A stretch of DNA of 64,000 nucleotides from Jonesia denitrificans DSM 20603 (GTDB lineage Bacteria; Actinomycetota; Actinomycetes; Actinomycetales; Cellulomonadaceae): contig NC_013174.1 of NCBI RefSeq assembly GCF_000024065.1, positions 1,984,001-2,048,000 of the forward strand, given 5' to 3'. This document shows positions 1 to 64,000 of the stretch, in pieces. Numbering within the stretch: the stretch's first letter is position 1; every line of letters starts with the position of its first letter. The notes under the pieces were generated by a model that was given only the letters and a program-made list of their open reading frames with translations, searched no databases and was not told where the DNA came from. Position numbers and translations under genes: made by a program.

Positions 1-50
1 TTACGTGCCGAAGAATAAGTGTGGTGCTGTGTTACAACGACTGTGACTAG

Positions 51-536
51 TTAGTCCAGATCAGCGGTGATCTCAGGGATTTCGCTGACGTCGTACCACA
101 ACAGTTCCCGGTCCACGAGATCGTCAATGGCTGCGTGGTCCCCGCCAAATACCTTTTCAATCTCTGCTGCAGCATCGATTTCGTCAACGTGCACACACAC
201 GATCGGTACTGCGAGTGCCTCACCGATGAGTTCCCGCGCTGAGGCTGGAGTGTCATCATCTGAGGCGCTCACGGGGCCTACGAGATGATCTGGCACGTCG
301 ACGGAAATGACCAGTCGCCGCCACGGCACATCGGGGTTCTCAATGATTGCCATGAGCGAATCGTGAGCTGCCGCAAGGTGTGCCACATACTCGATTTCTT
401 CGATGTCCGTGACACCTTCAGTGGCTAACTCGTTGGTGAGTTCGTCGGTCGCGGCGTGCACTCGTCGTGGGCCTAAGGTGATGGTGTCAGTGACGCCCCG
501 CAAGTCGGTGAGTGTCGCTGGAACATACATTCGCAT
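51..536 (-). CDS. DUF6912 family protein
   Basis: A 161-residue protein that I place with the DUF6912 group of actinobacterial proteins of unknown function, from its opening MRMYVPATLTDL and its size. It is acidic and shows no signal peptide, membrane segment or cofactor motif, so it is probably cytosolic. ATG at 536 is followed two codons later by a second ATG, and neither has a strong ribosome site. It lies 18 bases after the CpaE-like ATPase gene on the same strand, so it may be the last gene of that unit. No function can be assigned. Confidence 0.75.
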   Translation of the reverse strand: MRMYVPATLTDLRGVTDTITLGPRRVHAATDELTNELATEGVTDIEEIEYVAHLAAAHDSLMAIIENPDVPWRRLVISVDVPDHLVGPVSASDDDTPASARELIGEALAVPIVCVHVDEIDAAAEIEKVFGGDHAAIDDLVDRELLWYDVSEIPEITADLD

Positions 537-554
537 GTCTTAAGTGTGCCACCT

Positions 555-1943
555 TCACACCCCGCTTGCCGCCATCTGCTGGTCAGCGGTTGACTCACTG
601 CGTTCGTTCCCGCTGTTTCCGGTGTCAAAGCCGGAGGCAATCACATCAATGAGTTGGGTCAGTTCCTTACCGATCGCGCTTACTGGCGCCTCCTCCAGGA
701 CAGCACGGCCGTTCATGAGTGATCGGTCAACCGTGGTCGGCGCATCGGGAAGAAGCACAGGGGGAAGCTCACGGGTGAAGCGTGACAATGCTAACCGAAT
801 TGCCCTGGGGGTTGATGACCCCGCTGTTGTGTCACGGACTTTGTTGACCACAACCAGACGTGGAACGTGCGCCAGATCAGGATGGTTTGTGATCGTTTCA
901 AGAGCACGAACCATCCGTGTTGTTCCGACCGGGTCTCCTGTTCCTACCACAACAATGAGATCTGATTGGGCAAGGGTTGTTGTGGTTGCTGCGTTGCGTC
1001 GAGGACCGCGAGGATCGAACGCGGCGAAATCGTCCTCGTCAATGTCTGGGGCCACATCAACCACGGTCCATTGGGCGCAGTGACGGGCAGTGGTAAGAAC
1101 AGTTTCCAGGTTGCTTGCTGACAGTTCAGGCCACCGCGAAGCGCGAGCCAGCCCTGTCAGGACCCCTAACTGCGGGGTAATACCAGCAAGGTAGCGAGTC
1201 AGAGCAGATGCGGTGAGGAGCCCTTGTCCAGCTGCTCGACACGCTTGGGCAAGACCGGAGGCTTCGTCCAACAACCCCAATGTTTGTGTGATCGATGGGG
1301 CTTGTGTGTCTGCATCAACGATGATGGCGGAGGCGCTTGACTCAGTTGGGAGCTGCTTTTTCTTGGAGCGCCGGCGACCTAGCTGGTCGCGGTGAGCAAG
1401 CCCATAGGCAATGTTTGTCGTCAGTGTGGAACGCCCTGGGGCCCCGTGGGTTCCCCACACCGTGATGAGTCGGCCCTGCGTGGCGGGTGGAGCAAGGGAA
1501 AGGTCGTGGTTTTCGCGCGAGCTGGTCCACTCAATGGGGAGGTTGTCCGCCTCTCCAGCAGGAGCGTTGTGCGCTTCGGTCATCAACGGAATGAGCCCAT
1601 CACTCACCTGTGAGTATGCGAGAAAGTGGCGTACTCCCAGCGCAGTAAGACGCTGACTCGAATACTGGTCGAGAGGGTCGTTGAGCACCACTAGCGCCAC
1701 ACCGTGAGTGGTGAACGCTTCGACGGCATGTCGATCAAACCCAGGAAAATCCGAACTCATGACGATGACGTGGGCGATCCCCGCCCCCGCATATCCACGT
1801 GCTTCTGCCATGTCCGCGCATCGTCGCACCACATCGACTTGCCCACGGTGTCGAGCCAGGTGTTCAATCACAGCTGGTTCCTGACCGGATGTTATTGCGG
1901 TCAGGACCCGAAGTGGTCCTGGTGAGGCTGGGTTGTGGTTCAT
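555..1943 (-). CDS. CpaE/MinD-like P-loop ATPase
   Basis: A 462-residue protein resembling the CpaE/MinD/ParA family, ATPases that position pili, division or chromosome machinery at the membrane. Residues 1-125 look like a degenerate receiver-type domain, as in CpaE. The nucleotide loop at residues 164-173 is GTHGAPGRST, a deviant Walker A with Arg where Lys is usual. Later segments IIVDADTQ and TVVDVAPDID fit the Asp-containing switch regions of the family. Its ATG overlaps the stop of the SAF gene by 4 bases (ATGA), so the two are translationally coupled. The pairing recalls CpaB-CpaE of Flp/Tad pili, but no CpaF ATPase, TadB/C or pilin gene is nearby, so the actual partner is unknown. Confidence 0.75.
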   Translation of the reverse strand: MNHNPASPGPLRVLTAITSGQEPAVIEHLARHRGQVDVVRRCADMAEARGYAGAGIAHVIVMSSDFPGFDRHAVEAFTTHGVALVVLNDPLDQYSSQRLTALGVRHFLAYSQVSDGLIPLMTEAHNAPAGEADNLPIEWTSSRENHDLSLAPPATQGRLITVWGTHGAPGRSTLTTNIAYGLAHRDQLGRRRSKKKQLPTESSASAIIVDADTQAPSITQTLGLLDEASGLAQACRAAGQGLLTASALTRYLAGITPQLGVLTGLARASRWPELSASNLETVLTTARHCAQWTVVDVAPDIDEDDFAAFDPRGPRRNAATTTTLAQSDLIVVVGTGDPVGTTRMVRALETITNHPDLAHVPRLVVVNKVRDTTAGSSTPRAIRLALSRFTRELPPVLLPDAPTTVDRSLMNGRAVLEEAPVSAIGKELTQLIDVIASGFDTGNSGNERSESTADQQMAASGV

Positions 1944-2737
1944 GCGTCGCCCTCTTCTGCTGTGTTGTTGCTGGGGGAACCGTCCGATGCAGGGGCTGGT
2001 GATCCATCACCGTGGGGCACCGGGAGCGCTGTGAGCGCACCTTTCGCTTGAGTTGCTGCCAAGACAGCTGGGATATCTGACTGAGGGACCACAACGTGCA
2101 GATAGGAGGTCCCGGACACCCCAAAGACAGAATCAGTGTCTGGGATTTGGCTGACCGTGAGCCCGGATGCGACTTGGTCGGGGTCGCCCACCTCACCTGT
2201 TGGGGTAGCTTCTGGGGCGTACCACAAATCGATTGTCGACCCCGGGACTACCTGTGCGGGTAACTGCCCTGTGATGGGAACAGCCATGATCCGTGAATCA
2301 ACGTCTGCGGCGCTGCCGGTGGAGGTCACGGCAACAAGTTGACCTTGATGGACGGGGACAACCGCCACGAGCCCTTCACCCATCGTTTCCGGCGTGAGGT
2401 AGTTGTTGAGATGTTGCCCTAGCTCAACATCAACAGCCTGAAGGTCCGCTTCCGTGATTGCATCACCGGGTTGCAAGGTTCGCGCAGCAACAAAAGCCGT
2501 GTCGAGTGTACGCCCGGAGTCCAGTGCCCACGCACCAATCCACACGGACAGAGCAACGAGCACGATCCCGATCGGCAGCCGTGGGTCACGCAGGCTTGGT
2601 TGCCGCATCCGTGGTGCGTTAAAGGCCGCTTGTGGCGTGGTCCCTGGGGTGGACGTTGAGGGCATGGGCGTTCCTTCGGGGAGGGTCGTGGGTGTCGTTG
2701 TGGCGTCCTCACCGTAGCGGGAATCGATCGCCGACAT
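1940..2737 (-). CDS. SAF-domain (CpaB/RcpC-like) membrane protein
   Basis: A 265-residue protein with a proline/threonine-rich cytoplasmic start, one membrane span at about residues 54-72 (LPIGIVLVALSVWIGAWAL) and a SAF domain at about 82-145 (VAARTLQPGDAITEADLQ), the arrangement of CpaB/RcpC pilus-assembly proteins. I chose ATG 2737 (MSAIDSRYGE) because a longer reading to 2851 would overlap the divergent HTH gene and adds an unlikely Cys-rich stretch. It overlaps the downstream ATPase gene by 4 bases. Without other Tad genes, a role in pili is only a possibility. A periplasm-facing binding protein working with the ATPase is the safer inference. Confidence 0.72.
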   Translation of the reverse strand: MSAIDSRYGEDATTTPTTLPEGTPMPSTSTPGTTPQAAFNAPRMRQPSLRDPRLPIGIVLVALSVWIGAWALDSGRTLDTAFVAARTLQPGDAITEADLQAVDVELGQHLNNYLTPETMGEGLVAVVPVHQGQLVAVTSTGSAADVDSRIMAVPITGQLPAQVVPGSTIDLWYAPEATPTGEVGDPDQVASGLTVSQIPDTDSVFGVSGTSYLHVVVPQSDIPAVLAATQAKGALTALPVPHGDGSPAPASDGSPSNNTAEEGDA

Positions 2738-2801
2738 CCCATGTAACCCCGAATCTGTGGATAAACAACATGGGCAACCCTTCCCATGCCACACTTGTGC
2801 T

Positions 2802-3017
2802 ATGACATCGCGCTTTCTCACCCTCGCTGACGTCACCGAGGTCCTTAACATTTCCTCAACGCAGGCGTACTCGCTCGTTCGATCCGGAGAGCTTCCCGCT
2901 ATTCAAGTAGGTGGGCGCGGTCAGTGGCGCGTCGAAGCAGCCGAGCTAGAGAACTACATCCAACGGAAATACGAGGAAACCCGCGCGAAGGTCGCTGCTG
3001 GAGAGTTCGAAGAATAA
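2802..3017 (+). CDS. Small HTH DNA-binding protein (excisionase/BldC-like)
   Basis: A 71-residue protein with a single MerR/excisionase-type winged helix-turn-helix: FLTLADVTEVLNISSTQAY, then the wing VGGRGQWRVEAAELENYI. This is the size and layout of the BldC-like regulators and orphan excisionase-fold proteins common in actinobacteria. ATG 2802 is preferred over the in-frame ATG at 2757 because the domain begins immediately after it. There is no clear ribosome site, so the message may be leaderless. It is divergent from the SAF gene with a 64-base gap. No recombinase is present nearby, so it is read as a regulator and not as phage excisionase. Confidence 0.75.
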   Translation: MTSRFLTLADVTEVLNISSTQAYSLVRSGELPAIQVGGRGQWRVEAAELENYIQRKYEETRAKVAAGEFEE

Positions 3018-3043
3018 GCCCAGCACCGACCACTCGCGCACGG

Positions 3044-3622
3044 TTACACACCGTCAACAACGATCGCTTCTACAGGCGCGAGTGGGATTGTCACTGTGGA
3101 GAACTGTCTGCGCTCTACGGACCAGGTGTCTGAGGGTGTTGACCTCACGGCAAGGTCAAGTGAGTCAGCGAGGACGTCAACAAGATACCCCTGTTCTGTT
3201 GCCTGCCCCGCCGTGACGGTCACATAGGCCCGCCGCTCCCCTAGCCCCCGGAGCATCCGCACCAGGCTCACCTCACGCGCTTTTCGTTGTGCCGGTGATG
3301 TGCCGTAGACGCTTTCTTCGGGGACGGCTCCACCTAACCCGGTCACTGCCGTGATCGCCGTCATGGGGTGGATAGTGTCCCGCCCGGAGGCGGTGAGAAG
3401 TACCCACTGCGGATGGGCTTCACGAACCATACCGGAGAAGCGCACCCCTCCTTTTGTCACGAGCGTCACCTCACTTCCCTTGACTCCTAAGAATCGTTGC
3501 CACAGGGCAATCCGTGCTATTTCTGCACGTCGGAGTTCATCTGCAGCACTGTGGACGTCAATTTCCGACTCCGCGTCAAGGTGAGCTTCTAGGTCTGCGA
3601 AGAGCGCAGTCCACCGATCCAT
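3044..3622 (-). CDS. Conserved hypothetical protein, possible Sm-like fold
   Basis: A 192-residue protein I do not recognise by name. The ATG at 3622 is well supported by GGGAGGA seven bases upstream, so longer readings to 3712 are discarded. The N-terminal 45 residues are acidic and helical (DLEAHLDAESEIDVHSAADE). They are followed by a beta-rich stretch (VTLVTKGGVRFSGMVREAHP, then WVLLTA) that resembles small Sm/LSM-like barrels, an impression only. A second beta region follows (RAYVTVTAGQATEQGYLVDV). There is no signal peptide or membrane span. It converges with the HTH gene (26-base gap) and diverges from the LysM gene. Confidence 0.65.
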   Translation of the reverse strand: MDRWTALFADLEAHLDAESEIDVHSAADELRRAEIARIALWQRFLGVKGSEVTLVTKGGVRFSGMVREAHPQWVLLTASGRDTIHPMTAITAVTGLGGAVPEESVYGTSPAQRKAREVSLVRMLRGLGERRAYVTVTAGQATEQGYLVDVLADSLDLAVRSTPSDTWSVERRQFSTVTIPLAPVEAIVVDGV

Positions 3623-3776
3623 TGTGTCCTCCCAAGGGCATGTTCTTCGCTGGGAATTGTTCCACATCGTCGATACCCACTGGACAAACTCAGCGCAATC
3701 TAGTTTCATCAAACTACATCAAACAACATCAACAGCGTTCGATACCGTCAACCACAACCATCGAAGAGGCGGAACT

Positions 3777-4664
3777 ATGACTCCCCGGCACATCACACTG
3801 CGAGCGGTCTTTCACTCGTTTGCTGCGTCAGTAGCTTCCGTGCTCTTCGGGTGGAGGTTGGCAGTCCTTGCCCCAGCAATGACCGATGCGCTGACAACTC
3901 CAACCCCCGTGGACTCACTACTTCGGCTGACAGTGGAAACCGTCATGATGGCCGCTGGGCTGGGTGCTGGTATGTGGTGGGCAGCGTCCTACCTCCTCGT
4001 GGCCGTGGCATTAGCAGCTCAGGCACGGAGTAGTGTCGGGCGCGCAGCCCGCAACGCAGTGACCCGTTTTGGCCCACGATCCGCACGTGCGCTGCTTGCG
4101 ACAGCAGCAGGCGTGACCCTCACATTCGGAGCTCTCCCCGCGGGCGCAAGCGAACTGCCAGCTGATCAAACGGCTACGCAGACCACACAATCAGTGTCAG
4201 TACAACCCATCCTTGCGACACCGTTGACGATGCTCGACAGACAGCAGTCCGTTACTGATCCCACTGAAGCAGCTCACAGCAACGATGCTGAGATCACCGA
4301 TGTGAACCTTCTTTTCCTGACCCCACCGCAGGACAATGTACCGTCCAAGGACACAGCGAGCGTGCTCGCCACTACTCCCGTCATCGCTGCATCGTCAGGC
4401 AGCACCACAGACCCTATGACGCAAGTCGAGGCAACCGTGGCAACCATGACTGAAGGCGGACACGACACCACAACAGTCACGATCGCCCAAGGCGACACTT
4501 TGTGGTCACTGACACGAGACGCTTTACCCGAGGGCGCAACCACAACGCAGATCGCCGAGGCGTGGCCGCGCCTCTATGACGCAAACAAAGACGTTCTTGG
4601 GGACAACCCCGACCTCATTCCGGTGGGGGTGACCATCACTATCCCCCAGTCCCTCCTTGACTGA
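3777..4664 (+). CDS. Membrane-anchored LysM-domain protein
   Basis: A 295-residue envelope protein. Three hydrophobic stretches lie near residues 14-34, 56-82 and 105-125, followed by a Thr/Ala/Asp-rich extracytoplasmic linker and a C-terminal LysM domain at about 234-295 (VTIAQGDTLWSLTRDAL to VGVTITIPQSLL). LysM binds N-acetylglucosamine of peptidoglycan, so the protein probably tethers the membrane to the wall. The ATG at 3777 has AGAGG upstream; earlier in-frame ATGs lie in non-coding-like sequence. It sits 84 bases before the Rv3235-type gene on the same strand. I recall the LysM-Rv3235-secA arrangement from other Micrococcales. Confidence 0.8.
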   Translation: MTPRHITLRAVFHSFAASVASVLFGWRLAVLAPAMTDALTTPTPVDSLLRLTVETVMMAAGLGAGMWWAASYLLVAVALAAQARSSVGRAARNAVTRFGPRSARALLATAAGVTLTFGALPAGASELPADQTATQTTQSVSVQPILATPLTMLDRQQSVTDPTEAAHSNDAEITDVNLLFLTPPQDNVPSKDTASVLATTPVIAASSGSTTDPMTQVEATVATMTEGGHDTTTVTIAQGDTLWSLTRDALPEGATTTQIAEAWPRLYDANKDVLGDNPDLIPVGVTITIPQSLLD

Positions 4665-4748
4665 CACCACACCACACAAAGAACACCCCTCACCTGCAGA
4701 CCCTTCTCGATCTTCTTCCGGACGCCCAGCGCCAGACAAGGATTCATC

Positions 4749-5201
4749 ATGACCTCGACACTCGACTCAGTTCTCCTTCCCGCTTCTCCCCCCGTGCGTG
4801 ATGCGCTTCCTGCGCATCTGATCACTGAGGACACCCCACATGAGGATCGGTTGGCGCGAGGCCGTGAACTGGGGGACCCGACCGCGATCTGTTGTGCAGT
4901 TGCTCGAAGCGCTGTTGAAGCGTTTCACGGGATCCGCCCCATCCACCAACTCGTCTCGCGTTTGGCACCACATGTTCTGGAATCGTTGACAGCTCGTGCG
5001 CAGGTCCGCGCCTCACTGAACACGGGGACCGCAACGAGACACCAGCCAGTCAGGATTGTGCGGGCACGCGTCGTGCGTGTCTCTCCTATCGCGGCCGAGG
5101 CCACGGTGATTATTGCGGATGGTTCGCGGGTGCGTGCAGCAGCGATCCGAGTGGAGGAACACCGTGGCCGATGGCGCGCGGTCGACCTTCAAATCGGATA
5201 G
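4749..5201 (+). CDS. Rv3235 family protein
   Basis: A 150-residue protein of the Rv3235 family, recognised from its size, its position beside secA, and the C-terminal beta-rich half (RIVRARVVRVSPIAAEATVI, then RVRAAAIRVEEHRGRWRAVD). The N-terminal third is proline-rich and probably disordered. The C-terminal half resembles NTF2-like or sheet-forming small domains, but no function is established. It has no signal peptide. It ends 82 bases from the converging secA gene, with a perfect inverted repeat between the two. Confidence 0.75.
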   Translation: MTSTLDSVLLPASPPVRDALPAHLITEDTPHEDRLARGRELGDPTAICCAVARSAVEAFHGIRPIHQLVSRLAPHVLESLTARAQVRASLNTGTATRHQPVRIVRARVVRVSPIAAEATVIIADGSRVRAAAIRVEEHRGRWRAVDLQIG

Positions 5202-5219
5202 CAGCCCCTCTGGGCGAAA

Positions 5220-5263
5220 GCATCGGGGGTGGAACAATCACATGATTGTTCCACCCCCGATGC
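5220..5263. terminator. Perfect 21-bp inverted repeat, probable bidirectional terminator
   Basis: The two 21-base arms (5220-5240 and 5243-5263) are exact reverse complements, separated by 2 bases. The stem starts gcatcgggggtgg and closes on an A/T-rich tip, so the folded loop would be about 4-6 bases. It lies between the stops of the Rv3235-type gene (plus) and secA (minus), the expected place for a shared terminator. There is no strong T-run on either side, which leaves an actinobacterial stem-only terminator as the best reading. Confidence 0.75.
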
Positions 5264-5282
5264 GTGTATTACCTGCGTGAGG

Positions 5283-8003
5283 TCACCGTTTCCGCGAACG
5301 CTTTTGCGCTGCTCGGCGCTCTGCGCGGTTCGAACCAGCGTTCGCTGCTCCGCCTGAGGTTCCCGAACCCGACTCGGAGGTTGACCCTTCCGACGACGTG
5401 TACTGAAGCTGGGTGGGCCGCTTGGGCTGATCAAGCCCTTTCGCCACCATCACGTCTTCTTCGATGTCGGGAGTGCCGTCACCGTCGAGGTCAACTTCCT
5501 TCTTTTCCACAGTGACCTGGAGGTTGTACAAGAAGCCAACGGCCTCTTCTTTCACGCCTTCCAGCATTGCGGTGAACATGTCATAACCTTCACGCTGGTA
5601 CTCCACAAGGGGGTCACGTTGCGCCATAGCACGCAACCCGATGCCTTCCTTGAGGTAGTCCATCTCGTAGAGATGTTCGCGCCACTTACGGTCTACAACG
5701 GACAACACGATTCGGCGTTCCAAGTCTCGGAGATTCTCCGAGCCGAGTTCGGCTTCGCGTTGCTCATATGCCAAGCGGGCGTCAGAGAGGATTTCTTCCA
5801 GCAGTTCATCGCGTTTCAGGTGGGTGCGGCCACCTGCTTGCTCTTCCACTTCCTCCACGGTGATCGAGATTGGGTAGATCCCTTTCAGGGTTGCCCACAG
5901 CGCTTCCAAGTCCCATTCGTTTTGGTCATTGGACGTGGTTGTCATCTCAACATGCCCAGTGATGACATCGGTGAGGAAGTGCTGGATTTGTTCCTGCATG
6001 TCCTCGCCCTCAAGGACACGGCGACGTTCGTCATAAATGACTGTGCGCTGGCGGGAGAGCACGTCATCGTACTTGAGGACGTTCTTGCGGATCTCCAGGT
6101 TCCTTGACTCCACTTGCCCCTGAGCTGAGGCGATACCACGCGACACCATCTTCGATTCCAGTGGCACGTCTTCTGGGAACCCGGCACGGTTCATCATGGA
6201 TTCAGCAAGACCTGAACCGAACAACCGCATCAGTTCGTCTTCCATGGACAAGTAGAACCGTGACTCACCGGGGTCACCTTGGCGCCCGGAACGTCCACGC
6301 AACTGGTTGTCAATACGCCGTGATTCGTGGCGTTCGGTGCCCAGAACGTACAAGCCCCCGAGTTCCACGACTTCGTCGTGTTCGTCTTTGACAGCTTGTT
6401 GAGCAGCAGCAAGTGCTTCATCCCACGCTGCTTCGTATTCGTCTGGGTGTTCTACTGCGTCAAGCCCGCGTTGTTCTAGTTCGGCATGGGCCATGAATTC
6501 GGCGTTTCCACCGAGCATGATGTCAGTTCCACGACCAGCCATATTGGTGGCTACCGTGACCGCACCTTTGCGCCCAGCCATCGCAACAATGGCCGCTTCT
6601 CGGGCGTGCTGCTTCGCGTTGAGCACCTCGTGAGGGACACCTTGTTTTTTCAACAGAGAGGAGAGCAGCTCTGATTTCTCCACAGACGTCGTTCCCACCA
6701 AAATGGGTTGCCCGTGAGCGTGCCGCTCAACAATGTCTTGAACAACCGCCTGGAACTTGCCAGTTTCTGTCTTGTAAATGAGGTCCGACTGGTCAACACG
6801 TTGCACCGGACGGTGCGTCGGAATCGGTACAACACCTAGTGAGTAGGTGGAGTGGAACTCGGCTGCTTCCGTTTCCGCGGTACCGGTCATCCCTGACAGC
6901 GTGGAATAGAGGCGGAAGTAGTTCTGCAACGTGATTGTTGCCAGGGTCTGGTTCTCGGCTTTGATCGTGACGCCCTCTTTGGCTTCGATCGCCTGGTGCA
7001 TGCCTTCGTTGTAACGGCGACCGGCCAGAATACGGCCCGTGTGTTCGTCAACGATCATGACTTCACCGTTCATGACCACGTAGTCTTTGTCACGTTTGAA
7101 GAGCTCTTTAGCTTTGATCGAGTTGTTCAGGAACCCGATCAGTGGCGTGTTCAGGGACTCATACAAGTTGTCGATCCCCAGGTAGTCTTCGACCTTTTCA
7201 ATACCGGGTTCCAGGATCCCGATGGTGCGTTTCTTTTCGTCGACTTCGTAATCTTCCCCCGCGATCAGGCGGCGTGAGACTTTTGCGAACTCCGTGTACC
7301 ACTTGTTGACATCACCATCGGCGGGACCGGAGATGATCAGCGGGGTTCGGGCTTCGTCGATCAAAATGGAGTCAACCTCGTCAACGATGGCGAAGTTATG
7401 GCCACGTTGCACAAGATCTTTCATGGACCACGCCATGTTGTCACGCAGGTAGTCAAACCCGAACTCGTTGTTTGTCCCGTAGGTGATGTCAGCTTCGTAC
7501 TGGGCACGCCGCTCAGTGGGGTTTTGGCCAGAAACGATGCAGCCAGTTTTCAGCCCAAGGAACCGGAACACACGACCCATGATGTCGGACTGGTATTTCG
7601 CAAGGTAGTCGTTCACGGTCACAATGTGAACGCCTTGTCCTGACAGGGCGTTGAGGTAGGCAGGGAGGGTGGCGACCAGGGTCTTTCCTTCACCGGTCTT
7701 CATTTCGGCGATGTTCCCCATGTGGAGGGCTGCACCACCCATGATTTGCACATCGTAGTGACGCTGGCCCAATGTTCGCACAGATGCTTCACGCACGACC
7801 GCGAATGCCTGCGGGAGCAATGCGTCCAGTGAACTACCTTCAGCGATGTCTTCTTTGAATCGCGCGGTCTCCTCGCGGAGTTCTTCGTCGGTGAACGCCT
7901 GGTAGTGCTCTTCGAGGGCGTTGACCTGCTGAACGATGACGTTCAGTTTCTTGAGGATTTTCCCTTCGCCGAAGCGAAGGATTTTCTCCAGGATGGTGAC
8001 CAC
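5283..8003 (-). CDS. secA: Preprotein translocase ATPase SecA
   Basis: A 906-residue SecA, the motor that drives unfolded preproteins through SecYEG. Family motifs are in order: Walker [37 protein letters not shown] (DEAD-type Walker B), the second nucleotide fold with GTDIMLGGN, and [19 protein letters not shown]. The C-terminus is a short Ser/Gly linker ending in a basic tail ([13 protein letters not shown]). It lacks the Cys-rich zinc motif of E. coli SecA, as is usual for actinobacterial SecA1. The start is GTG at 8003 with GGGAG about 8 bases upstream. It is transcribed toward the 5220-5263 terminator. A second, accessory SecA is not in this window. Confidence 0.97.
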
Positions 8004-8033
8004 GCGGAACTCCCGTTTTCAGCTGTGCGGTGA

Positions 8034-8051
8034 CCTGTGTGAGCACACAGG
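8034..8051. promoter_or_regulatory. 8-bp inverted repeat in the secA leader
   Basis: The sequence cctgtgtg-ag-cacacagg is a perfect inverted repeat about 30 bases upstream of the secA start codon. It could be an operator or part of a leader hairpin. Nothing else identifies a binding protein. Confidence 0.3.
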
Positions 8052-8189
8052 AGCAATCAACTGTCCATCGTATTAGGTTTTGCTGGCATTCGGGACCACT
8101 GCGACCCATGCGCGTGGCGAATACGCCCTCGGCGTACTTTGTGTTCCGCGTCATACTGCGACTGCCAGCATTGTTTGTTTGTTAACACA

Positions 8190-8225
8190 ACCGTGGTGGG
8201 GCAGTTGTCACCACCCCACCACGGT
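8190..8225 (-). terminator. Intrinsic terminator after hpf
   Basis: A perfect 12-bp stem (accgtggtgggg at 8190-8201, its complement at 8214-8225) with a 12-base loop. On the minus strand it is followed by a T-rich stretch (ttgtgtt). It lies 46 bases past the hpf stop and before secA, so hpf and secA are probably separate transcripts. Confidence 0.7.
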
Positions 8226-8271
8226 CGCCGTTACAGATGCACTGTGACCTCTACCAGGTCACGTGGTGCTG

Positions 8272-8931
8272 TCATTCTTCTTCGCAGTCGCATTCGGTGT
8301 TCAGTGCGATCACCCCATAGGTCCATCCGCGGCGCCGGTAGGCGACAGATGGGCGTTTGGAGTCTTTATCGACGAACAAGAAGAAGTCGTGACCAACAAG
8401 TTCCATCTCGTCAATGGCGTCATCCACTGTCATGGGGGATGCATTGTGGAGTTTTTGCCGGATGATCACTGGGGAATCACCCAACTGCACTTCCACTGTT
8501 TCCCCTGGTTGGGTGGGATGTGGAACTGACGGTGTGGCCTCTTCTTGTGTGGGCGGTTCGGGGTCAGGGATCATCTCGATCGCGTCGAGGTCTTTGGGGA
8601 CCTCAAGTTTGCGAGGGATCCGGCGTTTGGATGTGTACTTGCGTTCGTGCGCTCGCCGTAGGCGTTCTTGGAGTTTGTCGAGGGCGAGATCAAGCGCCCC
8701 GAAACGGTCGTCGGATGCAGCTTCCGCTCGGATAACTGGCCCTTTGTCGCGGACAGTCAGTTCTACCCGTTCGGATCGTGCTGATTGGCGGGGGTTGTAT
8801 TCGTGGGTGACTTCGACGTCGACGCGCCGTGCCGTGGGCGCGTATTGCGCGATTTTGCTGAGTTTTTCCTCTGCGTGTTCGCGGAATCGGTCTGCTACTT
8901 CAGTGTGGCGACCCACTACTACGATCTCCAT
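8272..8931 (-). CDS. hpf: Ribosome hibernation-promoting factor, long form
   Basis: A 219-residue HPF/RaiA-family protein that drives 100S ribosome dimer formation in resting or stressed cells. The N-terminal S30AE domain spans about residues 1-105 (MEIVVVGRHTEVADRFREHA; DVEVTHEYNP; ALDLALDKLQERLRRAHERK). The C-terminal dimerisation domain begins about residue 155 (QLGDSPVIIRQKLHNASPMT) and includes MTVDDAIDEMELVGHDFFLF. This two-domain length is typical of Gram-positive long HPF. The ATG at 8931 has AGGAGG 6 bases upstream. It sits between comF and secA, as in Mycobacterium, and is followed by its own terminator. Confidence 0.95.
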   Translation of the reverse strand: MEIVVVGRHTEVADRFREHAEEKLSKIAQYAPTARRVDVEVTHEYNPRQSARSERVELTVRDKGPVIRAEAASDDRFGALDLALDKLQERLRRAHERKYTSKRRIPRKLEVPKDLDAIEMIPDPEPPTQEEATPSVPHPTQPGETVEVQLGDSPVIIRQKLHNASPMTVDDAIDEMELVGHDFFLFVDKDSKRPSVAYRRRGWTYGVIALNTECDCEEE

Positions 8932-8953
8932 GAAGGCCTCCTATGACGTGAGG

Positions 8954-8970
8954 GGCGCGGTGTCCGCGCC
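8954..8970 (-). promoter_or_regulatory. GC-rich hairpin in the hpf leader
   Basis: GGCGCGG-tgt-CCGCGCC forms a perfect 7-bp stem with a 3-base loop about 23 bases upstream of the hpf ATG and about 110 bases past the comF stop. It could end comF transcription, or sit in the hpf leader and affect translation. No T-run follows it on the minus strand, so a leader structure is at least as likely as a terminator. Confidence 0.4.
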
Positions 8971-9077
8971 GGGGCGATGTGTGTGAGCGTTCGGTCTGGG
9001 AACGCCGGTGTGATCACCTCCCTTGGTGGCTGGGATGTGCCTCTACATTACCCTGCAATGTGGTCGTGGTCACTTTG

Positions 9078-9845
9078 TCACCGGGTGTTTCCGTGAAGTT
9101 TGTTCACCGGTTTCGCTGTCAGCGTGACAGCAAGCGCAAAGCCAGCGACGAAGGTCCCCGGGGTGGTCGGCAGACTGGTGAGAGCGTGGCGCATGCTCGC
9201 CCCGGTGGTGATGACGTCGTCAACGAGGATGACTGTGGTGGCATTGCTGACCTGCGCGTGCGTACGACTTCTCAGAGTGACACCCCCACTGCCCGTATCC
9301 CAACGGTCGCGTGCGGTGAGGGTTTTTTGGGTGCTGATGCGGCGCGTTGTCAGTGCGTTGATGACGGTCGCGGGATGGTGGTGGGCAATGAGTGCGGTTG
9401 CGAGTGCATCGGCGATGACGGTGGCTGGGGTGAATCCTCGGGTGCGGGTTGCTGCTCGGCGTGAGGGGAGGGGAATGAGGAGTGTGGGTCTGGCGTGGTG
9501 GGGTGTGGTAGGCCAGGGCAGGTGTGGTGCCGCAGCCGCAGTGGCGTGGGTTAGTGCTTGGGTGAGGTCGCCGCGTCCGTGGTCTTTCCAGGCGGTGAAG
9601 ATGTGCCTAACAGGTCCGTCGTAGGGGCTGAGCGCCCAGACCGGGAGGATGGGTGGGTGATTGTCGATGCGGGCCAGGCGCGGGATATGGTGCTCGACGC
9701 GGGTTGGTGGTTGGTGAAGTGTACGGGTACAGATCGGGCAGAGTGAGGTGTCGAGGGCTCCGCATCCTGGGCAGTATTGGGGAATGAGGAGGCGACCTAA
9801 TTCAGCACCGATCCGGTGGGTGAGACGGCTGGTTTCTGTGGGCAC
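9078..9845 (-). CDS. ComF family phosphoribosyltransferase-like protein
   Basis: A 255-residue ComF-family protein. An N-terminal zinc ribbon uses Cys25, 28, 36 and 39 (YCPGCGALDTSLCPIC). The C-terminal type I phosphoribosyltransferase fold carries the PRPP loop VILVDDVITTGASM near residues 205-220. ComF proteins take part in DNA uptake in competent bacteria, but in most actinobacteria the substrate and role are unknown. Position between lpqB and hpf is the usual one. Base composition is strongly GC-rich like its neighbours. The start at 9845 has no strong ribosome site, and the product length fits the family. Confidence 0.88.
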   Translation of the reverse strand: MPTETSRLTHRIGAELGRLLIPQYCPGCGALDTSLCPICTRTLHQPPTRVEHHIPRLARIDNHPPILPVWALSPYDGPVRHIFTAWKDHGRGDLTQALTHATAAAAPHLPWPTTPHHARPTLLIPLPSRRAATRTRGFTPATVIADALATALIAHHHPATVINALTTRRISTQKTLTARDRWDTGSGGVTLRSRTHAQVSNATTVILVDDVITTGASMRHALTSLPTTPGTFVAGFALAVTLTAKPVNKLHGNTR

Positions 9846-9983
9846 ATGGTGAGTGTGCCAGGGGGGATTGGTGATGTGTGGGCGTGCACCGGAGAATGTG
9901 ACAGCCTGGTGTCCACCCGGTCAGATACTGCCGTGTGGACAACTGATGCGCGCGCTGGCACGCAGATGCGCGGCGACGGCTCG

Positions 9984-11738
9984 CTACCCTGGGAATGACG
10001 GGAGGTAAGCGTTGTCCACTACTGTTACCCACGATGTTCCTGTGGCGGCACGAGAGAGAACCACTCCGTCTTGTGTCCCAACGTAGATGGACCGTAGACC
10101 GCGCCCAGCCCCCAGTGACTGCGCGTCATCGACACTGGCAATGGATTCTGAGCCACCTCCTACTTGAACACTGACGACATTTTGATTGGTCGACTCTGTG
10201 GAGTCTGTCAGGACTGCCAGGGTTGACTCGTCAACCCATTCCATGAGTTCTGGTGACATGGTGGCGCCACCAACAGAAATGGGCTCAGCCACAGCTTGGG
10301 GCACGTTGTTTCCATCACGTGTGATGGCAGCCACCTCGATCACACGTCTGCCAGGAACAGCTGAAATCACAGCAAGGCGTGCACCATCATGGGAGATCCT
10401 CACCTCGGAGACGGTACGGCCGGAGAGCCATGGAACTGGCACGCGCACCGTGGTTCCATCAGTTCCTACAGCAAGGAGCTCACCGTCGTCTGGTTGGTTT
10501 TTCTCTCCACTCCACACCCAAGAAAATCGATCGATGCTGGGGGCGATGAGGTCATCACCTTGGGCGATGACCTGACCACGCCGCCCTTCGGGACGCAGCA
10601 CTCGTAAGGCTTGTTGACCGTCACGAATGACAATGGAGGTGGCATCTTCGTCGAGCGCGATCGCGGTCACGTTGAGCCCAGATACCTCAACTGCTGGGTC
10701 AAGTGGTTCAACTTCTCCCGAGGTGACCCGTGCCAGTTGAGAGCCAACGCGCACGATGGGTGATGTCGCCAAGGTTGGGTCACGCTGGAGTTCTGGGAGC
10801 TCCCCTACCTGTAGTTCAATCCCATTAGCTTGGATAAGGACGTTACGCACGCCGGGAAGTCGCGTCAGTGCGGCTCGCAGTTGCGTGGCTAGTAGTGCTC
10901 GTTCATCTGGCGATGCGTCCATGACGTGGGTGGACAGGTTAACCGTTGCGGTGCCGTTTTCCACGTTCACCGCGTCATAGACCAGACGGGTACCTTCCGG
11001 GACAGTCTGAGCGACCGCATCGGCGAGCCACGGAGACGGACCGGTCAACACTGCATTCACAACGTAAGTTTCGGTGCGTTGACGTGGGAACCACCGCACA
11101 TCAGGGATCAAGTACTGCTCATCAGGCGACACAAAATACACGCTCGTCGCCCGGTAAAACGAGCGGAAGTTGGGGGTTGAAATGTACAGATCATTGGGCA
11201 ACGAGGAGATTCGCCACTGCCCATCAGAACGTCGAACAAGCTCAAACGTCATCTGCGAGCGCGCCCCATTCAGCGACTCGGTGTATGCCCCCGCTGGGGT
11301 GAGTGACCCCTGTAACGCAACCGATGCATCGACAGTCACTGCTGTCACACCATCGAGCTCACTCGCGCTCAATGTGGCACCTTCGACCTCATCGCCTGCG
11401 TTTTCGCTGACGACTGCGTCGAGTTCCCCGTCAAACACGTTGACGGTGCCGCCTGGTTCCCACTGACCGGAGGCTGCTGCGGTCAAAAATGACTCAGCTG
11501 CTGACCAGTCTCCGGCCAGCCCTGCTGCTTGCGCCGTGAGGAAACCGTCAACAATGTCACGAGGGGACGCGTCAACGCTGGGGCCTGCCGCAGCGAAAAA
11601 TACTGGCCCGGGGTCCTGCAAAGAAATATCCGCCGAGTAGACAGGTGACGTGGTGGGAATGTTCGTGCACCCCGACATGACCGCCGCGCCGCACAGCGCA
11701 AGAACAAGCCCGACGTGACGTCTTGAATCACTCATCAT
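9984..11738 (-). CDS. lpqB: Lipoprotein LpqB, MtrAB accessory protein
   Basis: A lipoprotein of 583-584 residues, matching the size of mycobacterial LpqB. The signal peptide GLVLALCGAAVMSGC ends in a lipobox Cys at residue 24, so the protein is anchored outside the membrane. A GerMN-type region (VPEGTRLVYDAVNVENGTAT) and a C-terminal beta-propeller-like region follow. In Mycobacterium LpqB binds the MtrB sensor domain and tunes MtrA phosphorylation. Two adjacent ATGs (11738 and 11735) overlap the mtrB end by 11 or 8 bases, with AGAGGA upstream. A longer reading to 11816 would destroy the signal peptide. Confidence 0.92.
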   Translation of the reverse strand: MMSDSRRHVGLVLALCGAAVMSGCTNIPTTSPVYSADISLQDPGPVFFAAAGPSVDASPRDIVDGFLTAQAAGLAGDWSAAESFLTAAASGQWEPGGTVNVFDGELDAVVSENAGDEVEGATLSASELDGVTAVTVDASVALQGSLTPAGAYTESLNGARSQMTFELVRRSDGQWRISSLPNDLYISTPNFRSFYRATSVYFVSPDEQYLIPDVRWFPRQRTETYVVNAVLTGPSPWLADAVAQTVPEGTRLVYDAVNVENGTATVNLSTHVMDASPDERALLATQLRAALTRLPGVRNVLIQANGIELQVGELPELQRDPTLATSPIVRVGSQLARVTSGEVEPLDPAVEVSGLNVTAIALDEDATSIVIRDGQQALRVLRPEGRRGQVIAQGDDLIAPSIDRFSWVWSGEKNQPDDGELLAVGTDGTTVRVPVPWLSGRTVSEVRISHDGARLAVISAVPGRRVIEVAAITRDGNNVPQAVAEPISVGGATMSPELMEWVDESTLAVLTDSTESTNQNVVSVQVGGGSESIASVDDAQSLGAGRGLRSIYVGTQDGVVLSRAATGTSWVTVVDNAYLPSFPG

Positions 11739-13410
11739 CGCTGTCCTCTTTCGTGTCAAACCGGGGAACCGACGCCGGCCCGTGCTCATCGACAACAAGG
11801 ACAGGAGACGGTTCATGGGTACTGGACAAGTCTGGCTCCAACGGTAACGGGGAACTTGTCAACATAATGCCCGCGCGACGAGGGAGCGTTAGTCGGAACG
11901 AGGAACCAAACCCGTGCCTGCCCCACGCCTCGAGCCACCCGCCATGTAAACGAGCGTCTTCTTTGGCAATAGACAACCCCAGCCCCGTGCCACCTGTGGT
12001 GCGAGCGCGAGCTGGGTCGGCACGCCAGAACCGGTCAAACACACGCGACACTTCGGTGCGGTCCATGCCAATCCCTCGGTCAGCCACAACAACAGCGACC
12101 GCCTGACTATTACCTCGGGTCGTGATCGTCACTGGTCGACCCTCGGAGTGCTCAATGGCGTTCACGACTAAATTCCTGACAATTCGTTCGACCCGCCTCG
12201 AATCACAGTCCACACGCAGCGATTGCTCGCCCAGGTCTGCAGAAATCCATACGCCTTTCTTCTCCGCCAACGTCATCTCGTAGTCAACAACTTGAAGCAC
12301 AATGTCCCTGATATCGCGTGCTTCTGCTTCTAACAGGGCAGCACCAGCATCAAATCGTGAGATCTCCAACAAGTCCGCCAAAAGATCTTCAAACCGATCC
12401 AGTTGTGTGTGCAGAAGCTCTGTTGAACGCTTCGACACCGGATCAAACTCGTCACGTGACTGATACAGCATCTCCGCTGCCATGCGAACGGTCGTTAACG
12501 GGGTGCGCAATTCGTGGGACACATCGGACACAAACTGACGTTGCACCGCAGACAATTGTGCTAGCTGGTCAATTTGGTGTTGCAAAGACCCCGTCATTGC
12601 GTTGAACGACCGCGCCAAGGTGGCGACCTCGTCCTCCCCATGCACCATGAGACGCTCATTTAAGTTGCCATCTGCAATGCGTTCCGCAACCACAGACGCT
12701 TGCTTCACCGGGCGCACAATCTGACGCACCACTACAAACGTCAACGTACCCAGCACACCAATAAGAACAACACCGGCAAGAGCGATGATGTTTTGCAAAA
12801 ACGTCAGTGTTTCTTGTTCCGAGGCAAGGGAATACAAAAAATAGACATCAAACGCTCCAGCCAGTGGCACCTCAACAACTGAGCCCACCACAACACCCGG
12901 CTCCCCCGATTCCAGGCGCACAGACTGCCAATGCTGCTGTTGCGGTTCTTGGGCAACTGCTTGGCGCAGCGCATCAGAAATGATCCCCTCTGCGTCCGGG
13001 GCAGTCGACAAATCCAACACCCGCACAGAAGAGGTATTGGTCGCCGAACGCAAAAGAAACACTTCACGACCAGACGTTCCCCCGGACTGGAGAGCAGGCA
13101 ACAGATCATTGAGTGTTTGCTGCACCCCAGAACTGGACGACGCGGTTGACGAGTTCACAGTGGTTTGCGTTTGCGACAACGACCGCGCCGACTCCGACAA
13201 GATCTCCTCAACCCGGCGGTCCACCAAACCATCACGCATCGCCACGGACAAGTACACCGTGAGCAACGCCAGCGAAATCACTGAAATACTAATCGCTGTC
13301 GCAAGAAGTCGTAACTGGACAGACCTGCGAAAAGGCCGCCCAATGAGACGCACCACACGACGCACCTGGCGGCGACCACGCGTCCACCACCTGCGGAGCA
13401 ACACCGTCAT
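11728..13410 (-). CDS. mtrB: Sensor histidine kinase MtrB
   Basis: A 560-residue membrane kinase of the MtrAB system, which adjusts wall metabolism and division. Order: a basic N-terminus, TM1 about 34-57, an extracellular sensor about 60-205, TM2 about 208-229, HAMP to about 281, HisKA with the phospho-accepting His299 in SDVSHELRTPL, then HATPase with DRGIGM and GTGLGLSIAKE. The start ATG overlaps the mtrA stop by 4 bases (ATGA). The C-terminus is an acidic, proline-rich tail overlapping lpqB. The kinase, regulator and lipoprotein form one translationally coupled operon. Confidence 0.95.
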   Translation of the reverse strand: MTVLLRRWWTRGRRQVRRVVRLIGRPFRRSVQLRLLATAISISVISLALLTVYLSVAMRDGLVDRRVEEILSESARSLSQTQTTVNSSTASSSSGVQQTLNDLLPALQSGGTSGREVFLLRSATNTSSVRVLDLSTAPDAEGIISDALRQAVAQEPQQQHWQSVRLESGEPGVVVGSVVEVPLAGAFDVYFLYSLASEQETLTFLQNIIALAGVVLIGVLGTLTFVVVRQIVRPVKQASVVAERIADGNLNERLMVHGEDEVATLARSFNAMTGSLQHQIDQLAQLSAVQRQFVSDVSHELRTPLTTVRMAAEMLYQSRDEFDPVSKRSTELLHTQLDRFEDLLADLLEISRFDAGAALLEAEARDIRDIVLQVVDYEMTLAEKKGVWISADLGEQSLRVDCDSRRVERIVRNLVVNAIEHSEGRPVTITTRGNSQAVAVVVADRGIGMDRTEVSRVFDRFWRADPARARTTGGTGLGLSIAKEDARLHGGWLEAWGRHGFGSSFRLTLPRRAGIMLTSSPLPLEPDLSSTHEPSPVLVVDEHGPASVPRFDTKEDSDDE

Positions 13411-14090
13411 CCTTGACGGACGCCTGCCTTGTACCCCACACCACGCACCGTGAGAACAATTTCCGGGCTCTCCGGGTCATGCTCAATCTTTGACCGCAAC
13501 CGCTGCACATGCACATTGACAAGCCGGGTATCTGCAGCGTGACGGTACCCCCACACCTTCTCGAGCAACACCTCACGCGACAACACCTGCCACGGTTTAC
13601 GCGCCAAAGCGACCAGCAAGTCAAACTCCAGCGGTGTCAACGAAATAACCTGACCGTCACGCGTCACCTTGTGCCCTGTCACATCAATATCGAGATCACC
13701 GATGCGCAAAATTTCTGGCTCCGGCTCCTCCACCCTGCGCAGACGGGTGCGGATACGCGCCACAAGCTCTTTGGGTTTAAACGGCTTGGACACGTAGTCG
13801 TCTGCACCTGCTTCAAGCCCAGCCACCACATCGACTGTGTCAGATTTTGCCGTCAACATGATGATGGGAACCCCAGACTCACGGCGAATTTCCCGGCACA
13901 CGACAGTGCCATCCTTGCCCGGCAGCATGAGATCAAGTAGAACAAGATCAGGTTGGGTGTCATGGAACGTTTGCAACGCAGAGTCACCGTCGGCGCAAAA
14001 CTCCGCATCAAACCCCTCAGCTTTGAGGACGATTCCGATCATCTCGGACAAAGCAGTGTCGTCGTCTACCACAAGCACGCGATGTGTCAT
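13407..14090 (-). CDS. mtrA: Response regulator MtrA
   Basis: A 227-residue OmpR-class response regulator. The receiver has acidic VVDDD at residues 8-11, phospho-acceptor Asp53 (LLDLMLPGKDG) and the conserved Lys in DYVSKPFKPKEL. The winged-helix output domain ends with VWGYRHAADTRLVNVHVQRL and VRGVGYKAG. Length and sequence style are those of MtrA, which in actinobacteria controls wall-remodelling and division genes. I chose ATG 14090 because the receiver begins there (MTHRVLVVDDD); the upstream extension is not family-like. It is the first gene of mtrA-mtrB-lpqB, divergent from the membrane gene at 14297. Confidence 0.96.
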   Translation of the reverse strand: MTHRVLVVDDDTALSEMIGIVLKAEGFDAEFCADGDSALQTFHDTQPDLVLLDLMLPGKDGTVVCREIRRESGVPIIMLTAKSDTVDVVAGLEAGADDYVSKPFKPKELVARIRTRLRRVEEPEPEILRIGDLDIDVTGHKVTRDGQVISLTPLEFDLLVALARKPWQVLSREVLLEKVWGYRHAADTRLVNVHVQRLRSKIEHDPESPEIVLTVRGVGYKAGVRQG

Positions 14091-14296
14091 GCCGCTATCT
14101 TGCCACCTTTTCCCCATCCACATCGAGACCGCCACCACAATTGCCCCACAGCGTCAGGTCATCCACAAGACTGATGAAGCCCACCGAGCCCGACACGTAA
14201 GATGTGCCAGTACCACTGTGGACCACCGGTCCCTCCAGCACGTGCGTTCAGTACAGTGGGACAAGACGCTCACGCACAACACCAGCAGGAGTCACC

Positions 14297-15541
14297 ATGA
14301 CGGAACCCCAGGACACCACCCCAACACCACCATCCCCGGGGGAACCGCCACACAATCAATTTGCGCCCCCCGCACCATCGCAGGGGACTCCACCCCCGCC
14401 CAACGGGACAACACCGCCACCAGCACAACCTGCTGCACCACAGCCCCAGTACGGGCAATATGCGCCCCCCGGTGGCACCCAACCCCAATACGGGCAACCA
14501 GACAACAACCCCCAGCAGCCTCCGCTCCCTCAGTACGGACAAGCCGCCTACGGGCAGCAACCCATGCCGTACAACCAACTTCCCAGTGCACCCAGCTATG
14601 CACCCCGGCAAGGAATCATCCCACTGCGCCCTCTTGGCCTCGGCGGTATCTTCGACGGCGCGTTCCAAGCCGTCCGTCGTGCTCCTGGTGCGCTCCTGGG
14701 GCTCACACTCGTCATCGTCGCGGTGTTCTCCATTATCGGCGCTGCCATTGGTTACATCCTGACACCGTGGGTCAACCGCACGTTCTTCGGCGGTATTTCC
14801 ACTTTCGACGCCGGCACTGATCCCACCTTCGAAATGTTCAGCATGGGGCCAGGAAGCTTCTCCATCACCTACCTTGTTGCTATGGCAGCTGGCGTCTCTA
14901 CCTACATTGCCTCAGCCGCAATTATTGCTGCCATCGGACAACTCATCATCAACAAGCCTGCCCCCATCGGAGCGACCTGGGATCGAGTACGCGGCCGGTT
15001 CTGGGCCATCCTTGGAGTTGCTTTCGCGGTCGGTCTCATCATCATCCTGCCGTGGGTGCTCCTTGTCCTGGCAATCATCGCAGCCGAAAACACTGGCGTA
15101 GGATCCAACGCCTTTGGCGGCTTCCTGCTTGCAGCCAGCATCATTGGGCTACTCATCTGGACCATGTACGCCTCCATCCGCTGGCTGTATGCCCCCATGG
15201 CTCTCCTGCTTGAAGAACAATCCGTGACAGGCGCTATGCGCCGCTCGTGGGACCTGGTCAAAGGGTCGTGGTGGCGTACCTTCGGGATCTACCTTTTGGC
15301 GTCAGTAGTCGTCCAGTTCATCATCTCCACAGTCGGTGGGTTTGTGGAGCTCATTCGTGGGTTCACGCTCGGGTACGACTTTGACACTGACTTCCTCGCG
15401 CTCGGTTCCTATCTGGTCATTCAAATTGTTGTGAACACACTTGCTATTGCCTTCCTCTCCTCGGTCATGGCCATGATGTACATTGACACCCGGATTCGTA
15501 AGGAAGCCCTCGACGTTCAATTAGCACAGGCAATGCAGTGA
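14297..15541 (+). CDS. Proline-rich polytopic membrane protein
   Basis: A 414-residue protein. The first 110 residues are rich in Pro/Gln/Tyr, with three PQYGQ units and further YGQ copies. About six membrane spans follow (for example LGLTLVIVAVFSIIGAAIG and AILGVAFAVGLIIILPWVLL). It resembles the 'glycerophosphoryl diester phosphodiesterase membrane domain' proteins of actinobacteria, which lack the catalytic phosphodiesterase. The short motif MRRSWDLVKGSWWRTFGIYL is typical of that group. ATG 14297 has AGGAG 6 bases upstream. It begins a tight unit with DUF4129, DUF4350, MoxR and DUF58 genes (GTGA and ATGA overlaps). Function is unknown. Confidence 0.78.
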   Translation: MTEPQDTTPTPPSPGEPPHNQFAPPAPSQGTPPPPNGTTPPPAQPAAPQPQYGQYAPPGGTQPQYGQPDNNPQQPPLPQYGQAAYGQQPMPYNQLPSAPSYAPRQGIIPLRPLGLGGIFDGAFQAVRRAPGALLGLTLVIVAVFSIIGAAIGYILTPWVNRTFFGGISTFDAGTDPTFEMFSMGPGSFSITYLVAMAAGVSTYIASAAIIAAIGQLIINKPAPIGATWDRVRGRFWAILGVAFAVGLIIILPWVLLVLAIIAAENTGVGSNAFGGFLLAASIIGLLIWTMYASIRWLYAPMALLLEEQSVTGAMRRSWDLVKGSWWRTFGIYLLASVVVQFIISTVGGFVELIRGFTLGYDFDTDFLALGSYLVIQIVVNTLAIAFLSSVMAMMYIDTRIRKEALDVQLAQAMQ

Positions 15542-16179
15542 CTCCACTTGTCTATGAACCACCCCTGACCCCCGGCAGGGAGGACGCTCAACGCCTACTC
15601 GACGCTGAGCTTCGCAACCCCGAATACCAGCAAAGCGAAGGACTCATTGAGCGGATCATGCGGTGGATCACCGAATGGTTCGAATCCTTTTCTGCCAGTG
15701 ACGGGCAAACACGATGGTTCTTGATCATCATCGTTGCGCTGCTTGCCCTACTCATCGGTTACGCGATTTTCCGGATCACCCAACGTCGGCGCATCAGCCA
15801 CACCCACAGTTCCCAACTCGTCGGCCTTCTTGTTGACACGTCAGCCGAAGAATACGCACGTCTCGCCCAAGAAGCAGCGGCACACGGGCGCTGGCACGAC
15901 GCTGTACTCGCACGCTTTAGACAACTAGTGAAAACTGCTGAAGACAACGTCATCATCCACCCAGACACTTCTCGGACCGCCCACGAAGCAGCACAGGCAA
16001 TCGCCGCGCAACTGCCCAGCATCACAGACGCGCTCACGCACGCGGCAGACACCTTCGACACGATCGCTTACGGCGATATCACCCCTCACCGCAGCCACTA
16101 CGACGACGTCACACAGTCGCTCAATGCCTACACACAGGCCGCAGAAGAACGCCGTAAAGCACGGGTGAACGCATCATGA
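15538..16179 (+). CDS. DUF4129 domain protein
   Basis: A 213-residue membrane protein. One span lies at about residues 62-81 (WFLIIIVALLALLIGYAIF). A helical cytoplasmic DUF4129 domain follows (YARLAQEAAAHGRWHDAVLA, DTSRTAHEAAQAIAAQLP), which in larger family members sits at the end of transglutaminase-like proteins. The GTG start overlaps the previous stop (GTGA), and its own stop overlaps the next gene (ATGA), so it is coupled on both sides. It is probably a scaffold or partner of the MoxR/DUF58 system. No enzyme motif is visible. Confidence 0.8.
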   Translation: MTPLVYEPPLTPGREDAQRLLDAELRNPEYQQSEGLIERIMRWITEWFESFSASDGQTRWFLIIIVALLALLIGYAIFRITQRRRISHTHSSQLVGLLVDTSAEEYARLAQEAAAHGRWHDAVLARFRQLVKTAEDNVIIHPDTSRTAHEAAQAIAAQLPSITDALTHAADTFDTIAYGDITPHRSHYDDVTQSLNAYTQAAEERRKARVNAS

Positions 16180-17363
16180 GCAGCACATCGGTCATCACCG
16201 CTCGCGAAACATCCAATACCGCACTGAAACGACGTCTCAAATCCACGTTCCTCCCGCTTGGTGCCATCACTGTCCTCCTCGCCGCAATCTGGGCGATTAT
16301 GGCGTTGGTGCCTAACTTTTCTGGCGTGCCACTGGGCTACGACAACCCCTACCCGAAAGGAGCTCGAGCCCTCGCGCAAGTCCTCGGTGATGAAGGGGTG
16401 AACGTCACCGCAACAGACAACCTCACCGACACGCTCACCGCTACCAACAACAACACGGACACTACGATTTGGGTGACATCGTCAGAGTTCCTCACCTCCG
16501 AAGACGCCCGTGAACTGACCGAGACCGGGGCCCATCTGCTGTGGACCAACCCCACCCCAGACGTCCTCGACGCCCTGCCGATCAGCGTGTCGCACGCTGG
16601 GGGTTGGGCTACAGACGACTCCACTCCCCCTGACTGTGACCTGCCTGCCGCGACGTCCGCGGGATCGATCACCTCCGGGGGAACTTCCTTCAGTTTCCCG
16701 GGAACCGACGTCCCCCGCGGAACGAACGCCTGCTACGACTCCGGATTTGGTTACCACCTGATTGACGTCCTGGTCGACAATGGACCACGCATCACACTCC
16801 TTGACGACGGCTACCTGTGGTCCAATGAACGCATCACCGCCGACGGGCACGCCGCACTGGGCTTAACGCTCCTTGGCAGTAACCCGTCACTGGTGTGGTT
16901 CACCCCTGCAAGCCCGGAACCTCCCACATTGCTCGAAGACGGTGAACTCGCCACACCAATCCAGTTCACATTGGTCGCCACACTGCTCGCAATCGCAGCT
17001 GTCTTCGTGATTCTCGCTGCAATGCGACGGTTAGGGCCAGTTGTTTCTGAGCAGCTTCCTGTTGTTGTTCGCGCATCAGAAACCGTTCGAGGACGCGCCC
17101 GGCTTTACCGCCAAGCTCGAGCCTATGATCGGGCAAGTGAGCTTCTGTGCTCTGCAACCGCGCTTGCCTGCGCTCAGCGACTTGGCGTCTCCCCGCACGC
17201 GGAACGTGAAGCGCTGATCTCAGCGATCGTGCGGGTCACACACTACTCAGACACCGACATTTCCGCTCTCTTGTTTGGACCTGCACCACGCAGCGAACAA
17301 GAGCTTCTCCACCTTGCTGACCGCTTGGCAACCCTAGAAAGTGAGATCTCAGATGTCCGATAA
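16176..17363 (+). CDS. DUF4350 domain protein
   Basis: A 395-residue protein with membrane spans at about residues 25-45 and 265-290 enclosing an extracytoplasmic DUF4350 domain, a glutamine-amidotransferase-like fold without an obvious catalytic set. Typical pieces are YDNPYPKGARALAQVLGDEG and PTLLEDGELATPIQFTLVAT. A C-terminal cytoplasmic helical part follows. The start overlaps the DUF4129 stop by 4 bases. The end overlaps the moxR start by about 11 bases. The family is found next to MoxR and DUF58 genes in many actinobacteria. The role is unknown and probably concerns the envelope. Confidence 0.8.
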   Translation: MSSTSVITARETSNTALKRRLKSTFLPLGAITVLLAAIWAIMALVPNFSGVPLGYDNPYPKGARALAQVLGDEGVNVTATDNLTDTLTATNNNTDTTIWVTSSEFLTSEDARELTETGAHLLWTNPTPDVLDALPISVSHAGGWATDDSTPPDCDLPAATSAGSITSGGTSFSFPGTDVPRGTNACYDSGFGYHLIDVLVDNGPRITLLDDGYLWSNERITADGHAALGLTLLGSNPSLVWFTPASPEPPTLLEDGELATPIQFTLVATLLAIAAVFVILAAMRRLGPVVSEQLPVVVRASETVRGRARLYRQARAYDRASELLCSATALACAQRLGVSPHAEREALISAIVRVTHYSDTDISALLFGPAPRSEQELLHLADRLATLESEISDVR

Positions 17364-18336
17364 CGTGCAGACCGTTCCGGCTCCTGCTGACAGTGCGCGT
17401 GCCGCACTTGATCGGGTACGACAGGAGGTTGCGAAAGCTGTCGTTGGTCAAGACTCAGCCGTGTCCACCCTCATTATCGGGTTACTCTGTGACGGGCATG
17501 TCCTGCTCGAGGGTGTCCCCGGGGTTGCAAAGACGCTGCTTGTACGGTCCCTCTCTCACGCACTCGATGTGGATACCAAGCGAGTCCAGTTCACCCCTGA
17601 CCTCATGCCGTCTGACATCACAGGCTCGCTCGTCTATTCAGCAAAGACAGAAGAGTTCACTTTCAAACATGGCCCAGTGTTTACGAACCTTCTTCTCGCT
17701 GACGAAATCAACAGGACTCCACCAAAGACCCAGTCCTCGTTGCTGGAAGCCATGGAAGAACGGCAGGTATCTGTTGACGGCACTCCGCAAATGCTCCCGT
17801 CACCGTTTATGGTCATTGCCACCCAAAACCCGATCGAGCACGCCGGAACTTACACACTGCCTGAAGCGCAACTGGACCGGTTCCTCCTCAAAGCGGTCCT
17901 TCCGCTTCCAGAACGCGACAACGAAATTGACGTCGTGTCACGTCACGCTGCCGGATTCCGCCCCCGTGACTTAACCGCAGCGGGCTTGCGCAAAGTGGCC
18001 AGCGCCGACGACCTCATCACAGCACGAGCGGCTGTTGCACAGGTGACAGTTGCACCAGAGATCGTGGGGTACATTGTCGATATTTGCCGTGCCACCCGCA
18101 TGTCTCCCTCGATATCTGTGGGAGTGTCCCCTCGTGGTGCCACCGCTTTGCTCGCCACCTCACGTGCGTGGGCGTGGTTATCTGGACGTGACTTTGTCAC
18201 ACCAGACGACGTCAAAGCGCTGGCGCCATCCACCCTGTCGCACCGGTTGTCATTGCGACCAGAAGCAGAAATTGAAGGGGTGAGTGTTGACTCGGTCATG
18301 CACACCATTTTGAGTTCTGTTCCCGTCCCCCGGTGA
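17353..18336 (+). CDS. MoxR family AAA+ ATPase
   Basis: A 327-residue MoxR-type AAA+ ATPase, a chaperone class that remodels or activates von Willebrand-domain partners. Walker A is GVPGVAKTLL, Walker B LLLADEINRTPPKTQSSLLE, followed by sensor-1 VIATQNPIEHAGTYTLPEAQ. The helical lid ends the protein. The ATG at 17353 (MSDNVQ) is preferred to the GTG at 17341; both overlap the preceding gene. It precedes the DUF58 gene by 14 bases, the standard MoxR-DUF58 pair, so DUF58 is the likely client. Confidence 0.92.
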   Translation: MSDNVQTVPAPADSARAALDRVRQEVAKAVVGQDSAVSTLIIGLLCDGHVLLEGVPGVAKTLLVRSLSHALDVDTKRVQFTPDLMPSDITGSLVYSAKTEEFTFKHGPVFTNLLLADEINRTPPKTQSSLLEAMEERQVSVDGTPQMLPSPFMVIATQNPIEHAGTYTLPEAQLDRFLLKAVLPLPERDNEIDVVSRHAAGFRPRDLTAAGLRKVASADDLITARAAVAQVTVAPEIVGYIVDICRATRMSPSISVGVSPRGATALLATSRAWAWLSGRDFVTPDDVKALAPSTLSHRLSLRPEAEIEGVSVDSVMHTILSSVPVPR

Positions 18337-18350
18337 GGTGAGGTCGACTC

Positions 18351-19643
18351 GTGGCTCTTAGTTGGCGGCCAGCAGCGCTGATAGCGCTGGGAATCATTCC
18401 TGCCCTCATCTTCGCGCAGTGGCACGTTGTTGTGGTGTGGGTTGCTGCGGTTGTTGTCCTGACGATTGTTGATGCGATCCTTGCCGCATCACCGCGTGCT
18501 CTTGAGGTGACGCGGACACTGCCCACACAGGTGAAACTGGGCGAGGTTGCTCAGGGCGAGTTTGTGGTATCAAACCGTGGCCGTCGGACCGCTCGAGGGT
18601 TGCTCCATGACGCCTGGGGCCCCTCAGCAGGCGTTGTTACGCCCGTTCAACGACTTGTTGTGCGGGCAGGCGATGCCACCCGTGTTCCGTGCGTGTTACA
18701 ACCAACCCGCCGCGGGGACCGTGTTGCTGCCCACGTGACGGTGCGGTTGTTTGGACCGATGCGTCTTGGGGCCAGGCAATTGTCATTGCTCGCTCCGTCA
18801 ACGGTGAAGGTGTTGCCAGAGTTTCGTTCGTCAAAACACTTGCCCTCGCGTCTTGCCCTATTGCGCGAAATTGATGGGGGTTCTGCGGTCCAGATCCGCG
18901 GGCAAGGCACAGAGTTCGATTCGTTGCGCCCTTACGTTGAGGGGGACGATGTTCGGTCCATTGATTGGCGTGCCACTGCCAGGTCCCGTGAAGTCACGGT
19001 CCGCACCTGGCGTCCCGAACGTGACCGCCGGGTCATTATCGTGGTGGATACCTCGCGAACTTCTGCACCACAGGTTGCTGGGGAAACCCGCCTGGACGCG
19101 TACATTGAGGCGGCACTGCTGTTGGGGGCCCTTGCGTCTCATGCAGGTGACCGGGTGGAGGTCCTCGCGCACGACCGCTCCTCTCGTGCACACGTGTCAG
19201 CTCATGCTGGCTCCAAAGTGCTCCATGAATTGGCTGTCGCATTGTCTGGGGTACAGCCTGTTTTGGTGGAGAGCGACTGGGATGTTGTCGCGGCGAAGGT
19301 TCGTGAACGGGTGTGGCAGCGTTCACTTGTAGTGGTGTTGTCGAATGCCGACATCACTACCCCGGAGAATGGTTTTGTGACCGCGATTTCCACGTTGGCT
19401 GCCCAACACACTGTTGTGGTTGCGTCGGTGAGTGATCCGGAAACCACAGCGATGAGTACAGATGTGTCGGATTCTGCTGCAGTGTTTGGTGCGGCAGCAG
19501 CACAGGCGACGTTACTTGCTCGACGGGCTGCACTGGGTGTCCTCGAGCGTTCTCAGGCGATCACGGTAGACTCGCTACCCAACGATCTCGCACCTCGTGT
19601 TGCGGACACGTACCTCATGCTTAAAGCGACAGGACGGTTATGA
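18351..19643 (+). CDS. DUF58 domain protein
   Basis: A 430-residue membrane protein with two N-terminal spans (residues about 8-45), an Ig-like region, and the DUF58 signature (GQGTEFDSLRPYVEGDDVRS, then IDWRATAR). A von Willebrand A-like fold follows (RVIIVVDTSRTS), with a metal-site-like DTSRTS in place of DxSxS. DUF58 proteins act with MoxR ATPases in poorly known envelope processes. The GTG start has GGTGAGG upstream. The stop overlaps the next small gene by ATGA. Confidence 0.88.
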   Translation: MALSWRPAALIALGIIPALIFAQWHVVVVWVAAVVVLTIVDAILAASPRALEVTRTLPTQVKLGEVAQGEFVVSNRGRRTARGLLHDAWGPSAGVVTPVQRLVVRAGDATRVPCVLQPTRRGDRVAAHVTVRLFGPMRLGARQLSLLAPSTVKVLPEFRSSKHLPSRLALLREIDGGSAVQIRGQGTEFDSLRPYVEGDDVRSIDWRATARSREVTVRTWRPERDRRVIIVVDTSRTSAPQVAGETRLDAYIEAALLLGALASHAGDRVEVLAHDRSSRAHVSAHAGSKVLHELAVALSGVQPVLVESDWDVVAAKVRERVWQRSLVVVLSNADITTPENGFVTAISTLAAQHTVVVASVSDPETTAMSTDVSDSAAVFGAAAAQATLLARRAALGVLERSQAITVDSLPNDLAPRVADTYLMLKATGRL

Positions 19644-19828
19644 CTTCCCGAACTCCCGCCCCCAAGAAACGATCTTCCTCCCCTGCCCCAAGTGACCGGG
19701 TGTCTGGCCCCGACTGGGAGCCAGTGGGAATCAGACGGCAACGGTTCGCGCGTCGGGTGGCGTTGCTTGTCGCTTTCGTCATGATCGCTGGGGCGGTCAT
19801 CCCGGCGCTGTCAGGAGTGTTGACGTAA
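19640..19828 (+). CDS. Small single-span membrane protein
   Basis: A 62-residue protein overlapping the DUF58 stop by 4 bases. It has a basic, Pro/Ser-rich N-terminal half (RTPAPKKRSSSPAPSDRV) and one hydrophobic span near the end (VALLVAFVMIAGAVIPALSG). Coupling to the DUF58 gene and the clear inside-basic, then span, pattern argue that it is real and not noise. It may be a subunit or assembly factor of the MoxR/DUF58 membrane system. I know no named family. Confidence 0.6.
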   Translation: MTSRTPAPKKRSSSPAPSDRVSGPDWEPVGIRRQRFARRVALLVAFVMIAGAVIPALSGVLT

Positions 19829-19844
19829 CGAGGTGAACGGCTTC

Positions 19845-20831
19845 TCAGGCGTATTGTTGCCGGAAACCTGCTTCTTGTTCGTCTAGGTCACCTGTTTTAC
19901 CCGCACGTACTGCACGCCCCCCAAGGACGTACACGTACGCCCAGAACAATGCCAGTGCGATGGCCCCAATGACGATTTTCAGCCACCACACCATGGTGGA
20001 TCCGGTCACGAACCCTTCGATCACACCAGAAAGCGCTAACGCGCCGACGAGCCCCAAGGCGACAAGCATCAGCGATCGTCCTTCTTCAGCGACAGCCACG
20101 GTCCGTGGGCGTCGACCGGGCGCCACGAGGGACCAAAACAGTTTGAGCCCCGCGCCACCAGCAACGAAAATTGCAGTCAATTCCAATAAGCCGTGCGGTG
20201 CGATGAGTTGGAGAAACAACCCTAGCTCCCCATAAGACGCCATGAGACCGCCGACCATGCCCACATTGACGGCATTGATCACCAACACAATCGCCGGCCA
20301 AGCACCGGTAATACCAAAAGCAACACACTGCGCAGCGATCCACGCGTTGTTCGCCCACACCATCGTGGCAAACCCAGCACTGGGGTCATAGTATGACTCG
20401 AATGCTTCATTAACGTACTGGTCGCGCTCTGCCTCGGACCCTAACGCGGCAAGCCCTTCAGGAGTTGTCGCCACCCACACACCGATGATGACAGCAACCG
20501 CGACACACGCAAAAGTCACGGCGTGTGACCACCACCGCGCCCGGTACAACGCCGCTGGCACAGACTCACCCAGGAGGGTGGCAATCCCCCGCCAACTGTT
20601 GTCTTGTGCACCAGCTATTTTGGCGCGAGCATCGGACAGCAACAACGACAGGTCTTGCACCAAGACGGGGTCAGGTGCGGTTGATCGCAGCACCGACAAA
20701 TGTGTGGACACTACTTGGTACAGCAGCACCAACCGGTCAGATTGTTCGCTCGTGAGCCGACGGGTGCGGGTGAGGGCGCGCAGTTCGCGCCATTCATCAT
20801 CGTGTGCAGTGGTAAAGGCCTGGAGATCCAC
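19845..20831 (-). CDS. SpoIIM/DUF95-like membrane protein
   Basis: A 328-residue membrane protein of the stage II sporulation protein M family. This organism type does not form endospores, so the name reflects fold only. The N-terminus (LQAFTTAHDDEWRELRALTR) is cytosolic and helical. About five spans follow, with the family segment QLIAPHGLLELTAIFVAGGA. The GTG at 20831 lies directly behind GGGAGAGTAGGAGG; a longer reading would run into the divergent RDD gene. It converges on the 62-residue protein gene with a 16-base gap. SpoIIM, RDD, MoxR and DUF58 genes often co-occur, which suggests one envelope system. Confidence 0.85.
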   Translation of the reverse strand: MDLQAFTTAHDDEWRELRALTRTRRLTSEQSDRLVLLYQVVSTHLSVLRSTAPDPVLVQDLSLLLSDARAKIAGAQDNSWRGIATLLGESVPAALYRARWWSHAVTFACVAVAVIIGVWVATTPEGLAALGSEAERDQYVNEAFESYYDPSAGFATMVWANNAWIAAQCVAFGITGAWPAIVLVINAVNVGMVGGLMASYGELGLFLQLIAPHGLLELTAIFVAGGAGLKLFWSLVAPGRRPRTVAVAEEGRSLMLVALGLVGALALSGVIEGFVTGSTMVWWLKIVIGAIALALFWAYVYVLGGRAVRAGKTGDLDEQEAGFRQQYA

Positions 20832-20902
20832 CCTCCTACTCTCCCACAACACGGTAGGCTTTGAAGGCAGAAGCCCACGCTGTGGGCGGTACGTGTCAGT
20901 AA

Positions 20903-21733
20903 ATGTCGAGCAGAACAGGGCGGGACGTGGACGATCCAATCATCATCGGGGAAGGTGTCATTCTCGATGTGCGCCCCACATCGTTCTTCTCCCGCGCGAT
21001 CGCAATCGCCATTGATTACCTGGTGTACATCATTGGTGCGGGGCTCCTCACCTGGGGGATGGGGTCACTTGGGCTCAGCGCAGAGTTTGAGCGCGCTGAA
21101 GTTGTCATCCCTATCTTCCTCATCGTTACTGTTTTTGTGCTGATCCCCGCGACTGTGGAAACCTTCACCCGTGGCCGCTCACTAGGCAAACTTGTCATGG
21201 GCATCCGGGTTGTCCGTGATGATGGTGGCCCCATAGTTCTGCGGCATGCGCTCATTCGGGCGCTTGTTGGTGTTTTTGAGATCCTCATGACCAGTGGTGC
21301 AGTGGCTGCCGTGGTGTCCTTCATGAACAAACGCGGCAAACGCATCGGCGACTACCTCGCTGGGACGTATGCGATCCGCATCCGTGGGGGCGCATCGAAA
21401 CTCCAGGAAGTCGTGATGCCGGAGCACCTTGCCCCGTGGGCAAGCAGCGCCGACATCACCCCCCTGCCAGACGGGCTGGCGTTGAGCGTGCGACAGTACC
21501 TCTCACGGGTCCACGACCTTCACCCCGCGACCCGCGACACGTTGGGCAAGCAACTCGCTGACCTTGTGGCCACCCATGTCGCTCCCGCACCCCCCTATGA
21601 GGTAACCCGCGAAGAGTTCCTCGCTGCAGTCATCATGGAGCGGGCGCGTCGGGACATCGGCCATGAGGAACGCCGCCGTGAGTACGCTGCGAAAGTCCGC
21701 ACCGAGATTGACGCGCTTCCATTCCGCCCCTAA
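20903..21733 (+). CDS. RDD family membrane protein
   Basis: A 276-residue protein with an RDD domain at about residues 17-155. It contains FFSRAIAIAIDYLVYIIGAG with the Arg/Asp pair, then TFTRGRSLGKLVMGIRVVRD and NKRGKRIGDYLAGTYAIRI. A cytosolic helical tail of about 110 residues follows, longer than the minimal family. Three or four spans are visible. RDD proteins are linked to ion or small-molecule transport, without a settled substrate. It is divergent from the SpoIIM gene, with starts about 71 bases apart, and converges on ahcY. Confidence 0.85.
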   Translation: MSSRTGRDVDDPIIIGEGVILDVRPTSFFSRAIAIAIDYLVYIIGAGLLTWGMGSLGLSAEFERAEVVIPIFLIVTVFVLIPATVETFTRGRSLGKLVMGIRVVRDDGGPIVLRHALIRALVGVFEILMTSGAVAAVVSFMNKRGKRIGDYLAGTYAIRIRGGASKLQEVVMPEHLAPWASSADITPLPDGLALSVRQYLSRVHDLHPATRDTLGKQLADLVATHVAPAPPYEVTREEFLAAVIMERARRDIGHEERRREYAAKVRTEIDALPFRP

Positions 21734-21758
21734 GTTGTGCGGGTGACAGCGCTCCCCG

Positions 21759-23243
21759 CTAGTAGCGGTAGTGTTCCGGTTTGTACGGCCCACTGACTGG
21801 CACACCAATGTACTCGGCTTGCTCTGGTGAGAGTTGAGTCAGTTTCGCACCCAACGCATCCAGGTGAAGGCGAGCAACCTTTTCGTCGAGGATTTTGGGG
21901 AGCCGGTACACACCTGTGGGGTATTCACCGTGTGGCGCTTTAGTGAACAACTCAATTTGCGCAATGACTTGGTTTGCGAACGAATTCGACATCACAAAGC
22001 TGGGGTGACCTGTGGCATTTCCGAGGTTCAGCAGACGACCTTCTGACAGCACGATCACGGAGCGGCCACTAGGGAGAGTCCATTCGTGCACTTGAGGTTT
22101 GATCTCAACCTGAGTGACGCCTTCGATTGCGGCAAGACCAGCAATATCGATCTCATTGTCAAAGTGACCAATATTTCCAATGACGGCTTTGTCTTTCATG
22201 GCCAGCACGTGCTCTGGGCGAATCACGTTGAAGTTTCCGGTCGTGGTGATAAAGAAGTCAGCTTGGTCAACAACGTCTTCAAGCTGGGCGACCTGGAACC
22301 CGTCCATGGCTGCCTGGAGGGCACAGATCGGATCCACCTCTGACACGATCACGCGCGCACCTTGTCCACGAAACGCTTCAGCAGCTCCCTTCCCCACGTC
22401 ACCATATCCGGCAACAAACGCCACCTTTCCCCCAATGAGGATGTCTGTGGCACGGTTAATCCCATCAGGTAGTGAGTGGCGGATACCGTACTTGTTGTCA
22501 AACTTTGACTTTGTCACTGAGTCATTGACGTTAATCGCGGGAAAGAGGAGTTCCTCTTTTTCTGCGAGCGCGTAGAGCCGGTGTACACCCGTGGTGGTTT
22601 CTTCGGTGACGCCAAGGATATTGTTGGCTAGCTCAGTCCAGTGGTTGCCAGATTTGTCAACCGATGCGCGAAGCACCCGGTGGATTTCTTCTTTCTCTGC
22701 GTTGTAGCCGGCATCACCCGGGAACAGGGGTTCGGGTACTGAGCCATCTTTTTCGTACTGGACGCCGAGGTGGACAAGCAGGGTTGCGTCACCACCGTCG
22801 TCGAGGATCATGTTGGGACCGGTGAGGTGTCCGTGGTCGTCACGCCAGGTCATGATCTGTTCAGTGCAGTCCCAATATTCGCTGAGGGTTTCACCCTTCC
22901 AAGCAAACACGGGGACCCCGCTTGGGTTGTCCGGGGTTCCGGTTGGGCCGACCGCGATGGCTGCGGCAGCTTCGTCCTGAGTGGAGAAAATGTTGCAGGA
23001 CGCCCAGCGCACCTGCGCCCCGAGTGTGGTGAGCGTTTCGATGAGGACAGCTGTTTGCACGGTCATGTGCAAAGAACCTGCGATACGCGCACCGGCGAGA
23101 GGTTTACTGTCACCGTACTCCTCACGCAGTGCCATAAGGCCTGGCATTTCGTGCTCGGCAAGACGGATTTGGTGACGGCCCGCTTCAGCGAGGTTGAGGT
23201 CACGGACTTTGTAACGGCCTGGTGCTTCGTCAAAGTTCTTCAT
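21759..23243 (-). CDS. ahcY: Adenosylhomocysteinase
   Basis: A 494-residue S-adenosyl-L-homocysteine hydrolase, which splits SAH into adenosine and homocysteine in the methyl cycle. The NAD site is [20 protein letters not shown]. Family segments include [19 protein letters not shown] and the end [20 protein letters not shown], then KPEHYRY. Length agrees with the bacterial insert-containing form. The ATG at 23243 ([16 protein letters not shown]) begins the conserved region. It is monocistronic here, between the RDD gene and the divergent SpoIID-type gene. I looked for a SAH riboswitch upstream and saw none I could support. Confidence 0.97.
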
Positions 23244-23369
23244 GGTTGTTCCGTTCACGACACGACAGCGTTGGGGTCGGGTTCAGTGTAGCGGTGTGGG
23301 TGTTGGTGAAGGACGGGAATCTCAGTGGAAGAAACTTGGTAAAAACCCTGCAGGTCACCACCCTTCACG

Positions 23370-23452
23370 CCGATGAGTACTCATACAGACATGATGCGTA
23401 CACCCGCCCACCTGAGGGTTCCGTTTTTCACCCAGCGAACCCCGATGAGTAC
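23370..23452. promoter_or_regulatory. Repeated ccgatgagtac element upstream of the SpoIID-type gene
   Basis: The 11-base sequence ccgatgagtac occurs twice, at 23370-23380 and 23442-23452. The first copy is part of a perfect 12-base palindrome ATGAGTACTCAT (23373-23384). Both lie in the 224-base gap between the divergent ahcY and SpoIID-type genes; the second is about 16 bases before the SpoIID start. They could be sites for a dimeric regulator. No protein is identified. Confidence 0.35.
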
Positions 23453-23467
23453 CTGCAGACTGGACTT

Positions 23468-25909
23468 ATGCGTTTTCTGACATTTCTGAAGATCCTTCTC
23501 GTGGCCGCACTTGCAGCGTCGGGGGCGTCCCTCACCGCTGCTCCAGCGTTGAGTTCTCCGGGAGGAGGGACCGCATCAGGATTGTCGATGTCCAATAGTG
23601 TGCGTTTTGCAGCCGCTACGTCGGCGAGCACGGTGAGTCCGAATACGCGGACCGTGTTTGCGACTGCTTACCACCGCAATGGGCAAGCGATGACGGGCAA
23701 TGTCCAGTTGCAGTACCGCAAAACCGCAGGATGGAAGACGCTGAAAACTCTTCCGTTGGATAATGGTCGGGCTCGTTTGGTGCGCGTGCCCAAGTCAACC
23801 TCTGATTACCGATGGCGTTATGTACCAACTGGCGCGACCACACGGACGTTCTCTGTTGCGGTGAGGCCAGCAACCTCGCAGTCTCCTTCCACACGGTTTG
23901 CTGCAGCGGTCTCCTCGTCTTCAGTGTTCCCTGGCACAAAAACCACCTTCGCGACCGCGTATCACCGTAGCGGAAAAGCAATGACCGGTAACGTACAGCT
24001 CCAGTACAAATCTGGTTCAACGTGGAAGACGCTGAAAACACTTCCCTTAGTTGATGGACGAGCGAAGTTTGTGCGTGTCCCAAAGACAACATCAACCTAT
24101 CGGTGGCGTTCCACGTCGACCGGTGCAACGACTAAGTCTTTCCAGGTGACAGTGAAACCGCATATTACCCTGTCAACGACGGCGTCGTCTGTGACAAAGG
24201 GTGGGAGCGTGACCTTAAAGGGCAAGTACACGCGTGGCGGCAAAGTCGTGACGTCAGGAACCGTCACCCTTCAGTATTTGTCGGGATCGACCTGGAAGAA
24301 CATTCGCACTGTTTCGGTGTCCCAAGGAACGGCGTCAACTTCGGTGAAACCGTCAAGCACCACAACGTACCGGATGGTTGCTTCAGATGCGAACAGCAGT
24401 TCGGTGAAAGTGTCAGTCACCGGTGCGTCAGTTACATACTGGGTGGACTCAAGCGTTGGCCTCAACGCACGTTCCGGTCCTGGAACCAGCTATAGCAGCC
24501 TTGGCATGTTCGCCAACGGAACCCAGTTGACCCACGATCCAGCCAAGGTCCAAACAGGCGGTGGGTACACGTGGCGTCAGGTCACGGGAAAGATCGGCGG
24601 CAAAACTGTGACCGCCTGGGTTGCAGACTCCTACCTGACAACCGTAAAACCCACACCACCTCCACCTGCAACGGTTCCAGCATCCTTCACCCTGACCGGG
24701 TCAGGGTTTGGCCACGGGGTAGGAATGTCGCAATTCGGGGCGTACCAGATGGCTCGCGAAGGAAAGAACGCCACCCAAATCCTGCAGCACTACTACACCG
24801 GTAACACGGTGAAAAACTTCGTCTCGTCCAAGCAGTACATCAACGTTCAGCTCATTGGGCCTGGCTTCAATAACCAAACTGCGACCACGCGTACAGTCAG
24901 TTTCAAGAATGGGGCCGCTGGGACATGGCGCCTTGTTGACAAGTCAGGAAATATTCTCACTGGCTTTTCCAAGCGACCCACATCGCAATCGGTCCGCCTT
25001 GAGGTGTCCGGAACCAATGTGAAAGCCACGCTGCTTGACTCCTCCGGCAAAGCGACAACCACCACAGCCACTGCCTCTCACATTTACGTGCGCTGGTCTG
25101 GGACTAGCCGGTTCTTGTCCACGGGGCCAGCAAGCGTCGCAACCGTCCAAGGGTCAATTTCGTCCAGCCGAAGCGGCAACTACCGGCACGGACAACTCAT
25201 CGTGACAACGTCGTCAAAGACGCTCAACATTGTCAACAACCTCAAGTTCCAAACCGAATACCTGTACGGGATCGCGGAAATGCCGTCCGGGTGGGGATAT
25301 AACGGTGGTCAAGCTGCGCTCCAAGCACAAGCAATCACCGCGCGCACCTATGCACAAAACCGCCTCAACAGTGCACTCAACGGAACCTGTAACTGTCACA
25401 TCGTTGACACCACTCAACACCAATTCTTCACGGGGTGGGACAAAGAGAACGAAGGCACCGCAGCCTACTACGGGAAGAAATGGAAGGCTGCAGTCGACGC
25501 TACCCGATCATCTGCAACGACAGGTCTCGCCTTGTTCAACGGCAGCACGCTATCTGGGTCTTACTATTACTCAGCTTCCGGTGGGCGCACCGCTAACTCA
25601 GAAGATGTCTGGGAATCGCAAGTGAGCTACCTCCGCTCCGTCAATGACCCCTACAGTCTGAAAGCACCAGGGAACTCCAACGCCAGTTGGACTGACACAG
25701 TCACGCAGAAAACGTTGAAGAACATCTTCACATCACTCGACGACGTGAAGACCGTGACAGTATCCGCAACCTACAGTTCAGGGCAAGTGAAGTCACTGAC
25801 CGCCATCTCAAGCACCGGGCAAAAACAAACACTGACCGCAAAAGCAGACACCTGGCGTTCCCGTCTCGGTACGAAAGCCGCGTGGATCACCAAAATCACG
25901 GCAAACTAG
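23468..25909 (+). CDS. Secreted SpoIID/LytB-domain protein with Ig-like repeats and SH3b
   Basis: An 813-residue secreted protein. Order: signal peptide 1-25 (LLVAALAASGASLTAAPALS), two closely similar Ig-like repeats (about 46-133 and 143-230), a third more distant repeat (about 233-318), a bacterial SH3 domain (about 322-395, GLNARSGPGTSYSSLGMF), a PPPP linker and a SpoIID/LytB domain (about 406-810). The last has the motifs GSGFGHGVGMSQFGAYQMA, YLYGIAEMPSGWG and AQAITARTYAQNR. SpoIID is a peptidoglycan lytic transglycosylase that acts on denuded glycan in Bacillus; here a wall-remodelling role is inferred. ATG 23468 gives the signal peptide; an open frame extends upstream but looks non-coding. 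Confidence 0.87.
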   Translation: MRFLTFLKILLVAALAASGASLTAAPALSSPGGGTASGLSMSNSVRFAAATSASTVSPNTRTVFATAYHRNGQAMTGNVQLQYRKTAGWKTLKTLPLDNGRARLVRVPKSTSDYRWRYVPTGATTRTFSVAVRPATSQSPSTRFAAAVSSSSVFPGTKTTFATAYHRSGKAMTGNVQLQYKSGSTWKTLKTLPLVDGRAKFVRVPKTTSTYRWRSTSTGATTKSFQVTVKPHITLSTTASSVTKGGSVTLKGKYTRGGKVVTSGTVTLQYLSGSTWKNIRTVSVSQGTASTSVKPSSTTTYRMVASDANSSSVKVSVTGASVTYWVDSSVGLNARSGPGTSYSSLGMFANGTQLTHDPAKVQTGGGYTWRQVTGKIGGKTVTAWVADSYLTTVKPTPPPPATVPASFTLTGSGFGHGVGMSQFGAYQMAREGKNATQILQHYYTGNTVKNFVSSKQYINVQLIGPGFNNQTATTRTVSFKNGAAGTWRLVDKSGNILTGFSKRPTSQSVRLEVSGTNVKATLLDSSGKATTTTATASHIYVRWSGTSRFLSTGPASVATVQGSISSSRSGNYRHGQLIVTTSSKTLNIVNNLKFQTEYLYGIAEMPSGWGYNGGQAALQAQAITARTYAQNRLNSALNGTCNCHIVDTTQHQFFTGWDKENEGTAAYYGKKWKAAVDATRSSATTGLALFNGSTLSGSYYYSASGGRTANSEDVWESQVSYLRSVNDPYSLKAPGNSNASWTDTVTQKTLKNIFTSLDDVKTVTVSATYSSGQVKSLTAISSTGQKQTLTAKADTWRSRLGTKAAWITKITAN
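23603..24421 (+). repeat. Threefold internal Ig-like module repeat
   Basis: Three tandem modules of about 260 bases: 23603-23866, 23894-24157 and 24164-24421. The first two are very close in protein (both contain AMTGNVQLQY and LVRVPK or FVRVPK) and share DNA stretches such as tggaagacgctgaaaac. The third keeps only the pattern TVTLQYLSGSTWKNIRTV. This suggests a recent duplication of module one or two and an older third copy. Confidence 0.7.
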
Positions 25910-25927
25910 CACAACCTGGAGTCCACA

Positions 25928-27643
25928 ATGCGCGCAGTTGCTTCTGACCGGGCTTCCCGGTCAGTACCCATCATCATCACCACAGTTTTGGTCATGGTTG
26001 GGCTCACCGCTCCCGCTGCGCACGCCTCAACCACCGCCAGTGGGCAAGCATTCGCAACCAGCGCATCAACAATCAGCGGCGTGTCACCCACGGTGCTCCC
26101 GCAGGCCGGAGTTCTTGCCACCGCAAAGAAACCAGCACGCCCACAAGCGACCGTTATCCCAGGAGTGAAACGCCTCACCGTGTCATGGCCCAGAGTGTCA
26201 GGTGCCACGAAATACCAAATACGGTACGCCACTCGCAAGGATTTCCGTGGCGCACGAACCATCAACACAGTAAAAACAGCAAAGACTCTGACAAAGCTCA
26301 AAACAGGCAAAGTCTATTACGTCAAAGTCCGGGCGTTGCGCGGGAAGATGTCCTCGGGGTACAGCGCAGCACAAAAAATCAAGACCACGTCGAGCACACC
26401 CGCAAGTGTCACCGTCACAGCGGTACCCGCTGGAGTGAACTCCATCAAGGTCGCCTGGAGTCAGCCCAAACGCGCTGAATCGATCCAGATCCTCGTGTCC
26501 CACCACAACAAAGCACTCGACTCAGCAAAAACACGCTTTGTCGTGAAAGTCCCTGTTCACGCCCGGTCCACAACAATCACAATTCCATCATCCTGGCGCG
26601 CCAAAATCGGTGACGGATCAGGGAACCCAGTATTTGTCCGGGTGCTGTTAAAGAACGCGGGGAAGAGCAAAAAAACGAAGATCGCATGGAGCTACACGCA
26701 AGCACGAACACCATCTGGAACCTCCGCCCAAAAATTGCGTTTCGCCACCTATAACGCCGGATCCGTCAACGCCACAAAAAACCTCGCAGGACGCGCCTGG
26801 ACACACCGTCAACCGGCCGTCGTCAACGCAGTCCACCGCTCCCAAGCAGATGTCATCGCATTCCAGGAAGTCACCACTGCACGGGTTAACGGGGATAGCG
26901 GCGACCGCCAATACCAAGCACTTGCGAAAGCCCTTGCCCCCACGTATTCGTCCGTTCTTACTGACAAACAAATAGGCACGGCTCCCGGCGCCACGTCGAA
27001 AGGCGCGCACATCTTCTACCGTTCCGACAAAGTCCGGCTCATCACAAGTGGACTCGTCGCCAATGACACTGTCACATCAATTGCCCACCTCAAGTCCGCA
27101 ACCGAACAAGAAACCGTGAAGCACTTCGTGTGGGCACTGCTCGAGAACACAGCCACAAAAGAACGGTTCTATGTGGTGTCAGCCCACCTCCCCAACTCCA
27201 GCGCCCCCGAATCCCAACGCCTCCGCCTCGGCATCACGCAGGGCATCCACGGCTATATGTCCGGGAAACCAGGCGCCTCGACACTTCCCATCGTGCTCAT
27301 GGGAGACCTCAACACCGACGTGGGTCGCTACCCCACCGGTCCAACCACCTGGCTCCGTCAGCAGGGGTACTACTCAGCAGCACACGCCGTCCAGCAACGA
27401 AACATCCGCCTCGGTACAACGAATAACCAGTACCACACTGTCGACGGCGGATACCCTGCTCGCCCCTTTACGTATGCCTACGTGGGTACCCGCATCGACC
27501 ATATCTTCATCAAGAACTCACCAGGCGCAGCAAGCTACGACAACCAAGTTGTGCTCAGATCAAACGGAACCTTTGACGAACGGTTCCGCGGATCTGACCA
27601 CAACCTTCAGGTCGCAGTCCTCTCCGTGAAAAACCGATCCTAA
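25928..27643 (+). CDS. Secreted endonuclease/exonuclease/phosphatase-family protein with FN3 domains
   Basis: A 571-residue protein with a signal peptide (residues about 13-34, VPIIITTVLVMVGLTAPAAH), a fibronectin type III domain at about 69-155 (TVSWPRVSGATKYQIRYATR), a second FN3-like region at about 158-258 and a C-terminal EEP (DNase I-like) domain at about 269-569. Catalytic motifs are ATYNAG, IAFQEV (metal Glu), VLMGDLNTD and the final SDHNL (His). It may be an extracellular nuclease or phosphodiesterase. It starts 18 bases after the SpoIID-type gene on the same strand, so both are probably cotranscribed. The substrate cannot be read from sequence. Confidence 0.85.
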   Translation: MRAVASDRASRSVPIIITTVLVMVGLTAPAAHASTTASGQAFATSASTISGVSPTVLPQAGVLATAKKPARPQATVIPGVKRLTVSWPRVSGATKYQIRYATRKDFRGARTINTVKTAKTLTKLKTGKVYYVKVRALRGKMSSGYSAAQKIKTTSSTPASVTVTAVPAGVNSIKVAWSQPKRAESIQILVSHHNKALDSAKTRFVVKVPVHARSTTITIPSSWRAKIGDGSGNPVFVRVLLKNAGKSKKTKIAWSYTQARTPSGTSAQKLRFATYNAGSVNATKNLAGRAWTHRQPAVVNAVHRSQADVIAFQEVTTARVNGDSGDRQYQALAKALAPTYSSVLTDKQIGTAPGATSKGAHIFYRSDKVRLITSGLVANDTVTSIAHLKSATEQETVKHFVWALLENTATKERFYVVSAHLPNSSAPESQRLRLGITQGIHGYMSGKPGASTLPIVLMGDLNTDVGRYPTGPTTWLRQQGYYSAAHAVQQRNIRLGTTNNQYHTVDGGYPARPFTYAYVGTRIDHIFIKNSPGAASYDNQVVLRSNGTFDERFRGSDHNLQVAVLSVKNRS

Positions 27644-27665
27644 CGAAGCCGCTACGTCACGTAAC

Positions 27666-28967
27666 TCAGCGCTTCAATAGGGCGCGCGCCTTGCGCTTGA
27701 CCTTTGCCAACGTGATGAGGGCAGGGTTTGTTTGCGGTGGACGCACTGCCCCGATCTTCTTCCCTGCCTCGATTTTTTGGTCGAAGCGGTCAGCAGTTCC
27801 GTCCTCGTCCCAGATCGTGTGCAAGTTATTATCACGCAAGAACTGCAAATAGGTGGCAAAACGCTCAGGCATCAGTTCGTTGAACCGGCTGTAATCGGTG
27901 TCCCGATAAAGGTCCTCAGCAAGCGGGACAGCGCCGTCCTTGTCGTACCGGGTGTACGGCATCGCATGGTAGTCAGCCAGCTCAAGAGTCCGTGAATCAT
28001 GCGCAAGAATGTGCGCTGGTGTCCCCGCAAGAATTGCGGCAATGTTTCCGTGTAACCGTGTCCCAAATGCGAAGTCTTCGCTCTTGAAGGACTCGATCCA
28101 CCCCCAGGGGTTGGGGTAGTAGATCACGTTGCGGCGGGCGAACAGAGGGTGTCCGGTGTGGACCGGTGTTCCGAGGTTTACCGTGGACAGGTCGTACTGG
28201 TCCTCCCCGGTGATAATCATCCGGGCAGACTTGGCATCCTGCGAGGGACTTGTCAGGTTCCGGTATTGCGCCATGTTCGCGTCGATGACGCGCTCGATAC
28301 CAGGAACCCGGTAATCAATGTTCATCGAGATGGACGACTTTGGCCCAAGGGCTGCTACCTTCTTTTCTACCCGGTGTTCTGGCCCCCAGGTGAAGATCGA
28401 CGGGCACCCAATGACGCGGATGCGCTCTTCAGGTAACCCAAGCGACACCAGGTACTTCTGCGTGAACTCACCGCGAACTCCCATCGAGTGCGACTTTTCA
28501 AGGATCGCTTCACAAAACATACGCACGACATCGTTGTGGCGTTTTGCAGCATCCTCAGCCTGTGTTTTCGTCCTCCCGGTGCGTGCCATCCGAAACTCGT
28601 CGTTCTCTGCGGCGTCTGCAGTGGTTTGCGCCCCCGCACCAACGATAGTCACCGGCATGTCGAGGTCTCGGACAATCCGAGTCATCGCTTTGAGATTCGC
28701 GGTGAACGACGCCCGGAACATGTTCGACATCGGCATGACATAGTGGTCATATTTATCATTTGTTTCGCGAATAAACTCAGCAGGATCATCCAGCCTGTGG
28801 GTGGTAAACCCTCCATATCGGACGGTATTGGCCCGTGCAGATAACGCGCGTGCCACACCATTTGCGTACAGGAGGTTTCCGGAGTTCCCGCCCATCAGCC
28901 GTGTTGATTCCATCGTGCCGTAGGTCTTCAGAGGGTTTTGTGCTGCTCGAATGAGGATCTTAGACAT
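27666..28967 (-). CDS. Polysaccharide pyruvyl transferase family protein
   Basis: A 433-residue protein of the polysaccharide pyruvyl transferase family (CsaB/WcaK type), which places a pyruvyl ketal on wall or capsular sugars using phosphoenolpyruvate. The recognisable C-terminal segment is DFAFGTRLHGNIAAILAG with the conserved RxHG, followed by THILAHDS-like (PAHILAHDSRT). The N-terminus carries MGGNSGNLLYANGVARAL. I chose ATG 28967 (MSKILIRAAQ) because the upstream reading looks non-coding. It is divergent from the CDP-ribitol synthase gene, which suggests a pyruvylated teichoic acid or glycan. It converges with the EEP gene (22-base gap). Confidence 0.82.
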   Translation of the reverse strand: MSKILIRAAQNPLKTYGTMESTRLMGGNSGNLLYANGVARALSARANTVRYGGFTTHRLDDPAEFIRETNDKYDHYVMPMSNMFRASFTANLKAMTRIVRDLDMPVTIVGAGAQTTADAAENDEFRMARTGRTKTQAEDAAKRHNDVVRMFCEAILEKSHSMGVRGEFTQKYLVSLGLPEERIRVIGCPSIFTWGPEHRVEKKVAALGPKSSISMNIDYRVPGIERVIDANMAQYRNLTSPSQDAKSARMIITGEDQYDLSTVNLGTPVHTGHPLFARRNVIYYPNPWGWIESFKSEDFAFGTRLHGNIAAILAGTPAHILAHDSRTLELADYHAMPYTRYDKDGAVPLAEDLYRDTDYSRFNELMPERFATYLQFLRDNNLHTIWDEDGTADRFDQKIEAGKKIGAVRPPQTNPALITLAKVKRKARALLKR

Positions 28968-29077
28968 TGGTGTGTGGTGACGTTTCTGTTGTGGGCGGGC
29001 ACACGAAGCCGGCGTCGTTGTTGGCTTCAGGACACGAAACGACGGCTGTTGTGCACAATTCACGGACCGTCTCGACT

Positions 29078-29083
29078 AGCCTA
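29078..29083 (-). promoter_or_regulatory. Possible -10 element (TAGGCT) for the pyruvyl transferase gene
   Basis: On the minus strand the 284-base gap between divergent teichoic acid genes contains TAGGCT, a common actinobacterial -10 hexamer, about 110 bases from the start codon. A gtcaag sequence lies upstream as a weak -35. Support is motif-level only. A TAGAGT at 29198-29203 could serve the plus-strand gene. Confidence 0.3.
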
Positions 29084-29251
29084 CGATATTTGCCCCTCCT
29101 TGACGAAGTTGGTGGTCGTTTTGCTTTGCTGTGGAGATCTCGTGCGCACCCGACCCCTTTCCCTCTACCTCGTGCGGTGCCATGCCAACTGGCCGGGTAG
29201 AGTTTATGTCGGCGCGGTACATGCGCCACCTTCTTGTCATCAACGAAAGGT

Positions 29252-30709
29252 ATGACCGTGCGGACTGTAGGTGTTGTTCTTGCCGGTGGTGTCGGTGCCC
29301 GGTTGGGCTTAAACGTGCCCAAACAGATGGTGAAGATCGCTGGCAAAACGATCCTGGAACACACGGTCACAGCGTTTAACGAGTCACCGGAAATCGATGA
29401 GGTCATCGTCATGATCACGCCGGGCTGGTCCGAGCATGTCGCAACGCTCTTGGGTAACCGGTTCGACAAGCTCACGAAGATCCTCGAGGGCGGCTCGACC
29501 CGAAACGAGACCACACGCAAGGTGTTGGACTCCATCACTGATGACGAGTGCAAGGTTGTCCTGCATGACGCAGTGCGTCCACTTCTTGATGAACGCATCA
29601 TCCGAGAGTGCGTGGAGACCCTTGATGCCTTTGGTGCCGTGGACGTCGTCATCCCTTCTGCGGACACCATTGTCGAGGTCGATGGCAATGATGTCATCAC
29701 CTCCATCCCCAACCGTGCGCTTCTTCGTCGTGGGCAAACCCCACAAGCATTTAAGCTGTCAATCCTCAAAGAGGCCTACGCCAAAGCGATGGATGACCCA
29801 TATTTTGCTGCAACGGACGACTGTGGTGTTGTGCTGAAGTATCTCCCAGAGGTCCCGATCAAAACGGTGCTGGGAGCTGAACACAACCTCAAGGTCACCC
29901 ACCCCGTTGACCTGTTCATTGCTGACAAATTATTCCAGTTAGCATCACGGACAGCACCCAAGCACACAACTGAGGAAGAGCGCGCGGCACTGTTGGCCGG
30001 GAAGACAATTGTTGTTCTCGGAGGTTCCTACGGTATTGGTGCCGAGATTTGCCGTATTGCAGCTGCGAGCGGCGCAAATGTCGTGTCACATGGGCGCTCA
30101 ACGACTGGACTTCACGTGGAGGACCCTGACGCGATTGCTGCGGCCTTTGAGGAGGTCTACAAGGAACACGGCGCTATTGACGCGGTGATTTTGACAGCGG
30201 GCGTGCTCCGGATTGGTCGTCTTTCTGACACCTCTGAAGAGGAAATCGCAGAGACCATTGGCGTGAACTATCTTGCCCCGGTCCATGTTGCCAAAGCAGC
30301 CTACCGTTATTTGTCCGAGTCACGTGGACACCTGTTGTTCTTCACCTCGTCGTCATACACACGTGGCCGAGAAAACTACTCACTGTATTCCTCCACAAAG
30401 GCTGCGATTGTCAACTTGACCCAAGCTCTGTCTGAAGAATGGACGGGTCAAGGGATCAAGGTCAACGTCGTCAACCCGGAACGTACTGCCACCCCTATGC
30501 GCTCCAAAGCGTTTGGTGAGGAATCTCCCGGTTCGCTGTTGTCTGCGGTGTCTGTTGCGGAAACTTCTCTGGACGTCATCACCTCCGACATGACGGGGCT
30601 CGTTGTCGATGTCCGCAAGGAGCAAGCTGGTGCGCGTTCGGCTGGTGACGCGATCAATGAGGCGCTGTCCGAAGCAGAACGCGAGTTGTCCACCCCTGAT
30701 ATCCCGTAG
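29252..30709 (+). CDS. Fused cytidylyltransferase/SDR, probable CDP-ribitol synthase
   Basis: A 485-residue bifunctional enzyme. Residues 1-230 are an IspD/TarI-type cytidylyltransferase: VVLAGGVGARLGLNVPKQMV, VVLHDAVRPLLDE and ALLRRGQTPQAF. Residues about 250-485 are a short-chain dehydrogenase: VVLGGSYGIGAE, an NYL stretch and the catalytic YSLYSSTKAA (Tyr-x3-Lys). The order matches Acs1/Bcs1 of Haemophilus influenzae, which reduces ribulose 5-phosphate and charges it with CTP to give CDP-ribitol. Hence a ribitol-phosphate polymer is predicted. ATG 29252 sits just behind GAAAGG; GTG 29258 is an alternative with better spacing. It is followed 14 bases later by a TagF-like gene. Confidence 0.85.
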   Translation: MTVRTVGVVLAGGVGARLGLNVPKQMVKIAGKTILEHTVTAFNESPEIDEVIVMITPGWSEHVATLLGNRFDKLTKILEGGSTRNETTRKVLDSITDDECKVVLHDAVRPLLDERIIRECVETLDAFGAVDVVIPSADTIVEVDGNDVITSIPNRALLRRGQTPQAFKLSILKEAYAKAMDDPYFAATDDCGVVLKYLPEVPIKTVLGAEHNLKVTHPVDLFIADKLFQLASRTAPKHTTEEERAALLAGKTIVVLGGSYGIGAEICRIAAASGANVVSHGRSTTGLHVEDPDAIAAAFEEVYKEHGAIDAVILTAGVLRIGRLSDTSEEEIAETIGVNYLAPVHVAKAAYRYLSESRGHLLFFTSSSYTRGRENYSLYSSTKAAIVNLTQALSEEWTGQGIKVNVVNPERTATPMRSKAFGEESPGSLLSAVSVAETSLDVITSDMTGLVVDVRKEQAGARSAGDAINEALSEAERELSTPDIP

Positions 30710-30723
30710 TCGCGAGGGCTGTC

Positions 30724-32490
30724 GTGTCACTTGCAGATGATGAGCCGCTCACCTGGCCGCCTTCTCATCGCCGTGTTGTCAGATTCGCTTTGCGTGCCGG
30801 GGTGCGCCCGCATCTGTTGAGCCTGGGTGGTGTCATCACCATTGGTCTTGTTGCATGGACCCCGTGGTGGTGTGCGCTCGTTGCGAGTATTGCGGTGGGT
30901 GGTGCGCACATCGCTTGCTGGAAACCGATGCTCTCCCGAGTCTCGTTAGCGCGACAACAGCAGTTCCCGGCCGTCTGGGGCACTGTTCTTGGCACGTTTG
31001 TCGTTCCTCGAATCGTCCTCCTCGGCGTCGGCATCACGGCTTTTGTCGCGGCTGGGCGATGGGAACTCGCCGCAGTGGTTGGTCTTGCATTCACACTGCT
31101 GCTCGGGTTGGAACTCTCTGCGCGCGCGTTGATTGACCGGGCGCTTCCCGTTGCAGCGCATCTACCTGGATTCCCCTCCCCCAAGCCGCTCCCGTACGCG
31201 CCTTCCTTGGCGGCAGTCGGCTGGGTGGGTGCTGTCACAGGTTCTGTCATCTCTGCGCTATCTTCGGCGCCATGGTGGGTCCCGGTAGTCCTTTTCGGGT
31301 GTGTGGCAGGTGTGCTGATCGGCATCACTGCGGTTGTTGGACGGCTGGTTTATGAGCGTGGTCGCCGCATTGGACTTCTTCGCGATGCGCTGGTTGCCTA
31401 CTCGCCTGTGTTTCTCTTTCATTGGCAGGCCCCGGAGAACACGACGTACCAGGTGGAAATGTGGCTCCCGTATCTTGAGGCACTTGAGTTGCCCTACGCC
31501 CTTGTCGCTCGGACTCCATCAAACTTTGCAGAGTTGTCTCGGATAACTACGCGACCGGTGATCTTGCGGGAGAGAATTTCTGAGTTGGACGTGGTTGTGA
31601 CCCCCTCTGTGCGTGCGGTGCTGTACAGCAACACCGCGACAGTGAACAACCATATGGTCCGCTACACGGATTTGACTCATATTCAACTCAATCATGGGGA
31701 TTCAGACAAAGCGCCGAGTTATAACCCTGCTTTTAAGATGTTCACTCGGAATTTTGTGGCCGGGCCTGCCGCTATTGAACGGTTCTCTGCGCACGGAATT
31801 TCCACTCCTGCGGACTTTTTTGCTGTTGTGGGCCGCCCTCAGGTCACTCCTTTGACCGTTGGCCCACTCCCCAGCGACCTTCCGTTCCGTACGGTCGTGT
31901 ACGCACCAACGTGGCATGGGTTCTACGCAGACACGAATTATTCTTCGTTGCCTGTTGGTCTTGCACTGGTTCGTGAGTTGGTGGCAGCAAAGTATTGTGT
32001 TGTGTTTCGGTCTCACCCATATTCTCGGCGTGATGCTGCATACGCGCGGATGCGTTCTGAGATTTGTTCTTTCCTTGAAGCAGAGCGGGAGCGTTCGGGC
32101 TTGCCCCACGTGTTTGGGGTAGATGCGGAAAGTCCTGAGCTCTACACGGTGTTGAATGTGGCCGATGCGCTTGTGACTGATGTGTCATCTGTTGCAGCGG
32201 ATTTCCTGTATACGGAGCGCCCGTTCGCAGTTGTCCACATGGCTTCACCTCACGTTGAGGATGAGCGTGCTCAGGGCCACGTTTACTCTATTGATGGGCA
32301 CGCCTTGATGGACGGGCATCTAACAGCAGAGTCTGCTTTGGCTGAGTTTCTTGGTGCTGTCGCTGGTGAGGACCCACGTGCGTCTCAGCGACGTGACGCA
32401 AAGCGTTTCTACTTGGGTGATATTCCTGATGATAAGCGGGTCTCACATTTTGTCGAGACGTTGCGCGCTGAGGTGCAAGGTGCCCAGTAA
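30724..32490 (+). CDS. TagF-like poly(glycerol/ribitol phosphate) polymerase with N-terminal membrane domain
   Basis: A 588-residue protein. Residues 1-215 hold about six hydrophobic segments in pairs (for example TIGLVAWTPWWCALVASIAV). Residues about 240-580 are a CDP-glycerol glycerophosphotransferase domain with the family motifs IQLNHGDSDKAPS, VVYAPTWHGFYAD, FRSHPYSRRDAAY and LVTDVSSVAADFLYTERP. Members polymerise glycerol- or ribitol-phosphate on the teichoic acid lipid. Its position right after the CDP-ribitol synthase (14 bases) points to ribitol-phosphate. The GTG start at 30724 has GAGGGC upstream. A paralogue converges on it from the other strand. Confidence 0.85.
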   Translation: MSLADDEPLTWPPSHRRVVRFALRAGVRPHLLSLGGVITIGLVAWTPWWCALVASIAVGGAHIACWKPMLSRVSLARQQQFPAVWGTVLGTFVVPRIVLLGVGITAFVAAGRWELAAVVGLAFTLLLGLELSARALIDRALPVAAHLPGFPSPKPLPYAPSLAAVGWVGAVTGSVISALSSAPWWVPVVLFGCVAGVLIGITAVVGRLVYERGRRIGLLRDALVAYSPVFLFHWQAPENTTYQVEMWLPYLEALELPYALVARTPSNFAELSRITTRPVILRERISELDVVVTPSVRAVLYSNTATVNNHMVRYTDLTHIQLNHGDSDKAPSYNPAFKMFTRNFVAGPAAIERFSAHGISTPADFFAVVGRPQVTPLTVGPLPSDLPFRTVVYAPTWHGFYADTNYSSLPVGLALVRELVAAKYCVVFRSHPYSRRDAAYARMRSEICSFLEAERERSGLPHVFGVDAESPELYTVLNVADALVTDVSSVAADFLYTERPFAVVHMASPHVEDERAQGHVYSIDGHALMDGHLTAESALAEFLGAVAGEDPRASQRRDAKRFYLGDIPDDKRVSHFVETLRAEVQGAQ

Positions 32491-32511
32491 ACCACACACG
32501 TAAACCGCAGG

Positions 32512-34257
32512 TCACTCCCCGCGAACGTACCGGGCTGCCGTGGTGAGGAACGCTTCTTCGTAGGTTTCGGCTGGGAAGTCACCGAGGTAGTGGCTTCGCA
32601 GTGCGAGCCTTGTTGCTTTGAGTGGGTCTGTGGTTGTGGATTCGGTGACAACTTTGTCGAGGTTGCTGAGGTCTTCACGGAGGATGTAGCAACCCACCCC
32701 AATGGGGTTGTCAGTGAGGAACTCCTCGCGATCAGTGACCCCAATTTCTGTGAGGACGATGGGTTTGGCTGAGTACAGGTAGTCCGGCACAACGGAGGAC
32801 ACATCCGACACGAGGATGTCTGACTGGTTGAAGCAGTCGATGATGCTCCATTCGCGTTCGGCTTGTTCCCCGATGACGTGCCCTGTTCCCGTGGTGTCGT
32901 TGAGTGCAGTCAACCGTTCAGTAATGGCGTCACAGGCAGTACGTAGCCGAGGAGTGTTCCGGGCGTGGGGGTGCGGACGGAAGATGATGCGTGCACCGGC
33001 GTCAACGTAGGCGTTGATGATGTCGAGACCAATGGGCAAAGAGGAGCATTGACTGTCCGCCATAAACCCTGCCCAGGTTGGTGCATAGAGGACAGTGGGA
33101 GACGCGGGAACGGTCTCTGCTTCAGTCAGTTGGATACCGGTGATTTGTGGGCGTCCGACGATCTCGAAGTAATGTGGGTGCGTCTCCACTCCTCGTGCCG
33201 CGTAGCGTTCGACGGCGGCTTGCCCAGCAACGAAGTTGCGGTCGTACATGCGCATCGCTGGGTTGTAGCTTGGCGGTTTGTCGGAGTCCCCGTGATTGAG
33301 TTGGATATGCGTGTACTGGTGAAACCGAACGAAGTGGGCGTTCTTAATGGCGTTGTTGACGTAGAACACAGCTTTGACTGAGTCAACGATGACGGAGTCG
33401 AGTGACGCCATGTCTTTGCGCACGATGATGGGGGCTTGTGTCAGTGGTGCAACTTCATCGAGGGTGGCTTGGTTACGCAGGATCACAGCGTACCGTTCAC
33501 CAAGTTGGTCAAGGTAGGGCAACCACATGGCGAGTTGATAGGCGGTTCCCACGGGGGCGTCATAGTACACGTAGAACTGCGGTGAGTACTTGGCCAGTTC
33601 TCGAGTGAGGGTTGCGTCAACGTGTTTTTTGATGTTTGTGCGACGTGATGCCACCAGCCAGGTCGCAACCTGCGCCACAACGGATACGGCAGTGCACAGC
33701 AGGGTGATCACAACAGCAAGGTCTGAGGGAAAAAAGCACACCACAAGAAGCGCGATGTTGTTGGCGACGTATGCCGGGTATTGGGGCGGTAAAGATGGTG
33801 GGTTCTCGGCCGCCCAGGGCAGATGTGCACCTTGCGGCGCTCCGCGACGCCCCATCCGTACGGTGAGCGGTTCCACCAGGAGAAGTCCAGCAACAAAAAG
33901 AACAATGATGATGTGTTGAGTGCGTATACCACCGTTGGCGGTGAGCGCGCTGGCGATGGCTGTGATGAAGAGAAGCACACGGAGTGCATGGCCACTACCG
34001 AGGTAGGCACGCCCGTCGTGTGGTGCGGTGAGCCGTTCTGGGGTCGGCAACGAGTTGCGGGTTGTCATTTCCGCGATGAGGAGAACAACGATGACAGCGG
34101 CGACAATCCACGTGCTTGGCGCGGCAACGAGAACTGTGGTGAGGAGCGCGACAGTTATTCCGGCGAAGAGAAACGGGTATCCCGCTAGTTCAAGAAGGTT
34201 GGCGTGAACTTTTTGGAGAACCGTGAGGATGCGGGGCTGTTTCTCTGTCACTGTCAT
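32512..34257 (-). CDS. TagF-like teichoic acid polymerase paralogue
   Basis: A 581-residue paralogue of the facing gene, with the same plan: several N-terminal spans (YPFLFAGITVALLTTVLVAA and others, up to about residue 215), then the polymerase domain with IQLNHGDSDKPPSYNP, VLYAPTWAGFMADSQCSSLP, FRPHPHARNTPRL and LVSDVSSVVPDYLYSAKP. The shared HGDSDK and YAPTW blocks show clear common descent. It overlaps the upstream ABC ATPase gene by 4 bases (ATGA), so it belongs to the export operon. One paralogue may prime and the other extend, or they may use different polyol phosphates; sequence alone does not decide. Confidence 0.85.
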   Translation of the reverse strand: MTVTEKQPRILTVLQKVHANLLELAGYPFLFAGITVALLTTVLVAAPSTWIVAAVIVVLLIAEMTTRNSLPTPERLTAPHDGRAYLGSGHALRVLLFITAIASALTANGGIRTQHIIIVLFVAGLLLVEPLTVRMGRRGAPQGAHLPWAAENPPSLPPQYPAYVANNIALLVVCFFPSDLAVVITLLCTAVSVVAQVATWLVASRRTNIKKHVDATLTRELAKYSPQFYVYYDAPVGTAYQLAMWLPYLDQLGERYAVILRNQATLDEVAPLTQAPIIVRKDMASLDSVIVDSVKAVFYVNNAIKNAHFVRFHQYTHIQLNHGDSDKPPSYNPAMRMYDRNFVAGQAAVERYAARGVETHPHYFEIVGRPQITGIQLTEAETVPASPTVLYAPTWAGFMADSQCSSLPIGLDIINAYVDAGARIIFRPHPHARNTPRLRTACDAITERLTALNDTTGTGHVIGEQAEREWSIIDCFNQSDILVSDVSSVVPDYLYSAKPIVLTEIGVTDREEFLTDNPIGVGCYILREDLSNLDKVVTESTTTDPLKATRLALRSHYLGDFPAETYEEAFLTTAARYVRGE

Positions 34258-35120
34258 TTACGAGCGTTTTCCTTCGTGTAGCGGCGGTAGGCTGCGGTGA
34301 CTTCGTCGGGGTCGCCATCCATTCGGATGATTCCTTGGTCCATCCAGATCACGCGGGTGCACATCGCTTTGATGGTGGCGAGGGAGTGGGCAACGATAAA
34401 TACGGTACCAGCGTGCTCCCGGATTTCGTCGATGCGCTGCCTGCTTCGTTCTCGGAAACCTGCGTCTCCGGTGGCGAGTGCTTCGTCGATCATGAGGACG
34501 TCTGGTGTCGCGGCTGTGGATATGGCAAAACGGAGCCGTGCCCCCATCCCAGCGGAGTAGGTTTTCATGGGGAGATAGATTGCGTCTCCGAGCCCGGAGA
34601 AGTCCACGATTTCATCGAAGCGTTCTTCCACTTCTTTTCTGGTGAGGCCTAGTGCCAGCCCACCGATCATGATGTTTCGCTCCCCGGTGAGGTCTTTCAT
34701 GAGTACTGCGCTCACACCGAGTAGTGAGGGGATACCGGACACGTAGATTTCCCCTTGGCTGGGGGCAAGGAGACCAGCGATTGCTTTGAGGAGTGTGGAT
34801 TTTCCAGAACCGTTGGTTCCGATGACTCCGATGGACTCTCCGTGGTGGGCGGTGAAGCTGACGCCTTTCACTGCTTTGACTTCGGTGTAGCCTCCGGTGA
34901 GTGCTCCTCCTTTTCGGAGGAACTTGCGCAGTATCGAGTCTTTGTGTGGGGTCACAGCTCCACGTTTTTTTGACCCGACAACACGGTAGGTCACGTGGAG
35001 TCCGTCGACGATGACGGATGGGTCACCGAGTTCGCCTTTTTCTGGTGTGCCTTGTGGGAGGTCTTCTGGGTCGATTTCGTAGTCGAATTCGTCGTCGAGG
35101 ACTGTTGCGTTACTAGTCAC
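34254..35120 (-). CDS. Teichoic acid ABC exporter ATP-binding protein (TagH-like)
   Basis: A 288-residue ABC ATPase of the TagH/Wzt polysaccharide-export type. Walker A is IGTNGSGKSTLLKAIAG, the signature YSAGMGARLRFAI, and Walker B VLMIDEALATGDAGF. The YSAGM signature form and the N-terminal extension before the core (DPSVIVDGLHVTYRVVGSKK) are usual for this subfamily. No C-terminal sugar-binding domain is present, unlike Wzt. It overlaps the permease gene start side (8 bases) and the TagF-like gene (4 bases), an operon for making and exporting a glycopolymer. Confidence 0.9.
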   Translation of the reverse strand: MTSNATVLDDEFDYEIDPEDLPQGTPEKGELGDPSVIVDGLHVTYRVVGSKKRGAVTPHKDSILRKFLRKGGALTGGYTEVKAVKGVSFTAHHGESIGVIGTNGSGKSTLLKAIAGLLAPSQGEIYVSGIPSLLGVSAVLMKDLTGERNIMIGGLALGLTRKEVEERFDEIVDFSGLGDAIYLPMKTYSAGMGARLRFAISTAATPDVLMIDEALATGDAGFRERSRQRIDEIREHAGTVFIVAHSLATIKAMCTRVIWMDQGIIRMDGDPDEVTAAYRRYTKENARK

Positions 35121-35937
35121 GTCCGTACCTCGCTTCGTCTTTCCAGAAGACTAGGAAACCGATGATGAACAGTGCCACAGCCCACCCTGCACCCATTGCC
35201 CACATAGACCAGTTGATGGGGATGTTGGTCTCTGCGAGGACTGCTTGTCGGGCGAGGTTAAGGTACACCGCAACAGGTTGGTAGGTCATGATCACTTGGA
35301 GCGTGGGGTGATCAACCCAGCGGTCAATGGAGAAGATGACCCCTGACGCGTACATGCCGATGCGTAGCACGAACGGCAACGTGTTGGTGATGTCGGGGAT
35401 GTGAGAGGCGTAGCGTGCCAAGATCATTCCTACACCGGAACTGAAGAGGAACAGAAACGCCACCATAGGGATCAGGAGTGGCCACCGTTCGGGGTGAATC
35501 AGTTCAGAGCCTTGAACAACTCCAATGGCCACTTGCGAGATCACCATCATGACGAGGAGGCCGGGGATGAGAACAACGAGTTCTTTGACGGCGACTGAAA
35601 TGGGCAGGATCGCTCGTGGAAATTGGAGTGACTGCACGAGCTTGAGGTTGCTGGTGATTGATTTGGCGCTGGCTGTCACGGTGGAGGAGAAGAACCCGTA
35701 CATGAACGTTCCCACCACGATGAAACCGATGACGTTGTCCATCCCTGCACGTGTGCGGAGCATAACCCCGAAGATGAGAACGTACACGATGGAGTTCAGC
35801 AGCGGCGTGAGGATCGCCCATACCTGCCCTAGGTAGGTGTTTTGATTCTGCGCTTGTGCTTTGGAGGTGGCGAGTACGCTGATGAACTCGCGTCGGCGGA
35901 CGATGGAGCGAATGTAGTCACCGAGGCGGGGCCTCAC
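35113..35937 (-). CDS. Teichoic acid ABC exporter permease (TagG-like)
   Basis: A 274-residue ABC-2 permease with about six spans, for example SIVYVLIFGVMLRT and LIPMVAFLFLFSSGVGMILA. Family pieces are AQNQNTYLGQVWAILTPLLN and QFPRAILPISVAVKELV. It pairs with the adjacent ATPase to flip the lipid-linked teichoic acid across the membrane. The first standard start is GTG 35937 (MRPRLGDYI), which has a poor ribosome site. The frame stays open and family-like for 23 more codons (QQLSQIAARYGLHPVGV) up to an ATC at 36006 behind GTGAGG, so the real N-terminus may be longer. Confidence 0.88.
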   Translation of the reverse strand: MRPRLGDYIRSIVRRREFISVLATSKAQAQNQNTYLGQVWAILTPLLNSIVYVLIFGVMLRTRAGMDNVIGFIVVGTFMYGFFSSTVTASAKSITSNLKLVQSLQFPRAILPISVAVKELVVLIPGLLVMMVISQVAIGVVQGSELIHPERWPLLIPMVAFLFLFSSGVGMILARYASHIPDITNTLPFVLRIGMYASGVIFSIDRWVDHPTLQVIMTYQPVAVYLNLARQAVLAETNIPINWSMWAMGAGWAVALFIIGFLVFWKDEARYGRD

Positions 35938-36144
35938 ACCTACTGGGTGGAGGCCGTAGCGTGCAGCTATCTGAGATAGTTGTTGCCCTTGGGGTCCCGT
36001 ACTGATGGTCGTGCCTCACTTCTGGCTGTGCCCTTGCTGGCCTTGAAATTATAGCCGCTGCGAACGAACACTCTGTGACGTGGGCAGACGCGATCACACA
36101 CTCTCCACGAGATACCCCCAGTTCAGGTGAAGCGTAGTGCGCAA

Positions 36145-39100
36145 CTATGCGTCGCCGTTGAGAGCTCGGTAGAGGTAAGCAGCCACCCTATCTCCCGCGA
36201 ATCCATCATCATTTGGCGCGAAGGTGGCCTTTAGCTCACTGTAGCGCTCAGTAACCTTAAGATGTACAGAATTCTCAATAAATTCGAACAAATCGTCTTC
36301 ATCTGCGGACCAATCCGATGGCAGATAATCAAAATAGTCGAACAGACCCGGAGTCACATCAAAGTACTGACGCCAATCTGGCACATAGTGAAATATGGGT
36401 TTATCGAGAATTAAATAATCGAATCGAGCGCTACTGTAGTCCAAAACTGCCGAATCAGAGGCAGCCATAAGCGCATTCACTGAAGGATAATCAGTAACAT
36501 TTAGAATCCCGTCCGGCCACTGAAACTCACGGGCAGAGGCAGCCTGGGAAGGATGTCCTCTAAAAAGGAAAACCGCATTAGCAGGCAGTTTCCGTGAAAG
36601 CGCGAACCAGTCAAAAAAACTCGGCACGTTCGAACGCCAAGGGGATATAGCATCATAGTCACGCCATGTTGGCATATAAAGAATCACATGACTTGACTCC
36701 GAAATTCCCAACTCCTTCCGCGTGACAGATCTCATCGACTCAGCATTGACAATTAAGTCGTCATTCCGAGGATAACCTGTTTCGATAACTTCGTATTCGA
36801 GGGGAAACTGTTTTTTGTATAAATCTGTGGCAAAAGGACTCGGAGAAACCAAATGTGTCCAGTTTCTTCGTAAGTTGAGGTTCCTTTGTTTTTCCACATC
36901 ACAGACGCCTTGGGCAGACCATCGAGCAAGCCCCATCGTCTTGAACGGGTGACCATGATAGGTCTGAACAACCAACTGACCTACCTTGCGAATAAACCAC
37001 TGTGGGAGTTCATGGTTAACACACACCATTTTAGATGTTGTCAACGTCTCAGCCCATGCCTCCGTGCCCACGATCACGATCGAGTCACCTTGAGGAACAA
37101 ACCGCTGATCGGAGTCTACGCCCCATATGAAACGAAGAGTAGGGTCAATGTTCAGGAGAGAATTACGAATTGACAGTTGTGAGTCCGAAGCATCAGAGCC
37201 TTTTAAGCATTGGAAATAAATAGCCGACTCATCTAACTGACGGTCTCTAGCGCCGTCTATTGCTTGCCGCAAAGCAAAGGGCGATTGTAAAGAGGAGAAA
37301 GACGACGCCCTTATTTCGAATTGAATACCCTGCGAGGAATAACCGACAGAAACAACCCTGTCAGCAAGTAAAAATTCTTCGGGGAGTTGCAGATCATTAG
37401 CAATTCTAACAGTCACAAACTGGGAATCCTGATCATACCGCGATGCCACAATGTAGCGCCCCAACGGAAGATCGCGCAAGAGTGCCATAGGAACAGATAG
37501 GCAATTAACGTTGATTGAATCTAGCGCAGCAACTTTCTCTCCCGAGCTCCTGTCAAAAACGAAGAAATCCGCGTTTTTATTTTGCAAATAGACGTTTATA
37601 GCGTCAGTTGTTTTTTTAAAAGTTGTTACATGGTGGAAAAGAAATTGATCTGGAAAAGTGATCCCGCCACGCCCCGCATAAGATAAAATAGAACCATCTT
37701 CCCGATTTGCAATATCCGAAGAAACGAAAGGATCATACCTCCTTCCTTTTTCACTTTCCAAGTATATTTTGCTCGAGCTAGTGTGAGGAATCTTGACACG
37801 TACCTCAGTAAATCCATCAGCCGGTGTCGCCTGAAAGTTCAGGTCCAGTTCCCTTTCTCGATCCTTAAGGACAAGCCTCTGCGGAACAATGGAGTTCTTT
37901 AGCGCGAGTACGACTGAAGTCTCATTGCGGTCCTGAACAGCGTCAACAACAACCAAGGCGCGTTTGACAACCTCTATTCCAGTAAACCAGTCAGATTTCA
38001 CAGCAAGCGCGAGCGCCGTAAAACGATTTATCGGAACATAACGATCTTTCGGCGGCACCCCGCGAAGAGCCGGGCGGACATCAAATGTGGCATATGTGCG
38101 CCCTCTGACCATAAGGTTGACACCCAACTGCCACATTCCAACTCGATGTACTAGCTGAGCACCAAAAATGTCAAGGCTAAGCTCGACAGTCCAACCAGTA
38201 TTTATGCGGTTACAATAAGGGCTCTTTATAATGGAGTTTATTTTTTCGTTAGGCTTCCAATGAACTGGAACGGTTATGGATTCGCCATCACTAGCGTGCC
38301 GGAAGACTAAAAAAATCTCCGAATCTTCAGTGTTCAGTTCGATTTCATTAAGGAAGGCCCACCCTGAGATCTTCAGTTTCTCCCTGGATCTGTGGTATTC
38401 GTATATGCCTGCGTTGACCTCAGCCCGTTCTTCTGTGAAGACAACATCTCGCACAACCTCCCCAGAGTCAAGACGGGCACTTGGTTTGTAAACCGTTTCT
38501 TCGGCGTGAAAGACCATCGGAACCTGTGACGGCTTGTCCAATCCGTCCAGTAGCAACTGTTGGATCGCAGAGAGCTCGTTCGACGCTGCAAGTTCAGCAA
38601 ACAGCTGCAGTTGCGCCGGCACACTAGCCAAGGAACCAACATCTCTTCCAGCAAGCACAACGCGAATCAACTCCATAATGTATTCTGCAGTTCTACGATC
38701 TTGCCGAAGAGTTGCTTTTAAGTAATTCATCATGTGCCATTTTAGAAAAACTGTTTGCCAGGCTTCTAAATTTGATGGAGTTGATTCTTGAATCAAGTAC
38801 TGGACTGTAAGCTTTGATGCCTCAATACGCGCCTTCAGCATTTTTTCGGTAAAAAGGTTGCTGCTCAAAGAAGTTCCATCTTCTCTGATTTTCCAACAGT
38901 ATGTGGGTGTGGTTATTACGTCAAAGCTTTTTGCCTTTGTAAAGATCTGGGTGATGAGCGGCTGGTCTTCGAATATGACACCTTCACGGAATTTGAAGTT
39001 ATTTTGATCCCAGAATGATTTTTTATATAGTTTATTCGGGGAGTAGAAGTCGCGTAGGATCTCCGGAAAATCGTCAATGCCAATTTTCAAACGTTCAGTG

Positions 39101-39570
39101 TCGTGAAGATTTCGCGACCACTTCGGCCAGATTTCCTGTTCTCCTTTGGTTCGATAGATCTGCCCGATGACAAAATCTGACCCTGTCTTTTCGAGTGTTT
39201 TTGCCATTATTGAGTAGGCATTATGAGGAATTGTGTCATCAGAGTCGACAAAAGTAATGAATCTCCCTCTCGCTAAGGAGAGGCCCCGGTTCCTCGTAGC
39301 TCCCAGCCCAGAGTTTTCTTGCGTGAAGATGCGCAGGCGAGGCTCTTTTTCAGCATACTGTTTGAGTAAATCAAATGATGTGTCGGTTGAACCATCGTCA
39401 ATTGCAATGATTTCTATATCTTTGAGACTTTGAGTAGCAATGCTGTCAAGACACTCATCAAGGTAATCCTGCACATTGAAGACCGGGATAATCACGCTAA
39501 CAAGTGGATCGCTCTTCCTCGTTGATCCGAAACTCGCAAACTTCTTTAGGATCGACTTCACTGATTTCAA
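36145..39570 (-). CDS. GT2 glycosyltransferase fused to TagF-like polymerase domain
   Basis: A 1141-residue protein. Residues about 22-330 are a family 2 glycosyltransferase (SVIIPVFNVQDYLDECLDSI, IDDGSTD, and the metal-binding FVDSDDTIP at 107-114). The middle, about 370-760, is beta-rich and unrecognised. The last 380 residues are a TagF-like domain with QTYHGHPFKTMGLARW, ILYMPTWRDYDA, FLFRGHPSQAAS and AVLDYSSARFDYLILDKPIF. It may glycosylate and polymerise, or link, teichoic acid units. TTG at 39570 follows an in-frame TGA, with GGAAGG 11 bases upstream. The DNA is visibly richer in A and T, with T and A runs, than its neighbours, which suggests later acquisition. Confidence 0.83.
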   Translation of the reverse strand: MKSVKSILKKFASFGSTRKSDPLVSVIIPVFNVQDYLDECLDSIATQSLKDIEIIAIDDGSTDTSFDLLKQYAEKEPRLRIFTQENSGLGATRNRGLSLARGRFITFVDSDDTIPHNAYSIMAKTLEKTGSDFVIGQIYRTKGEQEIWPKWSRNLHDTERLKIGIDDFPEILRDFYSPNKLYKKSFWDQNNFKFREGVIFEDQPLITQIFTKAKSFDVITTPTYCWKIREDGTSLSSNLFTEKMLKARIEASKLTVQYLIQESTPSNLEAWQTVFLKWHMMNYLKATLRQDRRTAEYIMELIRVVLAGRDVGSLASVPAQLQLFAELAASNELSAIQQLLLDGLDKPSQVPMVFHAEETVYKPSARLDSGEVVRDVVFTEERAEVNAGIYEYHRSREKLKISGWAFLNEIELNTEDSEIFLVFRHASDGESITVPVHWKPNEKINSIIKSPYCNRINTGWTVELSLDIFGAQLVHRVGMWQLGVNLMVRGRTYATFDVRPALRGVPPKDRYVPINRFTALALAVKSDWFTGIEVVKRALVVVDAVQDRNETSVVLALKNSIVPQRLVLKDRERELDLNFQATPADGFTEVRVKIPHTSSSKIYLESEKGRRYDPFVSSDIANREDGSILSYAGRGGITFPDQFLFHHVTTFKKTTDAINVYLQNKNADFFVFDRSSGEKVAALDSINVNCLSVPMALLRDLPLGRYIVASRYDQDSQFVTVRIANDLQLPEEFLLADRVVSVGYSSQGIQFEIRASSFSSLQSPFALRQAIDGARDRQLDESAIYFQCLKGSDASDSQLSIRNSLLNIDPTLRFIWGVDSDQRFVPQGDSIVIVGTEAWAETLTTSKMVCVNHELPQWFIRKVGQLVVQTYHGHPFKTMGLARWSAQGVCDVEKQRNLNLRRNWTHLVSPSPFATDLYKKQFPLEYEVIETGYPRNDDLIVNAESMRSVTRKELGISESSHVILYMPTWRDYDAISPWRSNVPSFFDWFALSRKLPANAVFLFRGHPSQAASAREFQWPDGILNVTDYPSVNALMAASDSAVLDYSSARFDYLILDKPIFHYVPDWRQYFDVTPGLFDYFDYLPSDWSADEDDLFEFIENSVHLKVTERYSELKATFAPNDDGFAGDRVAAYLYRALNGDA

Positions 39571-39597
39571 CGAGGTTCATACCTTCCGGGCCGTCAA

Positions 39598-40884
39598 CTA
39601 GTAGTTCGGATACACATAATAGAGGATGCTGCTGGGTGTTCTGTTCCGCTTGAGCACTCCGCGGGTGTTTTTGGGCAGGTTTCCTACAGTATTACCTTCG
39701 ATAACGGTCACTTTGCCGCCACCCACTGCTGTGACGATCCCCATGTGTGTGGCCCGTCCTGCCCCCATTGTGTCAATGAATGCGAGCGCTCCGACTTTGG
39801 GGGTCCGCTTCTTCGCGTACTTGTTGAGGAGATGTTGGTGAAGTGTATTGAAGTTTTTACGAACGGGTGTTACATGTGGATTGCCTGAGGCTGCTGCGCT
39901 CCATGACACGAAGTGTCCACACCAGTGGGTCGTGTACCCAGCCCAGTTGTTGAACTTGGTGTGTTGAACTGAGGCGCTGCCGGACCATTTCTTGGTGTAG
40001 CCCACCTGGGAGGTGGCTGCTGCTGCGACTTCCCCTGGTTTCCCTGTGGCGGTGACACCGGTCGCGTTCTTGGAGGTGCTTGATGAGTAGATTGTTCCTC
40101 GGCTGAACTGTTGAACACATCCGTTGTCGAGGAGACCACATTGCGCGTCCATGAGGGGCACCCCGTAGCGGCCTTTGGGTCCTCCTGCGTTGAGGTAGGC
40201 GCTGAGGATTTTACCGCGGATAACGTATGCGCTGCTTGCGCCTCCGACCGTGTTCCGCACGATCATCGCTTTGCTGTATCGCTGGTAGGCCACAGATTTG
40301 AGGTTTTTCACGTTCGCGGCGCGCCGCTGGCTTGCCGATAACCTTCCGAGGCTGCCTTTTTTCGTTCCAATATTGTGCTTGAGGATATTTTGTCGTTGAG
40401 TGAGGTTACGGTTCGCGGTGCTCACGGACACTGTGATAGCCGGCGAGATGATGTAGTTTCCCCCGCTTGCGGGGCGTACAGCGACGCGCACATGTCCGGA
40501 GCGGTCGGGGCGCCAGTCAACAGCATATTTGCCGGCTGTGTTGGTGCGTGACACGATCACTGATTTCCATGATCCGCCGGTTGGTTTGAACTGGACTCGC
40601 AGAAGTCCTTTGGGTACGACGCTTCCCCCTTGGGCGCGGGCTTGGGCGACGAGCCGGATTGATTCTCCGGTGCGTACGGCTCCTGTGGTGTGTTTGACGG
40701 TGACTGCTGCTTTTGCTGCTGTTGCCAGTGTGGATTGCACGCTGGTGGAGTGTGTGTGCGTTGCGGTCACTGCGGGCAGGCTGACTGTGCCGGCGTTGGC
40801 GTAGCTGGGCGCGGCCGCTCCTGCACTGGTGAGGGCGAGCGCGAAAGTCATGGTGAGTGATGTCCACCATCGAGTGTGTGTCAT
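39598..40884 (-). CDS. Secreted CHAP-domain protein, paralogue 1
   Basis: A 428-residue secreted protein. Order: signal peptide 1-30 (MTFALALTSAGAAAPSYANA), an Ig-like module (about 60-155, SIRLVAQARAQGGSVVPKG), an LGFP-like segment (GGPKGRYGVPLMDAQCGLLD, then GCVQQFSRGTIY) and a C-terminal CHAP domain. The likely catalytic Cys is in THWCGHFVSW and the His in RATHMGIVTA. CHAP enzymes are amidases or endopeptidases of peptidoglycan. ATG 40884 has GAGGAG 7 bases upstream. A paralogue lies 47 bases away on the same strand. Adjacent to teichoic acid genes, it probably acts on the wall of its own cell. Confidence 0.83.
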   Translation of the reverse strand: MTHTRWWTSLTMTFALALTSAGAAAPSYANAGTVSLPAVTATHTHSTSVQSTLATAAKAAVTVKHTTGAVRTGESIRLVAQARAQGGSVVPKGLLRVQFKPTGGSWKSVIVSRTNTAGKYAVDWRPDRSGHVRVAVRPASGGNYIISPAITVSVSTANRNLTQRQNILKHNIGTKKGSLGRLSASQRRAANVKNLKSVAYQRYSKAMIVRNTVGGASSAYVIRGKILSAYLNAGGPKGRYGVPLMDAQCGLLDNGCVQQFSRGTIYSSSTSKNATGVTATGKPGEVAAAATSQVGYTKKWSGSASVQHTKFNNWAGYTTHWCGHFVSWSAAASGNPHVTPVRKNFNTLHQHLLNKYAKKRTPKVGALAFIDTMGAGRATHMGIVTAVGGGKVTVIEGNTVGNLPKNTRGVLKRNRTPSSILYYVYPNY

Positions 40885-40931
40885 GGTGTTCTCCTCGTGC
40901 TGGGGTGGCGTATGGGGATGACGAGTAGTGG

Positions 40932-42212
40932 TTAGCTCAGGTAGATGTAGTAGCCAAGTGATGAGCGGGAGACCCAGCGTTGATTCACGCCGCGGTATCC
41001 GGCGGGGGACCCATACCCGGTGTTTCCGTCGAGGATGCGGACCCTGCTGCCTTTGACACCGGTCACTATGGCTGCGTGTGTGCGGTAACCGGACCCATTG
41101 AGGATGACGACAGCGCCCACTTTTGGGGTGCTCCCTGTTCGGTATGTCGATCCCATGGTCCTTTTGAACGTGGTGAAGTTACCAATGGTGGGGATGACGT
41201 TCCCGTGTCCGGCTGCGTTGGCTGCCCAGGATAGGTAGAGCGCACACCATGGTCTGGTGTCCCCTGCCCAGTTGTTGTATTTCGTTGTTTGAACAACTGG
41301 GTTGCTGAATCGTTTGCGGTAGCCAATTTGCGATGCGGCGGCGGCGATGATTTCGCCGTTGCGTCCCTTCGCGGTGACTGCAGTCGCTGATGTGGTGTTG
41401 TTGGCGTAGACGGTACGGCGGGAGAATCGTTGGACGCAGCCATCTTCGATGAGGGAGCATTGCGCGTCGAGAAGTGGGACGCCCCAGCTTCCTGCTGGTC
41501 CTCCTGCTTTGCGATACGCGGCGGCGATCTTTCCGTGCACAAACCATGATGTTTTTGCGCCGTTTCGAGTGGTTTCGACGATCATTCCTTTGCGGAAATC
41601 TCGATAACGAACTGAGGTCACCCCAGAGAGTCCAACCTTTTTCCGTGCTTTTGTGGAGAGCTTCTTTGTCCCTGTTGTCGCGGAACCCAGTGCACTGCTT
41701 CCTAGGGATGCGGTTCGTGACGGTAATGAGCGGGTTCCAGATTTCCGTCGAACAATGATCCCTTTGGAGACCACGCCCTTGCCCCCTGATACGGCGATTC
41801 GCCATTCGCCTGATTTGCTGGGGCGGAAGTATTGGGCAAAGGTGCCCTTGGAATTGGTGCGGACTGTTCGTTGCGTGACGAAGTTTCGTGTTCCTGCGGC
41901 GCGGTATTGGATCCGCACTGTCGCGACGACAGCTCGCCCATTAGATGCTTTGACTTTCCCAGAGATGCGCACGCTTTCGTTCTTTTTGAGGTGCTGCGAG
42001 TTCACCGCAATCCCCGCTTTTGCTGGTGTGAGCGCGGTGGAAAGTGCGTGCCCCTGCGTTGGCGGTGTGGAATGGGTGGTGGCTGCTGTGCGTGGTGCTG
42101 GGGCGAGGGTCGCTTGGGCCGCAACAGGGATGAGTGTGAAGGCAAGCACTGCTGAAAGGAGTGCGCTGATGAGTGCGCGCCGTTGTCGTTGTGTGATGAT
42201 GTGACGCGACAA
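40932..42212 (-). CDS. Secreted CHAP-domain protein, paralogue 2
   Basis: A 426-residue paralogue with the same order: signal peptide (ALISALLSAVLAFTLIPVAA), Ig-like module (SVRISGKVKASNGRAVVATV), LGFP-like region (GGPAGSWGVPLLDAQCSLIE, DGCVQRFSRRTVY) and CHAP domain. The Cys is in TRPWCALYLSW and the His in YRTHAAIVTG. The short Cys pair around DAQC and DGC is shared by both paralogues and could be a disulphide. The start is TTG at 42212, behind GAGGAGGG. The pair arose by tandem duplication, now well diverged, and may be cotranscribed. Confidence 0.83.
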   Translation of the reverse strand: MSRHIITQRQRRALISALLSAVLAFTLIPVAAQATLAPAPRTAATTHSTPPTQGHALSTALTPAKAGIAVNSQHLKKNESVRISGKVKASNGRAVVATVRIQYRAAGTRNFVTQRTVRTNSKGTFAQYFRPSKSGEWRIAVSGGKGVVSKGIIVRRKSGTRSLPSRTASLGSSALGSATTGTKKLSTKARKKVGLSGVTSVRYRDFRKGMIVETTRNGAKTSWFVHGKIAAAYRKAGGPAGSWGVPLLDAQCSLIEDGCVQRFSRRTVYANNTTSATAVTAKGRNGEIIAAAASQIGYRKRFSNPVVQTTKYNNWAGDTRPWCALYLSWAANAAGHGNVIPTIGNFTTFKRTMGSTYRTGSTPKVGAVVILNGSGYRTHAAIVTGVKGSRVRILDGNTGYGSPAGYRGVNQRWVSRSSLGYYIYLS

Positions 42213-42337
42213 CTGTGCCCTCCTCGTAAAGTAATGTACTAGTGCCGCACTCTATCGGCTCAGATGTTGCTCTGGGCCTGGCGCAAATGTTTTCACCCGC
42301 ACAGCACGTGGTGGTCACGTGGATTTGGAAGGCTTGA

Positions 42338-43453
42338 ATGAGTAACGCACACACCTCAACGTTGAGCGTGAACAGCACAAAGATCCGGGACCCGTATTTT
42401 GACAATGCCCGCGGGCTTCTCATCACTCTTGTCGTGGCGGGACACGCCCTACTTGAGATTGGTGGCGTGTATTCACGCTATCTCGCCGACTTTTTCTACA
42501 CCTTTCATATGCCCGCTTTCATCCTTATCGCTGGCTATTTTTCTCGATCCTATGCAGCGACTCCTGCACAAAATCGTCGGCTCATCAGTGGAATCGCTGC
42601 CCCCTATCTCATCTTTTTTGTTCTCCACGAGGTGTTCTCGACCTTCAAGCGTGGTTCGTTTGTTTTTCCTGATTTTTTCTCACCGCGGTGGACGTTGTGG
42701 TTCCTCATGGCGCTTTTTGTATGGCGACTACTCGTTCCCGTGTTCCGGCAATTGCGGTTCCCTTTGGCTTTCGCTATCGCCGTTGGGCTTTTCTCCCCCA
42801 TCTCTGACGCTTTGAGCGGGGAGTTTTCCACAGGGCGGATCCTGCAGTACCTTCCCTTTTTCATTGCTGGCACGTTGATCACCCCTGAGATGGTCTCCCG
42901 GTGGAAAACTCTGCTCTCACCTTTCACTCGGTCGCTCGGGGTCTTTGTGTTGCTTGGCCTTGCCATCATCAATACCTGGTTACTTCGGTCAGATGTTCTC
43001 ACTCACTCGATGCTCCTCAGTCGCTCCTCTTATGAAGCATTGGAGCAGAGCGTGCCGGAAGGAGTGTTCTGGCGCGCCGTGATCTTACTCATGGGTGTTG
43101 TCGGGACACTCGCGGGCCTTCTCATTACACCGCAGTCCCGGTCGTACTTATCAACCATGGGTGAGAAGTCGCTGTACATCTATCTTCTTCATGGCCTCGT
43201 CTTGTGGCCGCTGCGCTACACGGACATTGCGCCCGAGTGGCTGTCGACAGCCCCGGGAACCGTGGTGACCGCACTGGCCTGCGTGATCCTTGCCATGGCA
43301 CTGGCCTCTCCACCGGTCACGTCTCTGGTTCGACCGCTTGTTGAGCCGCGCATCGGCTGGCTCCTCACCCGCCCACACCCCACAGAACCACCTGCTCATC
43401 CTGCACCGGGCTCCCCCACTGCTGGCAGCACCGCCGCTGGGCATCGCCCCTGA
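42338..43453 (+). CDS. Acyltransferase family 3 membrane protein
   Basis: A 371-residue polytopic protein of the acyltransferase-3 (OatA/NolL) family, about ten spans. The N-terminal signature is RDPYFDNARGLLITLVVAGH, with the catalytic-type His in VVAGHALLE, followed by FYTFHMPAFILIAGYF. The end is Pro-rich (TRPHPTEPPAHPAPGSPT) and probably cytosolic. Such proteins move acetyl or similar groups to extracellular sugars or polymers, here plausibly teichoic acid or peptidoglycan. The ATG has GGAAGG 6 bases upstream. It is divergent from the CHAP gene and converges on modC with a 9-base gap. Confidence 0.85.
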   Translation: MSNAHTSTLSVNSTKIRDPYFDNARGLLITLVVAGHALLEIGGVYSRYLADFFYTFHMPAFILIAGYFSRSYAATPAQNRRLISGIAAPYLIFFVLHEVFSTFKRGSFVFPDFFSPRWTLWFLMALFVWRLLVPVFRQLRFPLAFAIAVGLFSPISDALSGEFSTGRILQYLPFFIAGTLITPEMVSRWKTLLSPFTRSLGVFVLLGLAIINTWLLRSDVLTHSMLLSRSSYEALEQSVPEGVFWRAVILLMGVVGTLAGLLITPQSRSYLSTMGEKSLYIYLLHGLVLWPLRYTDIAPEWLSTAPGTVVTALACVILAMALASPPVTSLVRPLVEPRIGWLLTRPHPTEPPAHPAPGSPTAGSTAAGHRP

Positions 43454-43462
43454 CGCTGACAG

Positions 43463-44122
43463 CTAGTTCATGTGATGAAGTGTGAGTACCCGGTCTGCGA
43501 GCGCGTCGATGTCGGCGGTGTTGTGGCTGACGAGGATGGTGGTTCGGTTGGTGAGGATCTCGGTGAGGAGTTCGCGGATGTCTGGGGCTGCGTGGGCGTC
43601 GAGGGATGCGGTGGGTTCATCGAGAAGGATGATGTGTGGGTCCGCGGCCAGTGTTCGGGCAATGTTGACTCGTTGAGCTTCGCCGCCTGAGAGTTGGTGG
43701 GCTCGCCGGTGGGCGAGGTGGGCTGCGTTGACTTCTGTGAGCCAGTGTCGTGCTGTGTCGTGGGCGGAGTGTCGGGGGTGCCCGTGGGCTCGTGGTCCGA
43801 AGGCGACGTTGTCGAGGACGGTGAGGTGGGGGAAGAGGTGGGTGTGTTGGGTGGCCAGGACGATTCCTCGTTGGTGTGCGGGGGTCCAGGTGGTGTTGTC
43901 AACGAGGGTGCGTCCGTTGAGGGTGATGTGTCCGGTGTCGGGGGCGAGTAGTCCGGCAATGACCTCGAGGGTGGTTGTTTTCCCTGATCCGTTAGGTCCA
44001 ACAAGTGCGAGGGTTTCGCCCTGGTGGACGTGAAGGTTGATGCTGACGGCTCGGGTGTTCACCGTTGCGGTGACGGTGAGGTGCGGTTGTTGGTGTTCCG
44101 TGGGGTGGGGGCTGGAAGTCAC
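43463..44122 (-). CDS. modC: Molybdate ABC transporter ATP-binding protein
   Basis: A 219-residue ABC ATPase: Walker A VGPNGSGKTTTLEVIAG, signature LSGGEAQRVNIART and Walker B IILLDEPTASLDA. At 219 residues it lacks the C-terminal TOBE domain found in the roughly 350-residue ModC of proteobacteria. The TOBE domain of this operon is instead in the regulator at 45737. It overlaps modB by 4 bases and is the last gene of the mod operon. Assignment to molybdate, not tungstate or sulphate, rests on the neighbours. Confidence 0.85.
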   Translation of the reverse strand: MTSSPHPTEHQQPHLTVTATVNTRAVSINLHVHQGETLALVGPNGSGKTTTLEVIAGLLAPDTGHITLNGRTLVDNTTWTPAHQRGIVLATQHTHLFPHLTVLDNVAFGPRAHGHPRHSAHDTARHWLTEVNAAHLAHRRAHQLSGGEAQRVNIARTLAADPHIILLDEPTASLDAHAAPDIRELLTEILTNRTTILVSHNTADIDALADRVLTLHHMN

Positions 44123-44937
44123 TGTGGTCGGCGTCCTTTGTAGGTGAGGACGACTCCTGCGAGAGCGAACGCGATGAGAAGGAGGGAGAGGGCGACTGCT
44201 GATGCGGCGTCGGTTTCGCGGACTAGGTAGATGTGGAGAGGCAGGGTTCGAGTGACTCCTTCGAGGCTTCCAGCGAAGGCGAGGGTGGCGCCGAACTCCC
44301 CCAGTGCGCGCGCAAAAACCAGGAGCGCCCCTGAGGCGATGGCGGGTGCGATCAGTGGCAGGGTGATTCGTGTGAGGACTGTGGTGGGTGGTGCTCCGAG
44401 TGTCGCGGCGACTCGGGTGTAGTGGGAGTGGTTGCTGCGCAGAGCCCCCTCGACGGTGATGACGAGGAATGGGAGGGCGACAAACGTTTGAGCCATGATG
44501 ACGGCCACTTCGGTGAAGGGGATGTGGATTCCGACAACGGCGAGGTGTTGGCCAACGAGTCCGCGTCTCCCAAAGGCGTAGAGGAGTCCGATTCCACCGA
44601 CGACGGGTGGCAGGACGAGGGGTACAAGCACGAGGGCACGCATGATACGGACGGTGTATGTGGTGAGTCGTGCGAAGAGGACTGCGAGGGGCAGGCCAAT
44701 AATGATGCTGAGCATGGTGGTGATACTTGCGGTTCGTAGGCTGAGGCCTAGGGCTGCGCGAGAGCTGTCAGAGGTGATGAGGGCCCAGTAGTTCGCCCAC
44801 TGTGCGCGGACAGCGAGCGCTACCAGGGGGGCGATGATGAGGGCGAGCGCTACGGTGGCGGGTATCCACAGCCACTGGGGCGCATCGGTTGTGACGGGAC
44901 CGGCTGTGGGGTGTCGGCGGTGGGTGAGGCGGGTCAT
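44119..44937 (-). CDS. modB: Molybdate ABC transporter permease
   Basis: A 272-residue inner-membrane permease with about six spans. It carries the ABC-coupling loop EGALRSNHSHYTRVAATLGA and the conserved RALGEFGATLAFAGSLEG, which is typical of ModB and CysT/W proteins. The N-terminal 20 residues are basic (TRLTHRRHPTAGP). It overlaps modA by 4 bases and modC by 4 bases. It would carry molybdate from ModA across the membrane. Confidence 0.9.
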   Translation of the reverse strand: MTRLTHRRHPTAGPVTTDAPQWLWIPATVALALIIAPLVALAVRAQWANYWALITSDSSRAALGLSLRTASITTMLSIIIGLPLAVLFARLTTYTVRIMRALVLVPLVLPPVVGGIGLLYAFGRRGLVGQHLAVVGIHIPFTEVAVIMAQTFVALPFLVITVEGALRSNHSHYTRVAATLGAPPTTVLTRITLPLIAPAIASGALLVFARALGEFGATLAFAGSLEGVTRTLPLHIYLVRETDAASAVALSLLLIAFALAGVVLTYKGRRPQ

Positions 44938-45734
44938 GGGGCGGGGGTGAATCCGGCGTCGTTGAGGACGTGTTGGGCGGTGTCGTCGAGGATGTACTCC
45001 ACGAATTCGTTGGCGAGTTCTGGTTGCTGCCCGCCGGTGAGTGCCGCGATCGGGTAGTTGCTGCTCACGTTGGCTGAGTCGGGGATGGGGTAGGCGGTGA
45101 CGTCGCCTGCTGCGCGCTGGATGTCTGTGGTGTAGACGATCCCTGCGTCGGCTTCACCGGTGGTGATTTTTCCAAGGACGTCAGTGACGGATTGTTCTTC
45201 GCTGGCGGGATGCAGGGCGATGTTGGCGCTTGTGGTGAGGTGTTGGGTTGCTGCCCCACAGGGTACTTGTGGGGCGCACACAACGAGTGTGATGTCTGTG
45301 CGGGTGATGTCATGCCAGGTGGTGATGTGTGCTGGGTTGTCTGTGGGGACCGCCACGGTGAGGCTGTTACTGGTGAAGATGGTGGGTGGGTGTTGGGTGA
45401 AGCCGGCGTCGGTGACGGTGCGCATGGTGGTGGTGTCTGCGGCGGCGAATACGTCGGCCGGGCTGCCCTCAATGATGTGGGTGGCGAGCCCGGATGAGCC
45501 GTCAAAGGTGAGTGTGACGTTCACGCCGGGGTGGGTGGCTTCGAACTGGTTGGCGAGGGTTGTGAAGGTGTCGGTGAGGGACGCGGCCGCGAACACGCGG
45601 AGCTCACGTTGGCTGGCGGTGTCGTTGCCGGTTGCGGTGGCGCACGCGCTCAGGGCGCCCACAAGTGCGATCACGGTGAAGGTGAGGGCTGTACGCGTGC
45701 GCCCATGGATGACCGATGCGCTGGAGGCACCCAT
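44934..45734 (-). CDS. modA: Molybdate-binding lipoprotein
   Basis: A 266-residue lipoprotein with signal peptide and lipobox VGALSAC, followed by a ModA-type periplasmic-binding fold: RVFAAASLTDTFTTLANQFE, LTFDGSSGLATHI (the oxyanion-binding Ser residues) and TGEADAGIVYTTDIQ. It captures molybdate outside the membrane. The ATG at 45734 lies 2 bases after the regulator stop, so the operon order is regulator-modA-modB-modC. Molybdenum is needed for nitrate reductase and related enzymes; none is in this window. Confidence 0.92.
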   Translation of the reverse strand: MGASSASVIHGRTRTALTFTVIALVGALSACATATGNDTASQRELRVFAAASLTDTFTTLANQFEATHPGVNVTLTFDGSSGLATHIIEGSPADVFAAADTTTMRTVTDAGFTQHPPTIFTSNSLTVAVPTDNPAHITTWHDITRTDITLVVCAPQVPCGAATQHLTTSANIALHPASEEQSVTDVLGKITTGEADAGIVYTTDIQRAAGDVTAYPIPDSANVSSNYPIAALTGGQQPELANEFVEYILDDTAQHVLNDAGFTPAP

Positions 45735-45736
45735 GG

Positions 45737-46138
45737 TCAGTCCAGTCCTGAGGTGGTCACGATGACGTTGGTCGCTTTGATGACTGCTGTGGCAATGTCA
45801 CCGGGGTTGAGCCCCAGGTCAGTGACAGCTTCGGTGCTCATGAGGGATACGACACGAAATGGTCCGCATTGGAGTTCGACCTGGCTCATGACCTGGTCAC
45901 TAACGATGCGTGTAATCAGCCCGGGAAAGTGGTTTCGTGCTGAGCTGGCTGCAGTACTGGTGGGGTCGGCCAGGTGAGACTGGCTACGGGCGAGGGTGGC
46001 GAGTTCTAGTCCGTCGACCACGCGCCGCCCGGCGTCATCTTTGAGGTCGGTGAGTGTGCCATTGTCGATCCACCGCCGGACTGTATCATCCGAGACCCCC
46101 AAGAAGCGTGCCGCATCACGGACACGTATGTGCGCCAT
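45737..46138 (-). CDS. HTH-TOBE molybdate-responsive regulator
   Basis: A 133-residue protein with a MerR/excisionase-type helix-turn-helix at residues 1-48 (RVRDAARFLGVSDDTVRRWI) and a TOBE (Mop-like) domain at about 70-130 (GLITRIVSDQVMSQVELQCG, VVSLMSTEAVTDLGLNPGD). TOBE domains bind molybdate, so this is a compact equivalent of ModE with a different DNA-binding part. As first gene of the mod operon it probably represses it when molybdate is plentiful. Upstream, the minus strand carries the direct repeat ACTAT-tc-ACTAT, a weak operator or promoter candidate. Confidence 0.83.
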   Translation of the reverse strand: MAHIRVRDAARFLGVSDDTVRRWIDNGTLTDLKDDAGRRVVDGLELATLARSQSHLADPTSTAASSARNHFPGLITRIVSDQVMSQVELQCGPFRVVSLMSTEAVTDLGLNPGDIATAVIKATNVIVTTSGLD

Positions 46139-46207
46139 GTTGTCCCCATTCTTTGCCGCAGGTGAGGCTCATAGTGAATAGTAACAACGTTTCTGAGGAA
46201 AATGAAG

Positions 46208-46239
46208 GAGGAGGGGGCCGCATGCGCAGCCCCCTCCTC
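46208..46239 (-). terminator. Intrinsic terminator of the manB-Trm112 unit
   Basis: A perfect 11-bp GC stem (gaggagggggc at 46208-46218, complement at 46229-46239) with a 10-base loop that is itself nearly palindromic (cgcatgcg). On the minus strand it is followed by cttcattttcc. It lies just past the stop at 46266 and before the mod operon. Confidence 0.75.
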
Positions 46240-46265
46240 AGCTCACCGCCAACGCCAGCGGCGCC

Positions 46266-46511
46266 CTAGGACGTCCGCAACGAACGCGCCTCCGACTCCA
46301 ACAACACCGGAATACCATCACGGACCGGATACGCCAGCGGATTCAACGAATCCGTGGAATGCAACTCAGGTTCACCATCACTGTTGACCCCACCCACCAA
46401 CGGCGCGTGCGTCACCGGGCACCGCACAATCTCCATCACCCACGGCTCAACCGCCACAACACGATCCACCGCAGGGGCATCCTCATTCACATCATCAGAC
46501 ATGTTCGCCAT
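46266..46511 (-). CDS. Trm112 family protein
   Basis: An 81-residue protein of the Trm112/YcaR family: VMEIVRCPVTHAPL, then LNPLAYPVRDGIPVLLESEA. The single CPVTHAPL Cys means the full zinc-binding Cys set is not conserved. In eukaryotes Trm112 activates methyltransferases; in bacteria it is usually a small partner of uncertain role. Its ATG overlaps the manB stop (TAATG), so the two are translationally coupled. An alternative ATG lies three codons in (46502). I recall the same pairing with phosphomannomutase in other actinobacteria. Confidence 0.85.
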   Translation of the reverse strand: MANMSDDVNEDAPAVDRVVAVEPWVMEIVRCPVTHAPLVGGVNSDGEPELHSTDSLNPLAYPVRDGIPVLLESEARSLRTS

Positions 46512-48019
46512 TATTCCTGCTCTCCCTCAGTTCCGCGGATCAGCCCAAGAACATCATCTCGAACCTTCACCATCATGTCCTCATCCGCTGCTTCCACATT
46601 GAGCCGCAACAACGGTTCCGTGTTCGACGCCCGCACGTTAAACCACCACTGCGGGTGGCCCTCCCAATGCGACACCGTCAACCCATCCAACTCATCAACA
46701 ACGACCTCACCGCCGCCCTGATTCGTCACATACGCATCGACAATACGAGCACGAGCCGCAGGAACATCACGAACAGTAGAGTTAATCTCCCCTGAGGCGA
46801 CATACGGTTCATACATGTCTGCGATCGCTGACAGCGGGTGCGGTTGAGACCCAAGAGCCGCCAACACATGCAACGCAGCAAGCATCCCGGTGTCTGCAAA
46901 GAAGAAATCACGGAAGTAGTAGTGAGCAGAATGCTCACCCCCAAAAATCGCCTCATGCGAGGCCATCTCCGCCTTAATAAACGAATGCCCCACCCGAGTG
47001 CGCACAACCCGCGCCCCCGCAGCTTCCAAAAAGTCAGGCACAGCACGCGAGGTAATCAGGTTGTGAATCACCACAGGATCACGGCCAGCTTCGCGTTCCT
47101 TAGCGACCTCACGCAGCCCCACCAACGACGTAATCGCCGATGGACTCACCGCCCGCCCCTGCTCATCAACAACAAAACACCGGTCAGCGTCCCCATCAAA
47201 CGCCAACCCAATATCCGCACCATGCTCAACAACAGCACGCTGCAAGTCAACTAAGTTCTTCGGATCAAGCGGGTTCGCCTCATGGTTCGGGAACGACCCA
47301 TCCAACTCAAAATACAAAGGAACAATATCCAGCGGCAACGCCGGCAACCCTGCCGCATCACCAAACACCGCAGGAACCGTCAACCCGCCCATGCCGTTCC
47401 CGGCATCAACCACAACCTTCAACGGGCGGATCCCTGAAATATCAACCAAAGACCGCAAAAATGAGGCGTACTCGCCGAGCATCTCACGACGCGACACCTG
47501 ACCCAACTGTGTTGCTTCCCCAGGCAACCCATAAGCCACATACTGCTGAGCCAACTCACGAATCCGACCCAACCCCGAATCCTGACCCACCGGACGCGCC
47601 CCCGCACGACACAACTTCATCCCGTTGTACTGCGCAGGATTATGCGACGCCGTAAACATCGCCCCCGGAATACCCCACACACCCGACGCGTGATACAAAC
47701 CATCAGTCGAACACAAACCAATATCAAGAACATCCACACCAGCAGCAGTCAACCCACGCGCAAACGCCGCCACCAACTCCGGCCCCGACTCGCGCATATC
47801 CCGCCCCACAACAACCTGAGGACGCCGCCCACCAGCCGCCACAATATCCGCCGGAGTCTGATCGGCACGATCACCAGCATCAGGAATCACCACCACAGTG
47901 GCAAACGCCGCACCAATCGCCTGCGCCACCTCAGCATTCAACTGCTGGGGAACAACCCCACGAACGTCATACGACTTAATGATCTCGGCTAAATCAACGC
48001 CAGGCTTATGTGCACTCAT
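46511..48019 (-). CDS. manB: Phosphomannomutase/phosphoglucomutase
   Basis: A 502-residue alpha-D-phosphohexomutase interconverting mannose (or glucose) 6- and 1-phosphate, feeding GDP-mannose and cell-envelope glycan synthesis. The catalytic phosphoserine loop is MFTASHNPAQYNGMKLC, the metal site LAFDGDADRCFVVDE and the sugar loop FGGEHSAHYYF. The C-terminal phosphate-binding loop is VRASNTEPLLRLNVEA. The start ATG at 48019 opens MSAHKPGVDLAEIIKSYDVR. It follows DUF3499 by 45 bases and overlaps Trm112, an operon seen widely in actinobacteria. Confidence 0.92.
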   Translation of the reverse strand: MSAHKPGVDLAEIIKSYDVRGVVPQQLNAEVAQAIGAAFATVVVIPDAGDRADQTPADIVAAGGRRPQVVVGRDMRESGPELVAAFARGLTAAGVDVLDIGLCSTDGLYHASGVWGIPGAMFTASHNPAQYNGMKLCRAGARPVGQDSGLGRIRELAQQYVAYGLPGEATQLGQVSRREMLGEYASFLRSLVDISGIRPLKVVVDAGNGMGGLTVPAVFGDAAGLPALPLDIVPLYFELDGSFPNHEANPLDPKNLVDLQRAVVEHGADIGLAFDGDADRCFVVDEQGRAVSPSAITSLVGLREVAKEREAGRDPVVIHNLITSRAVPDFLEAAGARVVRTRVGHSFIKAEMASHEAIFGGEHSAHYYFRDFFFADTGMLAALHVLAALGSQPHPLSAIADMYEPYVASGEINSTVRDVPAARARIVDAYVTNQGGGEVVVDELDGLTVSHWEGHPQWWFNVRASNTEPLLRLNVEAADEDMMVKVRDDVLGLIRGTEGEQE

Positions 48020-48064
48020 ACTCCAAGCCTAAACGGTTCACGTCACAGACCGAACCCACACCCA

Positions 48065-48778
48065 TCACACAGGCGGAGTTGGCGCCCCCGCATCACCACG
48101 CAACACCCGCAAATGCCCACGTCGGCGAATCTCCCCCTCCTGCACCGGCTCTGGATCAGCCGCATGCCGAGGCGGCGCAGGAACCGGTTCCGACGCCCCC
48201 ACCGGAAGCCGAGGCGACACTGAAGGCTCCCCAGCCCACGCTGGCCGACGCCCACCCGGATACGGAACAGGAGCAACACCACGGCCAGGCGCATCAACAG
48301 AACCCGAACCAGCAGGCACCCCCCGCGCCCGCAACGAAGCAGACGTCTGCGGCGAGGCAGGAGTCGCAGCAGACACACCACCCTCCGACGCGGAACTCAC
48401 CACATCCGCTAGCACAGCCCAATCATCACGAGGCGCATGCAACGGCCGAGAAATCTCCCGCCGACGCTCCTCCACCGCATCCACCGCAACCGCCCGCGCA
48501 CCATCACGCGACCGAGAACCACCAGCAGGGTGGGCCTGCCGCGACTGCACAGCACCCTTATCCACCTCGCGCCCCGACGGCGCCACCACACGCACAACCT
48601 CCCACCCACGCGGAGCGGTCAACCGAGAGGCATGCTCCTCACACAAGTCATAACTGTGCGGCTCCGCAGCAACAGCAAGCGGGCCCACAACAACAGTCGA
48701 ATCGGAGTACACGTACGTGAGCGTGGCCACGGCATCCCGTGAGCACGCTGTTCGAGAGCATTGGCGAGAGACAGGCAC
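48065..48778 (-). CDS. DUF3499 family protein
   Basis: A protein of about 237 residues. The first 75 are the DUF3499 core, with a probable zinc-binding set RQCSRTAC and YDLCEEHASRL around VATLTYVYSDSTVVVGPLAV. The rest is low-complexity Pro/Ala/Arg-rich and likely disordered, much longer than the usual tail. GTG 48778 (VPVSRQCSRTAC) starts the conserved part; a longer reading to 48829 would add a basic leader and shrink the promoter gap to the divergent gene. DUF3499 regularly precedes manB. Function is unknown. Confidence 0.82.
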   Translation of the reverse strand: MPVSRQCSRTACSRDAVATLTYVYSDSTVVVGPLAVAAEPHSYDLCEEHASRLTAPRGWEVVRVVAPSGREVDKGAVQSRQAHPAGGSRSRDGARAVAVDAVEERRREISRPLHAPRDDWAVLADVVSSASEGGVSAATPASPQTSASLRARGVPAGSGSVDAPGRGVAPVPYPGGRRPAWAGEPSVSPRLPVGASEPVPAPPRHAADPEPVQEGEIRRRGHLRVLRGDAGAPTPPV

Positions 48779-48894
48779 ACCTGAAATGTACCCCTGTTTC
48801 ACCCACACACGAACCACTACACGCCGCACAGGTTATTCCCAGCCGCAGTTCGTCCACTAATGTGGGGAACAACGCAGAACGGAAGAGCACAACC

Positions 48895-49392
48895 ATGGAA
48901 CCCCGCCACCAAGACACCCCCACCCCACGCGCTACAACCCCGCCACCCATTCCCAGCCTCGCCCACCCGGCACCCCACCCCAAAGGACGACGCAGAGACA
49001 GACACGGGCGCGGACTACGTGGACTCATGTACCCACCCGTTCACCCCGCCTACCGCACCCGACGAGAACGCTTCGATGAATGCGTTGTCCACTACGTTGA
49101 CGTCCTTCGTACACACTGGGAACGGCACCTGCAAGGAATGGAATTCGCCGTCGAAGACGTCCCACCATCAGACCCGTCACCGTGGGAAGCCCACGGTGTC
49201 CCCATGGGCAGATTCTTCACCGGCGGCCGCGGACAAGCCACCCGAATCGTCGTCTACCGCCGCCCCATCGAAGCACGCGCCCAAGACGCCGACGACGTCG
49301 AACAACTCATCCGTGACGTCATCGTCGAACAAGTCGCCTACGTCCTTGGACGCAACCCCTGCGACATCGACCCCAACTACGAAGGCCAATAA
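48895..49392 (+). CDS. Metallopeptidase-family (zincin-like) protein, degenerate motif
   Basis: A 165-residue protein of the small zincin-like 'metallopeptidase family' found next to DUF3499. A disordered basic N-terminus (about 45 residues) is followed by the family core: RRERFDECVVHYVDVLRTHW, GMEFAVEDVPPSDPSPW, RIVVYRRPIEARAQDADDVE. Where zinc enzymes of the family carry HExxH, this one reads VIVEQVAYVLG, with no His. The zinc site therefore looks lost and the protein is probably not an active peptidase. ATG 48895 has GGAAGAG upstream. It is divergent from DUF3499 and converges on DUF5719. Confidence 0.8.
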   Translation: MEPRHQDTPTPRATTPPPIPSLAHPAPHPKGRRRDRHGRGLRGLMYPPVHPAYRTRRERFDECVVHYVDVLRTHWERHLQGMEFAVEDVPPSDPSPWEAHGVPMGRFFTGGRGQATRIVVYRRPIEARAQDADDVEQLIRDVIVEQVAYVLGRNPCDIDPNYEGQ

Positions 49393-49405
49393 ACTGACAC
49401 TGCCG

Positions 49406-51277
49406 TTACTCGGTCGGTAGCCCCGCCCGCACCGAACGCTCCACCGTCACAAACGGCGCGTCCGCCGCACTCACATGCGGCGCAAACACACTCAACGACC
49501 CAGGAATCTCAGGATCCGCAGTCACCACCGACCACGACACCACACCATCGTGGCCATCACGAGGCACAACCACCACCGCGCTCGCACCAGAAAACTCACC
49601 CATATTAAGAGAATTCGTTTGCCCAACAGACAACGTCAACGTCCGCTGCGTCAACTGCCCGCCCTGCTCATCAAACACAAGCACATCAGCGACCGCCTCA
49701 GAAGCAACCACCCACGCCTCACGCGCAGTCTGTTCCTCCTCAGTCCACGAATCCCCCTGCTTGTCACCCTCACCCGACTCGTCACTCGCATACACATTCG
49801 GAACCGCATCAAGCTCTGACACCACCTCCGCCTGCGTACTCCCCCCTGGAAGACGAGTAGCCACCAACGTCGCATCCACCCCCAGAGGAAGAACAACCGC
49901 TGACGTCGCCGACACAAACGGAACACCCACCGAACTCTCCGCCGACACTGTACCCACCGCAGCAGGAACCCACGCAAAATCAGACGGCGTGCCGAAACGA
50001 CTACCGACATCATCAGGAGCTTGATCATTAACCCGTGCCCCCGCAAGGACAGGCACATCCGCATCCACAACAACCGAATACTCCCCAGCAGGGACACCCG
50101 TCAACGGCACATCAATCACCTGACCAGCAACAAGATCATGGGCAGTCGCACCCAACAACACCACATGCCCATCAGGACCAAGAAGAGTCACCCGCACCTG
50201 CCCCACAACGTCACCAGCCACCTGAGCCGCATCTTCTTCAGAAGCCTGCGCAAGAGAAGCCACCGGCGAAAAATCGGGAGCAACAACACGCACCACCGAT
50301 GCACGTTCCGCATCGTCAACACGATCACGAACCACCACCCCAGGGACCACCTGGACCTGCTGCGGCGACGCACCCGGAACAACAAGATCACCACCAAGCG
50401 ATGTGATCCCATCCAACTCTGAATGCTCAATCACCGCAGTCACCAACGCGCCCGCAGCCGCCACATGAACCGCCACACGACGCTGCTGCGCAGCAACACC
50501 CTCAAGCAACACCTCAACCTGCTCCCCAGGCGGCACCAACAACGACTCCGCCCCCGGCAACCCCACCCGGCCAGAAGGCCCCCACATGGTGACAGTAACC
50601 GTCGCAGCAGTCACCGACGGATTCATCACCCGCAACGCAGAACTCGCACCCAACTGAGTTGAGCCACCCACAAGCCACTGCTCACTCGACGCCACCTGAC
50701 ACGGCGCCCCCACTGTCCCACGTCGATCCCCACCATCGACCGAGGTCAACACCGACGCAGCAGTCCACTGCCCCTCAGCACTCTGCGCAACCCCCCGGCC
50801 CGACGTCACAGCCACCAGCGCATCAGCAATCCCAGGGAAATCACGCACAGCCGGAGCGTCAACGTCGTGCGCAGTCAACGACGGCGCACCCGCGACTTGC
50901 GCCGAACCTGAATCATCGTCCACCCCACCACGAGGGACCAAACCACTCACAGCCACCCCACCCCCACGACCCAAAACACCCAACCGAACCTGCCGCGAGG
51001 AGGACACTTGCTGCTCCGCCAACGTGTCATCAACCATCACCGACTGCTGCTGAGTCAACCGCACCGGCTCAGGACACACCACCATCGACGACGGCGAACC
51101 AATATCCACCTGAGTCAACCCTCGGGCAACATCAGGACGCCGTGCCGACACCCCATCCAACGGCGCCACCACCAACGCCGCACTCGCACCCACCACAACA
51201 AGCGCAGCAAGCACACTCGACACCGTTCCCCGGCGCGCCCGGCGGCGATCAATATCGTCCTGACTACGCACACCCAC
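49406..51277 (-). CDS. DUF5719 family secreted protein
   Basis: A 623-residue protein with an N-terminal span (residues 18-40, TVSSVLAALVVVGASAALVV) and a long extracytoplasmic part rich in Val, Ser, Asp and short beta-strands (SALRVMNPSVTAATVTVTMW, LRGVAAQQRRVAVHVAAAG-like). This matches the actinobacterial DUF5719 group, encoded beside the giant membrane glycosyltransferase. The start GTG shares one base with the preceding stop (TAGTG), so it is coupled to that gene. It is probably a surface partner of the glycosyltransferase. No enzyme motif is seen. Confidence 0.82.
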   Translation of the reverse strand: MGVRSQDDIDRRRARRGTVSSVLAALVVVGASAALVVAPLDGVSARRPDVARGLTQVDIGSPSSMVVCPEPVRLTQQQSVMVDDTLAEQQVSSSRQVRLGVLGRGGGVAVSGLVPRGGVDDDSGSAQVAGAPSLTAHDVDAPAVRDFPGIADALVAVTSGRGVAQSAEGQWTAASVLTSVDGGDRRGTVGAPCQVASSEQWLVGGSTQLGASSALRVMNPSVTAATVTVTMWGPSGRVGLPGAESLLVPPGEQVEVLLEGVAAQQRRVAVHVAAAGALVTAVIEHSELDGITSLGGDLVVPGASPQQVQVVPGVVVRDRVDDAERASVVRVVAPDFSPVASLAQASEEDAAQVAGDVVGQVRVTLLGPDGHVVLLGATAHDLVAGQVIDVPLTGVPAGEYSVVVDADVPVLAGARVNDQAPDDVGSRFGTPSDFAWVPAAVGTVSAESSVGVPFVSATSAVVLPLGVDATLVATRLPGGSTQAEVVSELDAVPNVYASDESGEGDKQGDSWTEEEQTAREAWVVASEAVADVLVFDEQGGQLTQRTLTLSVGQTNSLNMGEFSGASAVVVVPRDGHDGVVSWSVVTADPEIPGSLSVFAPHVSAADAPFVTVERSVRAGLPTE

Positions 51278-54200
51278 TACGCACCCCCTCCTTTACGCCG
51301 CACAGGAATAGCCAAGAACGTAAACACCACAAGAACAGCACACTGAAGGATGAGCCACGGCAACTGCGACGAACGCTCATACGACACCGCCAAACTCTGC
51401 CCCTCATACGCTGACGCAGGAATTTCAAACGCCTGCATTCCCTGCACCTCAGTAGGAACCAACGAACGCCCCTGCACACTCGCATGCCACCCCGGCGCGG
51501 CATTCTCCGCGAGCACCAACAACCGCTCCCCCTGACCAGACGGAAGCGTGGACGATACCGTCAACGGACCAGCAGACACAGCCTGAGGCCGGCCCAACAC
51601 CGCATCGCCAGACCGATCAGAACCCACCTCATACACCACCGCCCATGCAGGCTCCCCCGCAATGACCGTCACCCGCTCCGGCTCCTGATCACCAGCAGTC
51701 ATCCCGCCAGCCAACGACGGGACCCCCACCGGTGCAGCAGTCGCCTGCGCCGGATCTACCGCCAACGGGTTCACCCGCCACAACGTTCCCAACTCCTGCG
51801 AACTCACCCGCTCAATACCTGCCACCCGATCAATACGTGACGTCAGCTGAGCAGCCAACACCGGGTCATCACCTGGCACAAAAACAGACCCAATCCCCTG
51901 CTGTGCCAGCAAAAACACCAACGACGGACCATCCTCCGCCTCAAGACCACGCGCCACATGCGCGACAATCTCGGCAATATCATCAGGGCGACCACCCAAC
52001 TGGGCGACATTCACAACCGTCGATGTCTCAAAAAGATGCGGACCATCATGATGCACCAACTGATACCGCACCCGATCATCATCCACAGAATCCAACAGCA
52101 GCACCCGCGCTGCACGCCCCGAACTTTGCATCTGCTGCGCCACCGCAGGAATCACAGCACCCTCGTGACGCTGCAACGGAGAATCCTCACCCGCAAACAC
52201 CCGATCATCAGACCACAACGCCAACGAGCCAACCGGCACCACAAGCACCAACAAACCAGCAACGCCCAACGCCACCTGACGCCACCCAAACGAATAATCA
52301 TGAGTGCGTGCCACCAAACCATCAGCCGCACTCACACACGCACCCAGCAAACCAAGCCAGACAACAGACACCCCAGCGCCAGCCCACCCAGTCACAAACT
52401 GGCCACCCGACGCCGAAACCACCACACTCGACGAAGCCACAGCGGTCGCGAGCCCAAGAACAACAACCCACCACGAAAAACGCACGGCCCGCACCGCCGT
52501 CCCTCGACGCATCAATGCCAACAACGCAGCAGTAAGGACAAGGGCACCCGCCACAAACGGCAACGCACCCACCACAGCACTGCTCCACCCATCAGACAGC
52601 ATCGGCACGTCCACAGCGACCGGCAACCCCAACAACAACTGCCATCGGTCCGGCACATCGTAAGGAAAAGGAGCCCCCGGGTCAGCAAACATAATCCGCC
52701 ACCCACCAACGTCCCAATTCACCACTGCCCGCAACAACAACGGCCCCAACACCGCCAATGCCGGCAACGGCACACACCACAACGCACGCGTGCGCGTGAA
52801 CACAGCCGCGGTCCCCACAAGCACCACACCCGGCAACAACAACACCGGCGCAGCCGCAGTCAACACAGCAAACACCAACGCCGCACCACCCAGCGCAGCC
52901 AACGACTGACGAGGCGAAGACACACTCTGCTCCGCCACCGGTCGAGCCGCAACCGTGTCTCGCTCCGCCAACTGGGCACGCAACTGCTCATCCTGGCGTC
53001 GCTCATACCGAAGCACCGGCCCCTGCAACACATCACGAGCCTGAACACCACACGCACGAACCAGGGCAACAACAAGCCACGGAAGCGCCGAATGCGCAAT
53101 CAATGCACCCAACCTGCCCTGCCCCACCGCAACCAACAACGCCGGAGAAGCCACCCAGAACAACGACGCCCACAACCGGATCACTACCGAGCGCGACACC
53201 GCACCAGCAGCAAACCACGCCCCCACACCACTAGCCAACAACACAGCAACAACAGTGATGTTAACCGCCCACTGCATGTTCCCCGCCGTCAACGCAACAA
53301 CTGGAGCCAGAGTTTGCACAAGCGGGTCAGCAGGAGCTGACGCCCCCAGCCCATCCCGCACCCAACCGCTGGACCACACACGCCACAAGTCACTCCAACC
53401 GCCGTCAGCGCTCACTAACGCCCCGCCCATCAGACGGCCACGATCCACCACTGCTGGCAACAAGTCGCGCATCGCTACCGCAGTCACGACAGCAAGCATG
53501 CTCAGCAACACCACAAACACCGAACGCCGTTTCGCAGCCAACGCACGCACTTCACGGCGGTCCAACTCGCTCAGCCCAAATAACTGTCGCCGTAGCGCCG
53601 AACGAGCAAGCCGCCGATCGCGGTAAAACTGAACCAGATCAGCCAAGGACACTTGCATCGGCGCTAACACCGACAACGGAACCCGGCGGGCCTTCACAAT
53701 ACGGCGGCGCGACGCAAAGACCTGCCCCACACGAGCCGCAAGCCCCAACGGAGACAACAACTCCGTCCACGCACGACGTGGCTGCTTGCGAGCGATACGG
53801 GCCAATGCCCGAAATGGAGCCAAAATTAGAAGAAACAGGACGACAAAAGGAAACGCAATAAAAGGCCGGTTCGATGCGGCAAAAAGTCGTTGCCCACTCA
53901 ACCGGGCCGCAAAAGACGGCTCATCCACATCATCATCAAGGACAGTGGGACGCGGGGTGGGAAGCAGTTGAGAAGAACCACGCAACCCCAACAACGACGC
54001 CTGCGCATGCTCCACAACCGCTTGAGGAGCCACCACAACACGCGCACCATGCAACCGGGCACGGCGACAAAACTCCAACGAATCACCATACCGCCCAAAC
54101 CCCGGGTCAGTACCGCCCAATTCAGCCCACAAGTCCCGGTACACCAGCGCACCAGTTAGCCCCACCGCATAGACATCGTCGCGGCCATCATGCTGGCCCT

Positions 54201-54855
54201 GGTCATACTCCCCCGGCTCAACCCCGGTGAACCGACGTCCACCAGGCGCAACCGAATAACCCACATCGAGTAGATCACTTGGCGCACCATACCGAACATG
54301 CTTCGCCCCAATGACCTGCACACTCGCGGAATACTCCACAACCCGCAACAACGCAGACAACGCACCCGAATGAACAACACAATCGTCATGGAACAACCAC
54401 AACCACTGCTCGCGGACAGGCGGATCAACCTGCGCCAGCGCACGAGAAACCGCGGAACCAAAATTTTTCGCCCCCGGAACCCGGACAATCTCCGGTCGAA
54501 CCGGCCAGCTCAGCCCGGACGGCAACTGTGCGGTGCCCTCCACAGACACATCAGCAAGAACAATTCGCCCTGGCAACAGATCATGCCCCACCAACGACAC
54601 CAACAAAGGACGCAGATATGGGGTGTGACCATTGGTCACAATGACAGCAGTGACCTGTGACGCGACCGGTTGCGGCAGCGGAACTGGCCCATCACCGGGA
54701 GCAGGAGACGCCTCATCGCGTCCATCTACCTCGCCTTGCGAGGCACCCGACGAGGAACTGTCAGCACGGTCAGGAAAAGTCGGGATGCCGCGAGGTGGGG
54801 TCGCGTCATCAACCAGATGCGTATCGCCGGGATCGGCTGGGCTCACGGTATTCAT
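51277..54855 (-). CDS. Large GT2 glycosyltransferase with multi-span membrane domain
   Basis: A 1192-residue protein. The first 45 residues are disordered and acidic. A GT2 domain covers about 50-290 (VTAVIVTNGHTPYLRPLLVS, the metal site LWLFHDDC, and the acceptor-side FGRYGDSLEFCRRARLHGAR). The remaining 850 residues hold about 12-14 spans separated by long outer loops, ending in one span near the C-terminus (LPWLILQCAVLVVFTFLAIP). It is the usual neighbour of DUF5719 and WhiB in actinobacteria and is thought to act on envelope glycans; substrate unknown. ATG 54855 (MNTVSPADPGD) has no clear ribosome site, so a leaderless or alternative start is possible. Confidence 0.85.
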   Translation of the reverse strand: MNTVSPADPGDTHLVDDATPPRGIPTFPDRADSSSSGASQGEVDGRDEASPAPGDGPVPLPQPVASQVTAVIVTNGHTPYLRPLLVSLVGHDLLPGRIVLADVSVEGTAQLPSGLSWPVRPEIVRVPGAKNFGSAVSRALAQVDPPVREQWLWLFHDDCVVHSGALSALLRVVEYSASVQVIGAKHVRYGAPSDLLDVGYSVAPGGRRFTGVEPGEYDQGQHDGRDDVYAVGLTGALVYRDLWAELGGTDPGFGRYGDSLEFCRRARLHGARVVVAPQAVVEHAQASLLGLRGSSQLLPTPRPTVLDDDVDEPSFAARLSGQRLFAASNRPFIAFPFVVLFLLILAPFRALARIARKQPRRAWTELLSPLGLAARVGQVFASRRRIVKARRVPLSVLAPMQVSLADLVQFYRDRRLARSALRRQLFGLSELDRREVRALAAKRRSVFVVLLSMLAVVTAVAMRDLLPAVVDRGRLMGGALVSADGGWSDLWRVWSSGWVRDGLGASAPADPLVQTLAPVVALTAGNMQWAVNITVVAVLLASGVGAWFAAGAVSRSVVIRLWASLFWVASPALLVAVGQGRLGALIAHSALPWLVVALVRACGVQARDVLQGPVLRYERRQDEQLRAQLAERDTVAARPVAEQSVSSPRQSLAALGGAALVFAVLTAAAPVLLLPGVVLVGTAAVFTRTRALWCVPLPALAVLGPLLLRAVVNWDVGGWRIMFADPGAPFPYDVPDRWQLLLGLPVAVDVPMLSDGWSSAVVGALPFVAGALVLTAALLALMRRGTAVRAVRFSWWVVVLGLATAVASSSVVVSASGGQFVTGWAGAGVSVVWLGLLGACVSAADGLVARTHDYSFGWRQVALGVAGLLVLVVPVGSLALWSDDRVFAGEDSPLQRHEGAVIPAVAQQMQSSGRAARVLLLDSVDDDRVRYQLVHHDGPHLFETSTVVNVAQLGGRPDDIAEIVAHVARGLEAEDGPSLVFLLAQQGIGSVFVPGDDPVLAAQLTSRIDRVAGIERVSSQELGTLWRVNPLAVDPAQATAAPVGVPSLAGGMTAGDQEPERVTVIAGEPAWAVVYEVGSDRSGDAVLGRPQAVSAGPLTVSSTLPSGQGERLLVLAENAAPGWHASVQGRSLVPTEVQGMQAFEIPASAYEGQSLAVSYERSSQLPWLILQCAVLVVFTFLAIPVRRKGGGA

Positions 54856-54931
54856 ACGGTGACAATCTTGCCCCACAAAACTGTGAACTCCACGACTCCA
54901 GATGGGCGTGGCGGGCAATCATGCCGCGTCA

Positions 54932-54955
54932 GTCAACGCACGCGTCAACGCATGC
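54932..54955. repeat. Tandem 12-bp repeat next to the whiB stop
   Basis: Two adjacent 12-base units, gtcaacgcacgc (54932-54943) and gtcaacgcatgc (54944-54955), differ at one base. They sit directly after the whiB stop and 77-100 bases before the glycosyltransferase start. On the minus strand each contains GCGTTGAC. Confidence 0.5.
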
Positions 54956-55285
54956 TTAACTGGCGCGCCGCTTCAACTTGCGCCGTTCACGTTCGGAAAG
55001 ACCACCCCAAATACCGAAACGTTCATCATGGGCCAACGCATATTCCAAGCACTCAGCGCGGACGTCACACGAGGTGCATACTCGTTTTGCCTCACGAGTC
55101 GATCCTCCCTTTTCAGGAAAAAACGCCTCTGGGTCTGTTTGCGCGCACAATGCGCGTTCCTGCCAACCAAGAGCGCCTTCATCATCACCCTCAGCAAACA
55201 GAACACTCAGTCCACCTGATGTCTGATCTACTGGACGACTCGCATCACTTGGAAACTGTCCCCCGTGGTCAAGCAAGTTCCACAT
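54956..55285 (-). CDS. WhiB family transcriptional regulator
   Basis: A 109-residue Wbl protein. Four Cys at residues 47, 70, 73 and 79 (ALC, then VCTSCDVRAEC) form the iron-sulphur cluster site. The turn GIWGGLSERERRKLKRR gives the DNA/sigma-contacting basic tail. Wbl proteins bind the primary sigma factor to direct transcription. Location beside the manB block suggests the WhiB2/WhmD division-related group. ATG 55285 is chosen for its GGAGGG 7 bases upstream; longer readings reach ATGs at 55351 and beyond without such a site. It lies upstream of the giant glycosyltransferase gene on the same strand. Confidence 0.92.
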   Translation of the reverse strand: MWNLLDHGGQFPSDASRPVDQTSGGLSVLFAEGDDEGALGWQERALCAQTDPEAFFPEKGGSTREAKRVCTSCDVRAECLEYALAHDERFGIWGGLSERERRKLKRRAS

Positions 55286-55541
55286 ACCACTGCCCTCCGT
55301 GTTTCTCGCCGATGCGCCGTGCACAACAACCTTACGCAGAATTACACGCATGTAATCCACCCCAGTCAAACCGAAACTAGGGAAAACCGGACTAACCATG
55401 CGGGTGAAATCACAAACATGTAACGATGCCTGCACATCGCGGCCCCATGTTCCCGTTTCTTTCACACTTTCTTTCTAAAACTGCAGGCCGGTGACCTGTG
55501 TCATCGACACCATCGGCAGGCGGGTGAAGATTGTTAACAGA

Positions 55542-55547
55542 TAAAAT
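55542..55547 (+). promoter_or_regulatory. Possible leaderless promoter -10 (TAAAAT)
   Basis: TAAAAT ends 7 bases before the ATG at 55555, the spacing expected if transcription starts on the A of the ATG. No ribosome site precedes that ATG, which fits leaderless translation common in actinobacteria. A -35 match is weak. Confidence 0.4.
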
Positions 55548-55554
55548 GAACTTC

Positions 55555-56313
55555 ATGAATTCGATACCCGTCGTCAACGCCCTGCTCACCGCCAATCAGC
55601 GCACAGGACGCCACCCTCAACTCACCTGGTATGGCCACGACGGGAGGATCGAATTATCTGGTGATGTCTTGACCAATTGGATCAATAAAACAACAAATCT
55701 CCTTGTTGAGGAGATCGCTATTGATCCCGGCGAGACAGTCAGGATTGATCTTCCTCCTCACTGGCGCACCCTGGTGTGGCAATGCGCCACTCTTCTTGCA
55801 GGTGGCGCCCTCGACTTCACACCCCCGGCACACCAACCCCCTCACCTTGCCCGTGTCATCGCGACCAACCGTCCTGATGAGATCTCCGCAGTATCACCCC
55901 AGTCAGAGATCTATGCTGTGTCCTTGGCGCCACTTGCCCGCACCTTTGGCGCACCGCTGCCACCCCATGTCATCGACGCCGGACCTGCCGTGATGGGAAA
56001 CTCTGACGCTCTTGGATACGTTCCTCCGATCACGCCCAACTCACCCGCCCTGTACACGTCATCGACCACTATTACTCACGAGGGCCTGCATGACTGGGTG
56101 AACGGCACACTCAGCGCACCGCACACCCCGCCTGCACGCCGTTACCTTGCTGTGTCTCCAGACACCACAACCCTCGATGTTCTACGGTCCGCGCTTCACA
56201 CGTGGCTCAACGGCGGGTCAATCGTTCTCACAGACCCGGTGACCACCGCAGAACTCCACACTGACCCAGAACGCAAAGAACGTATCCTGGCCAGTGAAAA
56301 CGTGACCGCTTAA
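55555..56313 (+). CDS. TIGR03089 family protein
   Basis: A 252-residue protein of the TIGR03089 group, actinobacterial proteins resembling the N-terminal part of acyl-CoA synthetases/AMP-binding enzymes but without the full catalytic set. Recognised from PQLTWYGHDGRIELSGDVLT, NWINKTTNLLVEE and RIDLPPHWRTLVWQCATLLA. No ATP-grasping Thr/Ser/Gly-rich loop is complete here, so enzymatic activity is doubtful. Alternative starts lie at 55546 and further upstream; 55555 fits the family start and the TAAAAT element. It is near LCP genes, as in Mycobacterium (Rv3268 beside Rv3267). Confidence 0.8.
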   Translation: MNSIPVVNALLTANQRTGRHPQLTWYGHDGRIELSGDVLTNWINKTTNLLVEEIAIDPGETVRIDLPPHWRTLVWQCATLLAGGALDFTPPAHQPPHLARVIATNRPDEISAVSPQSEIYAVSLAPLARTFGAPLPPHVIDAGPAVMGNSDALGYVPPITPNSPALYTSSTTITHEGLHDWVNGTLSAPHTPPARRYLAVSPDTTTLDVLRSALHTWLNGGSIVLTDPVTTAELHTDPERKERILASENVTA

Positions 56314-56320
56314 GCGGTCA
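56303..56320. terminator. Perfect 18-base palindrome over the TIGR03089 stop
   Basis: TGACCGCTTAAGCGGTCA is a perfect palindrome containing the TAA stop (56311-56313). It lies between converging genes (TIGR03089 and rmlB-like). As RNA it would fold with a small tip loop and could act as a weak terminator for either direction. No T-run follows. Confidence 0.4.
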
Positions 56321-56381
56321 TGACACAGACTGCACTCCCGATGCGTCACGATCGCGGGTGAGCGGGCGAGCGAGGTTCAGA

Positions 56382-57407
56382 TCATTGGCCACGAGCACGA
56401 TAGCGCTGTTCTGTGGCCGCTTTAGCCTCCTGCCACCAGGCACGGTTATTGGTGTACCAGGTAATTGTGTCCCGTATTCCCTGAGCAAGAGGAATATTCG
56501 GGGCCCATCCTAATTCCGCGGTTGTCTCCCGCGAATCCAGTGCGTACCGTACATCGTGCCCGGGGCGATCCGCCACATGCACGACCGCTTCGGACGCCGG
56601 GAGACTCCAGGTTCCCTGGTCCAGCACAAGCGCCGCAATATCGCTATTCGACACCTCACAAGCACCGCCAATGAGATAAGTTTTCCCCAGCTCCCCACCC
56701 GTCACAATGGCCCATAACGCACGGCAATGATCACTGACATGGATCCAATCACGAACATGGACACCAGACCCATAGAGGCGCATGGGGCGACCCTCAAGCA
56801 GTTCTGTCACCTGGCGAGGTATGAACTTTTCGATGTGTTGGTAGGGGCCATAGTTGTTGGAGGCGATGGAGAGCGTCACCGGGAGGTCAAAGGAGCGAGT
56901 CCAGGCCCGCACCAAATGGTCAGCCCCGGCCTTCGAGGCAGAATAGGGGCTCGACGGCCGGTATGGGCTTGTCGCAGTAAACACGCCAGAATCAAGTGGT
57001 AAATCCCCAAAGACTTCATCTGTTGACACGTGATGGAGACGCACACCGTAGTGCCGAACGGCTTCCAACACAGCCAATGTTCCCATCACATTTGTGTCAA
57101 CAAACAGGTCAGGATTCTCGAGCGACCAGTCATTATGGGATTCTGCCGCTAAATGCACAACGACGTCACTATCTTTGACCAGGGGAAAGAGAACATCTCG
57201 ATCTCGCACGTCACCACGAACAAACTCAAAATGGTCCCACACTGAATCTTCACGAGATCCGCGCCGCGCATAGATGAAATTATTCGTCATAACTGCCGAA
57301 GTCATAGCGTCAAGCACCGTTACCCGGACGTCCGGTACGGTATGAAGAAGCCAGAGCACAAAATTTGTTCCAATGAAACCAGCACCACCGGTGACCAGTA
57401 CACGCAT
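56382..57407 (-). CDS. rmlB: dTDP-glucose 4,6-dehydratase-like SDR
   Basis: A 341-residue extended short-chain dehydrogenase matching RmlB in length and motifs: NAD loop VTGGAGFIGTNFV, catalytic STDEVFGDL (Thr-Asp-Glu), YSASKAGADHLVRAW (Tyr-x3-Lys) and NNYGPYQHIEKFIPRQ. RmlB makes dTDP-4-keto-6-deoxyglucose for rhamnose. The usual DKLTYAG after the first strand is replaced here by DAMTSAV, so a related NDP-sugar is possible. No rmlA, rmlC or rmlD is adjacent. ATG 57407 has AAGGAG 5 bases upstream. It is divergent from the first LCP gene. Confidence 0.82.
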   Translation of the reverse strand: MRVLVTGGAGFIGTNFVLWLLHTVPDVRVTVLDAMTSAVMTNNFIYARRGSREDSVWDHFEFVRGDVRDRDVLFPLVKDSDVVVHLAAESHNDWSLENPDLFVDTNVMGTLAVLEAVRHYGVRLHHVSTDEVFGDLPLDSGVFTATSPYRPSSPYSASKAGADHLVRAWTRSFDLPVTLSIASNNYGPYQHIEKFIPRQVTELLEGRPMRLYGSGVHVRDWIHVSDHCRALWAIVTGGELGKTYLIGGACEVSNSDIAALVLDQGTWSLPASEAVVHVADRPGHDVRYALDSRETTAELGWAPNIPLAQGIRDTITWYTNNRAWWQEAKAATEQRYRARGQ

Positions 57408-57527
57408 GTCACTCCTTGACGTCAACGTATTGTAGCCGGGCAAAAAACTACCCCTTTACAACTCCTCCACCGCATAATTCCCGGACATGCGGGCATTGTC
57501 CTGCCGTTCATTCTAGGATTGACTACC

Positions 57528-58703
57528 GTGACGACGTCGAAACCACCCGCACGACCCCCACTCGCGCATGCCCCCCAACGGCACCCGCGAGTCGTCCTGC
57601 GCACACTCAGCCTCCTCCTTGTCGGGGCTGTGGCCTTTGGCGCCTCTGCAACATACGCAGGGATGCAACGTGTCAAAGGGCTCGTGAAAACCGAAAGCGT
57701 CGAAGAACTTGTCGCACCACCAGCAACTCCCCCGGAAGATTCAGAAGCGGGGAACTCCCTCAACATTCTGGTCATGGGGTCTGACAAACGTGTCGATGGC
57801 TCTGTTGCAGGCATGCGTTCAGACACGACAATGGTTGTGCACATCTCGGAGAACCGAGACCGGATTGAAGTCATTTCCATCCCCCGCGATTCGATGGTCT
57901 ACATTCCCGAGTGCAAAACAAGTAATGGCACCGTACTTCCGGCGATCAACCGAGCAATATTCAACTCTGCTTTCGCCCGGGGGTGGGACAACGGGCTTGA
58001 CATTGCATCCGCTGCTGCGTGTTCGATTAACACTGTTCAACAAAACACTGGTTTGCGGATTGATCACTACGTTGTTGTCGATTTTGAGGGGTACACCGGT
58101 ATGGTGGACGCCCTTGGTGGTATCGAGATTGACATCCCTGAAGCAGTGGACGCCCCGAAAGCAGACAACCTGGTGTTGGAAGCTGGACCCCAAACCCTCA
58201 CAGGACACCAAGCATTATCACTTGTTCGGGCACGAAAAGGGACAGGTTGGGGCCTTGAAATGGGTTCTGACCTCAAACGTATTGAACGACAACAAGCAGT
58301 CCTTGACGCGACTGCTGAGACAGTTTTCAAACAAAATATCCTCACCGACCTGAACAAACTCACCCAGTTCGCTACGGCAGGCATGTCCTCCTTGACGATG
58401 AACCCACAGTTGTCAGACAACATGATTGGTCTCGCCACGTCCATGTCGTCTCTCAAGACCGAGAACATTCACTTTATTGCTGTTCCTGTTGCAGACGATC
58501 CAGCTGACCGCAACCGTGTGGTGTGGACAACGGAAGCAACCCCTATGTGGGAAAAACTTGCCCGAGATGAGCCTCTTGTTGAACCGGTAGAGTGTGACCC
58601 TGCCCAAGCGGACACCGCCGAAGGTGATGCCGCCACAGATGACAGTTCCGACTGTGTCCCCGCAGGTTCGGATACTGACTCCACAGGAACCACAGAGAAC
58701 TGA
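57528..58703 (+). CDS. LytR-CpsA-Psr (LCP) family protein 1
   Basis: A 391-residue membrane-anchored LCP protein. After a short cytosolic start there is one span (about 25-45, TLSLLLVGAVAFGASATYAG), then the LCP domain: NILVMGSDKR, GMRSDTTMVVHIS, ISIPRDSMVYIP and LDATAETVF. LCP enzymes transfer lipid-linked teichoic acids or other glycopolymers onto peptidoglycan. The extracellular end is acidic with Cys in VECDPAQAD and DDSSDCVPAG. GTG 57528 is preferred over TTG 57519 because AGGA lies 9 bases before it. It is followed 11 bases later by a second LCP gene. Confidence 0.9.
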   Translation: MTTSKPPARPPLAHAPQRHPRVVLRTLSLLLVGAVAFGASATYAGMQRVKGLVKTESVEELVAPPATPPEDSEAGNSLNILVMGSDKRVDGSVAGMRSDTTMVVHISENRDRIEVISIPRDSMVYIPECKTSNGTVLPAINRAIFNSAFARGWDNGLDIASAAACSINTVQQNTGLRIDHYVVVDFEGYTGMVDALGGIEIDIPEAVDAPKADNLVLEAGPQTLTGHQALSLVRARKGTGWGLEMGSDLKRIERQQAVLDATAETVFKQNILTDLNKLTQFATAGMSSLTMNPQLSDNMIGLATSMSSLKTENIHFIAVPVADDPADRNRVVWTTEATPMWEKLARDEPLVEPVECDPAQADTAEGDAATDDSSDCVPAGSDTDSTGTTEN

Positions 58704-58714
58704 TCGGTGATCAT

Positions 58715-60160
58715 GTGAACTCAGACAACCCCCACCGTCGCCGCAATCAAGAGTCGTCGCTGCCCCCGAGTTTCACACCTTCTGGTTCGCGCCCTGACCG
58801 ACCGCGGCGCACAACCGCAATCGAAGTGGGTAGTCAAGACAACCCTGTCACGCCCATGCCGGCAGGCTCAGAACATGACGTTGCACCACCACCATCGCGC
58901 CGCCCCGTGCAACGGATTTCGGGACCCAACCGCACAACACCTCCCGATGCACGCGCTGTTCCTGTCGTCCCACGCGAGCATCATGCACCAATAGATGACC
59001 ACCTGGGCGCGTCAACACCTGCAGCTGCTAGCGCTGTTCCACGTACGTATGCTCCACAGTCACACTCATCACGTCCCCATGCGGGCAGTTCGATGCCGCG
59101 CACAACCCCTGCGCCGCCAACTGGACCACGCGTCAGCCAACGCCCCACATCACCGCACTCAAGGCCGTCTAACCCTTCATCGCTGAGTGAACGTCAAGGA
59201 CACTCCGCTGGTTCTGCGCGAACAACTCGGCGCCGTCCTGTCGCACGCATCATTGCGGTCCTGGTTCTTGTTGCCCTTGTTGCCTGGCCTGTTGGTTTGG
59301 TCATGTGGGCAAATGGGAAGCTTAACCGGGTCGAGGCCCTGTCTGGTGCACCCAACACTCCTGGGGATACCTACCTGATTGCCGGCTCAGACTCCCGTGA
59401 GGGGACCGACATAGGGGGTGACGCCCCCGGTGCCCGCACGGACACTATTATGCTGCTCCACGCCCCTGAGGACGGTCCAACGGCGCTCATTTCATTGCCG
59501 CGTGACATCTATGTGGCAATCCCTGGGCATGATTCCTCAAAAATCAATGCTGCGTACTCATGGGGCGGGGCACCTCTCCTTGTCGACACAGTGGAGGAGC
59601 TCACCGGACTCACTGTGGACCATTACGTTGAGGTGGGTTTTAGCGGTGTACAGGGCATTGTTGACGCCGTGGGCGGTGTTGAGTTGTGTTATGACCGGGA
59701 CGTGCAGGACAAAGAGTCCCGTCTCGATTGGACCGCGGGTTGCCACATGGCTGACGGGGACCAAGCCCTGGCGTTTGCACGGATGCGTAAAGCCGACCCC
59801 CTCGGAGATATTGGGCGTGCTGAGCGCCAACGCCAAGTGGTGTCTGCTGTTGCCACCTCACTCCAAGACCCAGCCAAGCTCATCAACCCGGCAACTCAAA
59901 CGAAGCTCATTAATGCCGGAACCGGGGCGGTGGTGGTTGACGAGCAGTCAGGGGTCACAGACCTTGGGAAACTCGCCTTAGCTTTCCGGAACGCCAACTC
60001 CGATTCAGGGATCACCGGTACGCCACCCATTGAGTCCCTGGATTACCGTCCAGGCGGCGTAGGGTCAGCGGTCAAGCTCGACGACGAAGGCACTGTCCGG
60101 TTCTTCGCTGACATTGCCACCGGTTCACTTGCACCTGGCGAATACAACGGCTTAGATTAG
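58715..60160 (+). CDS. LytR-CpsA-Psr (LCP) family protein 2
   Basis: A 481-residue LCP protein. The first 165 residues are cytosolic, Pro/Ser/Arg-rich and likely disordered. One span is at about 172-194 (VARIIAVLVLVALVAWPVGL), followed by an LCP domain: YLIAGSDSREGTDIGG, ARTDTIMLLHAP, ISLPRDIYVAIPG, SKINAAYSWGGAPLLVDTVE and ALAFARMRK. Cys in CYDRDVQD and GCHMADG could form a disulphide. It probably shares the operon and job of LCP 1. The GTG start follows 11 bases after the LCP 1 stop. Its stop is 4 bases from converging purE. Confidence 0.9.
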   Translation: MNSDNPHRRRNQESSLPPSFTPSGSRPDRPRRTTAIEVGSQDNPVTPMPAGSEHDVAPPPSRRPVQRISGPNRTTPPDARAVPVVPREHHAPIDDHLGASTPAAASAVPRTYAPQSHSSRPHAGSSMPRTTPAPPTGPRVSQRPTSPHSRPSNPSSLSERQGHSAGSARTTRRRPVARIIAVLVLVALVAWPVGLVMWANGKLNRVEALSGAPNTPGDTYLIAGSDSREGTDIGGDAPGARTDTIMLLHAPEDGPTALISLPRDIYVAIPGHDSSKINAAYSWGGAPLLVDTVEELTGLTVDHYVEVGFSGVQGIVDAVGGVELCYDRDVQDKESRLDWTAGCHMADGDQALAFARMRKADPLGDIGRAERQRQVVSAVATSLQDPAKLINPATQTKLINAGTGAVVVDEQSGVTDLGKLALAFRNANSDSGITGTPPIESLDYRPGGVGSAVKLDDEGTVRFFADIATGSLAPGEYNGLD

Positions 60161-60164
60161 CGCA

Positions 60165-60683
60165 CTACGCTTGCGCGCGGCGTTCGCGCAGTGCAGCACC
60201 TTTGGCGTAAGCCTGATCGCGCAAACTTTGTTGGAACTTGAGCATTGCCTCGCGAACACGGCCAGCTTCTGGACCATGACCGCTGCCGACAATGCGCGCA
60301 GCCAACAATCCTGCGTTACGTGCCCCGGCGATGGATACTGTGGCAACGGGAACTCCCGCTGGCATTTGCACGATCGAAAGCAGCGAGTCCATCCCGTCCA
60401 GGTACTTCAAAGGTACGGGAACCCCAATAACCGGCACAGGCGTGACTGAGGCTAACATTCCTGGCAGGTGGGCTGCCCCGCCAGCCCCGGCGATGATGAC
60501 CTGAAGTCCACGCTCATGTGCGGTGGTCCCATAATCAACCATTTCGGTGGGCATCCGGTGAGCCGAGACGACGTCCACTTCGTAAGGGATCTCAAACTCG
60601 TCGAGAGCGGAAGCTGCTGCCTCCATTGTGGGCCAGTCCGAATCTGACCCCATGACGATCCCAACAACAGGAGTGACGTTCAT
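60165..60683 (-). CDS. purE: N5-carboxyaminoimidazole ribonucleotide mutase
   Basis: A 172-residue class I PurE converting N5-CAIR to CAIR in purine synthesis. Motifs: [26 protein letters not shown] (catalytic His) and [16 protein letters not shown], then the end [12 protein letters not shown]. It pairs with PurK, which makes the N5-CAIR substrate. The ATG overlaps the purK stop by 4 bases. Normal length for bacteria. Confidence 0.97.
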
Positions 60684-61873
60684 GAGTTGTCCTTTGTGTG
60701 TGGTGGGCTTATGTCCTCGCCGCGAAGGAGTGCGGCGGCTTCACGGGCATGGGCAAGAACATCGTCGAGGTCGTGTCCACTCATTGTGACATGACCGAGT
60801 TTGCGCCCCGGACGAACTTCTTTTCCGTAGATATTGACCTTCGCCTGAGGAAAGGCACGGAGCACTTCTGGAAGCGCATCAGTGAGTGTGGGTAGCTGGG
60901 ACCCCAAGACGTTAGCCATGACAGTCCACGGAGCTATTGGCGATGTGTCGCCCAGCGGGAGATCCGCCACAGCACGCAGGTGCTGTTCAAACTGGCTTGT
61001 CACAGCCCCTGTGATCGTCCAATGTCCGGAGTTGTGCGGGCGCATCGCCAGTTCATTGATGACGATACGGGGTTGGCCAGTGGACGGGTCAACGACGTCA
61101 AACAGTTCCACGGCGAGCACACCGGTGACATCAAGTTCTTCTGCCACACGGATTGCGAGTTGTTGAATCTCAGCATGTTGCGTGTCGGTGAGCCCTGGTG
61201 CCGGCGCGATGACCTCGGAGCACACCCCGTCGCGTTGAATGGACTCCACGATGGGCCAGGCAGCGACCTGTCCAGACGGGTTGCGGGCCACAAGCGCCGA
61301 TAATTCACGGGTGAAGAGAACCTTCTCTTCGAGAAGGAGTTCAGGACCTCCTTCCTGAGCTGCTACGAGCCAGTCATCGAGGTCGGTTGAGGTATCAATG
61401 ACGCGGACGCCTTTACCGTCATACCCACCACGTGCGGTCTTGGCGATCACCTCGGGGCCATGAGCGGCCAGGAAGGAAGAAATCACCGAGTGTGCGGAAT
61501 CATCACAAGGGATACGAACCCACGCTGGGCAGGGAAACCCGGAACTCGAGAGCCGGTCACGCATGAGGATTTTGTCCTGTGCAAAAGCAAGAGCATGAGG
61601 CCCTGGGTGGACGGACACGCCGCTATCGATCAGTTCACGCAACAGATCGTGCGGGACGTGTTCATGTTCAAACGTCAACACATCAGCCCCAGCGACTAGG
61701 GTACGGACTGCGTCGCGATCAGTGGCTGCCCCCACTGGGGCATCCACAACAACCTGTGCCGCGCTCGATTGCGCTGATTCAACAAGAACCTTGAGGCTGA
61801 CCCCCAATTCCGATGCAGGAGGAACCATCATCCGGGCGAGTTGTCCGCCACCAATCACAGAAATTATTGCCAC
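60680..61873 (-). CDS. purK: N5-carboxyaminoimidazole ribonucleotide synthetase
   Basis: A 397-residue ATP-grasp enzyme that carboxylates AIR with bicarbonate and ATP. N-terminal [21 protein letters not shown]-grasp [19 protein letters not shown], and metal-binding [19 protein letters not shown] with [18 protein letters not shown]. It is the first gene of the purK-purE operon. In related genomes purK commonly follows a GtrA-family gene; here a secreted hydrolase gene lies between them. Confidence 0.96.
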
Positions 61874-61937
61874 GTCTCACCAGCCTAGCCGAACGGTTCG
61901 CCAGGTTTCGCATCGTGGGATTCTGACCCTGACGCGG

Positions 61938-61965
61938 TGCGGTCACCACAGGTGTGGCAACCGCA
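61938..61965 (-). terminator. Imperfect inverted repeat, possible terminator of the hydrolase gene
   Basis: TGCGGT (61938-61943) pairs with ACCGCA (61960-61965), and inside it CCACA pairs with TGTGG, separated by a small internal mismatch. It lies 11 bases past the hydrolase stop. There is no T-run, so strength is uncertain. Confidence 0.4.
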
Positions 61966-61975
61966 CCATCAGGTG

Positions 61976-62827
61976 CTATTGCAGCCGGTAGTCGGACACG
62001 CCTGAGGCGTATCCCACCGCGGGCCCAGGGTTGAGGAACTGGTCATAGCGATCATCGTTGTCCAGGTATCGCTTCATCCAGGCGATACTGTACTTCGCAA
62101 TTGTGGTGTTGCTGACGTTCGGAGCAAAGTGGCTTGCGCCACGGAGTTCAAGGTAGCCACGTTGTTCCGCCTGAGTGAGGGACTCATAGAACGGGATGGA
62201 ATGGGTGCGGACTGACGCGACGGTATCGCGTTCAGCACCGATGATGAGCGTCGCAGCATCGACGCCATCCCAATTCTTCTTCAGGTTCCATGGCGTCAAG
62301 GCAACAACAGCATCGATCTCTGGGCGGCTTTCAGCGGCCTGGAGTGCGCCGCCCCCACCCATGGAGTGACCCATCACGGCTTGTCGTTCTGGGTCAATCA
62401 GTGGCCCTACAACTGAGTCGTTCATGGCGTGATCGAGGGCCGCAAGCAGTTGGGTAGAGCGTTGGCGCGGCTGGTCATAGCGGGTGGTGGTGTTGATGGT
62501 GACCACAACAAATCCGAACGAGGCGATGCGTGAACCGAGCCAGGCGATGCTCGATTCCCCAGCGGTGTATCCCGGGGAGATAGCGATCACGCCGAATTTT
62601 CCGTCCGATGTGTCTGTCGGGTAATAGATCGTTCCGTTGCGGAATCCATCTGAACTGAAGCGGCTGATTGACCGTTGTGCGATGTCGTAATTTCCACGTC
62701 GTTGTTCGATCAAGGATTCGCTTGGGTTAGGGCCACGTTCGTAGGGGGTGTCCGCCGCATGAGCGACGCTGCCAGTAGGAATGACCAGGAGCGCCAGAGT
62801 GACACAAAGAGCCAGGATTCGTCTCAC
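61976..62827 (-). CDS. Secreted cutinase/polyester (PET) hydrolase-like enzyme
   Basis: A 283-residue alpha/beta hydrolase with signal peptide 1-24 (LALLVIPTGSVAHA). It closely resembles the Thermobifida cutinase/PET-hydrolase family by memory of conserved segments: YERGPNPSES, GTIYYPTDTSDGKFG, VIAISPGYTAGESSIAWLGS. Catalytic Ser155 sits in GHSMGGGGALQ, Asp201 in IIGAERDTVA and His233 in GASHFAPNVS. The oxyanion Tyr87 and Trp180 (LTPWNLKKNW) of the aromatic clamp are present. The family's C-terminal disulphide is missing; the mature protein has no Cys. GTG 62827 has GAAAGGAC about 6 bases upstream. It may hydrolyse cutin, esters or polyesters; substrate is unproven. Confidence 0.88.
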   Translation of the reverse strand: MRRILALCVTLALLVIPTGSVAHAADTPYERGPNPSESLIEQRRGNYDIAQRSISRFSSDGFRNGTIYYPTDTSDGKFGVIAISPGYTAGESSIAWLGSRIASFGFVVVTINTTTRYDQPRQRSTQLLAALDHAMNDSVVGPLIDPERQAVMGHSMGGGGALQAAESRPEIDAVVALTPWNLKKNWDGVDAATLIIGAERDTVASVRTHSIPFYESLTQAEQRGYLELRGASHFAPNVSNTTIAKYSIAWMKRYLDNDDRYDQFLNPGPAVGYASGVSDYRLQ

Positions 62828-63086
62828 GTGAGTGTCCTTTCGGATCGGTGTGGGGAGCACACGGAGGCGCACTATGACGCCTGATTTGTGTGTTCTCACA
62901 TAGTGGAGAAAGAAACGGTGCCTCACGATGGGCACGTCTCACCTCACCACGTGATTCCGACGCTTGGCGCGAGCACAACGGGTGGCAAAACGTTTCATCG
63001 CAGCAGCAGCCCGGGTGAAACCCCAGTTCACCGCGGCGTCCACGGGGAGGAGAGCTTTCACCTCCCGCGGACACACAAGAATGGCA

Positions 63087-63092
63087 TAGGCT
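63087..63092 (+). promoter_or_regulatory. Possible leaderless promoter -10 (TAGGCT)
   Basis: TAGGCT ends 7 bases before the G of the GTG at 63099, the spacing for a leaderless message. No ribosome site fits that start. A GTG at 63093 would lie against this element. Confidence 0.35.
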
Positions 63093-63098
63093 GTGGAG

Positions 63099-63575
63099 GT
63101 GTTGTTACAGACGTCACAGACCCAGCGAACAATTGCATCGCGGTGTGCAGAGCTTGTCCGATTCGGGAGCGTTGGTGCTCTCGGATTCGTCGTTGACATT
63201 GGTCTCTTCAATGTCCTTCAGTACGGACCTTTATCCCTACTTGACGGAAAACCTGTCACGGCAAAAATCATTTCGGTATCGATCGCCATGGTGGTGACGT
63301 GGCTGGGAAACCGACTATGGACCTTTTCTGCGCAACGCACACACACCCGAGTACGAGAATTTACCGGCTTCGTTGTTGTCAACATTGGTGGAATGGCCAT
63401 CGCTGTGCTGTGCCTGTGGGTTTCACGCTACATTTTGGGGTTTGAGTCCGCGTGGGCGGACAACGTGGCAGCAAACGGTGTAGGGCTCGTGCTGGGCACT
63501 GCGTTTCGCTACGTTGCGTATAAATACCTAGTCTTTACCGGCCAGCAACCCACACTTGGGTTGGCACAACGCTAG
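63099..63575 (+). CDS. GtrA family membrane protein
   Basis: A protein of 158-160 residues with four spans (VRFGSVGALGFVVDIGLFNV, IISVSIAMVVTWLGNRLWTF, GFVVVNIGGMAIAVLCLWVS, NGVGLVLGTAFRYVAYKYLV). The closing FRYVAYKYLVF is the GtrA signature. GtrA proteins help move undecaprenyl- or lipid-linked sugars across the membrane, so it fits the envelope theme. GTG 63093 or 63099 are both possible; I chose 63099 because of the upstream TAGGCT. It is divergent from the hydrolase gene and converges on the kinase gene. Confidence 0.85.
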   Translation: MLLQTSQTQRTIASRCAELVRFGSVGALGFVVDIGLFNVLQYGPLSLLDGKPVTAKIISVSIAMVVTWLGNRLWTFSAQRTHTRVREFTGFVVVNIGGMAIAVLCLWVSRYILGFESAWADNVAANGVGLVLGTAFRYVAYKYLVFTGQQPTLGLAQR

Positions 63576-63622
63576 TGTCCAGCACAGTCCGCACCACTCG
63601 GACGTCAACCAGGTCCAACCAG

Positions 63623-63639
63623 ATCACCTAGCAGGTGAT
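63623..63639. terminator. Short inverted repeat between converging genes
   Basis: ATCACCT-agc-AGGTGAT is a perfect 7-bp stem with a 3-base loop between the GtrA stop and the kinase stop. It may terminate either gene. It is short and without a clear T-run. Confidence 0.4.
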
Positions 63640-63648
63640 GGTTACTCT

Positions 63649-64000
63649 CTAGTTCGGGGAAGACTGCGGTGCGGAACGGCGACGGAACAATCCCCGCCGA
63701 CGCTGCGTCGAGACATACACACCTTTAGGTAGCACTGTTGACGGGTCGATAGTTTGCACCAGCCCAGTCAAATACAACGTAAAGAGCGCTGGTCGTCGTC
63801 GTGATAACTCCAAGCGTGCACCATCAGCAGCAGCCAAATCCCGGGCCAACGGTAATCCGAGCCCGGTACCATTTCCTGATGTCACCCCACGTTCAAAAAT
63901 CTCTGATGCCAACTCGTCTGGCACCCCGTCACCTTCATCCTCAACGGTGATAACAACAGCGCCTCGTGGGCCTTGTTGGCGGGCATGCACTGTTGTCTTC
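63649..64000 (-). CDS. Sensor histidine kinase, C-terminal part (cut by window edge)
   Basis: Only the last 116 or so codons are in the window; the gene continues beyond base 64000, so its start is not visible. The part present is the ATP-binding end of a histidine kinase: VVITVEDEGDGVPDELASEI (G1 box) and GTGLGLPLARDLAAADG (G2 box), followed by a basic tail (RRRGLFRRRSAPQ). A kinase next to GtrA and purK is a common actinobacterial neighbour. Sensor type and partner regulator cannot be read here. Confidence 0.85.
   Translation of the reverse strand, partial: KTTVHARQQGPRGAVVITVEDEGDGVPDELASEIFERGVTSGNGTGLGLPLARDLAAADGARLELSRRRPALFTLYLTGLVQTIDPSTVLPKGVYVSTQRRRGLFRRRSAPQSSPN

Follow-up and report, generated by a model that had tools for sequence, protein, structure and literature searches.

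The window analysed here, a stretch of 64,000 nucleotides from Jonesia denitrificans DSM 20603 (NC_013174.1, positions 1,984,001 to 2,048,000; the genome, 2,749,646 bases in length, is a single contig), includes a gene for a putative secreted esterase located between purK/purE and a GtrA-type gene. Features of the gene are listed in Table 1. The open reading frame was found where the original prediction had placed it; its strand, which had not been given, is the minus strand, and the plus strand of the same interval includes six stop codons. AAAGGA is present upstream of the GTG start with a spacing of 7 nt. The reading frame is judged from its sequence to be real and not a chance one, because it matches the PF12740 profile with an E-value of 1.3e-104 and because J. 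quinghaiensis has, at the same place, an orthologue with 86% identity in the mature chain.

Table 1. Features of the esterase gene, with positions in the window.
Feature	Position	Strand	Remarks
Disulphide-free PET-hydrolase-family (PF12740) putative secreted esterase	61976..62827	(-)	283 aa + stop, GTG start
Signal peptide, residues 1-24, cut expected after AHA	62756..62827	(-)	by eye from translation
GHSMG nucleophile elbow, residues 153-157, including Ser155	62357..62371	(-)	numbered translation
Catalytic Asp201	62225..62227	(-)	Asp in 145/145 rows among the matches listed
Catalytic His233	62129..62131	(-)	His in 145/145 rows among the matches listed
Asn266, first-cysteine site of the C-terminal disulphide	62030..62032	(-)	site is Cys in 125/145 rows among the matches listed
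Leu282-Gln283-stop; second cysteine would come next	61976..61984	(-)	aliphatic at 282 in 18/18 clade rows

The signal peptide was assigned by eye as VRRILALCVTLALLVIPTGSVAHA, with A as the first residue after the cut. This residue, number 25, is also the position at which matches to the solved structures 9HYD (SM14est) and 9KMF (dsPETase01) begin. The sole cysteine of the protein, C8, lies within the signal peptide, leaving the mature chain without cysteine. Residues of interest, in the numbering of the esterase, are Y87, H154, S155, M156, W180, D201, V203, H233 and F234. The signal peptide, the Ser155-Asp201-His233 triad, GHSMG, Tyr87, Trp180 and the cysteine-free mature chain claimed in the original prediction were all recovered from the translation, the residues at the same numbering.

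The J. quinghaiensis orthologue is also located between GtrA and purK, and the contig with the 83% match to the esterase in that species is 508,625 bases long. Gene order around the esterase is shared by the two species, save that in J. quinghaiensis two genes with a mycothiol maleylpyruvate isomerase N-terminal domain (L002:2545-3844) separate GtrA from the esterase; no such pair is present between these genes in the window. Tandem LytR-CpsA-Psr genes (window positions 57519-60160) beside purE/purK are kept in J. quinghaiensis. The neighbours of the esterase gene in the window are purine-synthesis, LytR-CpsA-Psr and GtrA genes, none of them tied to polyester use, which suggests no shared pathway. 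A search of 61800-63200 for sigma-70-type promoters gave no match, and in the window as a whole neither a tRNA nor an Rfam match at gathering thresholds is present. A search for partners in PET catabolism gave no match to the tannase/MHETase family in the J. denitrificans genome, but none in any of 14 control genomes either, so that this negative does not demonstrate absence; one carboxylesterase match fell below the cut-off.

The match to PF12740 (349.7 bits against a cut-off of 28) covers positions 2-259 of the 263 in the profile and is therefore a full-length match above the curated score; the Ser-Asp-His triad and Gly-x-Ser-x-Gly elbow of the family are represented by S155, D201, H233 and GHSMG. 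The dienelactone hydrolase profile PF01738 gives 20.1 bits (E 5.2e-4), below its cut-off of 21. A stretch of 39 residues (144-182) passes the cut-off of the PAF-acetylhydrolase profile PF03403 (21.2 against 20 bits, E 1.2e-4), as expected because the elbow is common to both families. The score with NF051441, the equivalog for the bis(hydroxyethyl) terephthalate hydrolase BdeA, is 413.2 bits, below the cut-off of 520, which is likewise missed by the relatives L021, L020, L070 and L003.

For comparison of individual residues, 153 open frames from 148 loci gave 143 distinct sequences, which together with 9HYD and 9KMF make 145 rows; the loci are the best 30 or fewer matches per search, and the set leans to near relatives. 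Among these listed matches, Ser155, Asp201, His233, His154, Met156 and Trp180 are invariant (145/145), and position 87 is Tyr in 98 rows and Phe in 47. The original prediction had also drawn attention to Val203 at a site where Thermobifida-type enzymes have Ile. This difference carries no weight, as Val is found in 78, Ile in 59 and Thr in 8 of the 145 rows among the matches listed, and Val is present in MtCut as well.

Type I PET hydrolases in the scheme of Joo et al., as described in PMC9039725 and PMC13396203, include one C-terminal disulphide, and it is stated that they typically melt at >70 °C (PMC13396203). The esterase has the His at position x1 of the elbow (H154) and the Tyr/Trp clamp (Y87, W180) of type I and lacks the disulphide, since Asn266 replaces the first cysteine, the chain ends at residue 283 and the mature chain has no cysteine. 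The loop extension of type II is absent, as judged by the ungapped alignment with 9HYD over residues 25-282 and not by comparison with IsPETase. Type III PETases are described as having a Gly-His-Ser-Gln-Gly elbow, Thr in place of Tyr87, Tyr in place of Trp180, and two disulphides (PMC13396203); the esterase, with GHSMG, Y87, W180 and no cysteine, differs at each of these points.

The AlphaFold model of the esterase, built from 24 aligned sequences, has a mean pLDDT of 93.7. PET hydrolases and cutinases rank first in the fold search, where the model overlays 9KMF with Z 47.1 and an rmsd of 0.8 Å over 258 residues, and 9HYD with Z 45.4 and an rmsd of 1.4 Å over 259 residues; other PET hydrolases and the Thermobifida cutinases tie with 9HYD at Z ~45. 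The overlay on known structures that had been proposed as a check thus supports the assignment. A cleft devoid of the aromatic clamp had been named as contrary evidence, and the clamp residues, Tyr87 and Trp180, are present in the sequence.

The nearest solved relative is SM14est (PETaseSM14; PDB 9HYD) of Streptomyces sp. SM14, which is 75% identical over the mature chain. It shares the triad, GHSMG and the Tyr, Met and Trp residues with the esterase, its aligned part is cysteine-free, and its C-terminal end is SDYRL. Differences include Ile for Val203, Asp for Asn at the first-cysteine site and a pI (up to residue 266) of 6.7, compared with 5.4 for the esterase. SM14est hydrolyses PET, and according to PMC10213408 it lacks a disulphide bridge. 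Its PET hydrolysis is reported to rise with NaCl (PMC10213408, PMC12117601), and catalysis by PETaseSM14, whose structure was solved at 1.43 Å, reportedly requires NaCl (PMC12117601). The Tm is about 55-56 °C (PMC10213408, PMC12117601), with 56.26 °C given in the latter paper. Of the two enzymes, salt dependence and PET activity were measured for SM14est only. The second disulphide-free enzyme with a solved structure, dsPETase01, is 66% identical to the esterase and has no cysteine; it is nearer to L070-L073 of family f45 (78-80% identity), and no paper was found under its name or entry code in the open-licence literature. MtCut of Marinactinospora thermotolerans (PDB 7QJO and 8XHO; 61-62% identical) shares with the esterase the stretch DTVASVRTHSIPFYESL that includes Val203, but keeps both C-terminal cysteines (L003). 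Thermobifida cutinases, e.g. 4CG1, have the same fold at 54-56% identity and, unlike the esterase, one C-terminal disulphide, which is stated for TfCut2 and Cut190 in PMC9039725.

Given these data, the gene product very probably belongs to the actinobacterial cutinase/PET-hydrolase family as a secreted serine esterase, a statement that applies to family and mechanism as predicted from the sequence. The protein would cross the cell membrane and lose its signal peptide after AHA, and the mature chain would fold as a lidless alpha/beta hydrolase. By homology, Ser155, activated by His233 and Asp201, would attack ester bonds in substrate chains bound in a shallow groove on the surface, flanked by Tyr87 and Trp180, and the oxyanion hole would be formed by the main-chain amides of Tyr87 and Met156. 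Plant polyesters (cutin, suberin) and other lipid esters are the most likely natural substrates, an assignment much less sure than that of family and mechanism; PET, BHET and PCL would be cleaved through their resemblance to these.

An alternative, though a somewhat unlikely one, keeps family and chemistry and differs in substrate only: the esterase would be a general lipase or a short-chain carboxylesterase that serves to cleave acylglycerols or small esters, and polymers would be attacked little or not at all. The Streptomyces exfoliatus lipase 1jfr falls in the same fold group, and the gene neighbours are silent on polyesters. Against this stands the 75% identity to SM14est, for which PET hydrolysis has been demonstrated and whose cleft residues differ only in Ile where the esterase has Val203. 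A polymer-active enzyme would also agree with the report of 2024 on Jonesia sp. PET4, an isolate from beach PET that clears BHET agar, described as a first for the genus, with no gene named (PMC11000645); BHET is, however, a small ester, and its degradation fits a lipase as well. That the protein is a dienelactone hydrolase, or another alpha/beta hydrolase unrelated to cutinases, is extremely improbable and in effect refuted, as the weak PF01738 match stands against that to PF12740 and a fold search headed by PET hydrolases and cutinases, and the esterase groups with SM14est and 9KMF in a tree built without dienelactone hydrolases. Placement with dienelactone hydrolases had been the other contrary evidence named originally, and neither of the two was borne out.

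Both C-terminal cysteines are present in 125 of the 145 rows among the matches listed and neither in 20; one alone was never found. Within the family of J. denitrificans itself, 44 of 221 genomes have a match, with 48 matches in total, and among 31 of these 48 four are cysteine-free, namely the window gene, two copies in J. quinghaiensis, and L038. A tree was built from 53 rows with the C-terminal columns removed; every one of the 20 cysteine-free rows was included, together with 33 representatives (<78% identity) of the remaining 125. In this tree, 18 of the 20 cysteine-free rows form one clade with support of 100/98, with the reservation that the bootstrap was not fully settled and L015 is a long branch. 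The clade consists of the query, both J. quinghaiensis copies, SM14est, 9KMF and 13 rows of family f45, and the three Jonesia rows are grouped with SM14est at 100/100. The esterase therefore has the marks of the SM14est-like clade, i.e. placement within it, no cysteine and a chain end after YR[ILV]x, and the disulphide-free branch suspected originally does exist.

The free tree needs three changes for cysteine loss and places L082 and L038 apart from the main clade. Three independent losses were not accepted, as a single clade of all 20 rows was not rejected (p-AU 0.52) and had a slightly higher likelihood; one to three origins are compatible with these trees. The ends of L082:1489-2262 and L038:1567-2340 are SGY and SGL, with Trp replacing the Tyr of SDYR, and they are not shortened like those of the clade. 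A tree holding together 14 rows from the family of J. denitrificans was rejected (p-AU 1.7e-19), but these rows represent several lineages and not Jonesia alone, and transfer into Jonesia is not claimed.

In the clade, the first-cysteine site is occupied by Ser, Thr, Ala, Asn or Asp, and the C-terminus S[DA]YR[ILV] is kept throughout. Tyr-Arg-(Ile/Leu/Val)-x forms the end of the chain in 9KMF and in each of the 16 clade rows obtained from DNA; the match to 9HYD stops at Leu, with one further residue of the 9HYD chain unseen. Hence, a recent local accident in one strain, whether a mutation or a sequencing error at the 3'-end, is scarcely credible and in effect refuted despite the absence of both cysteines from only 20 of the 145 rows among the matches listed, as the loss is common to the J. 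quinghaiensis orthologue and second copy, the 13 f45 rows and two solved enzymes, all with the kept C-terminus.

The residue two positions before the lost second cysteine is aliphatic in 18/18 clade rows (Ile in 11, Leu in 6 and Val in 1). At the same position, all 125 disulphide rows among the matches listed have Gly, Ser, Asp, Asn, Thr or Ala, and none has Ile, Leu or Val. The aliphatic residue in the 18 rows is probably the result of one evolutionary event and not of 18, and therefore the correlation of 18/18 with 0/125 alone proves nothing. As far as sequence comparison goes, the pattern suggests that an aliphatic cap stands in for the cystine: the first cysteine is replaced in the SM14est/dsPETase01 clade, the chain stops at the place of the second, and Leu282 would help to hold the last strand instead of the disulphide. 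The aliphatic residue at 282 is possibly a new detail, as no statement of an aliphatic C-terminal residue was found in the literature passages on disulphide-free relatives. A broader proposal, put forward tentatively and rather doubtful, would set SM14est, dsPETase01 and the Jonesia enzymes apart as a disulphide-free subtype of their own. A single ancestral step would have exchanged the C-terminal cystine for aliphatic 282 (Ile/Leu/Val), which packs the last strand, and the Jonesia gene would be the source of the BHET activity reported in the genus. If true, this would be a natural, redox-independent closure of the C-terminus linked to moderate-temperature, salt-tolerant polyester hydrolysis.

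Two other features were considered and rejected. The calcium site of Thermobifida enzymes is formed by D174, D204 and E253, and D204R in TfCut2 is reported to raise the melting point to the calcium-stabilised level (PMC4856421). The equivalents in the esterase, located by constant offset from His208, are E199, R229 and S278. R229 as a compensation by the clade for the lost disulphide was rejected, since Arg is found in 77 of the 145 rows among the matches listed, 61 of which have both cysteines. A halophilic charge signature was also rejected. For chains up to residue 266, the mean pI is 6.16 in the 18 clade rows and 6.18 in the 125 disulphide rows, with mean net charges of -2.5 and -4.8, respectively; hence the clade is not specially acidic.

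The disulphide-free state has already been published for SM14est, and the branch is thus not new. The original interpretation is right in outline, and 'mesophilic, disulphide-free branch' would be a fair label for a group with a characterised member, where 'mesophilic' is borrowed from the Tm of SM14est and the thermal properties of the esterase are inferred. The esterase is an ordinary addition of small novelty that widens a small, partly characterised group of disulphide-free enzymes in the PET-hydrolase family. Such enzymes could fold in reducing hosts, e.g. the E. coli cytoplasm. The gene, or its family, is also a candidate for the BHET trait of Jonesia, the PET4 isolate having a genome different from the one analysed here. 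The value is practical, and no principle is altered. Among open-licence papers, searches for Jonesia with PET hydrolase, cutinase or polyester gave nothing on the esterase gene.

Relatives of the esterase were found in 5 of 72,556 plasmid records, the best at 57%. The second cysteine-free copy in J. quinghaiensis (L021:1576-2349) is 81% identical to SM14est, which comes from a sponge Streptomyces. In 295 sampled genomes of what is presumed to be the genus Streptomyces, 121 of them with a match at E 1e-40, no match exceeded 62% identity. Because of this difference, the Streptomyces host of SM14est may have acquired the gene from a Jonesia-like donor. Directly upstream of the second copy, on the same strand, lies a gene for a GH53 galactanase with a signal-like N-terminus (L021:203-1276), an arrangement that fits feeding on plant material.
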